Source of the DNA: Pseudideonella sakaiensis
Lineage (GTDB): Bacteria > Pseudomonadota > Gammaproteobacteria > Burkholderiales > Burkholderiaceae_C
Assembly (NCBI RefSeq): GCF_001293525.1
Contig: NZ_BBYR01000037.1
Location: 1 to 64,000, forward strand
Length of the DNA: 64,000 bases
Direction of reading: 5' to 3'
The notes under the pieces are model-generated. The model saw nothing but the letters and a program-made list of their open reading frames with translations. It was not told where the DNA came from and did not search any database. The translations under genes and the position numbers were made by a program. Numbering within the stretch: the first letter of the stretch is position 1; the number at the start of each line of letters is the position of its first letter. Below, one piece after another: positions 1 through 64,000 of the stretch.

Positions 1-304
1 ACTCCGGGTTGCGGTTCTTCACCATCTCGCGGTCCCGACCGATGTTCGCGTCCAGGTCCACCCGCGGCAGCAGCCCGCCGCGCGACACCGCGATCGCGTC
101 GTCCGACGCCCGGTAGGCGTTGAACTGTGCCGCCACCTCCGGATTCCCCTCGATCGCCTTCTGCACGCTCGCGCGCAGCGGGTCCGCCGGCTGGGCCTGG
201 GCGGCCAACACGGCGCAGCTGCACGCGGCGGCCCAGGCCAAGGGACGCAGCCAAACCGACACGGAGAATCCCGCAGAATCCGCAAGATAACCACGTTGAA
301 TCAT
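1..304 (-). CDS. TolC-family outer membrane channel, N-terminal part (cut by window start)
   Basis: About 101 residues of the N-terminus are present. A signal peptide (roughly residues 1-40, ending near AQAQPADPL) is followed by the first TolC-type helix pair with the typical pattern AIEGNPEVAAQFNAYRA and then RGGLLPRVDLDANIG. This pattern marks outer-membrane efflux proteins used in type I secretion and RND-type efflux. The ATG has a purine-rich site (GAGGACGAGG) just upstream. The gene is the last visible one in a same-strand run behind two sensor kinases, so it may belong to a regulated secretion system whose ABC and adaptor genes lie beyond the window. The rest of the gene is not visible, so substrate and partner pump cannot be judged. 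Confidence 0.85.
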   Translation of the reverse strand, partial: MIQRGYLADSAGFSVSVWLRPLAWAAACSCAVLAAQAQPADPLRASVQKAIEGNPEVAAQFNAYRASDDAIAVSRGGLLPRVDLDANIGRDREMVKNRNPE

Positions 305-343
305 TTTCCTCGTCCTCTTTGAAATCATTGAAACCGGATGTCG

Positions 344-727
344 TCAATCGGCGGCCGGCGCGTCGCGGGCCGAGATGGGACGCGCCGGCGATTCGGCCGC
401 GGCGCGCGCCGGGCCGGCATCGGCCAGCGGCGGCGGGCCCGGCGGCGTGGGCACCTCCAGCGCCTCGGCGCCCGCGGCGCTCCCGGGCACGGTGTCCGCG
501 AAACCGCTCGCGCTGCCGCGCGGGACGACCTGCCGATGCAGCGGCGCCTCGGCGAGCCGCCGACCGATGCGCCGATAGGCCTGCTGCAGGTGCGGCGGCC
601 GGCGCAGGAAGGGCAGGCAATCCTGCAGGAAGTCGATCCAGGCCTGCCTGGGAGATTCGCTGGGCAGAATCGGACGAGCGAGTCCAGGAAGTTTTCCCGG
701 ATTCTTCTTGCGGCGAGCGGAAATCAT
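344..727 (-). CDS. hypothetical protein, 127 aa
   Basis: I do not recognise this family. The N-terminus is basic (ISARRKKNPGK). Residues about 27-60 look helical and amphipathic (AWIDFLQDCLPFLRRPP, then QQAYRRIGRRLAEAPLH). The C-terminal half is Ala/Pro-rich and probably disordered. It has no signal peptide or membrane segment. It lies between the CHASE2 kinase and the TolC-type gene on the same strand, 39 bp from the latter, which favours a real gene in that unit. The ATG has no strong ribosome site; a GTG lies a little upstream. Codon choice looks like the neighbours. It could be spurious, but no better ORF fills the gap. Confidence 0.5.
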   Translation of the reverse strand: MISARRKKNPGKLPGLARPILPSESPRQAWIDFLQDCLPFLRRPPHLQQAYRRIGRRLAEAPLHRQVVPRGSASGFADTVPGSAAGAEALEVPTPPGPPPLADAGPARAAAESPARPISARDAPAAD

Positions 728-804
728 TAACAAAGTGTATTTCCGGGGGCACGGCCGGCGCAGTCCCGCAGCCCCTGAATCACAGCCGGCGCAAGCCCCC
801 GAAT

Positions 805-833
805 CCCGGCTCGGGGAATCCCCGAGGGCCGGG
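805..833 (-). other. strong GC hairpin between the CHASE2 kinase and the small ORF
   Basis: CTCGGGG (810-816) and CCCCGAG (820-826) form a perfect 7-bp stem with a 3-nt loop, extended by CCCGG (805-809) pairing with CCGGG (829-833) across a 2-nt bulge. It lies in the 145-bp gap downstream of the CHASE2 kinase stop. There is no T-run after it on the minus strand, so it may be a partial terminator or an mRNA-stabilising structure. Confidence 0.35.
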
Positions 834-872
834 AGGTCGCGGGCAGCGGGCTGGCGGCGGTGTCGCGCGCGC

Positions 873-3119
873 TCAGGACGCGGCCGCTGCGCAGTCGATG
901 TCGAGGCGGGTCCCGCCGGGCCCCGGGGACCGCACCTGCAGGCTCCCGCCATGGCGGCGCGCCACCACCTGCACGAAGGCCAGGCCCAGGCCGACGCCGG
1001 AGGCGGCGCCCGCGCCGGCACCGCCCTCGCCCGCGGCCAGCTGCGCGAGCTGCGGCGCGCCCAGGCCGGGCCCGAGGTCGTGCACGCCGAGGCGCAGCCG
1101 GCCCTCGCCGGCCCGCGCCGTGACCCGCACGGGCCGGCCCGGCGGGCTGTGCCGGACCGCGTTCGACACCAGGTTGCCGAGCGCGCGCGCCAGCAGGAAG
1201 CGGTCGACGTGCACGACCGCATCGTCCACCTCCACCTCCAGCGCGACCCCGCGCGCCAGCGCGCCCGGCCGGTGCTCGAGCAGCGCCTCGTCGACCAGCG
1301 CCGCCAGCGCCACCGGCTCCCGCTGCAGTTGCTGGGTCCCCGCGCGCGAGGCCCGCACGAAGGCGTCGGCCAGCGAGAGCGTGCGGGCCGCGAGCTGGCG
1401 GACCTCGCGCAGCAGCCGCTCGCGCGGCATGTCGACCGCGCCGTCCAGGTTCAGGTCGGCCAGCACCACGATCGCGCCGGCCGGCGCACGCAGGTCGTGC
1501 GAGACGAAGGCCAGGGCCTCCTCGCGCTCGATCTGGGCCTGGCGCACGCTGGCGATGTCGGCCAGCGTGACCACGGTGCGCCGGCCGTCGGGTGCGTCGA
1601 GCGCCGCCACGTGCACCATCAGGTGCTGCGTCTCCCCGAGGCTGGCCTCGGTGGCGAACCCGCCGGCGGCCGGCGCGGCAAGACGCTGCGGCCAGTCGCA
1701 GGGCCGGGGCGTGCCCAGCTCCTGCAGCAAACGGACGAGGTCGAGGCCGACCAGGTCGGCGGCCTCCTCCACCTCGAACAGGGCCGCCGCGCGGGCATTC
1801 GCGAGCAGCACGCGGTGCCCGGCGTCGGCCACCAGCATCGCGGTGGGCTGCGCCTCGAGCGCATCCGCCAGGAAGCGGCGGGCCTGGCGGACCACGCCGG
1901 CCGCGTCGCGCAGCACCTGCAGCCGCCCGGCGATCGCGTCACCGCGCGGCAGCGGCGGCCCGCCCTCGGCCAGGGCCGCGATCTCGCGATCGATGCCGGC
2001 CATCGCGCGCTCCAGCCGCCGCCAGGCCCACGCGGGATAGGCCAGCAGCGCGGCGATGGCGAAGGGCATCGGCGGCAGCCACAGCCCGGCGTCGAGCAGC
2101 ACGGCGCTGCCGAGGATCGCCAGCGGCACCGCGCCCAGCGCCAGGGCGAGCGCACGCCGCGGGCCCGCGCGCGTCATGCCGGCGACCAGCAGCACCAGCA
2201 GCAGCATCGACAGCCCCGCCGTCAACGCCGGGCCGGCTTCGCGCAGCTGCTGCGGCCCGCGCAGGCTGCTCAGCTGGTTGGCGAGCACCTCGACGCCGGG
2301 CATCGCGGGCAGGCCGCCATCCACCGGCGTGGCCTGGCGATCGCCGAGGCCCTGGGCGGTGGCGCCGATGAGCAGGTAGCGCCCACGCAGGCGCTCCGCC
2401 GGCACCGCGCCGCGCAGCACGTCGACGTAGGACACGCTCGGGAACGAACCCGCCGGCCCGGCGAAGCGGATCGCGAAGCGGCCGTCGCGGCGCCAGCCCG
2501 AGGAGGGCCCGTCGTCGGGGTCGAAGGCGGCGTCGAGCCGGGCGTGCGGCCGCTCGCCACCCGCCTCCAGCAGGGCCAGCGCCAGGTGCGGCCAGCGCTG
2601 GGCGGGCCCGCCGGACCACAGGAAGCCATGCCGCAGGATGCCGTCGAGGTCGACCGCGGGATCGACCGCGCCCAGCCGCACCGTGGCAAGCAGCGGTGCC
2701 ACCGGCAGCAGCGGGCTCGGCTGCCGCAGGTCGTCGCGGCGCCAGGCCACGGGCAGCACCACCGGCGCGGCCCGTGCCAGGGCCTGTGCCAGCAGCAGGT
2801 CCTGGCGCGGGTCGGCCGCGGGCTCGCTGAGCAGCAGGTCCATCCCGATGGCACGCGGCCGGGCCTCCGCCAGGCGCTGCAGCAGCGTCGCGTGCACCGC
2901 GCGCGTCCAGGGCCAGCGGCCGATGGCCTCGACGCTGGCGTCGTCGATCGCGATGATCAGCACGTCCGCGGGCGCCGGCCGGGACCAGGCGCTGAGCGCC
3001 TGGTCGTAGACGCCGCGATCGAGCCGCCAGGTCCAGCCGCCGAAGGCACAGGCCGCGGCCACCGCGGCCAGCGCCAGGGCCACCGCGAGGTCGTCGAACC
3101 GGCGTGCGAGCCCGCTCAA
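873..3119 (-). CDS. CHASE2-domain sensor histidine kinase
   Basis: A 748-aa predicted inner-membrane kinase. An N-terminal membrane segment (about 10-28) leads into an extracytoplasmic CHASE2 domain (about 30-295; DVLIIAIDDASVEAIGRWPW and RYLLIGATAQGLGD are typical). Three membrane segments follow (about 298-368), then a PAS-like region (about 410-510), a HisKA dimerisation helix with phosphoacceptor H541 in FVSHDLRAP, and a HATPase domain with N box LGNLVSNAVRHSP and a GVGLGLAFV G box. The start is inferred as TTG overlapping the FecR stop (TTGA); no ATG fits the reading frame near there. It is probably co-translated with the FecR/LysM gene and the response regulator upstream. CHASE2 ligands are generally unknown. 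Confidence 0.88.
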   Translation of the reverse strand: MSGLARRFDDLAVALALAAVAAACAFGGWTWRLDRGVYDQALSAWSRPAPADVLIIAIDDASVEAIGRWPWTRAVHATLLQRLAEARPRAIGMDLLLSEPAADPRQDLLLAQALARAAPVVLPVAWRRDDLRQPSPLLPVAPLLATVRLGAVDPAVDLDGILRHGFLWSGGPAQRWPHLALALLEAGGERPHARLDAAFDPDDGPSSGWRRDGRFAIRFAGPAGSFPSVSYVDVLRGAVPAERLRGRYLLIGATAQGLGDRQATPVDGGLPAMPGVEVLANQLSSLRGPQQLREAGPALTAGLSMLLLVLLVAGMTRAGPRRALALALGAVPLAILGSAVLLDAGLWLPPMPFAIAALLAYPAWAWRRLERAMAGIDREIAALAEGGPPLPRGDAIAGRLQVLRDAAGVVRQARRFLADALEAQPTAMLVADAGHRVLLANARAAALFEVEEAADLVGLDLVRLLQELGTPRPCDWPQRLAAPAAGGFATEASLGETQHLMVHVAALDAPDGRRTVVTLADIASVRQAQIEREEALAFVSHDLRAPAGAIVVLADLNLDGAVDMPRERLLREVRQLAARTLSLADAFVRASRAGTQQLQREPVALAALVDEALLEHRPGALARGVALEVEVDDAVVHVDRFLLARALGNLVSNAVRHSPPGRPVRVTARAGEGRLRLGVHDLGPGLGAPQLAQLAAGEGGAGAGAASGVGLGLAFVQVVARRHGGSLQVRSPGPGGTRLDIDCAAAAS

Positions 3120-4792
3120 GGCACGGTGTCGACGATCCCGTCGCCGGCGCGTACGCAGCGCCCGCTGCCGTCGCGCAGGCAATGCGGGACGTCCACCGAC
3201 TGCGGCGCGGTCCACGGGCCGATGAAGCCGTCGGGGTCGCGCACGCGCAGCCGCACCCAAAAGCGGCCGCTGCCCGGCAGCGGCAGTTCGACCGCGGGCC
3301 GGTCGAGCTCGACGCTCGCCACGCCCTGGGTGAACGCGGGGTCCCGGGCCAGCTGGACGTCGAAGCGCTGGCCGGGCTGGCCTTCCCACGCCAGGCTGAG
3401 CGACTCGTCACCGATGCGCGGTGGCGGCGGGTTCGGCGGCGGCGGGCGGATCTCGAAGCCGCGCGCGTCGCCCCAGGGGCCCGCGTCGCCGCCCGGGCGG
3501 ACGCTGCGCAGGCGCCAGCGGTAGCGGCCCGGCGCCAGCCCGTCGACGACGGCACCGGGGGTGCCCAGGTCGGCCAGGTCGCGCAGCGGCGCCTCGAAGC
3601 CCGCGTCGCCGGCGATCTGCAGCCGGTAGCTGCCGGCCTCGGCATGGGCCGCCCAGGCCAGGCTCACCCGCTCACCCGACAGCACGGCGCCCGGGGCGGG
3701 GCTCGACGGCAGCGGCGCCTCGGGACGCGCCTTCAGGCGGAAGCGGTGGTCCGCGTCGTAGCCTTCCCAGCCCTGCGGGTCGATCGCGCGCACGCGCAGG
3801 AGGTAGTCGCCGTCGGGCAGGTCGGCGAAGCGCAGCTCGGCGCCGGCGGTCGTCAGGTCGGCCAGCACGGTGTCGAAGCTCGCGTCGACCGCGACCTGGG
3901 CCCGCCAGGCCCGCACGCCCTCGGGCCGCGGCAGCGCGAAGCGCACCAGCAGGCGCTGCTGCAGCCCGGGCAGCGCGGCCAGGTCCGGCGCCGGCGCCAG
4001 CGGCGAGGCCGGCGCGACCCGTCCGTCCGCGTCGATCGCACTGCCGTGGCCGGCCGTGACCGGCTGCCCCGAGAACGCGACCGTGCCTTCCAGCACCTCG
4101 CCGCGCGTGGTCGCCCGGTCCGTGGCCACCTCGACCCGGAACGCGGTGCCGCGCACCGCGAGCACGCCCTGCGGCGTGCGCACGCGAAAGCCCGGCAGGC
4201 CGGCACCCGCCGTGCCCGCCTTGATCTCCACGCGCCCCGCGTCCAGCCGGGTGCCGGAGCGGGTGCCGCCGACGCTCGGCAGGCGACGGGACTCGCTCAG
4301 CTCGAGCCGGGAGTCGGCGCGCAGGCGCAGCACCGTGCCGTCGACCAGGCGCACCGTCAGGTTGCCGTCGGCGCCGGTCTGCAGCGAGCGGCCCTCGGCA
4401 ACGGCCTGGCCGACCTGCAGCGCGCCGTCCGGCAGCAGGCTCGCGCGCCCGGCGACGCCGATCACCGTGGCCGTCGCGGGCTCGCTGCGCAGCCAGTCGA
4501 GCGGGATCCGCAGCGCCTGGCCGACGGCGATGCGGTGCGGGTTCGCCAGGCCGTTGACGCGGGCCAGCTCGCGCCAGCGCCCGGGATCGGCGAGCAGCCG
4601 GGCCGACAGCCCGATCAGCGTGTCGCCCGGGCGGGTGGTGTAGTCCAGCGGCGCCTCGTCGCCGGGCGCGGCGGTCGCGGCGGCGGGAGCCGCGGCGGCG
4701 GGTGGTGCGGACGTGGGCGGGCCGGCGAGGGCGGCACAGACGACGACGGCCGGGATGAGCGCGAGGCCGAGGCCGGCGGCGCGCCGCGTCAA
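3116..4792 (-). CDS. FecR-domain protein with LysM module
   Basis: A 558-aa exported protein. A signal sequence or anchor (about 1-25) precedes an Ala/Pro linker, a LysM peptidoglycan-binding module (about 51-98: YTTRPGDTLIGLSARLL to VGQALRIPL), a FecR domain (core about 180-218, PQGVLAVRGTAFRVEV), then fibronectin-type or Ig-like repeats to the C-terminus (about 265-540; FVLRVRA-like strands such as DGDYLLRVRAIDPQGWEG). FecR domains usually pass periplasmic signals to ECF sigma factors. Here no sigma factor is present and the neighbours are a NarL-type regulator and a CHASE2 kinase. The start is inferred as TTG in a TTGA overlap with the regulator stop. It probably acts in the periplasm on the cell wall. 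Confidence 0.85.
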   Translation of the reverse strand: MTRRAAGLGLALIPAVVVCAALAGPPTSAPPAAAAPAAATAAPGDEAPLDYTTRPGDTLIGLSARLLADPGRWRELARVNGLANPHRIAVGQALRIPLDWLRSEPATATVIGVAGRASLLPDGALQVGQAVAEGRSLQTGADGNLTVRLVDGTVLRLRADSRLELSESRRLPSVGGTRSGTRLDAGRVEIKAGTAGAGLPGFRVRTPQGVLAVRGTAFRVEVATDRATTRGEVLEGTVAFSGQPVTAGHGSAIDADGRVAPASPLAPAPDLAALPGLQQRLLVRFALPRPEGVRAWRAQVAVDASFDTVLADLTTAGAELRFADLPDGDYLLRVRAIDPQGWEGYDADHRFRLKARPEAPLPSSPAPGAVLSGERVSLAWAAHAEAGSYRLQIAGDAGFEAPLRDLADLGTPGAVVDGLAPGRYRWRLRSVRPGGDAGPWGDARGFEIRPPPPNPPPPRIGDESLSLAWEGQPGQRFDVQLARDPAFTQGVASVELDRPAVELPLPGSGRFWVRLRVRDPDGFIGPWTAPQSVDVPHCLRDGSGRCVRAGDGIVDTVP

Positions 4793-5427
4793 GCCGAGTC
4801 CCCCAGCCAGCCCAGCGCGAGGCGGACCAGCATCGCCGGCGAGTCGGCGCCGAGCTTGGCCTTCAGTGCCGCCTTGTGGCTCTCGATGGTCTTCACGCTG
4901 CGGTTCAGGCGCTCGGCGATCTCGCGCGTGCTGTGGCCCGCCGCCACCAGCCGCAGCACCTCGATCTCGCGGGTCGACAGCGGATCGCGCGCGGCGGCCG
5001 GCTCGCCCTGGACGGCACGCCGCAGCAGCCGCGCATTCAGCCCCGCGCTGACGAAGACGCCGCCGGCCAGCACGGTGTCGACGGCCTCGAGCAGGGTGGC
5101 GCGCGGCGCCGCCTTCATCACGAAGCCGTCCGCGCCGGCGCGCAGCGCCCGCTCCGCGTACAGGTCCTCCTCCATCGACGTGAGCACGACGATGCGCAGG
5201 CCGGGCTGCAGCGCGCGCAGCTGCGGCAGGGCCTTCAGGCTGAAGCCGTCGGCCAGCGCCAGGTCCAGCAGCAGCAGCGCAAACGGCTCCGCGGCGAGCT
5301 TCTGGCGCGCCTCGACGAGGTCGGCCGCGTCGACCGTCTCGGCCCGTCCCGCCAGCGCATGCCGCACCCCCAGGCGCACGATGTCGTGGTCGTCGACCAC
5401 GAGGACGCGGGGCAGGGGACCGGACAT
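4789..5427 (-). CDS. NarL/LuxR-type response regulator
   Basis: 212 aa. A receiver domain (about 6-120) has the acidic pair D12/D13, the phosphoacceptor D55 in LLLLDLALADG, a switch position at VVLTSMEED and the conserved Lys in FVMKA. A C-terminal LuxR helix-turn-helix (about 148-205) carries LSTREIEVLRLVAAGHSTRE and SVKTIESHKAALKAKL. It is a DNA-binding regulator controlled by phosphorylation. Two kinases sit on the same strand, one upstream and one downstream, and either or both could be its partner. The stop overlaps the next gene's proposed TTG start, suggesting translational coupling. Confidence 0.93.
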   Translation of the reverse strand: MSGPLPRVLVVDDHDIVRLGVRHALAGRAETVDAADLVEARQKLAAEPFALLLLDLALADGFSLKALPQLRALQPGLRIVVLTSMEEDLYAERALRAGADGFVMKAAPRATLLEAVDTVLAGGVFVSAGLNARLLRRAVQGEPAAARDPLSTREIEVLRLVAAGHSTREIAERLNRSVKTIESHKAALKAKLGADSPAMLVRLALGWLGDSA

Positions 5428-5598
5428 CGGCGGGGAGGCTGGGCGGGCGGGCGGGAGGACGGCAGGTTCCGGGACGGTTCGGTTCGATTCTAGGGGGCCC
5501 CCTGGCGCCGCCCTCCCCCGGTGCGGCGCGCGATGTCCGGAATGCGCGGGCGAAGATCCTGAAACCGCAAGCAGGGATTCCCTGAAGGTCGGCCGGCG

Positions 5599-7647
5599 TC
5601 ACGCGGCCGCCTCCGGGCGGGCGTCGGCGTCGGCGGGCAGCACGACCACGAAACGTGCCCCGCGCAGCCCGTCCTCGCGGTTGCCGGCCTGGATGTCGCC
5701 GCCGTAGCGCTCGACGATGCCGCGGCTGATCCACAGGCCGAGGCCGGTGCCGTCCTTCTTCCGCGTGACGAACGGCCGGAACAGCTGGCCGATCAGCTCC
5801 GGCGGCAGGCCCGGGCCGGTGTCGCAGATCGCCAGCGCGACGCGGCCGTCTTCGTCCGTCCGGCTGGACAGGCCGAGCGTGCCGCCCTCCGGCATCGCAT
5901 GCACCGCATTCACCAGCAGGTTCACCAGCACCTGCTGCAGCTCCTGCCGGTTGATCGCCACCGGCGGCACCGGTGCCAGCGCACGCTCGACCTGGATGCG
6001 CGTCGTCGCGAGCTGGTGCGAGACCAGCAGCAGGCAGTCCTCCAGCAGGCGCCGCGGATCGACCCGCTCCACGTAGCCCGCGAACTCGCCCGGGCGGGCG
6101 AACTGCAGCAGCTGGGTCACGATCAGCCGCATGCGCTCGATCTGCTGGTCGATCAGCGCGAGCTCGGCCCGCACCTCGTCCGCGACCGGCGGCGGCAGCA
6201 GCGTGCGCAGCAGGTCGAGGTTGCCCTGGATCACCGCGATCGGGTTGTTGACCTCGTGCGCGATGCTGGCCGTGAGCTGGCCGATGGTCGCCATCTTCTC
6301 GCTGCGCACGAGCCGGGCCTGGGTGTCCTCCAGCTGCTGGGTGCGCTCCGCGACCTTGGCATCGAGCTGGGCATGCCAGCGCTGCAGCGTGGCCAGCACC
6401 TCGTCGAGGTGCGTCGCCAGGCGCCCGATCTCGTCCTGGCTGTCGACCGGGCCGACCCGGGCGTCGAGCGCACCGCCCTCGATCCGCCGCATGGTCGCGT
6501 CCATGCGCTCGATCGGGCTGAAGATCTCGCGCGCCAGCCGCAGCGAGACCACCGCCGCGGCGATCATCACGGCGAAGAACACCACGCCGATGCCGCCCAG
6601 CACGCCGTACTTCAGCACCCGGAACGGGGCCTCGAGGTAGCCGACGTAGAGCATGCCGACGCGCTGCCCGGCGCTGTCGGCCAGCGGCTTGTAGGCGGAG
6701 ACGTACCAGTCGTTGACGACGAAGGCGCGGCCCAGCCAGGTGCTGCCCTGCTCCAGCACGGCCTCGCGCACCGTCTGCGAGACCCGGGTGCCGATCGCCC
6801 GCTCCTCGGCCACGCCGCCGAACAGCCGCACGTTGGTGCTGATGCGCACGTCGTCGAGGAAAAGCGTGGCCGTGCCCTGGCTGCCGAAGGGCAGCGAACC
6901 CTGGGGGTAGACGATCTCGTTGATGTGGTCGATCAGCGGCAGGTTGCGGTTCAGCAGCACGCCGCCCTGCACGTGCCCGAGCAGCCGGCCATCGGGCGCC
7001 GTGACCGGGCGCGTGGCCAGCAGCACCATCGAGCGCGCCTCGTGCGAGCGCTCGCTCGGCCGCGCATTGCGCGTGGCCAGCAGCGGCACGCCCGCCCGCT
7101 CGGCATGGCGCGGGCCCAGCACCGCCAGCTGCTGCGGGCCCAGCACCTCGACGCTGGTGCGCCCGCCGGGCGCCGCGTCGGGGACGACCTGCGGCCAGCC
7201 GCTGTCGTCGAAGCCCGTCGGGCCCTGGTCGGTCGCGCGCAGCCGCCCGTCGGCGCCGCGCAGGTTGATGAAGTCCAGCCGCTCGCGTTGCCGGAAGCGC
7301 TCCAGCAGCGGCACCACCGCGGCGTCGCCGCCCGGCGTGGCCGTGGCGAGCGCCAGGTGCAGCGCATGCGAGTCCGCCACCGCCGCCGTGCTCGCGCCCA
7401 CCTCGCCCAGCACGCGGTCGAAGTAGCCCTCGGCAACCGCCAGGTCGGCGCGGATCTTGGTGATCAGCAGCCGGTCGAAGGCGAGGTTGACCCAGGCCAG
7501 CAGGATCACCCCGAGCAGCGGCAGCACCACCAGCAGCGGCAGCAGCACCATCGCCAGCAGCTTGTTGCGGATCGACAGGCGGCGAAAGGCCGCCAGCAGG
7601 CGGCGCGGGCGCGGCCCGGGGCGGGAAGGCGCGGCATCGTGCGGCAT
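5599..7647 (-). CDS. membrane sensor histidine kinase with cache-like sensor
   Basis: 682 aa. Membrane segment 1 (about 30-57), a long periplasmic cache-like sensor (about 60-325), membrane segment 2 (about 330-352), a HAMP linker with IERMDATMRRIEGG, a coiled coil (QLDAKVAERTQQLEDTQARL), HisKA with H464 in TASIAHEVNNPIAVIQ, and HATPase_c with LQQVLVNLLVNAVHAMPEGG and DGTGLGLWIS. The HEVNNP H box is typical of NtrB/DctB-like kinases. It lies 171 bp upstream of the response-regulator gene on the same strand and is probably one of its kinases. The signal sensed cannot be read from the sequence. Confidence 0.9.
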   Translation of the reverse strand: MPHDAAPSRPGPRPRRLLAAFRRLSIRNKLLAMVLLPLLVVLPLLGVILLAWVNLAFDRLLITKIRADLAVAEGYFDRVLGEVGASTAAVADSHALHLALATATPGGDAAVVPLLERFRQRERLDFINLRGADGRLRATDQGPTGFDDSGWPQVVPDAAPGGRTSVEVLGPQQLAVLGPRHAERAGVPLLATRNARPSERSHEARSMVLLATRPVTAPDGRLLGHVQGGVLLNRNLPLIDHINEIVYPQGSLPFGSQGTATLFLDDVRISTNVRLFGGVAEERAIGTRVSQTVREAVLEQGSTWLGRAFVVNDWYVSAYKPLADSAGQRVGMLYVGYLEAPFRVLKYGVLGGIGVVFFAVMIAAAVVSLRLAREIFSPIERMDATMRRIEGGALDARVGPVDSQDEIGRLATHLDEVLATLQRWHAQLDAKVAERTQQLEDTQARLVRSEKMATIGQLTASIAHEVNNPIAVIQGNLDLLRTLLPPPVADEVRAELALIDQQIERMRLIVTQLLQFARPGEFAGYVERVDPRRLLEDCLLLVSHQLATTRIQVERALAPVPPVAINRQELQQVLVNLLVNAVHAMPEGGTLGLSSRTDEDGRVALAICDTGPGLPPELIGQLFRPFVTRKKDGTGLGLWISRGIVERYGGDIQAGNREDGLRGARFVVVLPADADARPEAAA

Positions 7648-7714
7648 CGCCCCGATCTTGCCCTGGATGGCCGTGTCACCCGCGGCCCCCTGTCCGATGC
7701 CGGGGCCAAAGAGA

Positions 7715-7736
7715 AGGGCCGCCCTCGGGCGGCCCT
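7715..7736 (-). terminator. Rho-independent-like terminator
   Basis: A perfect 9-bp stem, AGGGCCGCC (7715-7723) with GGCGGCCCT (7728-7736), has a 4-nt loop. On the minus strand it is followed by TCTCTTTGG. It lies just downstream of the small secreted-protein gene and separates it from the kinase gene. Confidence 0.65.
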
Positions 7737-7761
7737 CGTCAGGGATGCGGTGGCGGGCGCG

Positions 7762-7962
7762 TCACTGCGGCTCGGGCATCTTGCAGTCCGGGTCCGAGTA
7801 GGGCCCGGCGATGCGCGTCCACTCCTTGCCCGGCGCATCGGGTTCGCAGGCGACGACCCGGGTCGACTTGTGCTGCCACTTGTAGTACAGGCTCGGCTGG
7901 GCCGAGACGGAGACGGCGGCGAGCAGCGCGGCCGCGGCGAGGATCAGGCGGGTACGGGGCAT
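7762..7962 (-). CDS. small secreted hypothetical protein, 66 aa
   Basis: It has a clear signal peptide (RTRLILAAAALLAAVSVSAQ, cleavage probably after AQ at about residue 22) and a mature part of about 44 residues with two cysteines (VVACEPDAPG and DPDCKMPEPQ) that could form a disulfide. I do not recognise the family. It lies 19 bp downstream of the peptidase-like lipoprotein gene on the same strand and is followed by a terminator hairpin, so the two genes probably share a transcript. A good signal peptide, the tight spacing and the terminator support it as real. Confidence 0.7.
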   Translation of the reverse strand: MPRTRLILAAAALLAAVSVSAQPSLYYKWQHKSTRVVACEPDAPGKEWTRIAGPYSDPDCKMPEPQ

Positions 7963-7981
7963 GGCGGTTCCTCGTGCGGGT

Positions 7982-9655
7982 TCACTTGAAGATGAGGGAG
8001 TTGCCGACGACCACCAGCAGGTTCTTCGTCTGGCCGACGATCGCCGTGCGGTAGGCCTCGTAGCGCGAGTCGGTGATCGCGTTGTCGTTGCGCGGCTGGC
8101 CCGTGATGGCCTGGCTGTGGTAGTTGTTCATCACCGGAATATGGATGTGCCCTGCGGGGATGTCCAGCATGAAGGTATCGCGCAGCAGGGTGTTGCGGTA
8201 GGCGCTCTCGTTGGAGAGGTAGGAGCCGCCACCGCCGTTGCGCGAGCACCAGGCCGGGTTCGGACGCGGGATGGTCGACAGGTCGGGCATCGCGTTGAAC
8301 ACGGTGTGCGTCGGGACGTTGACCGTGTCGACCGCGTTGCAGTCGGGGAAGTAGCTGAAGCTCGTCTGCCACAGCACGTCGAAGCCCTCGGTGCCCTGGC
8401 TGGTGGCGCCCGGCGGCCGGACGATGCCGGACTGCGTGTTGCCGGTCGTCATCGCCGCATGCGGGTTGCTCGACTCGATGAACTGCGGCGGGAAGTCCTT
8501 CAGCCAGCGCGTCGCCGCGTCGTAGCCCACCCAGCGCTGCGGCGGCGTGACGTTGCAGCCCGCGCCGACGTCGGTGATCGGGTCGGTGTCGGGTGCGGTG
8601 ACGCTGCCGATCGCCCAGCGGAAGGACGGCAGGCGGTCGGCGCCCGGCGGGCAGAACACGATGCCGTCGTTGCCCGAGGTCGGGCCGGTGAAGCGCCCGT
8701 TGAAGGCCTCGAGGTTGAAGCGGTTCGCGCTGCCCTGGCTGATGGTGATCGACGCGTCGATGCGCTTCGGCCCGGGCAGGAACCAGGGGCCCAGCGTGTC
8801 CTCCTGCATGCCGCGCAGGAAGGGCGTGTAGCTCACCGGCAGCACGTAGGCCTGCACGTGCAGCGTGCTGCCGTCGGGCAGCGTGAACTCGCGGCCGTCC
8901 ATCTCGAGCGCGGTGGCGCCGGACGGGTTGCCGTTGCGCAGCCCGGTGTTCGGCGTTCCCGGCGTGCCGAGCGTGAAGACGTCGAAGCCGCTGATGATCA
9001 TCCGGCGGTACTTCTTGCCGGCCGGGTTGTTGCCGGTGGGGAAGTCGATGTCGTACTGGCCGCGCGACGCCCGCTCGAACTCCCAGTGCAGCTGCTCACG
9101 CTGGGCGGCGCTCAGTGCGAAGGACGGCGCCCACTGGCGCAGCTCCTTGGACATCGCAACGCGCGCCCAGTACAGCATCCGGTCGTCGCTGGCCGGCAGC
9201 ACGCTGGCGGCCGGCGAGGCCCGGCGCCGCTGCACGCGGTCCACCGCGGCACGCCACAGCGCGGCGCCCTCGGCCTTCACCAGCGCGACGGCCTGCTCGA
9301 GGTTGGTGACCTGGGTGGTGCCTCCGGCGGCGCACAGCTTCGCCGCGAAGGCCGGCGCGAAGCCGTCGAAGCCGGTGTCGACCAGGATGCGGGTCGCCAC
9401 CGGCGTCTCGTCGTTGGTCGTCACATTGGCCCCGCTGGCGGGCAGCGGCGTCGTCAGCCGGCGCTCCTCGTAGGCCAGGGCCGCCGCGCGGTTGACGGCG
9501 CAGGCCACCGTGGGCGGCGGCGGCGGTGGCGGCGGCGGGCTGGCCACCGGCGGTGGCGAGGCCACGGGCGGGCTGTCGTCGCCGCCGCCGCACGCCGCCA
9601 GAAAGAGCGCCGCGACGCTCGCAAAGGTCGCCCGCATCCTGATCCCGTTCCCCAT
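7982..9655 (-). CDS. pyroglutamyl-peptidase-like lipoprotein with Ser in place of catalytic Cys
   Basis: 557 aa. The signal peptide ends in a lipobox (LFLAAC), then a Gly/Asp stretch and a long Pro tract (about 28-48), a surface-lipoprotein arrangement. The C-terminal half matches peptidase family C15: an opening strand RMIISGFDVFTL, a Glu-containing segment NLEAFNGRF, a motif GGSYLSNESAYR where the family has Cys before Asn, and GHIHIP carrying the catalytic His. At the nucleophile position S481 is present. It may be a Ser variant, inactive, or a binding protein. A second in-frame ATG lies six codons downstream and is an alternative start. C15 enzymes are normally cytosolic, so an exported form is notable. 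Confidence 0.7.
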   Translation of the reverse strand: MGNGIRMRATFASVAALFLAACGGGDDSPPVASPPPVASPPPPPPPPPTVACAVNRAAALAYEERRLTTPLPASGANVTTNDETPVATRILVDTGFDGFAPAFAAKLCAAGGTTQVTNLEQAVALVKAEGAALWRAAVDRVQRRRASPAASVLPASDDRMLYWARVAMSKELRQWAPSFALSAAQREQLHWEFERASRGQYDIDFPTGNNPAGKKYRRMIISGFDVFTLGTPGTPNTGLRNGNPSGATALEMDGREFTLPDGSTLHVQAYVLPVSYTPFLRGMQEDTLGPWFLPGPKRIDASITISQGSANRFNLEAFNGRFTGPTSGNDGIVFCPPGADRLPSFRWAIGSVTAPDTDPITDVGAGCNVTPPQRWVGYDAATRWLKDFPPQFIESSNPHAAMTTGNTQSGIVRPPGATSQGTEGFDVLWQTSFSYFPDCNAVDTVNVPTHTVFNAMPDLSTIPRPNPAWCSRNGGGGSYLSNESAYRNTLLRDTFMLDIPAGHIHIPVMNNYHSQAITGQPRNDNAITDSRYEAYRTAIVGQTKNLLVVVGNSLIFK

Positions 9656-9738
9656 CGCTTCGCTCCTCGAGTGCCCGTCGTCTCCGGCAGGATGCCGTCG
9701 AATCTCGACAAACTATCAACGAATTGACGATGTCACTG

Positions 9739-9758
9739 CACCAGGGTTTACTCTGGTG
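9739..9758. promoter_or_regulatory. palindrome CACCAG-N8-CTGGTG upstream of the lipoprotein gene
   Basis: CACCAG (9739-9744) and CTGGTG (9753-9758) are perfect inverted half-sites with 8 bp between. It is about 85 bp upstream of the lipoprotein start in the AT-richest part of the gap, as expected of an operator. No protein can be assigned from sequence alone. Confidence 0.4.
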
Positions 9759-9766
9759 AATCGACG

Positions 9767-9780
9767 ACAAATCGTCGGCA
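9767..9780 (-). promoter_or_regulatory. motif TGCCGACGATTTGT, shared with the regulator's own upstream region
   Basis: Read on the minus strand, this 14-mer matches 13 of 14 bases of the motif at 10713-10726 upstream of the winged-helix regulator. It also contains the short inverted repeat GACGA-N4-TCGTC (9763-9776). It is 112 bp upstream of the lipoprotein start. Confidence 0.45.
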
Positions 9781-10020
9781 CCGTCTTGGCGAAACACGGC
9801 GGACTTCGGCCCGATGCGGTGCGTTCGGGCACCAGCGGAGGGCGGCCAGGGCACTCGGAGCGACCACGCAGGGTGGTGCGCGCGAGGTGGGCGGCGTGGG
9901 TGAGGGTGCGCGGTGCGGAGGGGTGCCCGGGCTCCGGGCTGCGCCGGGTGTGCGCTGGATGTGCGCGCTGGAGGTGCACGCCCGAGGTGTGGGCGAGGCG
10001 CGCGCGAGGTGCGCGCGACG

Positions 10021-10053
10021 TGCGCGTGGCTTGCGCGTGGCTTGCGCGTGGCT
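10021..10053. repeat. three exact copies of an 11-bp tandem repeat
   Basis: The unit TGCGCGTGGCT occurs three times in a row, followed by a partial copy (TGCGC). It lies just downstream of the regulator stop (minus strand). It is a simple-sequence array that could vary by slippage; no function can be assigned. Confidence 0.8.
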
Positions 10054-10082
10054 TGCGCCGTCGGCGCGGCGCCGCGCGTCGG

Positions 10083-10634
10083 CTACAGCGACGCCGCTGC
10101 GCGCGCCGCCTGGTCGTAGACGCCGGACAGCGCGCGCAGCAGCCGCGCCAGCTCGCCGATGTCGTGGTTCAGCGTCTCGGTGGCATTCAGCGCGCCGATC
10201 AGGCATTCCTCGCGGATCTGCCGATAGCGCTCCACGTACTGGCGGCCGGCGTCGGTGGTCGCGTAGGTGACCTCCTTGCCGCTGCGCGTCCCCTCCACCA
10301 CGCCGAGCCCCTGCAGCTTCTTCAGCGAGTAGTTGATGAGGTGCGTGTCCTCGACGTTCATGATGAAGCAGATGTCGGACAGCCGCTTGTCGCGCGCGCG
10401 GTGGTTCACGTGGTGCAGCACCAGCACGTCCAGCGGCGTCAGCTCCTTCAGGCCCGCGGCCTTCATGCAGTGGACGATCCAGCGCGAGAAGGCGTTGTTC
10501 GACACGATCAGGCCGTATTCCAGCTCGCTCAGCTCGCGGCTCTTCGGCGAGACCAGGTGCGCCGACGAGACGATCTCCAGGTGCCCCTCCGGCGGCGGAG
10601 GAAGCGGGTCGGCAGCGTTGCGGCGGCGGGTCAT
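10083..10634 (-). CDS. winged-helix (MarR-like) transcriptional regulator
   Basis: 183 aa, one MarR-like winged-helix domain. Helices with LTPLDVLVLHHVNHRARDK lead to a recognition region LSDICFIMNVEDTHLINYSL and a wing GVVEGTRSGKEVTYATT, then C-terminal dimerisation helices. It is cytoplasmic and DNA-binding; no ligand pocket can be assigned. The start ATG follows a short upstream gap containing a palindrome that may be its own operator. The same 14-bp motif lies upstream of the neighbouring lipoprotein gene, suggesting that gene is a target. Confidence 0.85.
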   Translation of the reverse strand: MTRRRNAADPLPPPPEGHLEIVSSAHLVSPKSRELSELEYGLIVSNNAFSRWIVHCMKAAGLKELTPLDVLVLHHVNHRARDKRLSDICFIMNVEDTHLINYSLKKLQGLGVVEGTRSGKEVTYATTDAGRQYVERYRQIREECLIGALNATETLNHDIGELARLLRALSGVYDQAARAAASL

Positions 10635-10703
10635 GCGATCGTCTCCAGGGGCTGCGATGCGCAGCGGGAGCGCGATTGTCAGCGGCCGGAGAGGTGATGA
10701 ACA

Positions 10704-10726
10704 TCGGCAATTTGCCGACGATTCGT
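10704..10726. promoter_or_regulatory. candidate operator: TCGGCAA-T-TTGCCGA palindrome overlapping TGCCGACGATTCGT
   Basis: A perfect 7-bp inverted repeat with a 1-bp centre (10704-10718) overlaps the 14-mer at 10713-10726 that recurs upstream of the lipoprotein gene. It is 70-92 bp upstream of the regulator ATG, consistent with autoregulation. This is inference from position and repetition. Confidence 0.5.
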
Positions 10727-10886
10727 GACATACCCGCTTTTGCAGCGGCGCACGCGGGGTGGCCGCCCCCGCCCCGCGCGGTTGCGGTGAACCGGCCGGG
10801 TCAAGCCACGCGCCCCCGGGCCGCCCGCCGCGCGAGGCCATGGGCGGCATCAAGCAGCCGGCGCTGCGCGGCTGCCTCTCACGCTC

Positions 10887-12110
10887 TCAGGCCTTGTCGG
10901 CCAGCCACTCGAAGCTTGGCGGCGGGAGCGTGTCGGGCGGAACGCCGCAGGCGGCCTGCTCTTCGCCCCACCCCGCTGCGACCGTGTCCTTGGTCGCCTC
11001 GATGTACCGGGCAGCCGCCGTCGGGTCGACGGCGAAGCTTTCGCAGGTCTTCAGCAGATTCCCGGTCGACGCGACTGAACTGCCCTCTCGGGTGATGGCC
11101 ATGGCCAGCGTCCCGGAAAAGGTGATGTACGGGGCGATGTCGAAAGCATCGGCCAGCCCCCATCGACCGTCCCGATACAGCAGCCCGTGGTTGCGGGGAT
11201 GGTCGTCGCCGTTGCCGCAGATGGCGTTGAACGCCATGCGCCGCCACAGCTCCCGCTTGAGTTCCGCCGTGTTCACGTCGGCACGGCCGCACCAGCGCTC
11301 CATGTCGTACGCCAGCGCGACATAGGACCGCTGACGCTCGCCCCGGGTCTGCGCATCCAGTCGCAGCACGGTGTGCGCGCTGGCGTACAGCCGACGGGTG
11401 ACTTGCCCCGCATCGTCCACGTGCCGGTCGAAGCGCCTGACCAGCAGCACCTCGCGTTCGCCGACCGGCGCAAACTCCACGTCGGCCACGGTGATGCCGC
11501 ACCGTCGGGCCAGGCGCATGGCCACGTACTCCCGCAGCGGCGCATGGGGCGGGTCGCCACGGTCCTGGAGCTTGGCAATCCAGTGCTGGCCCTTGTGCAG
11601 CACCGTGAGCTTGGGACGCTCACCGCCCAGGCTGGTGCCCCTCATGCCCTTCACTTCCCGCGCAGCCTGACTGCTCGCACGCTCTGGGGACAGCTTCGCG
11701 ACGACCTCGAGCAACTGCTCGGAGGCAGGTGCCCGGAAGGAGAGCTTGGCAGCGATGTCGTCGCAGACCTCCACCGCGCCCACCGAGTCGCCCTCGGACA
11801 TCTCGAGCCGCTGCATCGGGTCCGTCAGGGTCGCGCCCCGCAGTTGTTCCAGCAGGGCCAGGCCGAAGCCTTCCGGACTGGCATCCCTGAACACGCCGAA
11901 CAGGCCACCCTGCCGCGTCTCCCGCAGCCCCCTTCCGGACCGCGTGAAGCGCAGGCTGAACTCGTCCAGCGCAAGCGCGTCCGGGCGTGCAAGGTAGTCC
12001 TCGTCATAGTGGAAGGTGCCGACGCCGCGGATGAGCGAGAACCTGCCGCAGCGTACTGGCCGCGATTGCGCCGGCAGCCAGACCCAGACGGGCTTCTCGG
12101 TGTCGCTCAT
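10887..12110 (-). CDS. hipA: HipA-family serine/threonine kinase toxin
   Basis: 407 aa. The N-terminal HipA subdomain (about 1-110) has RGLRETRQGGLFGVFRDASP. The kinase-like C-terminal part has the Gly-rich ATP loop GTSLGGERPKLTV, an invariant-Lys strand WIAKLQD, the catalytic loop GNGDDHPRNHGLLY and the metal-binding AFDIAP. E. coli HipA phosphorylates glutamyl-tRNA synthetase and stops translation; that target is known for the family and not shown here. Its start overlaps the hipB stop by ATGA. The catalytic residues look intact. It is somewhat shorter than E. coli HipA (440). Confidence 0.93.
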   Translation of the reverse strand: MSDTEKPVWVWLPAQSRPVRCGRFSLIRGVGTFHYDEDYLARPDALALDEFSLRFTRSGRGLRETRQGGLFGVFRDASPEGFGLALLEQLRGATLTDPMQRLEMSEGDSVGAVEVCDDIAAKLSFRAPASEQLLEVVAKLSPERASSQAAREVKGMRGTSLGGERPKLTVLHKGQHWIAKLQDRGDPPHAPLREYVAMRLARRCGITVADVEFAPVGEREVLLVRRFDRHVDDAGQVTRRLYASAHTVLRLDAQTRGERQRSYVALAYDMERWCGRADVNTAELKRELWRRMAFNAICGNGDDHPRNHGLLYRDGRWGLADAFDIAPYITFSGTLAMAITREGSSVASTGNLLKTCESFAVDPTAAARYIEATKDTVAAGWGEEQAACGVPPDTLPPPSFEWLADKA

Positions 12111-12439
12111 CGCGCGGACCCACTCCCCCGCACGCGCTGCGGCAGCTGGGACTCCAGCAACGCGACGTCACCCTCCTCGCGGCCGAGGCGGGCGACGGCG
12201 TCCGCGAAGCTTCCCAGCAGGTCCAGCGCCCACAGGACCTTGAGCCAGTAGCCGAGCTGCACGCTACCACCCCCCCTTTCCATCGTGACGAGGGTGTTGG
12301 TGCTGATGCCGGCCTTCGACGCCAGGTCGGGCTGGGTCAGACCGCGGGCCTTGCGTACGGTGCGGACCCGGTCGGCCAGCGACCGCAGGGCATCCTCCGC
12401 TTCGAACGGAAGGCGATGGGCCGTCGCAGAAGTTCTCAT
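12107..12439 (-). CDS. hipB: HipB-type XRE antitoxin
   Basis: 110 aa. An XRE helix-turn-helix (about 20-78) reads VRTVRKARGLTQPDLASKAG then ISTNTLVTMERGGG and LKVLWALDLL. It would neutralise HipA and repress its own operon. It is the first gene of the pair, overlaps hipA by four bases and has a perfect palindrome just upstream. The C-terminal tail (LESQLPQRVRGSGSAR) may contact HipA. The upstream DNA is visibly more AT-rich than the surroundings, which may indicate acquired DNA. Confidence 0.92.
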   Translation of the reverse strand: MRTSATAHRLPFEAEDALRSLADRVRTVRKARGLTQPDLASKAGISTNTLVTMERGGGSVQLGYWLKVLWALDLLGSFADAVARLGREEGDVALLESQLPQRVRGSGSAR

Positions 12440-12461
12440 ATCTCGCGAGCAAACGACGTTA

Positions 12462-12481
12462 AATCACAAGTTACTGTGATT
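12462..12481. promoter_or_regulatory. hipBA operator candidate AATCACA-N6-TGTGATT
   Basis: A perfect 7-bp inverted repeat (12462-12468 and 12475-12481) with a 6-bp spacer starts 23 bp upstream of the hipB ATG. This size and place suit the HipB dimer. It sits in an AT-rich patch that probably also carries the promoter. Confidence 0.65.
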
Positions 12482-12666
12482 CTATCGCCGAGGCTGTCGC
12501 TTGTCGATCGACTCGCCTCCGTCCACGGCCGGCTCGAAGAGCACGCCTTGGTGACCGGTCGCACCGAGGCGAAGAACGACCTGCTGCCGGGCCGCACCCG
12601 AGCCCGTGGCGTGCGTCGCGTTCGACGACGGCCGGCAGGATCCCCAACATCGGCCGCACAAGGAAC

Positions 12667-12697
12667 AACGCCCGCAGGCTGGAGGCCTGCGGGCGTT
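12667..12697 (-). terminator. terminator after the tRNA cluster
   Basis: A perfect 13-bp stem, AACGCCCGCAGGC (12667-12679) with GCCTGCGGGCGTT (12685-12697), has a 5-nt loop and lies just downstream of tRNA-Asp. On minus it is followed by GTTCCTTG, a weak T-run; the plus side has CTTTTC nearby, so it could work both ways. Confidence 0.7.
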
Positions 12698-12705
12698 GAC
12701 TTTTC

Positions 12706-12782
12706 TGGCGGAGTGGACGGGGCTCGAACCCGCGACCCCCGGCGTGACAGGCCGGTATTCTAACCAACTGAACTACCACTCC
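12706..12782 (-). tRNA. tRNA-Asp (GTC)
   Basis: 77 nt including encoded CCA. The cloverleaf is clear: acceptor GGAGTGG/CCACTCC, D-arm AGTTCAGTTGGTTAGA, anticodon arm CCGGCCTGTCACGCCGG with anticodon GTC, and T-arm with GGTTCGAGCC. Confidence 0.97.
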
Positions 12783-12828
12783 CTGTGGCTTCCACCGCGC
12801 TTGCGCGCCGTGCAAGTGCCACACGACT

Positions 12829-12904
12829 TGGCGTCCCCTAGGGGATTCGAACCCCTGTAATCACCGTGAAAGGGTGGTGTCCTAGGCCTCTAGACGAAGG
12901 GGAC
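12829..12904 (-). tRNA. tRNA-Glu (TTC)
   Basis: 76 nt with encoded CCA. Acceptor GTCCCCT pairs with AGGGGAC, the anticodon loop is CTTTCAC with anticodon TTC, and the T-arm has GGTTCGAATCC. It is the substrate of GltX, encoded just upstream on the same strand. Confidence 0.97.
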
Positions 12905-12935
12905 TGAAACCTTCCTCGCTCGAACCGCGCCTGTG

Positions 12936-13011
<76 letters not shown>

Positions 13012-13145
13012 GGAAGAAACGGCGCCGAGGCACCGCACTCCGACAGTGTGCACCTGCCTTCTTCAGCCTGGTCGGGTCACCCCGTCGGGCCGTTTTTGGC
13101 AAAGCGCTGCGCTGTTCAAGCGAGACCAAGAGTATAGCCTGGTTT

Positions 13146-14558
13146 TCACGCCGCCCGCAAGCGCTCGAGCACGGTCTCGCGCGGGAAGAGCGCGAGCACC
13201 GCATCGACCGACGGGGTCTGGGCGCGACCGCAGACGAGCACGCGCACGGCGTGCGCGAGCTGCGGCATCTTGAGGCCGTGGGCCGCCAGGGTTTCCTTGA
13301 TCGCGGCGGCAATGCCGGCCTTGTCCCAGGCCACGTCGGCCAGGCGCCCGGCGAGGCCGGCGACCGCGGGCCGCACGGCCGCGGTGACGTGCGTGGCGAG
13401 GTCCTCGGCGCCGGGCTGCACGGGCCCGGCGAACATGCCCAGCCAGTCGGCCAGCTCGACGGTGGTGCTGCAGCGGTCCTTGAACAGCGCGATGGCCGGC
13501 GCGAGCCAGCCCGCGTCGGCAGCGACGGGGCGGCCGAGCCGCTCGAGCTGCGCGCGCACCAGCGGCGCCAGCGCCGCGTCGCCGGCCTGCTTGATGTGCT
13601 GCGCGTTCACCCAGCGCAGCTTGGCCTCGTCGAACTGGCCGGCGCTCTTGCCCAGGTGATCCAGGTCGAACCAGGCGAGCAGCTGCTCGCGCGAGAAGAT
13701 CTCGTCGTCACCGTGGCTCCAGCCCAGGCGCGCGAGGTAGTTGACGACCGCATCGGCAAGGAAGCCTTCGTCGCGGTACTGGGTCACGGCCTTGGCGCCG
13801 TGGCGCTTGCTCATCTTCTCGCCCTGCTCGTTCAGCACGGTGGGCAGGTGGGCGTAGACCGGCGGCTCGGCGCCGAGGGCGCGCAGGATGTTGATCTGGC
13901 GCGGCGTGTTGTTGACGTGGTCGTCGCCGCGGATGACGTGGGTGATGCCCATGTCGAGGTCGTCGACGACGACGCAGAAGTTGTAGGTCGGCGTGCCGAT
14001 GCCGCCGGGCTCGGCCGCGGGGCGCGCGATCACCAGGTCGTCGAGCTCGTCGTTGGCGATCTCGATGCGGCCCTTGACCTTGTCGTCCCAGGCCACGCTG
14101 CCGCCGATCGGGTTGCGGAAGCGGATCACCGGCGCCACGCCCGCGGGCACCGGCGGCAGGACCTTGCCCGGCTCGGGGCGCCAGGTGCCGTCGTAGCGCG
14201 GCTTCTCCTTCGCGGCGATCTGGCGTTCGCGCAGGGCCTCGAGCTCGGCCTGCGACATGTAGCAGCGGTAGGCGAGGCCGCGCTCCAGCATCTGCGCGAT
14301 GACTTCGCGGTAGCGGTCCATGCGGCGCGTCTGGTAGAACGGGCCCTCGTCGACGTCGAGCCCGAGCCAGGCCATGCTCTCCAGGATCACGTCCACCGCC
14401 GCCTGCGAGGAGCGCTCCTCGTCGGTGTCCTCGATGCGCAGAATGAACACGCCCTGGCTGGCCCGGGCGAAGGCCCAGGGGAACAGCGCCGAGCGGATGT
14501 TGCCGAGGTGGATGAAGCCGGTGGGCGACGGGGCGAAGCGGGTGCGTACGACGGTCAT
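13146..14558 (-). CDS. gltX: glutamyl-tRNA synthetase
   Basis: 470 aa, normal length. It charges tRNA-Glu in the cytoplasm. The class I signature is at the N-terminus ([20 protein letters not shown], a HIGH variant) and the second signature is KMSKRHGA. The Rossmann fold includes [11 protein letters not shown], and the C-terminal helical anticodon-binding part ends the protein. Its ATG overlaps the metZ stop (ATGA). Downstream on the same strand are tRNA-Ala, tRNA-Glu and tRNA-Asp, so enzyme and substrate tRNA are neighbours. The HipA toxin family acts on this enzyme in E. coli, and hipBA lies about 1 kb away. Confidence 0.97.
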
Positions 14559-15798
14559 CGGGACAGGGTGTCGAGGCCGCGCGCGAGGTCGGCCTGCAGG
14601 TCGTGCAGATCGTCCAGGCCGACCGCGACGCGGATCAGGCCCTGGGTGATGCCGGCCGCCTGGCGCTGCGGCTCGGTGAGCCGGCCGTGCGAGGTGCTGG
14701 CCGGGTGGGTGATGGTGGTCTTGGTGTCGCCGAGGTTGGCGGTGATCGACAGGATGCGGGTGCTGTCGATCACGTGGAAGGCGTGGCGGCGCGCCTGCTC
14801 CGGGCCGCCTTCGGCCTCGCCGCGCACGACGAAGGACACCACCGCGCCGCCATTGCCCGACTGCTGCGCCATCGCCAGCGCATGCTGGGGATGCGACGGC
14901 AGCCCGGGGTAGTACACGCGCTCCACCATCGCCTGCTGCTCCAGCCAGTGGGCGAGCGCGCGCGCCCGTTCGCCCTGGGCCGCCATGCGGATCGACAGCG
15001 TCTCCAGGCCCTTCAGCACGACCCAGGCGTTGAACGGCGAGAGGCTGATGCCGGCGCTGCGCATGACCGGCACGAACTTCTCGTTGATCAGCGCCTCGCT
15101 GCCGCAGACCGCGCCGGCGATCACGCGGCCCTGGCCGTCGAGGTACTTGGTGCCGGAGTGCACGACCAGGTCGGCGCCGAGCGCGATCGGCTGCTGCAGC
15201 GCGGGCGAGCAGAAGCAGTTGTCCACCGCGAGCAGCGCGCCGGCGCCATGCGCCAGGTCGGCCAGCGCGCGGATGTCGCAGACCTCGGTCAGCGGGTTGG
15301 TCGGCGACTCGGCGAACAGCAGCCGGGTGTTCGGCCGCAGCGCGGCACGCCACTCGCCCAGGTCGGTCTGCGAGACGAAGCTCGTCTCGACGCCGAACTT
15401 CGCGAACTCGCGCCCGAACAGCATGATCGTCGACCCGAACACGCTGCGCGAGCAGATCACGTGGTCGCCGGCCTTCAGCAGCGCCATGCCCAGCAGCAGG
15501 ATCGCGCCCATGCCGCTGGCCGCGGCGATGCAGGCCTCGGCGCCCTCCAGCGCGGCCAGCCGGCGCTCGAACATCATCACCGTCGGGTTGGTGAAGCGCG
15601 AGTAGACGAAGGCCTCCTCCTCGTTCGCGAAGCGCGCCGCGGCCGAGGCCGCGTCGGGCTGCACGAAGCTGCTGGTGAGGAACAGGGCCTCGGCGTTCTC
15701 GCCCCAGGGGCTGCGCGGCAGGCCCTCGCGCACGGCCAGCGTGTCCAGGCGGGTGCCGGGCGGGAACTCCACCCGCGGCAGGGTCTTCTTGGCGTCGC

Positions 15799-15802
<4 letters not shown>
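14555..15802 (-). CDS. metZ: O-succinylhomoserine sulfhydrylase
   Basis: 415 aa, a PLP enzyme of the Cys/Met metabolism family. It makes homocysteine from O-succinylhomoserine and sulfide in methionine synthesis. The PLP-binding K219 is in [13 protein letters not shown]. Other family motifs are [33 protein letters not shown] and [15 protein letters not shown]. It is coupled to purF upstream and gltX downstream by four-base overlaps. The purF-metZ pairing is common in beta- and gammaproteobacteria. Cystathionine gamma-synthase is the main alternative, but the gene order favours MetZ. Confidence 0.93.
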
Positions 15803-17331
<1,529 letters not shown>

Positions 17332-17418
17332 GGGAGGTTCATCCTTGCTTGGAAGCGGCCGCCGCGGAGCGCGGCCGCGGGGCGGGGGCGGGGGCCGGGT
17401 CGGGCCGCGCCGGCGGGT

Positions 17419-17946
17419 TCACGGCCCCAGCCAGCGGCCGACACCCGGCGGCAGCAGCGGCCGCAGTTCGCGCAGCGCGCTGCGCAGCGGCGGCACGCTG
17501 GCCGCGGCGTCCCAGGCCGGCGCGCGGGCCCAGGGCGTCAGTTCCACGCCCACCACGACGGCCAGCACCAGCAGCGCACCGCGCAGCAGCCCGAAGACCG
17601 CGCCGAGCAGCCGATCGGGGCCGGACAGCGGCGTGGCGCGCACCAGCAGGCGCAGCAGGTGGGACAGCAGCGTCCAGCCGATCAGCGCGGCGAAGAAGCA
17701 CAGCACGAAGGCCAGCAGCGGCATCGCCTGCAGCCCGACCACCGTCGCGCCGCCGGCCGGCTCGGCCGGCAGCAGCGGCAGCAGCCGCGGCGAGAACAGG
17801 TAGGCCGCCGCATACGCGACCAGCCAGCCGGCCAGCGACATCACCTCGAACACGAAGCCGCGCAGCACGCCCAGCGCGAGCGAGAGCACGAGCGTGGCCG
17901 CGAAGGCAGCATCCACGCCATTCCACGCCGGCGGCCAGGTCGGCAT
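17419..17946 (-). CDS. cvpA: CvpA family membrane protein
   Basis: 175 aa, integral membrane, with about four hydrophobic segments (for example AAFAATLVLSLALGVLRG, VMSLAGWLVAYAAAYLF, MPLLAFVLCFFAALIGWTLL and VFGLLRGALLVLAVVVGVEL). CvpA was named for colicin V production in E. coli and is linked to envelope homeostasis. The motif GPDRLLGAVFGLLRG is typical. The position between dedD and purF is the conserved one. Confidence 0.93.
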   Translation of the reverse strand: MPTWPPAWNGVDAAFAATLVLSLALGVLRGFVFEVMSLAGWLVAYAAAYLFSPRLLPLLPAEPAGGATVVGLQAMPLLAFVLCFFAALIGWTLLSHLLRLLVRATPLSGPDRLLGAVFGLLRGALLVLAVVVGVELTPWARAPAWDAAASVPPLRSALRELRPLLPPGVGRWLGP

Positions 17947-17956
17947 CCACGGTTGC

Positions 17957-18850
17957 TCAGAGTGTCAGGATGGCCGCGGGCATGCCGGCGGCCTTGATGC
18001 GGGCGGCCATCTTCTCGGCCTCCTGGCGGGTCGTGACCGGGCCGACACGGACGCGGGTGCGCGCGCCGTCCGGCGTCTGCGCGACGTGGGTGTAGGTGGT
18101 CAGGCCGAGGCGCTCGACCTTCAGGCGGGTCTGCTGGGCCAGTGCCGGATCGGCGAAGGCACCGATCTGCACGATGAAGCGCGGCGCGGCGGCCGACGCG
18201 GGGGCCGCGGCCGGCGGGCTGGCGGTGGCCGTCGGCCGGCCTTCGAGCAGCGCGCGGGCGCGCGCCGCGTCGTCGGGCCGGGCCGGCTCGGCGGGCTTGC
18301 TGCGCGCCGGCTCGGCCGCTGCGGGACGGGCGTCGGCGCGGGGCTCGACACGCGCCTCGGCGCGTGGCTCGGTGCGCGCTTCGCTGCGCGCCTCGGCCCG
18401 CGGCTCCGGCCGTGCCGCGGCGGTCGCAGCGCCCTCCCCGGCCGGCGCCCCGCGCGCCGGCTTCAGGCCGGCTTCGGCCGCGGTCTCGGTGATGATGTCC
18501 TGCGGCGCGCGGGCCGGCGCCGGGTTCGGGGACGAGGCCGGGGTGGCCGCGGCGCGTCCGCCGGCGCTGGACGCCGGACTGGCGGCCACGCGGGCCGGCG
18601 CCGGCGGCACGGCCAGCGGCGGCGCGCCCTCGCGCTTCGGCAGGTCGATCGCGACGTCGACCGGGATCGGGCGCGGCTGCGTCTCGAACAGCAGCGGGAA
18701 GGCGATCACGCCGATGCCGACCAGCACCACCGCACCGATCAGGCGCTGCCGTGCGCGCGTGCGGGCACGGGCCAGGTCGTCGGGCGCATCCGCCTCGCCG
18801 CCGCCCTCGGACGAGGCGGGGCGCAACAGGAAGGAGGACAGCAGGCCCAT
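17957..18850 (-). CDS. dedD: SPOR-domain protein, DedD-like
   Basis: 297 aa, a single-pass membrane protein. A short cytoplasmic N-terminus precedes one membrane segment (about 38-56, LIGAVVLVGIGVIAFPLLF), a long Ala/Pro/Arg/Glu linker with repeats such as EARSEARTEPRAEARVEPRA (about 145-175), and a C-terminal SPOR domain (about 220-297; RFIVQIGAFADPALAQQTRL and TRVRVGPVTTRQEAEKM) that binds denuded peptidoglycan at the septum. It is in the expected folC-dedD-cvpA order and only 10 bp before cvpA. The repetitive linker is encoded by a low-complexity GC stretch. Confidence 0.88.
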   Translation of the reverse strand: MGLLSSFLLRPASSEGGGEADAPDDLARARTRARQRLIGAVVLVGIGVIAFPLLFETQPRPIPVDVAIDLPKREGAPPLAVPPAPARVAASPASSAGGRAAATPASSPNPAPARAPQDIITETAAEAGLKPARGAPAGEGAATAAARPEPRAEARSEARTEPRAEARVEPRADARPAAAEPARSKPAEPARPDDAARARALLEGRPTATASPPAAAPASAAAPRFIVQIGAFADPALAQQTRLKVERLGLTTYTHVAQTPDGARTRVRVGPVTTRQEAEKMAARIKAAGMPAAILTL

Positions 18851-18950
18851 GCGGTGCCGAGGTCAGGGTTGGGAGGACGCGGGGAACGGGGGGTTCCGGC
18901 CGGCCCTGGGCCGCGAAGCGCCGGCGCCGATGCCCCGCCGGAGGCCGGGT

Positions 18951-20288
18951 TCAGTCGACGTGCGGGGCCGAAAGACGGGGCAGCCCGTGCCGCAGCAGGC
19001 CACCGACGGTGAGGAAGGAACCCAAGGCCACGATTCTATCAGCCGGGTCTGCCGCGCCGACCGCGGCGGCCAGGGCCGCCGACGGGTCCGGATGGGTCTG
19101 CACCGGGGCCGGCGCCCGCCCGCCCGGCCCCGGCAGCGCCAGCGCCGCGAGGCGTTCGCGCAGGGCCTCGGCACGCGCCGCGCGGCTGCCGGGCAGGTCG
19201 CACAGGTGCCAGCTGTCGGCCAGCGGCGCCAGCCGCTCGAGCATGCCGTCCAGGTCCTTGTCGGCCATCGCACCGAAGACCACGTGGGTGCGCGGGTAGA
19301 ACCCCATCTGGTCGAGGTTGTGCACCAGGGTGGCCACCGCATGCGGGTTGTGCGCCACGTCCAGCACCAGCGTCGGCTGGCCCGGGACGATCTGGAAACG
19401 CCCGGGCAACTCGACCAGCGCGAAGCCCGCCCGCACCGCCTGCGCGGTGATCGGCAGGCGCTCGTGCAGGGCCTCGAAGGCGGCCAGCGCCGCCGCGGCG
19501 TTGAGCAGCTGGTTGGCGCCGCGCAGCGCCGGGTAGGCCAGGCCGTGGAAGCGCCGCGCCCGGCCGCTCCAGCCCCACTGCTGGCGGTCGCCCTGGGTGC
19601 GGAAGTCGCGGCCGGCGAGCCAGAGGTCGGCACCGATCGCGGCCGCGTGGTCCAGCACGCTGCGCGGCGGCTGCGGGTCGCCGACTACCGCGGGCCGGCC
19701 GGGCCGCATCACGTGGGCCTTCTCGAAGCCGATCGACTCGCGGTCGGGGCCGAGGTACTCCATGTGGTCGAGCGCGATGCTGGTGATGACGGCGCAGTCC
19801 GCGTCGAAGGCGTTCACCGCATCGAAGCGGCCGCCCAGGCCGACCTCGAGGATCACCAGGTCCAGCGGCGCCTCGGCCAGCAGGCGCGCGATGGCCAGGG
19901 TGGTGAACTCGAACTTCGTGAGCGTGATGTCGCCACGTGCCGCATCGACCGCGGCGAAATGCGGCAGCAGCGCCGCGGCCTCGACTGGTTGGCCGCCGAT
20001 GCGGCAGCGCTCCTCGAAGTGCACCAGCTCGGGCTTCTGGTACAGGCCGACGCGGTAGCCCGCCTGCAGCGCCACCGCCTCGAGCATCGCGCAGGTCGAG
20101 CCCTTGCCGTTGGTGCCGGCCACCGTGATCACGGGCACCTGGAAACCGAGACCGAGCCGGCGCCGGACCTCGACCGTGCGCTCCAGCGACAGGTCCATCG
20201 AGATCGGGTGCATGCGATCGCAATGCGCCAGCCAGTCTTCCAGGGTGGCCGGCGGGCCGGCGGTCGGGGCGGGGGTGTCGTCGCTCAT
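18951..20288 (-). CDS. folC: bifunctional folylpolyglutamate synthase / dihydrofolate synthase
   Basis: 445 aa. It adds glutamate to dihydropteroate and folates. The Mur-ligase ATP site is ITVAGTNGKGSTCAM, followed by EVGLGGRFDAVNAF and the central AVITSIALDHMEYLG. The C-terminal domain holds LVLDVAHNPHAVATLV. I chose the ATG at MSDDTPAP; an in-frame TTG twelve codons upstream is less likely. It is downstream of accD on the same strand. Confidence 0.94.
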   Translation of the reverse strand: MSDDTPAPTAGPPATLEDWLAHCDRMHPISMDLSLERTVEVRRRLGLGFQVPVITVAGTNGKGSTCAMLEAVALQAGYRVGLYQKPELVHFEERCRIGGQPVEAAALLPHFAAVDAARGDITLTKFEFTTLAIARLLAEAPLDLVILEVGLGGRFDAVNAFDADCAVITSIALDHMEYLGPDRESIGFEKAHVMRPGRPAVVGDPQPPRSVLDHAAAIGADLWLAGRDFRTQGDRQQWGWSGRARRFHGLAYPALRGANQLLNAAAALAAFEALHERLPITAQAVRAGFALVELPGRFQIVPGQPTLVLDVAHNPHAVATLVHNLDQMGFYPRTHVVFGAMADKDLDGMLERLAPLADSWHLCDLPGSRAARAEALRERLAALALPGPGGRAPAPVQTHPDPSAALAAAVGAADPADRIVALGSFLTVGGLLRHGLPRLSAPHVD

Positions 20289-20412
20289 GGCCGCGGCGAC
20301 GGGCCGTCCGACGGCACGCCGCAAGGGTGGTAGGGGGGAACGGTGCGCGCCGCCCGCCGGGCCTGCGCGCCCGCAGGCCGCGCCAGCGCGCCCGCGGAGC
20401 GGCCCGGCGTGC

Positions 20413-21285
20413 TCAGGCGACCGCGTCGGCGCTCAGCCGCTGCAGCATCGACAGCTGGCGGGCCACGGCACTGCGCAGCTGGCGGCGGTCGACGATCATG
20501 TCGATCGCCCCGCTCTGCAGCAGGAACTCCGCGCGCTGGAAGCCCTCGGGCAGCTTCTCGCGCACGGTGTTCTCGATCACGCGCGGTCCGGCGAAGCCGA
20601 TCAGCGCGCGCGGCTCGGCGACGACCACGTCGGCGGTGAAGGCGAAGCTGGCCGAGACGCCGCCCATGGTCGGGTCCGTCAGCACGCTGACGTAGGGCAG
20701 CCGGGCCTTGGCCAGGCGGGTCAGCGCGGCATTGGTCTTGGCCATCTGCATCAGGCTGAGCAGCCCTTCCTGCATGCGCGCGCCGCCGGTCGCGGTGAAG
20801 CAGACGAAGGGCACCTTCTGCTCGATCGCGGTGTGCACGCCGCGCACGAAGCGCTCGCCCACCACCGAGCCCATCGAGCCGCCCATGAAGTCGAACTCGA
20901 AGCAGGCCGCGACCACCGGCAGGCTGTGCAGCGCCCCGCCCATCACCACCAGCGCATCGGTCTCGCCGGTGGTCTCGAGCGCGTCCTTCAGCCGTTCCGG
21001 GTAGCGCTTGCTGTCCTTGAACTTGAGCGCGTCGACCGGCAGCACCTCCTGGCCGATCTCGTAGCGGCCCTCGGCATCGAGGAAGCCGTCGAGCCGCGCG
21101 CGCGCGCCGATGCGGTGGTGGTGGCTGCACTTCGGGCAGACGTTGAGGTTCTGCTCCAGGTCGCTCTTGTAGAGCACCGTCTCGCAGGCGGGGCACTTGA
21201 TCCACAGCCCCTCCGGCACCGTGCGGCGTTCGCTCGGGTCGGTTTGCTGCATCTTCGGGGGCAGCAGTTTTTCGAGCCAGCTCAT
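20413..21285 (-). CDS. accD: acetyl-CoA carboxylase carboxyltransferase subunit beta
   Basis: 290 aa, normal size. Working with AccA it moves carboxyl from biotin to acetyl-CoA to make malonyl-CoA. The N-terminal zinc ribbon has [16 protein letters not shown] then CPKCSHHH. The crotonase core includes [39 protein letters not shown] and [13 protein letters not shown]. The ATG has a good site (GAGGACGATTGC). It is 40 bp after trpA. Confidence 0.97.
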
Positions 21286-21325
21286 GCAATCGTCCTCACA
21301 GGTTCGGTCGGCGGGCGCCCGCGGC

Positions 21326-22119
21326 TCAGCGGTCGAGGGCGCGCCGGATGTCGGCGATGAAATCGGCCGCGGCGGCAGCCAGGCGCTCGCGCGGCTGCGT
21401 CTCGAGGTGCTGGACCAGCGCACTGCCGATCACGACCGCGTCGGCCACCTCCGCCACCGCACGGGCGGACTGGCCGTCGCGGATGCCGAAGCCGACGCCG
21501 ACCGGCACCGGCACGTGCGCGCGGATGCGCGGCAGCATGCGGGCGACCGCGTCGGTGTCGAGGTGGCCGGCACCGGTCACGCCCTTCAGCGAGACGTAGT
21601 AGACGTAGCCGCTGGCGATGCGGCCGACGTGGGCCATGCGCGCCTCGGTGGAGGTCGGCGCGAGCAGGAAGATCGGGTCCAGGCCGTCGGCGCGCAGGCG
21701 CAGCGCGAAGTCCTCGCACTCCTCGGGCGGGTAGTCGACGACCAGCACCCCGTCCACGCCCGCCGCCTTCGCGTCGGCAACGAAGCGGTCGACGCCGTAG
21801 CGCTCGACGGGGTTCGCATAGCCCATCAGCACGACGGGCGTGCGCGCGTCGTCCTGGCGGAAGACGCGCACCATCTCGAGCACCTGCGGCAGGCCGATGC
21901 CGCGGGTCAGCGCGCGCTCGCCGGCGCGCTGGATCACCGGGCCGTCGGCCATCGGGTCGGAGAAGGGCACGCCCAGCTCGATCACGTCGGCGCCGGCGCC
22001 GGCGAGCGCATGCATCAGCTCGGGCGTGGCGTCGGCGTAAGGGTCGCCGGCGGTGACATAGGGAATCAGCGCCTTGCGGCCGGCGGCCTGCAGCGCGGCG
22101 AAGGTGGCGGCGATGCGGC

Positions 22120-22123
<4 letters not shown>
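21326..22123 (-). CDS. trpA: tryptophan synthase alpha subunit
   Basis: 265 aa, a TIM barrel. It cleaves indole-3-glycerol phosphate to indole, which is channelled to TrpB. Motifs are [10 protein letters not shown], the catalytic Glu in [43 protein letters not shown] and the phosphate site [16 protein letters not shown]. Its ATG overlaps the trpB stop (ATGA), the usual coupling. Confidence 0.97.
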
Positions 22124-23364
<1,241 letters not shown>

Positions 23365-23379
23365 GGTCTGTCTCGTTGC

Positions 23380-24108
23380 TCAGGCCGGCGGCAGCGGCCC
23401 CTCCAGGAGACCGTCCGCCGCACGCACCGCATCGCAGAACCGGCGCAGCGCCGCGGCATCCTTGATGCCCTTGGCGGACTCCACGCCGGAGCTCACGTCA
23501 ACGGCCCAGGGCCGCAGGCGCACGATGCCGTCGGTCACATTTGCGGCATGCAACCCACCAGACAAAACGACCCGACAGGGGACGTCGGCAGGAACGAGCG
23601 ACCAATCGAAGACCTTTCCACTGCCCCCGTAGCCGGCCACGTGCGTGTCGAGCAGCAGCGCCTGCGCGTCGGGGTGACGAGCCGCGAAGTCTAGCAAATC
23701 AAGCCCCGGCGCCATCCGGGCCGCGCGCAGGTAGGGGCGTCGAGGGCGCCGGCAGTCGTCCGGGGTCTCGTCGCCGTGGAACTGCAGCAGCAGGGTCGGG
23801 ATGGCGGCCACCGCGGCGGCGATCGTCGCGTCGTCGGCGTTGACGAACAGCCCGACCGGCGTCACGAAGGGCGGCAGGCGCCGGGCCAGGGCCTGTGCGC
23901 GCGGCAGCGCGACGTGGCGCGGGCTCGCCGGGTAGAAGACGAAGCCGATCGCGTCCGCCCCGGCATCGACCGCGGCATCGACATCCGCCTCGCGCGTCAG
24001 GCCGCAGACCTTGATGCGGGTGCGGTGGCCCGGGCCGGGTGCGGCCGGCCGCCGGGCGGGCGCCTCGGCCGGCGCCGCGGAGAAGTCGTCAGGGACAGGG
24101 AGAGACAT
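23380..24108 (-). CDS. trpF: phosphoribosylanthranilate isomerase
   Basis: 242 aa, a TIM barrel, the third step of tryptophan synthesis. The catalytic Cys is in [15 protein letters not shown]. The remaining barrel includes [52 protein letters not shown] and [16 protein letters not shown] 30-residue N-terminal extension (Ala/Pro-rich) precedes the core, and its coding region overlaps truA by 20 bp. A later start near the core is possible, but no good ribosome site was seen there. Confidence 0.95.
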
Positions 24109-24910
24109 CGCAGGGGCCCTCGGCCGCGCCCGGCAGCCAGCCCTCGGCCGGCGTGCGCCGCGGCAGGCCCAGGTCTTCATCGTACCGTGGGCCGACGAAG
24201 TACAGGCCATCGGCGGCGAAGGTCGGCGCGGCGGCGGCGCGGTCGCGGCCGGCCAGCACCGCGGCCACCCAGTCCGGCCCGCGCAGGCCGGCACCGACGG
24301 CCACCAGGCAGCCCATCAGGTTGCGCACCATGTGGTGCAGGAAGGCGCTGGCCTCGAAATCGAAGCGCCAGTAGTCGCCGTGGCGGGCGATGTCCAGTCG
24401 CCGCAGGGTCTTCACCGGCGACGCGGCCTGGCATTCGGCGGAGCGGAAGGCACTGAAGTCGTGCTCGCCGACGAGGTGGGCGGACGCCACGCGCATCGGC
24501 TCGGCGGCCAGCGGCCGAAACGACCAGCCGACCAGGCCCGCCTCGAGTGCCGGCCGCACCGCGCTTTCGCGCAGCAGGTAGGCATAGGACCGCCCGCGCG
24601 CGGCATTGCGCGCGTGGAAGTCCTCGGGGACGGCGCGGCACCACTGCACCGCGATGTCCGGCGGCAGGTAGCGGTTGGTGCCGCGCACCCAGGAGAAGGG
24701 CCGCCGGTCGAGCGGCGTGTCCAGGTGCACCACCTGGTTCAGGCCGTGCACGCCGGTGTCGGTGCGGCCGGCGCAGACGGTGCTCACCGGCATCGCGGCG
24801 AAGCGCGACAGCGCCGCTTCCAGCGCGTCCTGCACGGTCGGCACCGCGGGTTGGCTCTGCCAGCCGCGGTAGGCGACGCCGCGGTAGGCGATGCCGAGGG
24901 CGAGCCTCAT
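24089..24910 (-). CDS. truA: tRNA pseudouridine(38-40) synthase
   Basis: 273 aa. It modifies U38-40 in the anticodon arm of many tRNAs. The catalytic D51 is in CAGRTDTGVHG. The start LALGIAYRGVAYRGWQSQ and C-terminal FLHHMVRNLMGCLVAVG are family motifs. It overlaps trpF by 20 bp and is 49 bp after fimV. The fimV-truA-trpF order is the conserved one. Confidence 0.96.
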   Translation of the reverse strand: MRLALGIAYRGVAYRGWQSQPAVPTVQDALEAALSRFAAMPVSTVCAGRTDTGVHGLNQVVHLDTPLDRRPFSWVRGTNRYLPPDIAVQWCRAVPEDFHARNAARGRSYAYLLRESAVRPALEAGLVGWSFRPLAAEPMRVASAHLVGEHDFSAFRSAECQAASPVKTLRRLDIARHGDYWRFDFEASAFLHHMVRNLMGCLVAVGAGLRGPDWVAAVLAGRDRAAAAPTFAADGLYFVGPRYDEDLGLPRRTPAEGWLPGAAEGPCDVSPCP

Positions 24911-24959
24911 CGGCAGGCTCCCCGCCGCCCCACAGGCGCCGGCCGCGTGCGCCCGGCCC

Positions 24960-27563
24960 TCAACTCAGGTTCGCGAGCATGGCCTCTGCCTTGGCCTTGA
25001 GCGCGCCATCGGCGCCGGCCACGACCTCTTCCAGCAGGTCGCGCGCGCCTTCCAGGTCGCCGATCTGGCGGAACTCGTCGGCCAGCTCGAGCTTGCGCAC
25101 CAGCGGGTCGGCATCGTCCAGCGCCAGTTCGCCCGGCAGGCTCGCGCCATAGCCCTCCACCGGCGGCAGCATGCTCGGCGCGGCGGACAGCGCCGAGGGC
25201 TCCTGCAGGTCCAGGTCGAGCGAGAAGGTCGACGGGCCGAAGCTGGTCGACGGCGGGCCGGCCGGCTCGGCCGGCGGCCGGGCTGGCGCCGGCGTGGGCG
25301 CCGGCGGCTCGGCGGCAAGCGGGCCGAAGCCGGTCGGCGTGACGAAATTCAACATGTCCTCGGCCGGCGGCAGGTAGCTGGCCGGCGCCGCGGGAGCCGC
25401 CGGCGCGGGCGGCGTCGCGGGGGCCGGCGGCCGGGGCGCGGGGGCCGGCGCCATCACGGTGGCATCGGTGTCCAGCGGGATGGTCGGCTGCGAGCCCAGG
25501 TCTTCCAGGCCGAGGTCGAGGTCCAGGTCGAGGTCCATCCGCGAGGCCGGGCCCTGCGACAGCGCGACCTCCTCCCGCGGCAGGATGGACTGCGGCATCG
25601 TCGGCGTGTCGGCCATCGGGTCGTGCACCGGGCCGGCGGGCATCGGCGGCGCGCCGGCGCCGCCGTACAGCGGGTTGTCCGGGTCGAGCTGGCGGCCCAT
25701 CTCGCGCACCTTCTCCCAGTCCTCGCCGGCGCCGCCGGTGATGGCGTGGAAGGCGAGCGCGAGCTGCTCGAAGCCCTTCACGTCGCGCCGCTTGGCATAG
25801 ACCTCGAGCAGCTTGCTGCGGATGGCCAGCCGCTCCGGCGTGGTGCGCAGCGCTTCCTTCAGGATCTCCTCGGCCTGCAGGTCGCGGCCGTAGGCCAGGT
25901 AGACGTCCGCCTCGGCAACCGGGTCGACGTCCCCGATGGCGTCGAGCTGGCTGAGCGAGTAGTTCATCATCGACGAGGTGCTCGCCCCGCCGGTCGGCGC
26001 GACGGACGAGGCCTCGCGCGTGTCCACGCGCTGGCCGCCGCTGGCGCCGAAGAAGGAGTCCGGCTTCAGGTGGCTGTCGAGGAAGGAGGTCTCCGGCGGC
26101 GCCTTGCGGCGGCGGCGCAGCAGCCGCATCGCGACGGCCGCGATCACCAGCACGACCAGGGCCGCCGCCAGGCCCACCGCCGGCAGGTTGTCTTCGAGCA
26201 GCGTGTCCATCAGTCCGGGCTCCGGGGGCGGCGGCGCGGGTTGCGGCGGCCGCGGCCGCACCGCGCTCGCCGGCGCGGACGCGACTGGTGCCGCCGGGGC
26301 CGAGGCGGCCGGTGCGGAAGCCGGCGGCGGCACCACGGCGGACGCGGGCAGCCCGGGCTGCGCCGGGCCGGCCGCGCTGCCGCCCGTGGCGGCGGGGGTA
26401 CCGGACCCGGCGGGCGCCGAGGCCGTGGCGATCGCGCCCGACAGCCGCCCCAGGTCCTGCACGTTGCGCGACAGCTCGGCGACGCGTTGCGCGCTGTCCT
26501 GGCGCTCGCGTTCGCGCGAGAGCGCGGCGGCATCGCTGGCCGGCCCGGCCGTGGGCTTGGTGAGCCGCAGGCGGTCGGGGGTGCCGCCGGCGGGCTGGCG
26601 CGTGTCCTCCACGGCGGCATCCACGCCACCGCTGGCGCGCCGGCCGTCGTTCGAGGCTTGTCGCTCCGACGGCCGGGCGGCGAGCTGGCTGCGGTAGCGG
26701 TTGAAGTCGGCGCTCTGGGCGCGGATCACGCGGCGCGCCTCGGCGTCGCTGATCGCGGCGATCGCCTGCGCGGACGGCGCCGACAGCACGACGCCATGGC
26801 GCAGGCGGTGGATGTTGCCGTCGAGGAAGGCGTCCGGGTTCTCGCGGTAGAGCGCAGCGACCAGGCGGTCCAGCGAGACGCCGGCCGGCCGCGGCCCGCG
26901 CTGCGCGACCTCCGACAGCGTGTCGCCCTGGCGCACCCGGTAGGGCTCGGGCACCGCGGCAGGCGCCGGCGGCGCACCCGGTGGCGGCGGCCCGCGCCGC
27001 GGCGCTGGCGCGGCCGCACTGCGCGTCGGCGCCGCGGGCGCGGGCGCGAGGCCGGACGGGAAGGCGCCGGCAGCCGGCAGCGGCGGCGGCGCGCCGAGCG
27101 ACGGCACCGCGACGATCGCCGCCGGGTTCGCCGGGCCGCGCACGGTGGGCGGCAGGTCGACCAGCAGCGTGTAGCTGCGCACCAGGCGGCCGCCGCGCCA
27201 CTGCAGCTCGAGGATCAGGTCGAGAAAGGGCTCCTGGACGGCGCGGTCGGTGGTGATGCGCAGCGCCGGGCGGCGCCCGGCGATCCGCTGCAGCACCACG
27301 CGCGCGCCGCTCAGCGCGGGATTCAGCTCGACGCCGGACTGCCGGTAGGTCTCGGCCGACGCGACGAAGGCCCGCAGGCTCTCGGCCTCGTCGGCATTCA
27401 GGTTCTCGAACTCGACCTCGGCGCGCAGCAGCTCGCCCAGGTTGGACTGCACGCTCGCACGACCCAGCGTCAACGCCTGCACCGGCAACGCCACCGACAG
27501 GCACGCGGCCGCCACGGCCGCGGTCAGGGCGGTGTGCCGAATTCCGGGCCTCGCTGCGCTCAA
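24960..27563 (-). CDS. fimV: FimV/HubP-type polar hub protein
   Basis: 867 aa. The signal peptide (about 1-33) precedes the FimV N-terminal domain (LGRASVQSNLGELLRAEVEF), a LysM module (about 206-245, YRVRQGDTLSEVAQR), a coiled region, a long Ala/Pro linker, one membrane segment (about 458-480) and a cytoplasmic part. The latter is acidic (MDLDLDLDLGLEDL) with a TPR-like segment (EEILKEALRTTPERLAIRSK) and the FimV C-terminal domain (about 818-866, KLELADEFRQIGDLEGARDL). FimV proteins organise polar type IV pili and chemotaxis. The start is TTG with GAGGAG nine bases upstream; no ATG fits. It lies in the asd-fimV-truA order. Confidence 0.9.
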   Translation of the reverse strand: MSAARPGIRHTALTAAVAAACLSVALPVQALTLGRASVQSNLGELLRAEVEFENLNADEAESLRAFVASAETYRQSGVELNPALSGARVVLQRIAGRRPALRITTDRAVQEPFLDLILELQWRGGRLVRSYTLLVDLPPTVRGPANPAAIVAVPSLGAPPPLPAAGAFPSGLAPAPAAPTRSAAAPAPRRGPPPPGAPPAPAAVPEPYRVRQGDTLSEVAQRGPRPAGVSLDRLVAALYRENPDAFLDGNIHRLRHGVVLSAPSAQAIAAISDAEARRVIRAQSADFNRYRSQLAARPSERQASNDGRRASGGVDAAVEDTRQPAGGTPDRLRLTKPTAGPASDAAALSRERERQDSAQRVAELSRNVQDLGRLSGAIATASAPAGSGTPAATGGSAAGPAQPGLPASAVVPPPASAPAASAPAAPVASAPASAVRPRPPQPAPPPPEPGLMDTLLEDNLPAVGLAAALVVLVIAAVAMRLLRRRRKAPPETSFLDSHLKPDSFFGASGGQRVDTREASSVAPTGGASTSSMMNYSLSQLDAIGDVDPVAEADVYLAYGRDLQAEEILKEALRTTPERLAIRSKLLEVYAKRRDVKGFEQLALAFHAITGGAGEDWEKVREMGRQLDPDNPLYGGAGAPPMPAGPVHDPMADTPTMPQSILPREEVALSQGPASRMDLDLDLDLGLEDLGSQPTIPLDTDATVMAPAPAPRPPAPATPPAPAAPAAPASYLPPAEDMLNFVTPTGFGPLAAEPPAPTPAPARPPAEPAGPPSTSFGPSTFSLDLDLQEPSALSAAPSMLPPVEGYGASLPGELALDDADPLVRKLELADEFRQIGDLEGARDLLEEVVAGADGALKAKAEAMLANLS

Positions 27564-27688
27564 TGCGACTCCTCGTGCTCCCCGACCGGTCGACGCGGGT
27601 GCGTCGCCTCCCGCGTCCCTGCGCGTCGGTGAAAAGACACTAGCATCAATGACATACGCTGACAAGCTAAAGCAAAGGTCCAGCATTG

Positions 27689-27714
27689 GGCCAGCCCCCG
27701 GATGGGGGCCGGCC
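27689..27714 (-). terminator. hairpin downstream of asd
   Basis: GGCCAGCCCCC (27689-27699) pairs with GGGGGCCGGCC (27704-27714) with one G-U and a 4-nt loop. On the minus strand it is about 90 bp after the asd stop and before fimV. The T-run after it is weak (CTTTGCTTTAG further down), so it may be only a partial terminator or processing site. Confidence 0.45.
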
Positions 27715-27801
27715 CGCGGGCGACCGTTGCTCGCTCGCGACAGCGCCCGGCCGCAGCGCCGGACGGGAGCCGCGCCGCGCCGGCGCGCGGCGGCCTGCCG
27801 T

Positions 27802-28956
27802 TCAGGCCTCGAGCAGGATGCGCAGCATGCGGCGCAGCGGCTCGGCCGCACCCCACAGCAGCTGGTCGCCGATGGTGAAGGCGCCGAGGTACTCGGGGCC
27901 CATGGCCATCTTGCGCACCCGGCCCACCGGGATGCTCATCGTGCCGCTCACGGCCACCGGGGTCAGCTCGCGGATCGTCGCCTCGCGGGTGTTGGGCACC
28001 AGCTTCACCCAGGCGTTGTCGCCGGCGATCATGGCCTCGATGTCGGCCAGCGGCACGTCGCGCCGCAGCTTGAAGAGCAGCGCCTGGCTGTGGCAGCGCA
28101 TCGCGCCGACGCGCACGCAGTAGCCGTCGACCGGCACCGCGGGCGTGCCGAAGGACTCGCCCTGCCCCAGGATCTTGTTGGTCTCGGCGCCGCCCTTCCA
28201 CTCCTCCTTCGAGGTGCCCCAGAAGGGCTCGTCGGCGGACTTGCCGACGCCGAGGTCCTTGTCGATCCACGGGATCAGCGAGCCGCCCAGCGGCACGCCG
28301 AAGTGGGCCGTCTCGTCGGCCGACAGCGCGCGCTGGCGCGCGATCACGCGGCGGTCGATCTCGAGGATCGCGCTCTTCGGGTCGTCCAGCAGCGGCTTCA
28401 CCTCCGCATTCAGCGTGCCGTACTGCGTCAGCAGCTCGCGCATGTGCTGCGCGCCGCCGCCGCTGGCCGCCTGGTAGGTCTGGGTGCACATCCACTCGAC
28501 CAGGCCGGCCTTGTAGAGCGCGCCGACGCCCATCAGCATGCAGCTGACGGTGCAGTTGCCGCCGATCCAGTTGCGCCCGCCGCGCGCCAGCGCGTCCTTG
28601 ATCACCGGCAGGTTGACCGGGTCGAGCACGATCACCGCGTCGTCGTTCATCCGCAGCGTCGAGGCCGCGTCGATCCAGTGGCCCTTCCAGCCCGCGGCGC
28701 GCAGCTTCGGGTAGACCGCCGTGGTGTAGTCGCCCCCCTGGGCCGTGACGATGATGTCGCAGCGCTTCAGCGCCTCGATGTCGTAGGCGTCGCGCAGCGT
28801 GGTCTCGTTCTTCGCCTGCGGCGGCGCCTTGCCGCCGGCGTTCGAAGTGGAGAAGAAGAGCGGTTCGATGTGCTCGAAGTCCCGCTCCTCGACCATGCGG
28901 TCCATCAGCACGGAGCCGACCATGCCGCGCCAGCCGACCAATCCGGTGAGTGCCAT
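27802..28956 (-). CDS. asd: aspartate-semialdehyde dehydrogenase
   Basis: 384 aa. It reduces aspartyl phosphate to aspartate semialdehyde, the branch to lysine, threonine and methionine. The N-terminal NADP fold has [17 protein letters not shown]. The catalytic C135 is in [14 protein letters not shown], and the conserved ETNKILGQ and [16 protein letters not shown] follow. Length and C135 position agree with the proteobacterial enzyme. It sits between leuB and fimV. Confidence 0.97.
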
Positions 28957-29049
28957 TGCCTTGCCTTTCTCTCTGTCAACCCGGACCCCTGGACTTGCCG
29001 GCTCGTGTCGCCGGGGTCCGTGGGAGTGGAGGCGAGACGATCCGGAGCT

Positions 29050-30156
29050 TCAGGAGCCCGTGGTAATCGTGGTGATGGCTTTCGGGGACGCGAGCGCGGC
29101 CACGACGGCGTCGCCCATCTCGCGCGTGCCCACCTTGCGCGTGCCCTCGGACCAGATGTCCGGCGTGCGCAGCCCGGCCGCGAGCACCGCGCGCACGGCG
29201 GTCTCGATGCGGTCGGCCGCGTCGGCCTGGTCGAGGGAGTAGCGGAGCATCATGGCAGCGGACAGGATTGTAGCCAGCGGATTGGCCACGCCCTTGCCCG
29301 CGATGTCCGGCGCGCTGCCGTGGCTGGGCTCGTACAGGCCCTGGTTGCGCGCGTTCAGCGAGGCCGACGGGAGCATGCCGATGGAGCCGGTGAGCATCGC
29401 GGCCTCGTCGGACAGGATGTCGCCGAACATGTTGCCGGTGACCACCACGTCGAGCCGCTTCGGCGCCTTCACCAGCTGCATCGCGGCGTTGTCGACGTAC
29501 ATGTGCTCCAGTTCGACGTCCGGGTACTGCGCATGCACCTCGGTGACGACGTCGCGCCAGAACTGGAAGGTCTCCAGCACGTTGGCCTTGTCGACGCTGA
29601 GCAGCTTGCCGCGGCGCTTGCGCGCGGCCTGGAAGGCCACGTGGGCGATGCGCTCGATCTCCGGCCGCGTGTAGCGCATCGTGTCGAAGGCCTCGGGCGC
29701 ACCGGCGAAGGCGCCGTCCGGCGCGCTGCGGCGGCCGCGCGGCTGGCCGAAGTAGATGTCGCCGGTCAGCTCGCGGATGATCAGCAGGTCGAGGCCCGAG
29801 ACGATCTCCGGCTTCAGGCTCGACGCCGCGGTCAGCTCCGGGTAGCAGATCGCCGGGCGGAAGTTGGCGAACAGCTGCAGGTGCTTGCGCAGGCCGAGGA
29901 TGGCCTGCTCGGGGCGCAGCGCGCGCTCGAGCGTGTCGTACTTCCAGTCGCCGACGGCGCCGAACAGCACCGCGTCGGCCGCCTGCGCGAGCTTCAGCGT
30001 CGACTCGGGCAGCGGGTGGCCGTGCGCCTCGTAGGCCGCACCGCCGACCAGGGCCTGCTCGAACTCGAAGGCCAGGTCGAGCGCCTGCAGCACCCGCAGG
30101 GCCTCGGCGACGATCTCGGTGCCGATGCCGTCGCCCGGCAGGACTGCGATCTTCAT
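29050..30156 (-). CDS. leuB: 3-isopropylmalate dehydrogenase
   Basis: 368 aa. It oxidises and decarboxylates 3-isopropylmalate in leucine synthesis. The start [14 protein letters not shown], the substrate region [34 protein letters not shown], and the metal/NAD sites [14 protein letters not shown] and [12 protein letters not shown] are clear. An in-frame ATG two codons upstream (MSMKIAV) is an alternative start. It follows leuD by a short gap. Confidence 0.97.
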
Positions 30157-30197
30157 GCTCATCTCTCGGAAGGTGGTGAAAAGGGGAAGGCGCCGGC

Positions 30198-30842
30198 TCA
30201 GACGCTGCGCGCCAGCCAGGGCTTGGTGGCCAGCCGCTCGGCCTCGAAGGCGCGGATCGCGTCGCGGTGGCGCAGCGTCAGGCCGATGTCGTCCAGGCCC
30301 TTGAGCAGGCACTCGCGACGGAACGGGTCCACCGCGAAGGCGATCTCCTCGCCGTCGGGCTTGACGATGCGCTGCCGCTCCAGGTCGATGGTCAGCCGGT
30401 AGCCGGGGAAGGCTGCGACCTCGTCGAACAGCCGGGCCACCACCGCGTCGGGCAGCACGATCGGCAGCAGGCCGTTCTTGAAGCTGTTGTTGAAGAAGAT
30501 GTCGGCATAGCTCGGCGCGATCAGCGCGCGGAAGCCGAACTGCTCGAGCGCCCAGGGTGCGTGCTCGCGCGAGGAGCCGCAGCCGAAGTTCTCGCGCGCC
30601 AGCAGCACCGAGGCGCCCTGGTAGCGCGGCTGGTTGAGCACGAAATCCGGGTTCGGGCGCCGGCTCGCCGGGTCCATGCCGGGCTCGCCGTGGTCCAGGT
30701 AGCGCCACTCGTCGAACAGGTTGGGGCCGAAGCCGGTGCGGCGGATCGACTTCAGGAACTGCTTCGGGATGATTGCGTCGGTGTCGACGTTGGCGCGGTC
30801 CATCGGGGCCACCAGGCCCTGGTGCACGGTGAAGGCTTGCAT
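30198..30842 (-). CDS. leuD: 3-isopropylmalate dehydratase small subunit
   Basis: 214 aa. It is the swivelling subunit paired with LeuC, isomerising 2- to 3-isopropylmalate. Motifs are [32 protein letters not shown] and the [16 protein letters not shown] region. It is 15 bp after leuC. The length is typical. Confidence 0.97.
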
Positions 30843-30857
30843 CGGAGTCTCCCGGGG

Positions 30858-32279
30858 TCAGGCGAACTTGCGCACGTCGACGAAGTGGCCGTGCAGCGCC
30901 GCGGCCGCGGCCATCGCCGGGCTCACGAGGTGGGTGCGGCCGCCGGCACCCTGGCGGCCCTCGAAGTTGCGGTTGCTGGTGGAGGCGCAGCGCTCGCCGG
31001 GTTCCAGGCGGTCGGCATTCATCGCCAGGCACATCGAGCAGCCGGGCTCGCGCCACTCGAAGCCGGCGGCCTTGAAGACCTCGTGCAGCCCTTCGCGCTC
31101 GGCCTGCTCCTTGACCCAGCCGGACCCCGGCACCACCATCGCCAGCCGCACGTTCTTCGCGACGCGGCGGCCCAGCCGGCGCACGATGGCCGCGGCCTCG
31201 CGCATGTCCTCGATGCGGCTGTTGGTGCAGCTGCCGATGAAGACCTTGTCGACCACGATGTCGTCGATCGCCTTGTTCGGCTCCAGGCCCATGTAGGCCA
31301 GCGCGCGCTCGATGGCCGCGCGCCGGGTGGCGTCCTTCTCCTTGTCGGGGTCGGGCACCCGGGCGTCGATGGGCAGCACCATCTCCGGCGAGGTGCCCCA
31401 GGTCACCTGCGGCCGGATCTGCGTGGCGTCCAGCTCGACCACACGGTCGAACACCGCGTCGGCATCGGAATGCAGCGTCTGCCAGTGGGCCACGGCCTGG
31501 TCCCACTCGACGCCGGTAGGCGCCAGCGGCCGGCCGCGCACGTACTCGATGGTCTTCGCGTCGACGGCCACCAGGCCGGCGCGGGCACCGGCCTCGATCG
31601 CCATGTTGCAGACGGTCATCCGCCCTTCCATGCTCAGGTCGCGGATCGCCGAGCCGCCGAACTCGATCGTGTAGCCGGTGCCGCCGGCCGTGCCGATGCG
31701 GCCGATGATCGCCAGCACCACGTCCTTCGCGGTGCAGCCGGGGGCCAGGCGGCCCTCGACCTTCACCAGCATGTTCTTCGCCTTCTTGGCCAGCAGGGTC
31801 TGGGTCGCCATCACGTGCTCGACCTCGCTGGTGCCGATGCCGTGGGCCAGCGCGCCGAAGGCCCCGTGGGTGGAGGTGTGGCTGTCGCCGCAGACCACCG
31901 TCATGCCGGGCAGCGTGGCACCCTGCTCCGGCCCCATCACGTGGACGATGCCCTGGCGCTTGTTCAGGAAGGGGAAGAAGGCGGCGGCACCGAACTCGGC
32001 GATGTTGCGGTCCAGCGTGGTGACCTGCTCCTTGCTGATCGGGTCGTCGATGCCGTCGTAGCCGCGCTCCCAGCCGGTGGTCGGCGTGTTGTGGTCGGCC
32101 GTGGCCACCACCGAGCTGATGCGCCACAGCTTGCGGCCGGCCACGCGCAGGCCCTCGAAGGCCTGCGGGCTGGTGACTTCGTGCACCAGGTGGCGGTCGA
32201 TGTAGAGGATGGCGGTGCCGTCGGGTTCGGTGCGGACGACGTGCTCGTCCCAGAGCTTGTCGTAGAGGGTGCGGGGCAT
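30858..32279 (-). CDS. leuC: 3-isopropylmalate dehydratase large subunit
   Basis: 473 aa. An aconitase-family 4Fe-4S enzyme. The cluster ligands are visible as [13 protein letters not shown] and [11 protein letters not shown]. Other motifs are [20 protein letters not shown] and [20 protein letters not shown]. It starts the leuCDB unit. A LysR gene precedes it by 50 bp on the same strand, so the two may share transcription. Confidence 0.97.
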
Positions 32280-32329
32280 GCGGGTCTCCGGGAGTCGAAG
32301 GTCGGGTCGGGCGGGAAGGAGGGACGGGC

Positions 32330-33310
32330 TCAGGCGGGCAGCGGCACGGCGCCGGGCGGGATCGGGACGGGGCCTGGCGCGGGCGGCGCGGCACGGGACG
32401 GCTGCAGGTGCTCGGCCAGCGCGCGCGCCGCGGCCGGCAGCGCGGCGAAGTCACGCGCGACCAGGCGCAGCTCGCGCGCGGCCCAGGGGTCGTTCAGCGC
32501 CACGGCCACCAGCCGGGCGCCGACACCGCCGCGCATCAACTCGAAGGCGCCGGCCGGCATCACGCCGATGCCCAGGCCGTTGTCGATCATGCGGCCCATC
32601 GCATCGAGGCCGGTCACGTGGATGCGCAGCCGCACCGGCCGGCCGGCCGCCTGCGCCGCCTCGTGCAGTGCGAGGTGGATCGAGCTGCCGGTGTGCAGGC
32701 CGACGTGGTCGAAGTCCAGGCTCTCGACGAAGTCGACGGCGGGGCGCTCGGCCAGCGGATGGCCCTGCGGCACCACCAGCACCAGCCGGTCGCGCCGGTA
32801 GGGCAGCGACTGCAGCAGGCCCGCGCCTCGCCCGACGTGGCAGACGCCGAGGTCGGCCGCGCCTTCCTGCACCGCGCGCAGGACCTCGGCAGACAGGTGC
32901 TCCTCGAGGTCGATCTTGATCGCCGGGTGGGCGCGCGCGAAGGCGCCGAGGTCTTCCGGCAGGAACTGCACGATGGCCGAGATGTTGGCGTGCACCCGCA
33001 CGTGCCCACGCACCCCGTCGGCGAACTCGCCCAGCTCGCCCTGCATCTTCTCGAGGCTCGCGAGCATCGCGCGGGCGTGGTGCACCAGGCTTTCGCCGGC
33101 CGGCGTGAGCGCGACACCACGCGCATGCCGTACCAGCAGCGGCGTGCCGAGCGCGGCCTCGAGGTCCGACAGGCGCTTGCTCACCGCGGACGCGGCGAGG
33201 AAGGCACGCTCCGCGGCGCGGCCGATGCTGCCCGTCTCGCCCACGGCGACCACCAGCTGCAACGACACCAGGTCGATGCGGCGGGCCAGCGGGAGATCGG
33301 GGCGGTTCAT
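32330..33310 (-). CDS. LysR-type transcriptional regulator
   Basis: 326 aa. The N-terminal winged helix-turn-helix (about 12-75) reads [20 protein letters not shown] then [19 protein letters not shown]; the effector domain (about 100-300) has [15 protein letters not shown] and [18 protein letters not shown]. It is cytoplasmic. It is just upstream of leuC on the same strand and divergent from the SDR gene. LysR proteins often control the divergent neighbour, so the SDR-isomerase pair is one possible target and leuCDB another. The effector is unknown. The C-terminal tail is Pro/Ala-rich. Confidence 0.9.
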
Positions 33311-33566
33311 GCTTCAGTCATCGTCCATGGCGACGGCCGATCGATTATCCCGCCCTCCTGTCGCACCTGCCATCTTGATTGACGATTCCTCCATGCGCCT
33401 TCAGCGATGCATCTTCGCAGGAGAGCCGATGCGGCGCGCCGCAGCAGCCGCCCGCCGTGTTCCGCTGTGCAGTTCCCGAAGCGTCCTGCGGACCGGGAGG
33501 CGACCGCGTTGCGGAATACGATCACGCTCACCGCAGCGCCCGACCGGCCGCCGCCGAAAGGACCCG

Positions 33567-34310
33567 ATGAGCACCGACCCCCCCGCCCCCCGCCGCGCGA
33601 TCCTCGTCGTCGGTGCGGGCGACGCCACCGGCGGCGCGATCGCGCGGCGCTTCGCGCGCGAGGGCTACGTGGCCTGCGTCACCCGTCGGCAGGCCGACAA
33701 GCTGCAGCCGCTCGTCGATGCGATCCGGGCCGACGGCGGCGAGGCCCACGGGTTCGGCAGCGATGCGCGCAGCGAAGAGGAGATGGTCGCGCTGGTCGCC
33801 GGGATCGAGCGCGACATCGCACCGATCGAGGTGGCGGTGTTCAACGTCGGCGCCAACGTGCGCTTCCCGGTCACGGAGACGAGCGCGCGCGTGTACCGGA
33901 AGGTGTGGGAGATGGCCTGCTTCGGCGGCTTCCTGATGGGCCGCGAGGTGGCGAAGGCGATGCTGCCCCGCGGCCGCGGCACCCTGCTGTTCACCGGCGC
34001 GACGGCCAGCCTGCGCGGCCGCGACGGCTTCGCCGCCTTCGCCGGCGCGAAGCACGCGCTGCGCGCGCTGGCGCAGAGCATGGCGCGCGAGCTGGGGCCA
34101 CAGGGCATCCACGTCGCGCACCCGGTGATCGACGGCGCGATCGACACCGAGTTCATCCGCAGCCAGTTCCCCGAGCGCTACGCGACGCGGGTCGACGGCG
34201 GGATCCTGGACCCGGCGCACATCGCCGACGCCTACTGGATGCTGCACCAGCAGCCGCGCGACGCCTGGACGCACGAGCTGGACCTGCGGCCGTGGATGGA
34301 AACCTGGTGA
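33567..34310 (+). CDS. atypical short-chain dehydrogenase-like protein (SDR_c10 type)
   Basis: 247 aa with the Rossmann fold (AILVVGAGDATGGAIARRFA). The nucleotide-binding Gly pattern is not the classical TGxxxGxG, and the active-site Tyr is replaced by F158 while K162 is kept (FAGAKHALRAL). I recall this combination as the defining feature of CDD subgroup SDR_c10. It may therefore be a non-canonical oxidoreductase or a binding protein. It has an AAAGGA site before the ATG and is followed at 11 bp by the DsbA-like isomerase. The divergent LysR gene is a possible regulator. Confidence 0.85.
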   Translation: MSTDPPAPRRAILVVGAGDATGGAIARRFAREGYVACVTRRQADKLQPLVDAIRADGGEAHGFGSDARSEEEMVALVAGIERDIAPIEVAVFNVGANVRFPVTETSARVYRKVWEMACFGGFLMGREVAKAMLPRGRGTLLFTGATASLRGRDGFAAFAGAKHALRALAQSMARELGPQGIHVAHPVIDGAIDTEFIRSQFPERYATRVDGGILDPAHIADAYWMLHQQPRDAWTHELDLRPWMETW

Positions 34311-34321
34311 GGAGCCCCCCG

Positions 34322-34948
34322 ATGAACCCCGCCCCGACCACCCCGCCGGCCGTGCAGTTCCTGTTCGACTTCGGCAGCCCCAACGCCTACCTGTCGCACC
34401 GGGTGATCCCTGGGATCGAGGCGCGCTGCGGCCGGCGCTTCGAGTACGTGCCGATCCTGCTCGGCGGCCTGTTCAAGCTGACCGGCAACCGCTCGCCGGT
34501 GGAAGCCTACGCCGGGATCCCGAAGAAGCTCGCCTACGAGCGCCTCGAGCTGCAGCGCTTCGTCGCCCGCCACGGGCTGCAGGCCTACCGCCCCAACCCG
34601 CACTTCCCGGTGAACACGCTGCAGATCATGCGCGGCGCCGTCGCGGCCCGGCGGCTCGGCTGCTTCGCGCCCTACGTGGAGGCGGTCTTCGCCGGCATGT
34701 GGGAGCAGGGCCGCAAGCTCGACGAGCCGGATCAGATCGCCGCCGTGCTCGGCGCGGCCGGCCTGGACACCGACGCCCTGGTGGCGGCGGCGCAGTCGCC
34801 CGAGGTCAAGGCCGAACTGCTCGCCAACACCCAGTCGGCCTGCGACCGGGGCGCCTTCGGCTCGCCCAGCTTCCTCGTCGGCGACGAGCTGTATTTCGGC
34901 AAGGACAGGCTGCGCGATGTCGAAGAGGCGATCACGGCCGCCGGCTGA
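34322..34948 (+). CDS. 2-hydroxychromene-2-carboxylate isomerase / DsbA-family protein
   Basis: 208 aa, thioredoxin fold of the GST-kappa-like group. N-terminal FLFDFGSPNAYLSHRVIPGI has Ser at the position where DsbA has its Cys pair; the internal helical region has KLAYERLELQRFVARHG, and GAFGSPSFLVGDELYFGKDR is the typical cis-Pro end. HCCA isomerases act in naphthalene-type catabolism with glutathione, but many genomic members have unknown substrates. The ribosome site overlaps the SDR stop (TGAGGAG), so the two are cotranslated. Confidence 0.88.
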   Translation: MNPAPTTPPAVQFLFDFGSPNAYLSHRVIPGIEARCGRRFEYVPILLGGLFKLTGNRSPVEAYAGIPKKLAYERLELQRFVARHGLQAYRPNPHFPVNTLQIMRGAVAARRLGCFAPYVEAVFAGMWEQGRKLDEPDQIAAVLGAAGLDTDALVAAAQSPEVKAELLANTQSACDRGAFGSPSFLVGDELYFGKDRLRDVEEAITAAG

Positions 34949-35013
34949 GGCTCGCGCCGACGCAGCGGCGGGCCGGCGGGCCGGGCAGGGCCCGCCCCGC
35001 CGCCACGCGGCGA

Positions 35014-36324
35014 TCAGCGCTCGCCGATCGGCTTGACGTCGCGCGCCTTGGAGCCGACGAAGAGCTGGCGCGGGCGGCCGATCTTGTACTCCGGGTCGGC
35101 GATCATCTCGTTCAGCTGGGCGATCCAGCCGACCGTGCGGGCCAGCGCGAAGATCGCGGTGAACAGGCTGACCGGGATGCCGATCGCGCGCTGCACGATG
35201 CCGGAATAGAAGTCGACGTTCGGGTAGAGCTTGCGCGCGACGAAGTACTCGTCTTCCAGCGCAATCTTCTCCAGCGCCATCGCCAGCTTGAACAGCGGAT
35301 CGTCGTGCAGGCCGAGCGCGCTGAGCACCTCGTGGCAGGTCTCGCGCATCAGCTTGGCGCGCGGGTCGTAGTTCTTGTAGACCCGGTGGCCGAAGCCCAT
35401 CAGCTTGACGTTCGAGTTCTTGTCCTTGACCTGCTTGATGAACTCGCCGATGCGCTCGACGCCGCCGTTGCGCTGGATGTCCTCCAGCATGTTCAGCGCG
35501 GCCTCGTTGGCCCCGCCGTGCGCCGGGCCCCAGAGGCAGGCCACGCCCGCGGCGATCGCGGCAAAGGGGTTGGTACCCGAGCTGCCGCACAGGCGCACCG
35601 TCGAGGTGGAGGCGTTCTGCTCGTGGTCGGCGTGCAGGATGAAGATGCGGTCGATCGCGCGCACCAGCACGTCGTTCGGCGCGTACTCCTCGCACGGCGT
35701 GCCGAACATCATGCGCATGAAGTTGGCCGAGTACGAGAGGTCGTTCTTCGGGTAGATGTAGGGCTGGCCGATGCCGTACTTGTAGGCCATCGCGACCAGG
35801 GTCGGCATCTTCGCGATCAGGCGGATCGCCGAGATCTCCCGGTGCTTCGGGTTGTTGATGTCGGTGCTGTCGTGATAGAAGGCCGACAGGCCGCCGACAA
35901 GACCCGTCATCACCGCCATCGGGTGCGCGTCGCGCCGGAAGCCGCGCAGGAAGAACTGCATCTGCTCGTTGACCATGGTGTGGTTGGTCACGAGCTTCTT
36001 GAACGAGGCCTGCTGCTCCAGGTTGGGCAGCTCGCCGTACAGCAGCAGGTGGCAGGTGTCGAGGAAGTCGCACTGGGTGGCGAGCTGCTCGATCGGGTAG
36101 CCGCGGTACAGCAGCTCGCCCTTGTCACCGTCGATGTAGGTGATGCTGGAGTTGCACGACGCGGTCGACAGGAAACCGGGGTCGTAGGTGAACTTGCCGG
36201 TCTGGCCGTACAGCTTGCGGATGTCGATCACGTCCGGGCCGATGCTGCCCTTGTAGATCGGCAGGTCCATGCTCGGGCTGCCATCGGAGAACGACAGCGT
36301 GGCTTTCACGTCGGACGGGGTCAT
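35014..36324 (-). CDS. gltA: citrate synthase
   Basis: 436 aa, the type II (hexameric, Gram-negative) class by length. It condenses oxaloacetate and acetyl-CoA. Motifs are [20 protein letters not shown], the active-site [11 protein letters not shown] and [14 protein letters not shown], and [16 protein letters not shown]. Cytoplasmic. It is the last gene of the sdhC-D-A-B-sdhE-gltA run. Confidence 0.97.
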
Positions 36325-36362
36325 GGGCGGTTCCTTGGGAGCGGTGGGGGAGCGGGCGGAAA

Positions 36363-36641
36363 TCAGGTCGGCCGTGCGGGCGCCTCGCGCATCTGCGCCA
36401 GCACGGTGACCACGTCGGGGCGGGCGAGCTCGCCGGACGGCTCGGTGCGGCCGAGCAGCAGGTCGAGCAGGTCGTTGTCCGACAGGTCCATCAGGACCTG
36501 CAAGCCGCGGGCCTGGTCGGCCGTGAAGCCGGCCGGGTGGCGCGCGAAATAGCGTTCGACGAACAGGTCGTTCTCGAGCAGGCCGCGCCGGCAGCGCCAG
36601 CGCAGCTTGCTCATCGCCCGGGCGTCGATCAGCGGTTCCAT
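36363..36641 (-). CDS. sdhE: succinate dehydrogenase assembly factor (FAD flavinylation)
   Basis: 92 aa of the Sdh5/SdhE family. The diagnostic segment is [20 protein letters not shown], with downstream [16 protein letters not shown]. SdhE promotes covalent attachment of FAD to SdhA. It lies 8 bp after sdhB and 38 bp before gltA. An internal ATG at MSKLRW is an alternative start. Confidence 0.93.
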
Positions 36642-36649
36642 GCGGGCGC

Positions 36650-37354
36650 TCAGACGGCGCGACGGACCATCATTTCCTTGATCTTGCCGATCGCCTTGGT
36701 GGGATTCAGGCCCTTCGGGCAGACGTCGACGCAGTTCATGATCGTGTGGCAGCGGAACAGGCGGTACGGGTCCTCGAGGTTGTCGAGGCGGGCCTCGGTG
36801 TCCTGGTCGCGGCTGTCGGCGATGAAGCGGTAGGCCTGCAGCAGCCCGGCCGGCCCGACGAACTTGTCCGGGTTCCACCAGAAGCTCGGGCAGGAGGTGC
36901 TGCAGCTGGCGCACAGGATGCACTCGTACAGGCCGTTCAGCTCGTCGCGCTCCTGCGGTGACTGCAGGCGCTCCTTCTCGGGCGGCACGCTGTCGTTGAC
37001 GAGGAAGGGCTTGATCGAGTGGTACTGCTTGAAGAACTGCGTCATGTCGACGATCAGGTCGCGCACCACCGGCAGGCCCGGCAGCGGCTTCAGCACCACC
37101 GTGCCGGGCAGCGTGCGCATGTTCGTCAGGCAGGCCAGGCCGTTCTTGCCGTTGATGTTCATCGCGTCCGAGCCGCAGACGCCCTCGCGGCAGGAACGGC
37201 GGAAGCTCAGCGTGGGGTCGACCTGCTTCAGCTTGATCAGGGCGTCCAGCAGCATGCGCTCGGAGCCGTCGAGCTCGACCTCGATCGTCTGCATGCGCGG
37301 CTTGGCGTCCTGGTCCGGGTCGTAGCGGTAGATCTGGAAGCTGCGTTTCGTCAT
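36650..37354 (-). CDS. sdhB: succinate dehydrogenase iron-sulfur subunit
   Basis: 234 aa. It carries three Fe-S clusters between SdhA and the quinone site. The 2Fe-2S ligands are in [20 protein letters not shown], the others in [19 protein letters not shown] and [20 protein letters not shown]. Membrane-associated at the cytoplasmic face. It is 16 bp after sdhA. Confidence 0.97.
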
Positions 37355-37370
37355 GGCGGTTGCCTCGCGT

Positions 37371-39158
37371 TCAGAAGGTGCGGACCTTCGGCGGGATGGA
37401 TTCGACCGACATCGGGGTCATGTTCACCGGCTTGTACTCGAGCCGGTTGCCCTCGCTGTACCAGAGGGTGTGCTTGAGCCACTCGGCGTCGTTGCGGCCG
37501 TTCGGATGCGCCGGCGTGTCGCCGTAGTCGTCGACGGTGTGGGCGCCGCGGCTTTCGCGGCGGGCGGCCGCCGAGATCATCGTCGCCAGCGCCGACTCGA
37601 TCAGGTTGTCCACCTCCAGCGCCTCGATGCGGGCGGTGTTGAAGACCTTGGACTTGTCGGCCAGGTGGATGTGGCGCGCGCGCTCCGCCACCGCCTTGAT
37701 CTTCGCCACGCCCTCGTCCATCGAGGCCTGGGTGCGGAACACCCCGGCGTGCTGCTGCATCGTCTTGCGGATGTCGTTAGCCACCACCTGCGCGTACTCG
37801 CCCTGGGTGCTGGACTCGTAGCGCGCCAGCCGCGCCCGCGTCGCGTCGGCCGCGTCGGCCGGCAGCGGCTTGTGCGACTTGCTGCGGCTCGCGAACTCGA
37901 CGATGTGGTTGCCGGCGGCACGGCCGAACACCAGCAGGTCGAGCAGCGAGTTGGTGCCGAGCCGGTTCGCGCCGTGCACGCTGACGCAGGAGCACTCGCC
38001 CACCGCGTACAGGCCGTTCACCACCGCACTCGGGTTGCCGCCCTGGGGCACGACCACCTGGCCGTGCACGTTGGTCGGGATGCCGCCCATCTGGTAGTGG
38101 ATGGTCGGCACGACCGGGATCGGCTCCTTCGTGATGTCGACGTTCGCGAAGTTGTGGCCGATCTCGAACACGCTCGGCAGGCGCTTCATGATCGTCTCGC
38201 CGCCCAGGTGGGTCATGTCGAGCTGGATGTAGTCCTTGTTCGGACCGCAGCCGCGCCCTTCCTTGATCTCCTGGTCCATGCAGCGCGAGACGAAGTCACG
38301 CGGCGCGAGGTCCTTCAGCGTGGGCGCGTAGCGCTCCATGAAGCGCTCGCCGTTGCTGTTGCGCAGGATCGCGCCTTCGCCGCGGCAGCCCTCGGTCAGC
38401 AGCACGCCGGCGTTGTGCACGCCGGTCGGGTGGAACTGCCAGAACTCCATGTCCTCGAGCGGGATGCCCGCGCGCGCCGCCATGCCCAGGCCGTCGCCGG
38501 TGTTGATGAAGGCATTGGTCGACGCGGCGAAGATGCGCCCGGCACCGCCGGTCGCCAGCAGCACCGTCTTGGCCTCCAGCACGTAGAGCTCGCCGGTCTC
38601 CATCTCGAGCGCGGTCACGCCGACCACGTCGCCGTCGGCGTCGCGGATCAGGTCCAGCGCCATCCACTCGACGAAGAAGTTGGTGCGCGACTTCACGTTC
38701 TGCTGGTACAGCGTGTGCAGCATCGCGTGGCCGGTGCGGTCCGCCGCGGCGCAGGCGCGCTGCACCGGCTTCTCGCCGTAGTTCGCGGTGTGGCCGCCGA
38801 AGGGGCGCTGGTAGATCGTGCCGTCCGGGTTGCGGTCGAACGGCATCCCGAAGTGCTCGAGCTCGTAGACCACCTTCGGTGCCTCGCGGCACATGAACTC
38901 GATCGCGTCCTGGTCGCCCAGCCAGTCCGAGCCCTTGACCGTGTCGAAGAAGTGGTAGTGCCAGTTGTCCTCGCTCATGTTGCCCAGCGAGGCGCCGATG
39001 CCGCCCTGCGCCGCCACCGTGTGCGAGCGGGTCGGGAACACCTTGGACAGCACGGCCACGTTCAGGCCCGCGCGCGCCAGCTGCAGCGAGGCGCGCATGC
39101 CGGAGCCGCCGGCCCCGACGATCACCACGTCGAATCGTCTCTTGTTCAGCGTTGCCAT
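37371..39158 (-). CDS. sdhA: succinate dehydrogenase flavoprotein subunit
   Basis: 595 aa. It oxidises succinate to fumarate with covalent FAD. The FAD motif is VVIVGAGGSGMRASLQLA; the flavin-His region is SHTVAAQGGIGASLGN; the active site is seen at EFWQFHPTGVHNAGVLL and GECSCVSVHGANRLGTNSL. The ATG shares one base with the sdhD stop (TGATG). Confidence 0.98.
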   Translation of the reverse strand: MATLNKRRFDVVIVGAGGSGMRASLQLARAGLNVAVLSKVFPTRSHTVAAQGGIGASLGNMSEDNWHYHFFDTVKGSDWLGDQDAIEFMCREAPKVVYELEHFGMPFDRNPDGTIYQRPFGGHTANYGEKPVQRACAAADRTGHAMLHTLYQQNVKSRTNFFVEWMALDLIRDADGDVVGVTALEMETGELYVLEAKTVLLATGGAGRIFAASTNAFINTGDGLGMAARAGIPLEDMEFWQFHPTGVHNAGVLLTEGCRGEGAILRNSNGERFMERYAPTLKDLAPRDFVSRCMDQEIKEGRGCGPNKDYIQLDMTHLGGETIMKRLPSVFEIGHNFANVDITKEPIPVVPTIHYQMGGIPTNVHGQVVVPQGGNPSAVVNGLYAVGECSCVSVHGANRLGTNSLLDLLVFGRAAGNHIVEFASRSKSHKPLPADAADATRARLARYESSTQGEYAQVVANDIRKTMQQHAGVFRTQASMDEGVAKIKAVAERARHIHLADKSKVFNTARIEALEVDNLIESALATMISAAARRESRGAHTVDDYGDTPAHPNGRNDAEWLKHTLWYSEGNRLEYKPVNMTPMSVESIPPKVRTF

Positions 39159-39520
39159 CACAGTCTCCACAGCACCTGGATCGCCCAGCCGGCGCAGCCC
39201 ACCAGCCACGCGATGGTGAACACCTGCAGCGCGAGCCGCACGCCTACCGGCTTGACGTAGTCCATCCACACGTCGCGCATGCCCACCCAGGCGTGGATCA
39301 GCAGCGAGACGATCACCACGAAGGTCAGCACCTTCATCCATTGCGCCGCGAAGATGCCCGACCACTTGTCGTAGCCCATCTCCCCGGGCAGCAGCACCTG
39401 CACGATCACCGCGACGGTGAACAGCGCCATCAGCAGCGCGGTGACGCGCTGCGAGAGCCAGTCCCGCAGGCCGTAGTGGGCCCCGACGACGAGGCGCTTG
39501 GAACCGTAGTTGTCAGCCAT
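39158..39520 (-). CDS. sdhD: succinate dehydrogenase membrane anchor subunit
   Basis: 120 aa, three membrane segments (about 25-50, 58-82, 92-116). The haem-related SLLIHAWVGMRDVWMDYVKP is typical of SdhD. It is 10 bp after sdhC. Confidence 0.94.
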   Translation of the reverse strand: MADNYGSKRLVVGAHYGLRDWLSQRVTALLMALFTVAVIVQVLLPGEMGYDKWSGIFAAQWMKVLTFVVIVSLLIHAWVGMRDVWMDYVKPVGVRLALQVFTIAWLVGCAGWAIQVLWRL

Positions 39521-39530
39521 GTCGACGTCC

Positions 39531-39953
39531 TCAGAAGAAGAGCTTCCAGCCCAGCGCGGCCGTCAGCAGCAGGCTGATCGCCAGCGTCGCGATCGCGCTG
39601 GAGTGGCCGAAGCCGCGCGTGACCGCATGCGTCGCGTCCATCCAGAGGTGGCGAACGCCGGCGCAGAAGTGGTGCAGGTAGGCCCAGATCAGGCCGAGGG
39701 CCACGAGCTTGAACACCCAGCCCGGCAGCGGCCCGGCGCCCGCCATGAACAGCGCGGCGAAGCGGTCGTAGGAGACCTCGGAGGTGACGCTGTGGTCGAA
39801 CAGCCAGATCACGAAGGGCATCAGCAGGAACATCAGCACCCCGCTGACGCGGTGCAGGATGGAGACGATGCCCGCCGGCGGCAGCCGGTACTTCAGGATC
39901 TGCGTGACGTGGATGTTCCGGTAGACCGGACGCTGCTTGACCGCTTCTGTCAT
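39531..39953 (-). CDS. sdhC: succinate dehydrogenase cytochrome b556 subunit
   Basis: 140 aa, three membrane segments. The N-terminal RPVYRNIHVTQILKYRLPPA and GIVSILHRVSGVLM, and the haem-His region LHHFCAGVRHLWMD, mark SdhC. It starts the sdhCDAB-sdhE-gltA unit. About 100 bp separate it from the GntR gene on the same strand. Confidence 0.95.
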   Translation of the reverse strand: MTEAVKQRPVYRNIHVTQILKYRLPPAGIVSILHRVSGVLMFLLMPFVIWLFDHSVTSEVSYDRFAALFMAGAGPLPGWVFKLVALGLIWAYLHHFCAGVRHLWMDATHAVTRGFGHSSAIATLAISLLLTAALGWKLFF

Positions 39954-40053
39954 GCGAGGCCTTCTTGTAATCGGAAAGAAACCCAGGGAGTTTATTGCAA
40001 CGCAGCAATGCGAGTGGGCGCCAGGGAGGTGCGTTCGGCCAGGCCGGCGTACC

Positions 40054-40863
40054 TCAACTCAACTCGTTGCGGTAGTGGTGCGCCTCGGTTCGGTACAGGC
40101 CGCGGCGCAGCTCCACCGGCCGGTCGCCATAGGTGAGCGACAGGCGCTCGACGCTGAGCAGCGGGCTGCCGGCAGCGACGCCGAGCACCTCCGCGGCGAG
40201 CGCGTCGGCGGCCACCGCGCGGATCTTCTCCTCGGCGCGGATCATGCTGACGCCGAACTCGGCCTCGAACATCGCGTAGAGCGGGCCGCCGTAGGCCGCC
40301 AGCCGCTCCGCCGTCAGGCCCTTGAAGGGTTTGCCGGGCAGCCAGATGTCGTCGTAGATGACCGGCTGGCCCTGGAAGGACAGCACGCGACGCACCTGCA
40401 CCGCCGCATCCCCGGCCTTCAGGCCGAGCAGCCGGGCCACGTCGGCCGGCGCGCGCTGGCGCCGGCAGTCGAGGAAGCGGCGCTGCGCGCGCTCGCCGCT
40501 CGGCTGGTCGGGCGCGAGGCGCAGGAAGCGGTACTGGATCTTCTGCTCGGCGTGGGTGGCGACGAAGGTGCCCTTGCCCTGGCGCCGCACCAGCAGGTTG
40601 TCGGTGGCGAGCTCGTCGACGGCCTTGCGCACCGTGCCCTGGCTGACCTTGAAGCGCGCGGCCAGGTCCATCTCGCTCGGGATCGCCTCGCCCGGGCGCC
40701 ACTCGCCGGCCTGCAGGCTGCGCGTCATCAGCGCCTTGATCTGCCGGTACAGGGGGCTGAAGGCCGGGCTGCCCGGCCCCTCGGCGATCCGCTCGCCGGG
40801 CAGGGCATCGGCCGCGGCTGCGCGGCCGGCCGGGACCGGCAGCGCCGCGGAAGGGGTGGACAT
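40054..40863 (-). CDS. GntR-family regulator, HutC/FarR (UTRA) type
   Basis: 269 aa. The N-terminal winged helix (about 30-95) reads SPLYRQIKALMTRSLQAGEW then LAARFKVSQGTVRKAVDEL and RRQGKGTFVA; a C-terminal UTRA effector domain (about 105-265) has LSFQGQPVIYDDIWLPGKPF and VERLSLTYGDRPVELR. It is divergent from mdh and just upstream of sdhC on the same strand, so it is placed to control the TCA genes. A perfect palindrome lies between it and mdh. The start is the ATG of MSTPSAALP; the ribosome site is weak. Confidence 0.9.
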   Translation of the reverse strand: MSTPSAALPVPAGRAAAADALPGERIAEGPGSPAFSPLYRQIKALMTRSLQAGEWRPGEAIPSEMDLAARFKVSQGTVRKAVDELATDNLLVRRQGKGTFVATHAEQKIQYRFLRLAPDQPSGERAQRRFLDCRRQRAPADVARLLGLKAGDAAVQVRRVLSFQGQPVIYDDIWLPGKPFKGLTAERLAAYGGPLYAMFEAEFGVSMIRAEEKIRAVAADALAAEVLGVAAGSPLLSVERLSLTYGDRPVELRRGLYRTEAHHYRNELS

Positions 40864-41025
40864 GGGAGGCAAGGCCGACGGGAAGGATCTGGGGGCGGGC
40901 GCAGGCGGGGCGGGCGGATCGGTGCCGCCCCTTCGGACGGAGCGCGGCCGGCGGGCGGAACGACAGCGCGGGATTGCAGCACAGTGCCCGCCCGCCGTCC
41001 ATCGCCGCCGGCGAAAAGTCGACTG

Positions 41026-41043
41026 ATGTCTTCTATAAGACAT
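41026..41043. promoter_or_regulatory. operator-like palindrome ATGTCTT-CTAT-AAGACAT
   Basis: A perfect 7-bp inverted repeat with a 4-bp centre lies in the divergent gap between the GntR gene and mdh, directly upstream of an mdh promoter-like -35. Size and symmetry suit a GntR dimer. An extra ATAAGAC half-site continues to the right. Confidence 0.65.
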
Positions 41044-41050
41044 AAGACCA

Positions 41051-41080
41051 TTGACGATGCTACGGGTTGACCCCTAGACT
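41051..41080 (+). promoter_or_regulatory. candidate mdh promoter
   Basis: TTGACG (41051-41056) and TAGACT (41075-41080) with an 18-bp spacer make a sigma-70-like promoter 78 bp before the mdh ATG. The palindrome ends 8 bp upstream of the -35. Confidence 0.5.
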
Positions 41081-41157
41081 CCGCGCCCCAGCGGGACCGG
41101 CGGATTAAACTGCCGGGTTCGTCCGCGCCTTCGCCTGCCTTCCCCTGGAGACCCCCC

Positions 41158-42144
41158 ATGAGCAAGTCCCCCGTTCGCGTCGCCGTCACGGGCGCCGCCG
41201 GCCAGATCGGCTACGCCCTGCTGTTCCGCATCGCCTCCGGCGAGATGCTCGGCAAGGACCAGCCGGTCATCCTGCAGCTGCTGGAGATCCCCGACGAGAA
41301 GGCCCAGAACGCGCTGAAGGGCGTGATCATGGAGCTCGAGGACTGCGCCTTCCCGCTGCTGGCCGGCGTCGAGGCCCACAGCGATCCGATGCAGGCCTTC
41401 AAGGACACCGACTACGCGCTGCTGGTCGGCGCCCGCCCGCGCGGCCCCGGCATGGAGCGCGCTGACCTGCTGGCCGCGAACGCCCAGATCTTCACCGCCC
41501 AGGGCAAGGCGCTGAACGCGGTCGCCTCGCGCAACGTGAAGGTGCTGGTGGTCGGCAACCCGGCCAACACCAACGCCTACATCGCGATGAAGTCGGCCCC
41601 GGACCTGCCGGCGAAGAACTTCACCGCGATGCTGCGCCTGGACCACAACCGCGCGGCCTCGCAGCTCGCGGCCAAGGGCGGCTTCAAGGTCGGCGACATC
41701 CGCAAGCTGACCGTCTGGGGCAACCACTCGCCGACGATGTACGCCGACTACCGCTTCGCGACGGTCGACGGCAAGTCGGTGAAGGACGCGATCGGCGATG
41801 CGGCCTGGAACAAGGACGTGTTCCTGCCGACGGTGGGCAAGCGCGGCGCCGCCATCATCGCGGCGCGCGGCCTGTCCTCGGCCGCGTCGGCCGCCAATGC
41901 CGCGATCGACCACATGCGCGACTGGGCCCTGGGCTCGAACGGCGAGTGGGTCACGATGGGCGTGCCGTCGAACGGCGAGTACGGCATCCCGAAGGACATC
42001 GTCTTCGGCTTCCCGGTGACCACGGTCGGCGGCGAGTACACGATCGTCGAGGGCCTGCCGATCGACGCCTTCTCGCAGGAATGCATCGACAAGACCCTGG
42101 CCGAGCTGCAGGGTGAGCAGGACGGCGTCAAGCACCTGTTGTGA
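41158..42144 (+). CDS. mdh: malate dehydrogenase
   Basis: 328 aa. It interconverts malate and oxaloacetate with NAD. The fold starts [20 protein letters not shown]; other motifs are [17 protein letters not shown], the catalytic His in [13 protein letters not shown], and [12 protein letters not shown]. The length and [15 protein letters not shown] signature match the cytosolic-type Mdh found in betaproteobacteria. Ribosome site: TGGAGA upstream of the ATG. Followed directly by the triple repeat array. Confidence 0.98.
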
Positions 42145-42484
42145 CCCCCCCCGAGGGCCTCACGGCCCTCCCCCCAGGGGGCGACGCCGGCGGACCGGCG
42201 GAGCCGGATCCGCGGCGTCTGCTTGAGGGCTCGGCTCGCTTCGCGTCGCTCGGGGGATTGCCCCCCCCCGAGGGCCTGACGGCCCTCCCCCCAGGGGGCG
42301 ACGCCGGCGGACCGGCGGAGCCGGATCCGCGGCGTCCGCTTGATCGCTCGGCTCGCTTCGCGTCGCTCGGGGGATTGCCCCCCGAGGGCCTGACGGCCCT
42401 CCCCCCAGGGGGCGCCGCCGGCGGACCGGCGGAGTCGGATCCGCGGCGGCTGCTTGATCGCTCGGCTCGCTTCGCGTCGCTCGT
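42145..42484. repeat. three-copy tandem GC-rich palindromic repeat (about 115 bp units)
   Basis: The units start near 42145, 42262 and 42376. Measured at the shared GAGGGCC they are spaced by 117 and then 114 bp. Each contains the hairpin GAGGGCC-N4-GGCCCTC, a C-run facing a G-run (CCCCCAGGGGG), the GCCGGCGGACCGGCGGAGCC block, and ends in GCTCGGCTCGCTTCGCGTCG. Copies are nearly identical with a few substitutions. The first begins right at the mdh stop. Elements of this look are common as dispersed intergenic repeats in Burkholderiales, and one copy could act as a terminator or mRNA stabiliser. Both spacings are multiples of three, so ORFs run through it on both strands; these are not genes. 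Confidence 0.92.
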
Positions 42485-42566
42485 TCTTGCGGAGAATGGG
42501 GCGGACGGCATGAGTTGGCCACTCCCGGAGGGGGCGGGCGGGGTGGTCTGAGCGGAGGGTGGGCGG

Positions 42567-43352
42567 ATGACGGAGCGGGCGGGATGGGATCCGGCGCTGT
42601 ACCGGCGCTTCGAGGACGAGCGGACGCGGCCGGCGCGCGAGTTGCTGGCGCGGGTGCCGCTGGAGCGGCCGGCGCGGGTGGTCGACCTGGGCTGCGGGCC
42701 GGGCAACTCGACGGCGCTGCTGTGCGAGCGCTGGCCCAAGGCCGAGGTCGTCGGCGTCGACAACGACCCGGCGATGCTCGCCAGTGCCCGCGAGCGGCTC
42801 CCCGCCGTGCGCTTCGACGCGGGCGACATCGCGGACTGGGCGCCGCCCGAGCCGCCGGACCTGCTGTTCAGCAATGCCGCGCTGCAGTGGGTCGGCGACC
42901 ATGAGACGCTGATCCCGCGCCTGTTCGGGCTGCTGGCCCCGGGCGGCGTGCTCGCGGTGCAGATGCCGGACAACCGCGACGAGCCGACGCACCGGCTGAT
43001 GCGCGAGCTGGCAGCTGCGCCGCGCTACGCCACCCACCTCGGCGACGCCGCCGCGCTGCGCACCGGCCGCCTGCCGCTGGCCGCCTACTACGACCTGCTG
43101 GCCCCGCAGGCCGCCGACGTGGATGCCTGGCGCACCACCTACCAGCACCGCATGGACTCGGCGGCGTCGATCGTGGACTGGGTGAGCGCCACCGGGCTGC
43201 GCCCCTTCGTCGAGCCGCTGCCCGCGGCCGAACGCGCGGCCTACCGTGCCGAGTACGGCCACGCCATCGACGCGGCCTACCCCGTTCGGGCCGACGGCCG
43301 GCGCCTGCTCGCCTTTCCCCGCCTCTTCTTCGTCGCCTGCCGCCTGCCATGA
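42567..43352 (+). CDS. tam: trans-aconitate 2-methyltransferase
   Basis: 261 aa, class I SAM-dependent fold. The SAM loop is [15 protein letters not shown], then [33 protein letters not shown] and [19 protein letters not shown], the last typical of Tam. The C-terminal half has [20 protein letters not shown]. Tam methylates trans-aconitate, an inhibitor formed from cis-aconitate, which fits the nearby aconitase genes. Its stop overlaps the next gene's start (ATGA). Confidence 0.92.
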
Positions 43353-44353
43353 CCGCTCCCCGCCTGCCCCGCGACGTGCTGCACGATGCCGACGACCGTG
43401 CGGCGGAGTTGCCGGTGTGCGACCACTACTGCGGCGTCGAGGTGCGGATGCGCAAGGCGCTGGCGCTGCAGGCCGAGCTGGGGCCGGTGTTCGACGTCAC
43501 GCTGGACTGCGAGGACGGGGCCCCGGTCGGCGGCGAGGCCGAGCACGCGGCGATGGCGGCCGAACTGGCCGCCTCCGCGGACAACCGCTACGGCCGCGTC
43601 GGCGCGCGGGTCCACCCGGTGGACCACCCGAGCTTCGCGGACGACGTGGCCACGCTGGTCGGCCGGGCCGGCGAGCGGCTGGCCTACCTGATGGTGCCGA
43701 AGCCGGCCGGCCTCGCGGACGTCGAGCGGGCGGTCGCCGAGATCGACCACCGTTGCCGCGCGGCCGGGCTGGGCCGCGCGCTGCCGGTGCACGTGCTGGT
43801 CGAAACCCACGGTGCGCTGCGCGAGGTCGGCGCGATCGCCGCGCACCCGCGCATCGAATCGATCTCCTTCGGGCTGATGGACTTCGTCTCGGCCCACCGC
43901 GGCGCGATCCCGCAGAGCGCCATGGGCGTCGAGGGCCAGTTCCAGCACCCGCTGGTGGTGCGGGCCAAGCTCGAGATCGCCGCGGCCTGCCATGCGCAGG
44001 GCAAGGTGCCGTCGCACTGCGTGGTAACGGAGTTCAAGCGCGCCGCGGCGCTGCAGGAAGCGGCCACGCGGGCGTGCCGGGAGTTCGGCTACACGCGGAT
44101 GTGGAGCATCCACCCCGCGCAGATCCGGCCGATCGTCGACGCCTTCACCCCCAGCGCCGCCGAAGTCGACCAGGCGATCGAGATCCTGCAGGCGGCGCAG
44201 GCCGCGCACTGGGCACCCATCCGCCACGACGATACGCTGCACGACCGCGCCAGCTACCGCTACTTCTGGCAGGTGCTCGAGCGCGCGCACCGCACCTCCT
44301 ACACCGGTGGCGCGCAGCTGCCGCAGGAAATCGTGCAGGCGTGGTTCGCCTGA
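43349..44353 (+). CDS. HpcH/HpaI or CitE-like lyase / (3S)-malyl-CoA type protein
   Basis: 334 aa, a TIM barrel of the citrate-lyase beta/malyl-CoA lyase superfamily. Motifs are [15 protein letters not shown] (metal-binding acidic pair), [25 protein letters not shown], the Glu in [14 protein letters not shown] and [17 protein letters not shown]. It cleaves or forms a C-C bond on an acyl-CoA such as malyl-CoA or citramalyl-CoA; the exact substrate is not decided. It is coupled to tam, so the pair may act on TCA-derived side products. Confidence 0.88.
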
Positions 44354-44450
44354 CGCAAGCCGTCACACCCCGGATGCGGGCCGCCGGCATCCTGACCGAC
44401 AATCGCCGTCCAGACGGCCGGCCGACGCCGCGCCCCCTCTGGAGACATGC

Positions 44451-45230
44451 ATGAGAGTTGCCCCCGCGCTGGTCCTCGCCGCGCTTTCGCTGGCCCTGGC
44501 CGTTCCGGCCGCCTCGGCCGCCAGCAAGAAGTCCTCGGCCAAGTCCGCCGCCTCGGGCGGCAAGTCCGCCGCGAAGTCGGCCAAGCGGTCGGCCGGCAAG
44601 GCGGCCGCCGCAGCCACCGCCGCGCGCGAACCCGCCGGCCCGACGCTGAGCCCGCTGCAGATGGAGATCGCGAACCAGGTGCAGACCGGCACCGCGGACT
44701 GCGAGTTCGACCAGACGGTCTCGGTGCAGCCGCACCTCACCCAGCCCGGCCACTTCCGGGTGCGCTACCGCAGCACCACCTACACGATGGTGCCGGAAGA
44801 GACCAGCACCGGCGCGGTGCGCCTGCACGATGCCAAGGCCGGCGTGACCTGGCTGCAGATCCCGGTGAAATCGATGCTGATGAATGCACGGCAGGGCCGG
44901 CGCATGGTGGACGCCTGCACCCAGCCGGGCCAGCGCATGGCCGCCGCCCAGGCGGAGGCGGCCGCCGCGCTGGCCGCGGCCCAGGCCGCGCAGGCGCGGG
45001 CCGCCGGCGTCGCGGTGGCGGCACCGACGGGCCTGGGCATCGCGCCACCGCCGCAGGGGGTGGCCGCCGCCGCCACGCCGCTCACGCCGGGCGCGCTCGC
45101 CGCCCCGGCAGACGCCGCCTCGGCCGCGCCGGGCACGGCCTCCGGCCCGGCGCCGGCCGCCTCCGGCGCCCTCCCCGCCGCCACCGGCTGGGGCACGCCG
45201 GCCCCGGCCACCGCGACGCCGGCACGCTGA
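44451..45230 (+). CDS. exported Ala-rich hypothetical protein
   Basis: 259 aa. Signal peptide about 1-24 (PALVLAALSLALAVPAASA), then a Lys/Ser/Ala-rich segment, a conserved-looking middle (about 65-160; LQMEIANQVQTGTADCEFD, VSVQPHLTQPGHFRVRY, TYTMVPEETSTGAVRLHDA and a second Cys in MVDACTQPGQRM), and an Ala/Pro tail likely disordered. The middle probably forms a small folded domain with one disulfide. I do not recognise the function. The start follows GGAGACATGC; an overlapping ATG in another frame was not used. Confidence 0.75.
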   Translation: MRVAPALVLAALSLALAVPAASAASKKSSAKSAASGGKSAAKSAKRSAGKAAAAATAAREPAGPTLSPLQMEIANQVQTGTADCEFDQTVSVQPHLTQPGHFRVRYRSTTYTMVPEETSTGAVRLHDAKAGVTWLQIPVKSMLMNARQGRRMVDACTQPGQRMAAAQAEAAAALAAAQAAQARAAGVAVAAPTGLGIAPPPQGVAAAATPLTPGALAAPADAASAAPGTASGPAPAASGALPAATGWGTPAPATATPAR

Positions 45231-45329
45231 CACCCGGACACTGGAGAGCGGAGAGCGGGTCGGGAACCGGGAGCCGGGACGCTCGCCGGCCTCCCCGCTG
45301 CGCCGCCGGGACCGCGGGAAATCCCTAGC

Positions 45330-45365
45330 GTATGCACCAACGAGTATGTACAATCTCTGCATACT
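45330..45365. promoter_or_regulatory. vapBC operator/promoter region with nested GTATG inverted repeats
   Basis: AGTATG (45343-45348) and CATACT (45360-45365) are perfect inverted half-sites, and GTATGCA (45330-45336) pairs with TGCATAC (45358-45364). A TACAAT (45349-45354) between them resembles a -10. The region is just upstream of the antitoxin ATG. Confidence 0.6.
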
Positions 45366-45378
45366 TTGAAGGTCGCGC

Positions 45379-45627
45379 ATGGAAGCCACGGTCGCGGAAC
45401 GCGGGCAGATCACGCTGCCCAAGCCGGTGCGCGATGCACTCGGCCTGAGCAAGGGCACCGTGCTGAAGGTCGAGCTCGACGGCGGCCGCATCATCCTGCG
45501 CAAGAGCGTCGACGACGCGATCTCGCGCGCCCGCGGCCGCTTCCGCCTGCCCGAGGGCCAGCGCACCGACGACGTGATGCGCGAACTGCGCGGCCACGGC
45601 GGCGACGCACCGGACGCCGGTCCATGA
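45379..45627 (+). CDS. AbrB/MazE-type antitoxin (VapB-like)
   Basis: 82 aa. The N-terminal SpoVT-AbrB fold reads EATVAERGQITLPKPVRDAL then GTVLKVELDGGRIILRK. The C-terminal part (LPEGQRTDDVMRELRGHG) probably binds the toxin. Its stop overlaps the toxin start (ATGA). It probably represses its own promoter through the inverted repeats upstream. Confidence 0.9.
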   Translation: MEATVAERGQITLPKPVRDALGLSKGTVLKVELDGGRIILRKSVDDAISRARGRFRLPEGQRTDDVMRELRGHGGDAPDAGP

Positions 45628-46052
45628 GCATCGCCGTCGACGCCTCGGTGCTGATCGACCTGCTCGGCGACGATCCGCGCGCCGATGCGGCCGAAGCCTG
45701 CCTGCGCCTGGCGCTCGGGCGCGGCCCGGTGGTGGTCTGCGATGTCGTGCTCGGCGAGCTGACCGCCGGCCTCGGCCAGGGCTCACTGGTGCTCGACGTG
45801 CTCGAGGAGATGGGCATCCGCTACGACGCGATCGATCCGCGCGCCGCGGTGCGCGCCGGCGAGATGCAGCGCCGCTACCGCGAGCGCGTCCCGGCCGGCG
45901 AGGCCGGTGCGCCGGCCCGCACCATCCCGGACTTTCTCGTCGGGGCACACGCCATGCTTCAGTGCGAGGCGCTGATCACCCGCGACACGGCCTTCTACCG
46001 CGACTACTTCAAGGGCCTGAAGCTGATCGAGCCCAGCCTCGCGCCCGATTGA
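45624..46052 (+). CDS. PIN-domain ribonuclease toxin (VapC-like)
   Basis: 142 aa. PIN acidic residues: D6 in [11 protein letters not shown], Glu in [12 protein letters not shown], Asp in [11 protein letters not shown] and Asp in [13 protein letters not shown]. VapC proteins are Mg-dependent RNases cutting specific tRNAs or rRNA. It is 58 bp upstream of acnB on the same strand, with an acnB ribosome site (GGAGAGA) but no strong promoter seen between. Confidence 0.92.
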
Positions 46053-46110
46053 CGGGCACCCGGCCCTGCCTCCTCCCGCCCCACCCCCGATTTCCCCCGG
46101 AGAGACCACG

Positions 46111-48702
46111 ATGCTGCAAGCCTACCGACAACATGCCGCCGAACGCGCCGCGCTCGGCATCCCGCCGCTGCCGCTGGACGCCCGCCAGGTGGCCGCGCTG
46201 ATCGAGCTGATCAAGGCGCCGCCGGCCGGCGAGGAGGCCTTCCTGCTCGAGCTGCTGACGCACCGCGTGCCGCCGGGCGTGGACGACGCGGCCAAGGTGA
46301 AGGCCTCCTTCCTCGCGGCCGTCGCGCACGGCGAGCTGGCGGTCGGCCTGGTGTCGAAGGCGCTGGCGACGGAGCTGCTCGGGACCATGGTCGGGGGCTA
46401 CAACGTCCACCCGCTGATCGAGCTGCTGGACGATGCCGAGCTCGCGGGCATCGCCGCCGCCGGCCTGAAGAAGACGCTGCTGATGTTCGACTACTTCAAC
46501 GACGTCGCGGAGAAGGCCCGGGCCGGCAACGCGAAGGCGAAGGAGGTCATGCAGTCCTGGGCCGACGCGGAGTGGTTCACCTCGCGCCCCGAGGTGCCGC
46601 GCTCGATCACCGTCACCGTCTTCAAGGTGCCGGGCGAGACCAACACCGACGACCTGTCGCCGGCGCCGGACGCCTGGAGCCGCCCCGACATCCCGATGCA
46701 CTACCTCGCGATGCTGAAGAACACGCGCCCGGACGCGGCCTTCCGCCCCGAGGAGGACGGCAAGCGCGGCCCGATGCAGTTCATCGAGGACCTGAAGAAG
46801 AAGGGCCACCTGGTCGCCTACGTCGGCGACGTGGTCGGCACCGGCTCCAGCCGCAAGAGCGCCACCAACAGCGTGATCTGGGCCACCGGCCAGGACATTC
46901 CCTTCGTGCCGAACAAGCGCTTCGGCGGCGTCACGCTGGGCGGCAAGATCGCCCCGATCTTCTTCAACACGCAGGAAGACTCGGGCGCGCTGCCGATCGA
47001 GGTCGACGTCGCCGGCCTGGAAATGGGCGACGTGATCGAGGTGCTGCCCTACGACGGGAAGATCACCAAGGGCGGCGCCACCGTCGCCGAGTTCCAGCTG
47101 AAGAGCGAGGTGCTCCTGGACGAGGTGCGCGCCGGCGGCCGCATCAACCTGATCATCGGCCGCTCGCTGACGGGCAAGGCGCGCGAGTTCCTGGGCCTGC
47201 CGGCCTCGACGCTGTTCCGCCTGCCTCAGGCCCCGGTCGCGTCGACGGCGGGCTTCACGCTGGCGCAGAAAATGGTCGGCCGCGCCGTCGGCCTGCCGGA
47301 AGGCCAGGGCGTGCGCCCCGGCACCTACTGCGAGCCGAAGATGACCACCGTCGGCAGCCAGGACACCACCGGCCCGATGACGCGCGACGAGCTGAAGGAC
47401 CTGGCCTGCCTGGGCTTCTCGGCCGACCTGGTGATGCAGAGCTTCTGCCACACCGCGGCCTACCCGAAGCCGGTCGACGTGAAGACCCACCGCGAGCTGC
47501 CGGCCTTCATCAGCAACCGCGGCGGCGTCGCGCTGCGCCCGGGCGACGGCGTGATCCACAGCTGGCTGAACCGCCTGCTGCTGCCGGACACCGTCGGCAC
47601 CGGCGGCGACTCCCACACGCGCTTCCCGATCGGCATCAGCTTCCCCGCCGGCTCCGGCCTGGTGGCCTTCGGCGCGGCCACCGGCGTGATGCCGCTGGAC
47701 ATGCCCGAGTCGGTGCTGGTGCGCTTCAAGGGCCAGATGCAGCCGGGCGTGACGCTGCGCGACCTGGTGCATGCGATCCCGCTGTACGCGATCAAGGCCG
47801 GCCTGCTGACGGTGGCCAAGGCCGGCAAGAAGAACATCTTCTCCGGCCGCATCCTGGAGATCGAGGGGCTGCCGGACCTGAAGGTCGAGCAGGCCTTCGA
47901 GCTGTCGGATGCCTCGGCCGAGCGCTCGGCCGCCGGCTGCACGATCAAGCTGAACCCCGCGCCGATCCGCGAGTACCTCACCAGCAACGTGGTGCTGATG
48001 AAGAACATGATCGCCGACGGCTACCAGGACCGCCGCACGCTGGAGCGCCGCATCAAGGCCGTCGAGGCCTGGCTGGCGAACCCGCAGCTGCTGCAGGCCG
48101 ATGCCGACGCCGAGTACGCGGCGGTGATCGAGATCGACCTGGCCGACATCAAGGAGCCGATCGTCTGCTGCCCGAACGACCCGGACGACGCGAAGTTCAT
48201 GTCCGAGGTGGCCGGCACGCCGATCGACGAGGCCTTCATCGGCTCGTGCATGACCAACATCGGGCACTTCCGCGCCGCGGCCAAGGTGCTCGGCGGGGCG
48301 CGCGACATCCCGGTCAAGCTGTGGGTCGCGCCGCCGACCAAGATGGACCAGAGCGAGCTGATCAAGGAAGGCCACTACGCCACCTTCGGCACCGCCGGTG
48401 CGCGCACCGAGATGCCCGGCTGCTCGCTGTGCATGGGCAACCAGGCCCAGGTGCGCGAGGGCGCGACGGTGATCTCCACCAGCACCCGCAACTTCCCGAA
48501 CCGGCTGGGCAAGAACACCAATGTCTTCCTCGGCTCGGCCGAGCTGGCGGCGGTGTGCTCGCGGCTGGGCCGCATCCCGACGGTCGCGGAGTACCACGAG
48601 GCGGTGGGCATCGTGAACAAGGATGCCGACAGCATCTACCGCTACATGAACTTCGACCAGATCGAGGAGTACGCCGAGGCGGCGAAGGCCGTCACGGTCT
48701 GA
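46111..48702 (+). CDS. acnB: aconitate hydratase B
   Basis: 863 aa, the AcnB class, with the characteristic HEAT-like N-terminus ([20 protein letters not shown]). Fe-S ligands are visible in [13 protein letters not shown] and [18 protein letters not shown], and [20 protein letters not shown] is the substrate region. AcnB is the main TCA-cycle aconitase in many proteobacteria. It is immediately downstream of the vapBC pair. AcnA is encoded about 4 kb away. Confidence 0.97.
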
Positions 48703-48874
48703 CGGCCTGAACACGGCACGACGCGCCGACCGCGGCCCCGCGGTCGCGTCCACGGGGCGGCCCGCGCGGGCCGCCCCGTGTCGTTTCCGGGTGCCGCCCG
48801 GGGGCAAGCCATTGCCGGCCCGGCGCCAGCGCGGGCAAGATGCGCTCCCACGCCTTCGCTCCCGCCCGTCCGAC

Positions 48875-50818
<1,944 letters not shown>

Positions 50819-50881
50819 CGGCCGGCGTCGGCCCGCGCCCGGGCGCGCCCCGGCGACGGGGCGATCGACAGCGCCGGGACC

Positions 50882-52336
50882 TCAGCGCTCCGGCGCAATG
50901 TCCGTCGCGTAGTCCATCAGCGCGCCCAGGATCTCCTGCGCCCGCTCGTCCTCGGCGTACTCGTCGCCCAGTTCCTCGACCTCGTGCATGAAGGCCTCGA
51001 GCGTGGTGGCACCGCCGGCCCCGTCGAGCAGGCGCGCCGCGCGGTGCTCCTGCCAGCGCGCCTGCTCGTCGGCATCCAGCGTGTCGGGAAAGTTGCGGGC
51101 GCGGTAGCGGAACAGCAGCTCGTCGAGCCGCCCGTCCTGGAAGGCGGGCCGGCGGCCCGCCAGCTCGTGCGGCGCGAGGTGGCGCAGGCGCTGCAGCGTG
51201 CGGCGGTCGTCGTTCGACAGGAAGCCGCCGTACAGGTCCTCGTCGACGTCGGCACGCGGCGCGCCGGCGTCGGCCGGCCGCGCGTAGACCTCGGCCCAGG
51301 TGCCGGCGAAGGCCGGCGCCTCGCGTGCCGCCACCGCGGCGTGGCGCAGGCCCTGGGCCAGGTCCAGGCCCCAGCGCGCGGCCTGCGCGTCGCCCAGCGT
51401 GCGCAGCTCGGCGATGACGATCGGCGAGCGGTTCAGGTGGATGGTCTTGACGGGCAGCCGCGCCACGCCCTCGGGCAGCGCGTCGGCGCGTGCGAACACG
51501 CGCTCGCGGATCGCGTCCGCGCGCAGGCCGAACAGCTCGGACGGATCCTGCGCCAGGTCCCAGACGATCAGCTCGTTGCGGTTCACCGGGTGCGGGGCCA
51601 GCGGCCAGACCAGCGCCAGGCAGCCGCGCTCGGTGCCGTACATCCCCGAGACGTGCAGCAGCGGGCGCCCGGCCTGCTGGGCGCGCTGCACCTCGGCCAG
51701 CACCGCATCCTTCTGGCGCAGCCGCAGGCAGAACTCCCACAGCCGCGGCTGCGCCTCGCGCAGCCGGCGCGCCAGCGCGATCGTCGCGCGCACGTCCGAC
51801 AGCGCGTCGTGCGCGGCCGCGTGGCCGATGCCGTTGGCCGCCGTCAGGTGCTCGAGCTTGAACGACGGGCGGCCGTCGGGATGGGCGGGCCACTCGAGGC
51901 CCTGCGGCCGCAGCGCCCAGGCGCAGCGCAGCACGTCGAGCAGGTCCCAGCGGCCGCAGCCGTTCTGCCACTCGCGCGCATACGGGTCGATCAGGTTGCG
52001 CCAGAAGAGGAAGCGCGTGACCTCGTCGTCGAAGCGGATGCTGTTGTAGCCCACGCCGACCGTGCCCGGCAGCGCCAGCTCGGCCTCGATCTCTGCAGCG
52101 AAGGCATGCTCCGGCAGGCCCTCGGCCAGGCAGTGCTGCGGCAGGATGCCCGTCAGCAGGCAGGCACGCGGCTCGGGCAGGCTGTCGTCGGACGGGCGGC
52201 AGTAGATCATCCGCGGCTCGCCGATCTCGTTCAGCGCCGCATCGGTGCGCACGCCGGCGAACTGGGCCGGGCGGTCGCGCCGCGGCGTGCGGCCGAAGGT
52301 CTCGTAGTCGTGCCAGTAGAAGCTGAAATCGCTCAT
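50882..52336 (-). CDS. sbcB: exodeoxyribonuclease I
   Basis: 484 aa, a single-strand 3'-5' exonuclease of the DEDDh group used in repair and recombination. Motifs are [10 protein letters not shown] (first acidic pair), [19 protein letters not shown], and [20 protein letters not shown] with the catalytic His and Asp. The C-terminal SH3-like and helical parts follow. Convergent with cpdB and divergent from acnA. The length matches SbcB. Confidence 0.95.
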
Positions 52337-52478
52337 CGGCCGGGACGATAGCGCATGGCCGCCGGCGGCCGCCGCCGCGCGCCCCCGGACACGCCGGGCG
52401 GGGCATCCCCGGCGCGTGCACGGTCGCTGCGCGCGAGGCTCGCCGCCGTCATGCGGCGGGCGCACAATCGACCGGATC

Positions 52479-52490
52479 GTTCTCGAGAAC
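52479..52490. promoter_or_regulatory. perfect 12-bp palindrome GTTCTCGAGAAC before acnA
   Basis: It lies 14-25 bp upstream of the acnA ATG, after a CACAAT that resembles a -10 (52463-52468), and just before the ribosome site AGGAG. It could be an operator in the acnA leader, or chance. Confidence 0.4.
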
Positions 52491-52503
52491 AGGAGCCCGA
52501 CGC

Positions 52504-55389
<2,886 letters not shown>

Positions 55390-55482
55390 CGCGCCGGGCC
55401 GGGTGCCCGCGAGGCGGGGCGCCCGCGCCCCCCGGCGCGGAGCGCGATGCGGCCGCGGCGCCCGCCGCCGGCAGCGCCGCGC

Positions 55483-55839
55483 TCAGCGCCCGAGCCGGCG
55501 CGCGAACTCGTCGGGGTCGAAGCCGATGCTGTAGCGGCCGTCCGGCCAGGCCACCACCGGCCGGCGGATCACGCTCGGCTGCGCACGCATCAGCGCCAGC
55601 GCACCGGCCGCGTCGCCGGCGCCGGCCTGCGCGGCCACGTCCAGCTTGCGCCAGGTCGTGCCCTGGCGGTTCAGCAGGCGCTGCCAGCCCAGTTCCGCCG
55701 CCCAGTCGTCGAGCGCCGGCGGCACGCCGAGCTTCTTGAAGTCGTGGAAGGCCACCGCGGCCCCCTCGGCCGCCAGCCAGGCGCGCGCGCGCTTGACCGT
55801 GTCGCAGTTCGGGATCCCGTACAGGGTCAGGGCGCTCAT
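55483..55839 (-). CDS. ArsC/Spx/YffB-like reductase-fold protein
   Basis: 118 aa, thioredoxin fold. The N-terminal LTLYGIPNCDTVKRARAWL has the single conserved Cys, and the C-terminal part has PSVIRRPVVAWPDGRYSIGF with the usual cis-Pro. This family includes arsenate reductase and the YffB subgroup; GIPNCDTV is the YffB/Spx-like form. Actual substrate unknown. Opposite strand to acnA. Confidence 0.9.
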   Translation of the reverse strand: MSALTLYGIPNCDTVKRARAWLAAEGAAVAFHDFKKLGVPPALDDWAAELGWQRLLNRQGTTWRKLDVAAQAGAGDAAGALALMRAQPSVIRRPVVAWPDGRYSIGFDPDEFARRLGR

Positions 55840-55851
55840 CGCGCTTCCTCC

Positions 55852-56457
55852 TCAGCGCCAGCGCCCCGGCCCGCGCATCAGCGACAGGCCCGGGCCATCG
55901 TCGTCGCACAGCGGGTCGGGCCCGTAGCTGGTGTCCACCACCCGGCCGTCGTAGCCCACGCCCACCTGGAACCACTGGCAGAAGGGGCTGTCGTAGCGCC
56001 ACGACCAGACGTTCTGCTTCTGGAAGCTCAGGCCGCGCACGTTGGACGGGCGGCCGAGGGTGCGCAGCAGCTCGTCCTGGCCGATGCCGGCGCGCACCGC
56101 GTTGAAGCGCGCCTCGGTGCGCACCTGGGCGCTGGCGAGCAGGCGGTCGGCGGCGTCGAAGTCCAGCATCCACGTGAAGCGGCCGAAGCTGCCGCCGCCG
56201 TACTCGAGGCGGCGCACCGCGCGGCCGCTCGCGTCCACCTGCAGGGCGGCCGGGTCGGCCGGCGGGCTCGGCAGCACGTACTCGGCCACCGGCGGTCCGA
56301 GCCGGCCGACGACCTCGCCGCGCGCGCTGCCGGGCGCGATCTGCAGCGGCGTGGCGCAGCCCGCCAGCAGCGCCAGGCCCAGCGCGGCCATGCCGCCGCG
56401 CAGGCCGCGCACCGGCGACCCGCGCACGGTGATGCCGACCGGGGGATTCGGGTGCAT
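55852..56457 (-). CDS. BamE/SmpA-like outer membrane lipoprotein
   Basis: 201 aa. A lipobox LALLAGC (about residues 28-34) follows a hydrophobic signal segment, then a SmpA/OmlA-like fold ([18 protein letters not shown] and [18 protein letters not shown] repeat the helix-hairpin pattern of the family twice). C-terminal [18 protein letters not shown] contains the typical WxY strand. Probably anchored in the outer membrane inner leaflet. Upstream N-terminus before the signal segment is long; a later start is possible. Function unknown. Confidence 0.82.
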
Positions 56458-56683
56458 CGTCGCTCCTCGCGGCCGTCCATCCGCGACCGCCAGCGGCCAT
56501 TGTCGCGCCGGCCGCCGGGCCGTCCGGCGCGGCCGGCTCGACCCTGCGCGGGGTGCGGATTCCGCGCGACTTGATGCAGGTCAAGATCCGCCGCGTCCCG
56601 GGCGCCACGGCCGCGGATCGCCACTCAAGTCCGGCCGCCACACGCCGATGCCTGCCGATGACACGACGACGCGGAGCGACCCG

Positions 56684-58249
56684 ATGCGACTGAACCTGCC
56701 GGTGCGCCCGGAAGCCTTTCCCTTCCCGAGCGGCGAATCCCTGGTCTCGACCACCGACACCCACGGCCGCATCACCTACGCCAATGCGGCCTTCATCGCC
56801 GTCAGCGGCTATGCGCGCGAGGAGCTGATCGGGCAGCCGCACAACCTGATCCGCCACCCGGACATGCCGCCCGAGGCCTTCCGCGACCTGTGGGCGACGA
56901 TCGCCGCGGGCCGGCCCTGGCTCGGCCTGGTGAAGAACCGGCGCAAGGACGGCCGCCACTACTGGGTCCTGGCCAACGTCACGCCGCTGGTCGAGCAGGG
57001 CCGCGTGACCGGTTACCTGTCGGTGCGCGTCGAGCCCGGGCGCGCGGCCGTCGAGGCGGCGGAGGCGCTGTACGCGCGCATGCGCGCGGAGCGCGAGGCG
57101 GGCCGGGTGCGCACGCGGCTGGCGGCCGGCGAGGTGCTGCTGCCCGGCTGGCGGCGCTGGGCACGGCGGGCGCTGCAGCCCGGCATCAGCGGCGCGGTGG
57201 CGCTCGCCTGCGCCGCCAGCGCCGCCGCCGCGCTGGCCGGCCAGGCCCTGGCCGCCGGCAGCGGCCTGCCCGGCCTGCTGGTCGGCGGGCTGGCCGGCGC
57301 CGCGGTGGCGGCGGGCGCCGCCGGGCTGCTGGGGAGCCGCCTGAACGCCCCGCTGCGCCGCCTCGCCGCCCAGGCCGACCGCATGGCCGCCGGCGACATG
57401 GGGGCGCTGCCGCCGCCGCGCGAGCGCGGCGAGCTGGGCAGGCTGGAGCGCGCGCTGAACCAGCTCAACGTGAACGTGCGGGCCATCGTCGTCGACGCGC
57501 GCAAGGAAGTCGATCGGATGGATGCGCTGACCCGCGAGATCGCCGACGGCGGCATGGACCTGTCCTCGCGCACCGAGTCGCAGGCCGCCAGCCTGGAGCA
57601 GACGGCCTCGTCGATGGAGGAGATCACCGGCACGGTGCGGCACAGCGTGGAGACCGCGCGCGAGGTCAGCCGGCTGGCCGAGGAGGCCGGCCGCGTGACC
57701 CAGCACAGCAGCCGCGAGGTGCACGAGGTGGGCCGCACGATGGAGGCCATCAGCCGCTCCTCGCAGCGCATCGGCGAGATCACGCAGGTGATCGACGGCA
57801 TCGCCTTCCGCACCAACCTGCTGGCGCTGAATGCCGCCGTCGAGGCGGCGCGCGCCGGCGAACAGGGTCGCGGCTTCGCGGTGGTCGCCGGCGAGGTGCG
57901 CAGCCTCGCGCAGCGCAGCGCCGAGGCGGCGCGCGAGATCCGCGGGCTGATCGAGGACGCCGCGCGCCAGGTCGAGGCCGGCGCGCGCCAGACCGGGCGG
58001 GCCCGCGAGACCATGGACCAGGCGCTGGCCGCGGTGCAGAACGTCGGATCGCTGATCGGCGAAATCCACGGCGGCGCGACCGAGCAGCTGAGCGGCATCT
58101 CGCAGGTGAACGCCGCGGTCTCGCAGCTCGACGGCATCACGCAGCAGAACGCCGCGATGGTCGAGGAGCTCGCGTCGTCGGCCGGCGCGCTGAAGGCGCG
58201 CGCCGAGGCGGTGGCCGACGCGGTCGGCGTGTTCACGCTGAAGGCCTGA
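56684..58249 (+). CDS. PAS-containing methyl-accepting chemotaxis protein (Aer-like)
   Basis: 521 aa. N-terminal PAS domain (about 15-120; [20 protein letters not shown], then [13 protein letters not shown], typical of Aer), a region of two hydrophobic segments (about 165-215), HAMP-like linker ([13 protein letters not shown]), and the MCP signalling domain (about 290-521) with the hairpin [19 protein letters not shown]. Aer proteins sense redox state through FAD. The start is ATG with GGAGCG upstream; another ATG 12 codons earlier has no site. No che genes nearby. Confidence 0.93.
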
Positions 58250-58303
58250 AGGCCGGGCGCGGCGCGTGGCTACACTGGCCGCCCCCCACTGCAGGAGGTG
58301 GCG

Positions 58304-59095
58304 ATGGCCGCCAGCGTCCGCTTCGACTTCGATGGCCAGGTGATCGTCGTCACCGGCGCGGCCCAGGGCATCGGCGCTGCGTGCGCCGAGCGCCTGGCCG
58401 GCAGCGGCGCCCGCGTGGCACTGTGGGACGTGGACGCCGCCGGCGCCGCCGCACTCGCCGCGCGGCTGCAGGCCGCCGGCGGCACGGCCCTCGCGGTGGG
58501 CTGCGACGTGGCCTCGCCCGAGGCCGTCGCGGCGGCGCTGGCGCAGACGCTGCAGGCCTGGGGCCGCGTCGACGGCCTGGTGAACAACGCCGGCATCGTG
58601 CGCTCCGCACCCTTCCTCGAGATGGCGGAGGCGGACTGGGCCCGGGTGCTCGACGTCAACCTCAGCGGCGCCTTCCGCGTCGGCCAGGCCGTGGCGCGGG
58701 CGATGTGCGAGGCCGGCCGCGCCGGCGCCATCGTCAACATGGGCTCCGTCAGCGGCCTGCTCGCCAGCCCCGACATCGCCGCCTACAACGTCAGCAAGGG
58801 CGGCATGCACCAGCTCACGCGCGTGATGGCGGTGGCGCTGGCGCCGCAGGGCGTGCGCGTCAATGCGGTCGCTCCCGGCACGATCGCGACCGAGCTGGCG
58901 ATCCAGGCGGTGATGGGCAGCGAGGCCGCGCGGGCCCGCGTGCTCGGCCGCACGCCGCTCGGCCGCCTCGGCGAGCCCGCCGAGGTGGCCGATGCGGTGG
59001 CCTTCCTGCTCAGCCCCGCCGCCAGCTACCTGACCGGCAGCGTGCTGGCGATCGACGGCGGCCGGCTGGCGCTGAACTACACGATGCCGAGCTGA
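58304..59095 (+). CDS. SDR family oxidoreductase (FabG-like)
   Basis: 263 aa, classical SDR. The cofactor loop is VVTGAAQGIGAACAERLA; NNAG in DGLVNNAGIVRSAPF; active-site Ser in MGSVSG; Tyr and Lys in AAYNVSKGGMHQL; C-terminal GEPAEVADAVAFLLSPAAS. Cytoplasmic NAD(P)H enzyme of unknown substrate. ATG with a strong AGGAGG upstream; the GTG two codons earlier lies in that site. Downstream MFS gene is on the other strand. Confidence 0.93.
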   Translation: MAASVRFDFDGQVIVVTGAAQGIGAACAERLAGSGARVALWDVDAAGAAALAARLQAAGGTALAVGCDVASPEAVAAALAQTLQAWGRVDGLVNNAGIVRSAPFLEMAEADWARVLDVNLSGAFRVGQAVARAMCEAGRAGAIVNMGSVSGLLASPDIAAYNVSKGGMHQLTRVMAVALAPQGVRVNAVAPGTIATELAIQAVMGSEAARARVLGRTPLGRLGEPAEVADAVAFLLSPAASYLTGSVLAIDGGRLALNYTMPS

Positions 59096-59140
59096 GGCGC
59101 GATGCCGGGCTGATACGCGCCAGCGGCCTGCGCGGCCGCG

Positions 59141-60433
59141 TCAGGCCGGCCGCAGCGCGCCCGCCGGGCGCGGCTCGCGGATCGGCAGGTGCAGCAGCGC
59201 GGCGGCCACCGCGAGCACGGCGTCGGCCACCCACATCGCCTCGTAGCCGCCGGTCCATTCGACGCTGCGCCCGCCGAGGTAGGCGCCGAGGAAGCCGCCG
59301 AGCTGGTGCGCGAGCATGACGACGCCGAACAGCGTGGCCAGGTGCGCCGGCCCGAAGAAGCGCGCCACCAGCCCGGCGGTCGGCGGCACCGTCGACAGGT
59401 AGGTGGCACCGATGACGGCGGAGAAGACCAGCAGGTTGGTCGCCGTCTTCGGCAGCGCGAGGAAGACCAGCACCGCCACCGCGCGCGCCAGGTAGACCCC
59501 GGCGAGCAGCGACTTCATGCGCCAGCGCCCGCCCCGCCACGACAGCGCCCAGCCCATGGCCAGGCTGCCGGCGATGTTGGCCAGCCCGATCACCGCGATC
59601 GCCCAGGCCCCGACGGCCGGCGGCAGCCCGCAGGCCGCGACCACGCCCGGCAGGTGGGTCGCGATGAAGGCGACGTGGAAGCCGCAGACGAAGAAGCCGG
59701 CTGCCAGCAGCCGGTAGCTCGGGTCCGCGAGCGCGCGGCGCAGCGCCTGGCCGGTGCGCTCGCCCGCCGCGCCCGGCGCGGCGCCCGGCCCCGCCGCCAG
59801 GTGGCGCGCGTTGCCGCGCAGCACCCAGGCGGCCGGCAGCGCGAGCAGCGCGGCCAGGCCCAGGGTCTGCACCGCCGCGGCCCAGCCGGCCGCACTGCCG
59901 ACCGCCTGCGCGATCGGCGCGAACAGGAACTGCCCGAAGGAGCCGCCGGCGTTCACGATGCCGCTGGCCAGGCCGCGCCGCGCCGGGTCGGTCAGGCGGG
60001 CGGTGGCCGCCATCAGCACCGAGGGCCCGGCCAGGCCGGCGCCGCCGGCGGCGAGCACGCCGATGGCGAGGATCAGGCCGCCGGTGCTGCGCATCAGCGG
60101 GATCATCAGCGTGCCGAGCGCGACCAGCACGATGCCGGCGGCGATCACCCGCCCGGCACCGATGCGGTCGGCCACGATGCCGGCCACCGGCTGCGTCAGC
60201 CCCCACCACAGCTGGCCGAAGGCGAAGGCCAGGCTGATGTTCGCGAGGCCGAGGCCCGTGTGGCTGTTCAGGTCGCCGAGGAACAGGCCCATCGACTGGC
60301 GCGCGCCCATGGTCGCGGCGAAGCAGCCGGCGGCCGCCAGCAGCACCAGCCCGAAAGCGACGCGGCGGGGCCCGTCGGGCGCCGCCGGCGCGGGGGCGGG
60401 CGGCCGATCGGCCGCGGGCAGGGTGTCGTTCAT
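59141..60433 (-). CDS. MFS transporter
   Basis: 430 aa, about 12 membrane segments. The N-terminal half has GARQSMGLFLGDLNSHTGLG and the intracellular motif DRIGAGRVIAAGI; the second half has HLPGVVAACGLPPAVGAWA. Many relatives export small molecules or carboxylates. The ATG is overlapped by the upstream marR stop (ATGA), so the regulator is expressed with it. Confidence 0.92.
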   Translation of the reverse strand: MNDTLPAADRPPAPAPAAPDGPRRVAFGLVLLAAAGCFAATMGARQSMGLFLGDLNSHTGLGLANISLAFAFGQLWWGLTQPVAGIVADRIGAGRVIAAGIVLVALGTLMIPLMRSTGGLILAIGVLAAGGAGLAGPSVLMAATARLTDPARRGLASGIVNAGGSFGQFLFAPIAQAVGSAAGWAAAVQTLGLAALLALPAAWVLRGNARHLAAGPGAAPGAAGERTGQALRRALADPSYRLLAAGFFVCGFHVAFIATHLPGVVAACGLPPAVGAWAIAVIGLANIAGSLAMGWALSWRGGRWRMKSLLAGVYLARAVAVLVFLALPKTATNLLVFSAVIGATYLSTVPPTAGLVARFFGPAHLATLFGVVMLAHQLGGFLGAYLGGRSVEWTGGYEAMWVADAVLAVAAALLHLPIREPRPAGALRPA

Positions 60434-60930
60434 GCGGCGTCTCCCTGGGACCGGGCCACGTGGCCCCCGTCCTCCTCCTCGCCCTCGTCGGGCCCGAGCA
60501 CGGCCAGCCAGTCGTCGATCAGCGCGTGCAACACGGCCACGCGGTCCTCGCCCAGGCGGGCGTTCAGCGCCAGCTGGGCGCGCTTCCAGTGCGCCTGGGC
60601 CTCGGCGCGCTTGGCGCGGCCGGCCGCGGTCAGCACCACGTGGCGGCTGCGCGCGTCGTCGCCCGGCTGCAGCGCCACCCAGCCCGCGGCCTGCAGCGGG
60701 CGCAGGTTGCGCGTCAGCGTCGAGGGCTCCATCCGCAGCGCGGCGGCCAGCGCGCCCGGCCGCACCGGCCCGAGCCGGTCGACGTGCGACAGCAGCGAGT
60801 ACTGCGTGGTCTTCAGCCCCGACTGGCCGAGGCAGTGGTCGTAGTGGCGGCCGACCCGGCGCGCCAGCTGGCGCAGCTTCAGGTGGGTGCAGCCGCGCGG
60901 GCGCTCGGTGGCGGTCGACGGTGGCGACAT
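60430..60930 (-). CDS. MarR-family transcriptional regulator
   Basis: 166 aa. Winged helix: GLKTTQYSLLSHVDRLGP, recognition region LAAALRMEPSTLTRNLRPLQ, wing GDDARSRHVVLTAAGRAK. C-terminal acidic tail (EGEEEDGG). Divergent from the thioesterase gene and coupled to the MFS gene; a perfect 14-bp palindrome lies just upstream of the ATG. Confidence 0.93.
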   Translation of the reverse strand: MSPPSTATERPRGCTHLKLRQLARRVGRHYDHCLGQSGLKTTQYSLLSHVDRLGPVRPGALAAALRMEPSTLTRNLRPLQAAGWVALQPGDDARSRHVVLTAAGRAKRAEAQAHWKRAQLALNARLGEDRVAVLHALIDDWLAVLGPDEGEEEDGGHVARSQGDAA

Positions 60931-60936
60931 GCGTGA

Positions 60937-60950
60937 ATTGTATCTACAAT
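60937..60950. promoter_or_regulatory. MarR operator candidate ATTGTA-TC-TACAAT
   Basis: A perfect 6-bp inverted repeat with a 2-bp centre in the divergent gap between marR and the thioesterase. On the minus strand TACAAT (60942-60937) may also be the -10, with TTGCAG 16 bp upstream as a -35, so binding would block transcription. Confidence 0.65.
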
Positions 60951-60994
60951 CTTTGCATCTGCAACTATCGCGCGCTGCCCGCGCCCCGTCCACC

Positions 60995-61573
60995 ATGAAC
61001 GCAGCCTCTCCGTCCCCCTCGCCCGACGACGCGGCCTCGCCCGAGGCCGTGCTGGCGCGCTGGCGCGCCGACGGCGAGGCCATCCGCAGCCGCCTCGGGC
61101 AGGCCGGCGTCGCGCGGCCGGCCGAGGTCGCCGGCAAGACAGGGATGGAGGTGTTCGCGCTGATGCTGTCGGGCGCATTGCCCTACCCGCCGATCGCCGA
61201 GACCCTGGACTTCCAGCTGGTGGAGGTGGCACATGGCCGCGCGGTGTTCCAGGGCACGCCGCTGCTGCGCCACTACAACCCGCTGGGCAGCGTGCACGGC
61301 GGCTGGTTCGCCACCCTGCTCGACTCGGCGCTCGGCTGCGCGGTGCACACCACGCTGGCGGCCGGCCGCGGCTACACCACCGCGGAGCTGAAGGTCAACA
61401 TCGTGCGCCCGCTGTCCACGCGGGTGCCGCTGGTGCGGGCGATCGGCGAGGTGATCCACCTCGGGCGCCGCATGGCCACCGCCGACGCGCGCCTGGTCGG
61501 GCCGGACGGCAAGCTGTACGCCCACGGCTCGACGACCTGCTTCCTGTTCGACGCCGCCGACGGCGGCGCGTGA
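60995..61573 (+). CDS. PaaI-type hotdog thioesterase
   Basis: 192 aa, hotdog fold. The active segment is LRHYNPLGSVHGGWFATLLD with the conserved Asn, His-Gly-Gly and Asp; then YTTAELKVNIVRPLS and RRMATADARLVGPDGKLYAH. It hydrolyses an acyl-CoA, of unknown chain. The N-terminal 45 residues are outside the core. The last codons and stop lie in a 32-bp tandem repeat. Confidence 0.92.
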   Translation: MNAASPSPSPDDAASPEAVLARWRADGEAIRSRLGQAGVARPAEVAGKTGMEVFALMLSGALPYPPIAETLDFQLVEVAHGRAVFQGTPLLRHYNPLGSVHGGWFATLLDSALGCAVHTTLAAGRGYTTAELKVNIVRPLSTRVPLVRAIGEVIHLGRRMATADARLVGPDGKLYAHGSTTCFLFDAADGGA

Positions 61574-61639
61574 TCCTGCCCCACGCCGCCGACGGCGGCG
61601 CGTGATCCTGGCCCACGCCGCCGACGGCGGCGGCGCGTG
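61551..61639. repeat. 32-bp tandem repeat overlapping the thioesterase stop codon
   Basis: Unit beginning ACGCCGCCGACGGCGGCGCG is present at 61551, 61583 and 61615. The first two copies are 32 bp each and differ at one or two bases; the third is partial with a 3-bp insertion. Each unit holds the hairpin CGCCG-N4-CGGCG and, in the first copy, the stop codon. Confidence 0.9.
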
Positions 61640-61678
61640 CTGCCCGGGCCCCGCCGGGCCGCCGGCGCGCGGCGCCGC

Positions 61679-62305
61679 TCAGCCGGCGCGCAGCTGGCTG
61701 GCCTCGCGCGCCAGCGCGGTGATGCGCCCCCAGTCGCGCGCCTCGACGGCATCGGCCGGGGTCAGCCAGCTGCCGCCGCAGACCTTCACGTTCGGCAGCG
61801 CGAGGAACTGCGGCGCGCTCTGCACGGTGATGCCGCCGGTGGGGCAGAACACCACGTCGGCGAAGGGCCCGGCCCAGGCCTTCAGCATCGGCAGACCGCC
61901 GGCGGCGGTGGCCGGGAAGAACTTCAGGAAGCCATAGCCGTCGCCCTGCGCGGCCATCACCTCGCTGGCGGTGGCCACGCCGGGCAGCAGCGGCAGGCCG
62001 ATGTCGCGGCAGGCCTTGCCGACCTCGGCGGTGTAGCCGGGGCTGACGGCGAAGCGGCAGCCGGCATTCAGCGCGGCGCGCGCATCGCCCGCATTGCGCA
62101 CCGTGCCCGCGCCGACGATCGCCTCGGGCACCGCCCCGGCGATCGCCTCCATGCATTTCAGCGCGGCCGGGGTGCGCAGCGTCACCTCCAGCACCTTGAC
62201 GCCGCCGGCCACCAGCGCCTCGGCCATCGGCACCGCGTCCTCCACGCGCTGGATCACGATGACCGGGATCACCGGGCCGTGTTCGGTCAGTTCGAGCGTC
62301 TTCAT
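61679..62305 (-). CDS. eda: 2-keto-3-deoxy-6-phosphogluconate aldolase
   Basis: 208 aa, class I aldolase. It splits KDPG into pyruvate and glyceraldehyde-3-phosphate in the Entner-Doudoroff path. The Schiff-base K128 is in [14 protein letters not shown]; other motifs are [32 protein letters not shown] and [12 protein letters not shown]. It follows edd on the same strand by 68 bp. Confidence 0.96.
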
Positions 62306-62373
62306 CGCGGTTCTCCGGTCAGCGGGAATCGGGGTGGGCGATGCGGCGCGCGCCACGCCGCCGGCCCATCTTG

Positions 62374-64000
<1,627 letters not shown>

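Follow-up and report, generated by a model that had tools for sequence, protein, structure and literature searches.

The gene and its protein

The window, that is, the whole 64-kb stretch (64,000 nucleotides) of Pseudideonella sakaiensis DNA analysed here, carries on its reverse strand an ATG-initiated open reading frame whose product is a predicted lipoprotein (Table 1). The N-terminus of the protein reads MGNGIRMRATFASVAALFLAAC. By eye, a lipobox-like LAAC pattern ends at Cys22 and a Gly/Pro-rich linker runs on to about residue 51, so that the lipoprotein behind a proline-rich stalk described in the initial annotation was recognized again. The helical domain that follows contains EE.R, W, DR.LYWAR and RG motifs that are invariant across the 28 members of alignment A5, and was modelled by AlphaFold2 with a pLDDT of 90.2. 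Foldseek gave no PDB match for this domain at E ≤ 0.001. Its top match in VIA, a designed helical repeat at Z 8.4, was set aside, since such scores lie in the uninformative range for helical folds. The remainder of the protein contains the motifs ISGFDVF, FNLE (with E316), YLSN (with S481) and GHIHIP (with H505).

A gene for a small secreted protein lies immediately downstream. On the other side, at 10083-10730 of the same strand, the window encodes a winged-helix regulator of the HTH_27 type, close relatives of which occur at two other loci (L020 and L022) that also carry a TRAP transporter and the serine-type gene.

Table 1. Features of the serine-type gene and its small neighbour in the window
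Feature	Position	Strand	Basis
Serine-type C15-like lipoprotein, predicted exported, 557 aa	7982..9655	-	Open reading frame and translation, family, fold model
Predicted signal peptide with lipobox, residues 1-22 (Cys22 = 9590-9592)	9590..9655	-	LAAC pattern, by eye
Gly/Pro-rich linker, residues 23-51	9503..9589	-	Sequence
N-terminal helical domain, residues 58-218	9002..9484	-	Alignment A5, model
C15/clan CF-like domain, residues about 216-557, with an insert between Glu and Ser	7985..9010	-	VIA, 23 C15 entries
E316, counterpart of the C15 catalytic Glu	8708..8710	-	Glu in 60/60, joint alignment
S481, in the nucleophile Cys column of C15	8213..8215	-	Ser in 60/60 aligned and 74/74 read; codon read
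H505, counterpart of the C15 catalytic His	8141..8143	-	His in 60/60; 24 residues from S481
Small secreted partner, 66 aa, 19 bases downstream of the serine-type gene; predicted mature N-terminus Gln22	7762..7962	-	Alignment A6

The C-terminal domain models as a pyroglutamyl-peptidase fold

The window protein alone matched no Pfam family at E ≤ 10, and hence did not exceed the PF01470 cut-off. In NCBIfam, pyroglutamyl-peptidase I appeared only below threshold (E 0.18, residues 476-515 against positions 138-177 of the 215-position profile). Because these matches are absent or sub-threshold, the sequence of the window protein by itself is insufficient to trust a C15 reading. Among the 23 members of alignment A1, eight matched PF01470 at E ≤ 10, the best of them at E 0.037. 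A profile search of the PDB returned no matches, and the RNase matches obtained when the PDB was searched with the window protein (E 2) were dismissed as chance.

The initial annotation had proposed a C15 homologue, and the structural comparison agrees with it. An AlphaFold2 model was built from 23 sequences (pTM 0.89, mean pLDDT 83.9). With this model, the top 12 Foldseek matches, which are all those at E ≤ 0.001, are pyrrolidone carboxyl peptidases (C15), and so are the top 23 VIA matches to the C-terminal domain (Z 17.2-20.7, 189-211 residues aligned, rmsd 2.6-4.0). The D. radiodurans enzyme 5z40 aligned over 206 residues at Z 20.7 and rmsd 3.4 in VIA. The first other fold in the VIA list is that of nucleosidases and phosphorylases at Z 11.2. 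Nucleosidases of the PNP/MTAN type thus have the broad fold in common (Z about 11), but they were rejected on account of the gap to the C15 entries and the retained C15 motifs.

Intermediate sequences connect the two groups. L065, a distant gammaproteobacterial homologue, scored 30.5 bits against the PF01470 cut-off of 22.7, and L108 scored 33.7 bits against the same cut-off, which was also passed by L107, L080, L082 and L096, while L106, L109 and L074 fell below it. As these intermediates exceed the cut-off, the sequence gap between the window protein and C15 is closed. In a profile-profile comparison, the family matched 18 ordinary C15 sequences at E 8.7e-08 with a probability of 94%, with only the first half of the domain aligned; removal of L065 left E 1e-05 and a probability of 82%. 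Taken together, the C-terminal domain of the window protein models as a pyroglutamyl-peptidase fold (MEROPS C15, clan CF).

Serine occupies the nucleophile position in all family members read

The initial annotation had also stated that the Cys-Asn motif of C15 is replaced by Ser-Asn at S481. The motif indeed reads YLSN, and several comparisons place S481 on the nucleophile site rather than away from it. In joint MAFFT alignments, a single column holds 41 serines of the family against 18 cysteines of ordinary C15 enzymes, or 60 against 18 in the enlarged set. The spacing of 24 residues between S481 and H505 recurs in L074 (335-359) and in the ordinary cysteine C15 of the same genome (142-166). 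When L065 was compared with this latter enzyme by BLASTP, the first segment had an E value of 4e-04, and a further ungapped segment, weak on its own (E 0.44), set serine against cysteine. When 20 members were searched with a local profile built from the C-terminal part of C15, cysteine was likewise placed over serine in gammaproteobacterial members, weakly (best sequence E 0.00026 within this small set), while in the window protein only the His region was covered. In the AlphaFold2 model, S431 (mature numbering) stands at the start of a helix that follows a strand.

All 74 family genes that were read, which represent four phyla, have serine at this column: reading of the motif gave serine in 73 of 73, and L163 from Bacteroidota added one more. 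None of the 74 homologues carried cysteine there, which argues against a lone mutation, and none carried alanine, glycine or threonine. These genes comprise 60 from one joint alignment, 13 more and L163, and include all 43 genes of one gammaproteobacterial order. They are not independent, as L039 and L111 are different strains of the same species and many of the rows are closely related. Not included were L028 (its contig stops short of the motif), G820 and G1123, which duplicate loci already counted, and a second Tenacibaculum record (H12). That S481 reflects a sequencing error or a solitary mutation of an ordinary C15 enzyme can practically be dismissed, given the serine in 74 of 74 genes and the separate ordinary cysteine C15 in the genome.

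The other C15 motifs noticed at the outset, namely the GFD opening, the Glu region and the His of GHIHIP, are likewise in place. The Glu, the His, the Asn after the nucleophile, the Phe pair of GFxxF and the Asn-Pro motif are each kept in 60 of 60 family members in the joint alignment, in which all 18 ordinary C15 rows have the nucleophile cysteine; in L163, read by eye, Asp stands at the Glu position. The Phe pair (Phe10 and Phe13) contacts pyroglutamate in C15 enzymes. Two further columns, those of Arg91, on the oxyanion side in C15, and of Gln71, appear to differ between the two groups in a part of the alignment that is gappy. Arg occupies the Arg91 column in 17 of 18 C15 rows, but no family row among the 60 has it there; at the Gln71 column the family has Ile, Met or Val, and Gln is present in only 9 of the 18 C15 rows. 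Unless these columns are misaligned, the oxyanion and the ring must be contacted in another way.

In a quick tree, a single long branch (SH-aLRT 100) separated 18 cysteine C15 rows from 40 serine rows; all C15 sequences in it were taken from relatives of the window's genome, and it settles neither where the root lies nor which way the change between cysteine and serine went. The serine would probably act as the nucleophile in this C15-like family.

Distribution, predicted export and cysteine content

A genome scan for relatives gave 22 loci, with best segments 40-70% identical. By family profile search, members were detected in 4 of 399 genomes of the window's own family, 2 of 274 of its class and 8 of 299 of its phylum (the own genome counted in each), and in 42 of 197 genomes of one gammaproteobacterial order, with 43 genes. 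Further relatives were taken from plasmid records. The members come from Burkholderiales, a Hyphomicrobiaceae metagenome-assembled genome and an Enterobacter plasmid within Pseudomonadota, and from Myxococcota, Actinomycetota and Bacteroidota. The serine-type exported C15-like family is widespread and has been overlooked in bacteria.

C15 peptidases are normally cytosolic cysteine enzymes. Unlike these, the family members whose N-termini were inspected by eye begin with signal- or lipoprotein-like sequences. The exceptions are the 595-residue L163 protein, which is of another build, L038, which is cut by a contig end, and L110, whose annotated start lacks a signal peptide. Counted from a point within the helical domain through to the C-terminus, no cysteine is present in 40 of the 43 gammaproteobacterial members; L151 and L155 each have a single unpaired one, and L150 has two. 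Each of three Actinomycetota members has two cysteines, and the mature parts of Burkholderiales and Myxococcota members mostly have four or six, except for L024 (whose count includes the lipobox) and the truncated L038. This pattern fits an avoidance of free thiols outside the cytoplasm, which may also explain the serine. Having serine where C15 has cysteine probably reflects adaptation to an extracytoplasmic setting.

The L163 gene (L163:3185-4969; CP116296.1, a Tenacibaculum finnmarkense plasmid) shows a further arrangement, in which the serine-type C15-like and helical domains form the end of the 595-residue protein. The gene lies in a type VI secretion cluster, after genes for TssD and a baseplate-V protein and with a DUF4280 gene downstream, and its product is a candidate type VI secretion cargo.

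Gene neighbourhood and pyroglutamate pathway

Neighbourhoods were compared by tblastn in 28 sources, i.e. the 22 genome loci, 5 plasmid loci and the 64-kb window. PxpA and PxpB occurred together in 9 of the 28 (L023, L028, L030, L031, L032, L035, L036, L037 and L040), an ordinary C15 gene in 9 (L030, L031, L032, L034-L038 and L040; cysteine motif in all nine) and the TRAP component DctM in 4 (L020-L023), several of these linked loci being related Variovorax and so not independent. For L023, Pfam and NCBIfam models confirmed DctM together with PxpABC; for L035, they confirmed PxpABC together with C15. In L023 the genes share a strand, in the order dctM-pxpB-pxpC-pxpA-serine-type gene-small partner; in L035, pxpBCA is followed by a divergent lysR, the serine-type gene, the small partner and the cysteine C15 gene. 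The TRAP receptors of L020, L021 and L022 have 2pfy or 2pfz as their best PDB match (E 6e-115, 3e-110 and 3e-130, respectively); we take 2pfz and 2pfy to be DctP6 and DctP7. According to one report, structures of the B. pertussis receptors DctP6 and DctP7 were determined with 5-oxoproline (PMC13274462).

Among the loci examined, linkage to pyroglutamate genes was confined to Burkholderiales and one betaproteobacterium. None of 15 gammaproteobacterial loci (up to about 7 kb on each side, less in two) had pxp, ordinary C15 or TRAP genes, and tblastn gave no such matches near the Myxococcota, Hyphomicrobiaceae and Actinomycetota loci. Across the 197 gammaproteobacterial genomes, PxpA did not co-occur with the family (25 of 42 genomes with it against 86 of 155 without, Fisher p 0.73).

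The 64-kb window itself gave no tblastn match to pyroglutamate pathway genes, and no PxpA was found in its genome. The same genome, on contig C39 (L167:3506-12878), encodes the ordinary cysteine C15, a 1268-residue protein of the hydantoinase/oxoprolinase type and a TRAP transporter, whose receptor is 68% identical to that of L022 and has 2pfz as its best PDB match. No NCBIfam name was obtained above cut-off for the 1268-residue protein, for which 5-oxoprolinase is a likely label. The C39 cluster is thus likely to be a pyroglutamate utilisation cluster.

The small secreted partner

Relatives of the small partner adjoin the serine-type gene in 19 of the 28 sources, many of them Burkholderiales, and additionally in L127 and L162; in L039, L111 and L127 the partner lies upstream. 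In the 19 copies of alignment A6, two cysteines are invariant, as is the Ala-Gln where signal cleavage is predicted. Two copies were searched against Pfam and NCBIfam, with no family found for either.

Gln at the N-terminus of a mature protein is able to cyclise to pyroglutamate, which makes the partner a candidate substrate or plug of the serine-type protein, a suggestion that we offer as a lead only. A predicted Gln at +1 is not rare, as it was present in 7 of 45 crude signal-peptide matches from two genomes (a noisy pattern with visible false positives). Therefore, the fact that Gln is invariant across all 19 partners amounts to modest evidence. The glutaminyl cyclase PF05096 was found in neither of two genomes searched, the window's own and G042, so that cyclisation of the partner Gln would need to be spontaneous or carried out by another enzyme. 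Nor did this cyclase co-occur with the family in the 197 gammaproteobacterial genomes (2 of 42 against 7 of 155).

Proposed function and rival explanations

The reading that we hold, with moderate confidence, to be the best one is that of an extracytoplasmic clan CF omega-peptidase with a Ser481-His505-Glu316 triad, which would remove N-terminal pyroglutamate and feed pyroglutamate uptake. The analysis provides the predicted fold, the homology, the invariant Ser, Glu, His and Phe pair, the signal-like N-termini and, for some lineages, the linkage to pyroglutamate catabolism genes; the reaction, the role of the serine as nucleophile and the substrate are inferred. Counting against this reading are the differing Arg91 and Gln71 columns, the restriction of the linkage to Burkholderiales and one betaproteobacterium, the lack of co-occurrence with PxpA in gammaproteobacterial genomes, the lack of pathway matches in the window and of PxpA in its genome, and the unpaired cysteines of L151 and L155. 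Peptides or proteins blocked by pyroglutamate (pGlu) would be cleaved on the cell surface or within the periplasm. Ser481, activated by His505 and Glu316, would most likely attack the pyroglutamyl carbonyl, while the Phe pair would hold the lactam ring as in C15. The released pyroglutamate could then enter through a TRAP transporter of the DctP6/DctP7 type and be turned into glutamate by a 5-oxoprolinase, which would be PxpABC in some relatives and the hydantoinase-type candidate in the window's genome. The use of serine in place of cysteine would avoid a free thiol outside the reducing cytoplasm.

Replacement of cysteine by serine often abolishes the activity of cysteine peptidases. The family might thus be catalytically dead, a pyroglutamate-binding protein in which the pocket is kept and serine fills the site, and which senses, chaperones or delivers pGlu peptides, e.g. 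to the TRAP transporter. The apparent loss of Arg from the Arg91 column and a helical domain that Foldseek cannot match in the PDB would suit such a binder. However, Glu and His, although needless for binding, have been maintained in every aligned member, and the serine has never drifted to Ala, Gly or Thr, and we therefore regard a dead binder as rather unlikely. An active serine hydrolase acting on something else (an N-acyl, lactam or ester substrate, or a protein N-terminus other than pGlu) is less probable again. The long insert between Glu and Ser and the additional N-terminal domain may reshape the site, the Gln71 and Arg91 columns appear to differ, and the gammaproteobacterial genomes show no pyroglutamate linkage, but against this stand the universal retention of Phe10, Phe13 and the Asn-Pro motif and the pyroglutamate genes that adjoin the serine-type gene in some Burkholderiales. 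It is highly improbable that the protein is an ATP-independent periplasmic 5-oxoprolinase acting on free pyroglutamate, like that of Alcaligenes faecalis N-38A. Linkage to pyroglutamate uptake would fit here too, Alcaligenes belongs to Burkholderiales and its enzyme has a Sec signal peptide (PMC13274462), but the equilibrium favours pyroglutamate (PMC13274462).

A published study describes a pGlu block that stabilises exported proteins, and reports that losing pGlu formation on exported proteins is lethal in Porphyromonas gingivalis (PMC10653852). Because of this lethality and the type VI neighbours of L163, an attack on rivals is conceivable, and we may speculate that the Bacteroidota copy strips the pGlu block from the exported proteins of rivals. 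A combined scenario would make the family the first serine-nucleophile clan CF peptidases, forming an ancient exported branch in which serine took the place of cysteine because the domain had moved out of the reducing cytoplasm, with the small secreted protein, its N-terminal Gln cyclised to pyroglutamate, as a dedicated substrate or plug in Burkholderiales, and recruited to type VI secretion in Bacteroidota for stripping the pGlu of rivals; in this full form it is a tentative proposal that we think improbable.

A natural, family-wide use of serine for cysteine that coincides with export would offer a clean natural experiment on the choice between the two nucleophiles in peptidases. If the omega-peptidase reading is true, the family would provide an exported enzyme for removal of the block that stabilises exported proteins (PMC10653852). 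A gene that neighbours OXA-48-type carbapenemase genes would thereby gain a role, and the pathway by which Burkholderiales scavenge pyroglutamate would be completed.

Comparison with known systems

No report of a serine-form or exported C15 enzyme was found in the published, mostly open, literature searched. According to the accessible part of two papers, a Peptidase_C15 gene flanks the blaOXA-48-like and blaOXA-55-like carbapenemase genes of Shewanella (PMC8513682, PMC9604219); in that part, the domain name is given with no word on serine or export. These Shewanella genes would belong to the gammaproteobacterial arm of the serine family by way of L108, which lies at 3731-4888 on the conjugative plasmid pOXA436 beside blaOXA-436 and an SprT-type gene. 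L108 is annotated as hypothetical and is a family member with serine; compared with the window protein it is shorter (385 aa) and has no cysteine. In addition, two Streptomycetaceae members carry the annotation pyroglutamyl peptidase. The initial annotation had suggested a new serine-dependent or inactive extracytoplasmic branch. The branch itself is supported, but its novelty is confined to the serine form: C15 homology was already in print for the Shewanella members.

PxpABC 5-oxoprolinase and the DctP6/DctP7 TRAP receptors, which are encoded beside the serine-type gene in some Burkholderiales, are partners in the proposed route and not relatives. The nearest known system is pyroglutamyl peptidase I (C15, clan CF, PF01470; P. 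furiosus 1iof and D. radiodurans 5z40), whose fold is alike at Z 17-21. The two groups have in common the Glu, the His, the Asn after the nucleophile, the GFxxF and NP motifs and the 24-residue spacing from nucleophile to His. The serine family differs from C15 in having Ser for Cys in all members read, in its predicted export, in its extra N-terminal helical domain and Glu-Ser insert, and apparently in the Arg91 and Gln71 columns, where the alignment is gappy. Clan CF is described as comprising one family, C15, made up of cysteine peptidases with a Glu, Cys, His triad (PMC12445089). The serine family is thus better classed as an exported serine branch of the clan CF fold than as a C15 cysteine peptidase.
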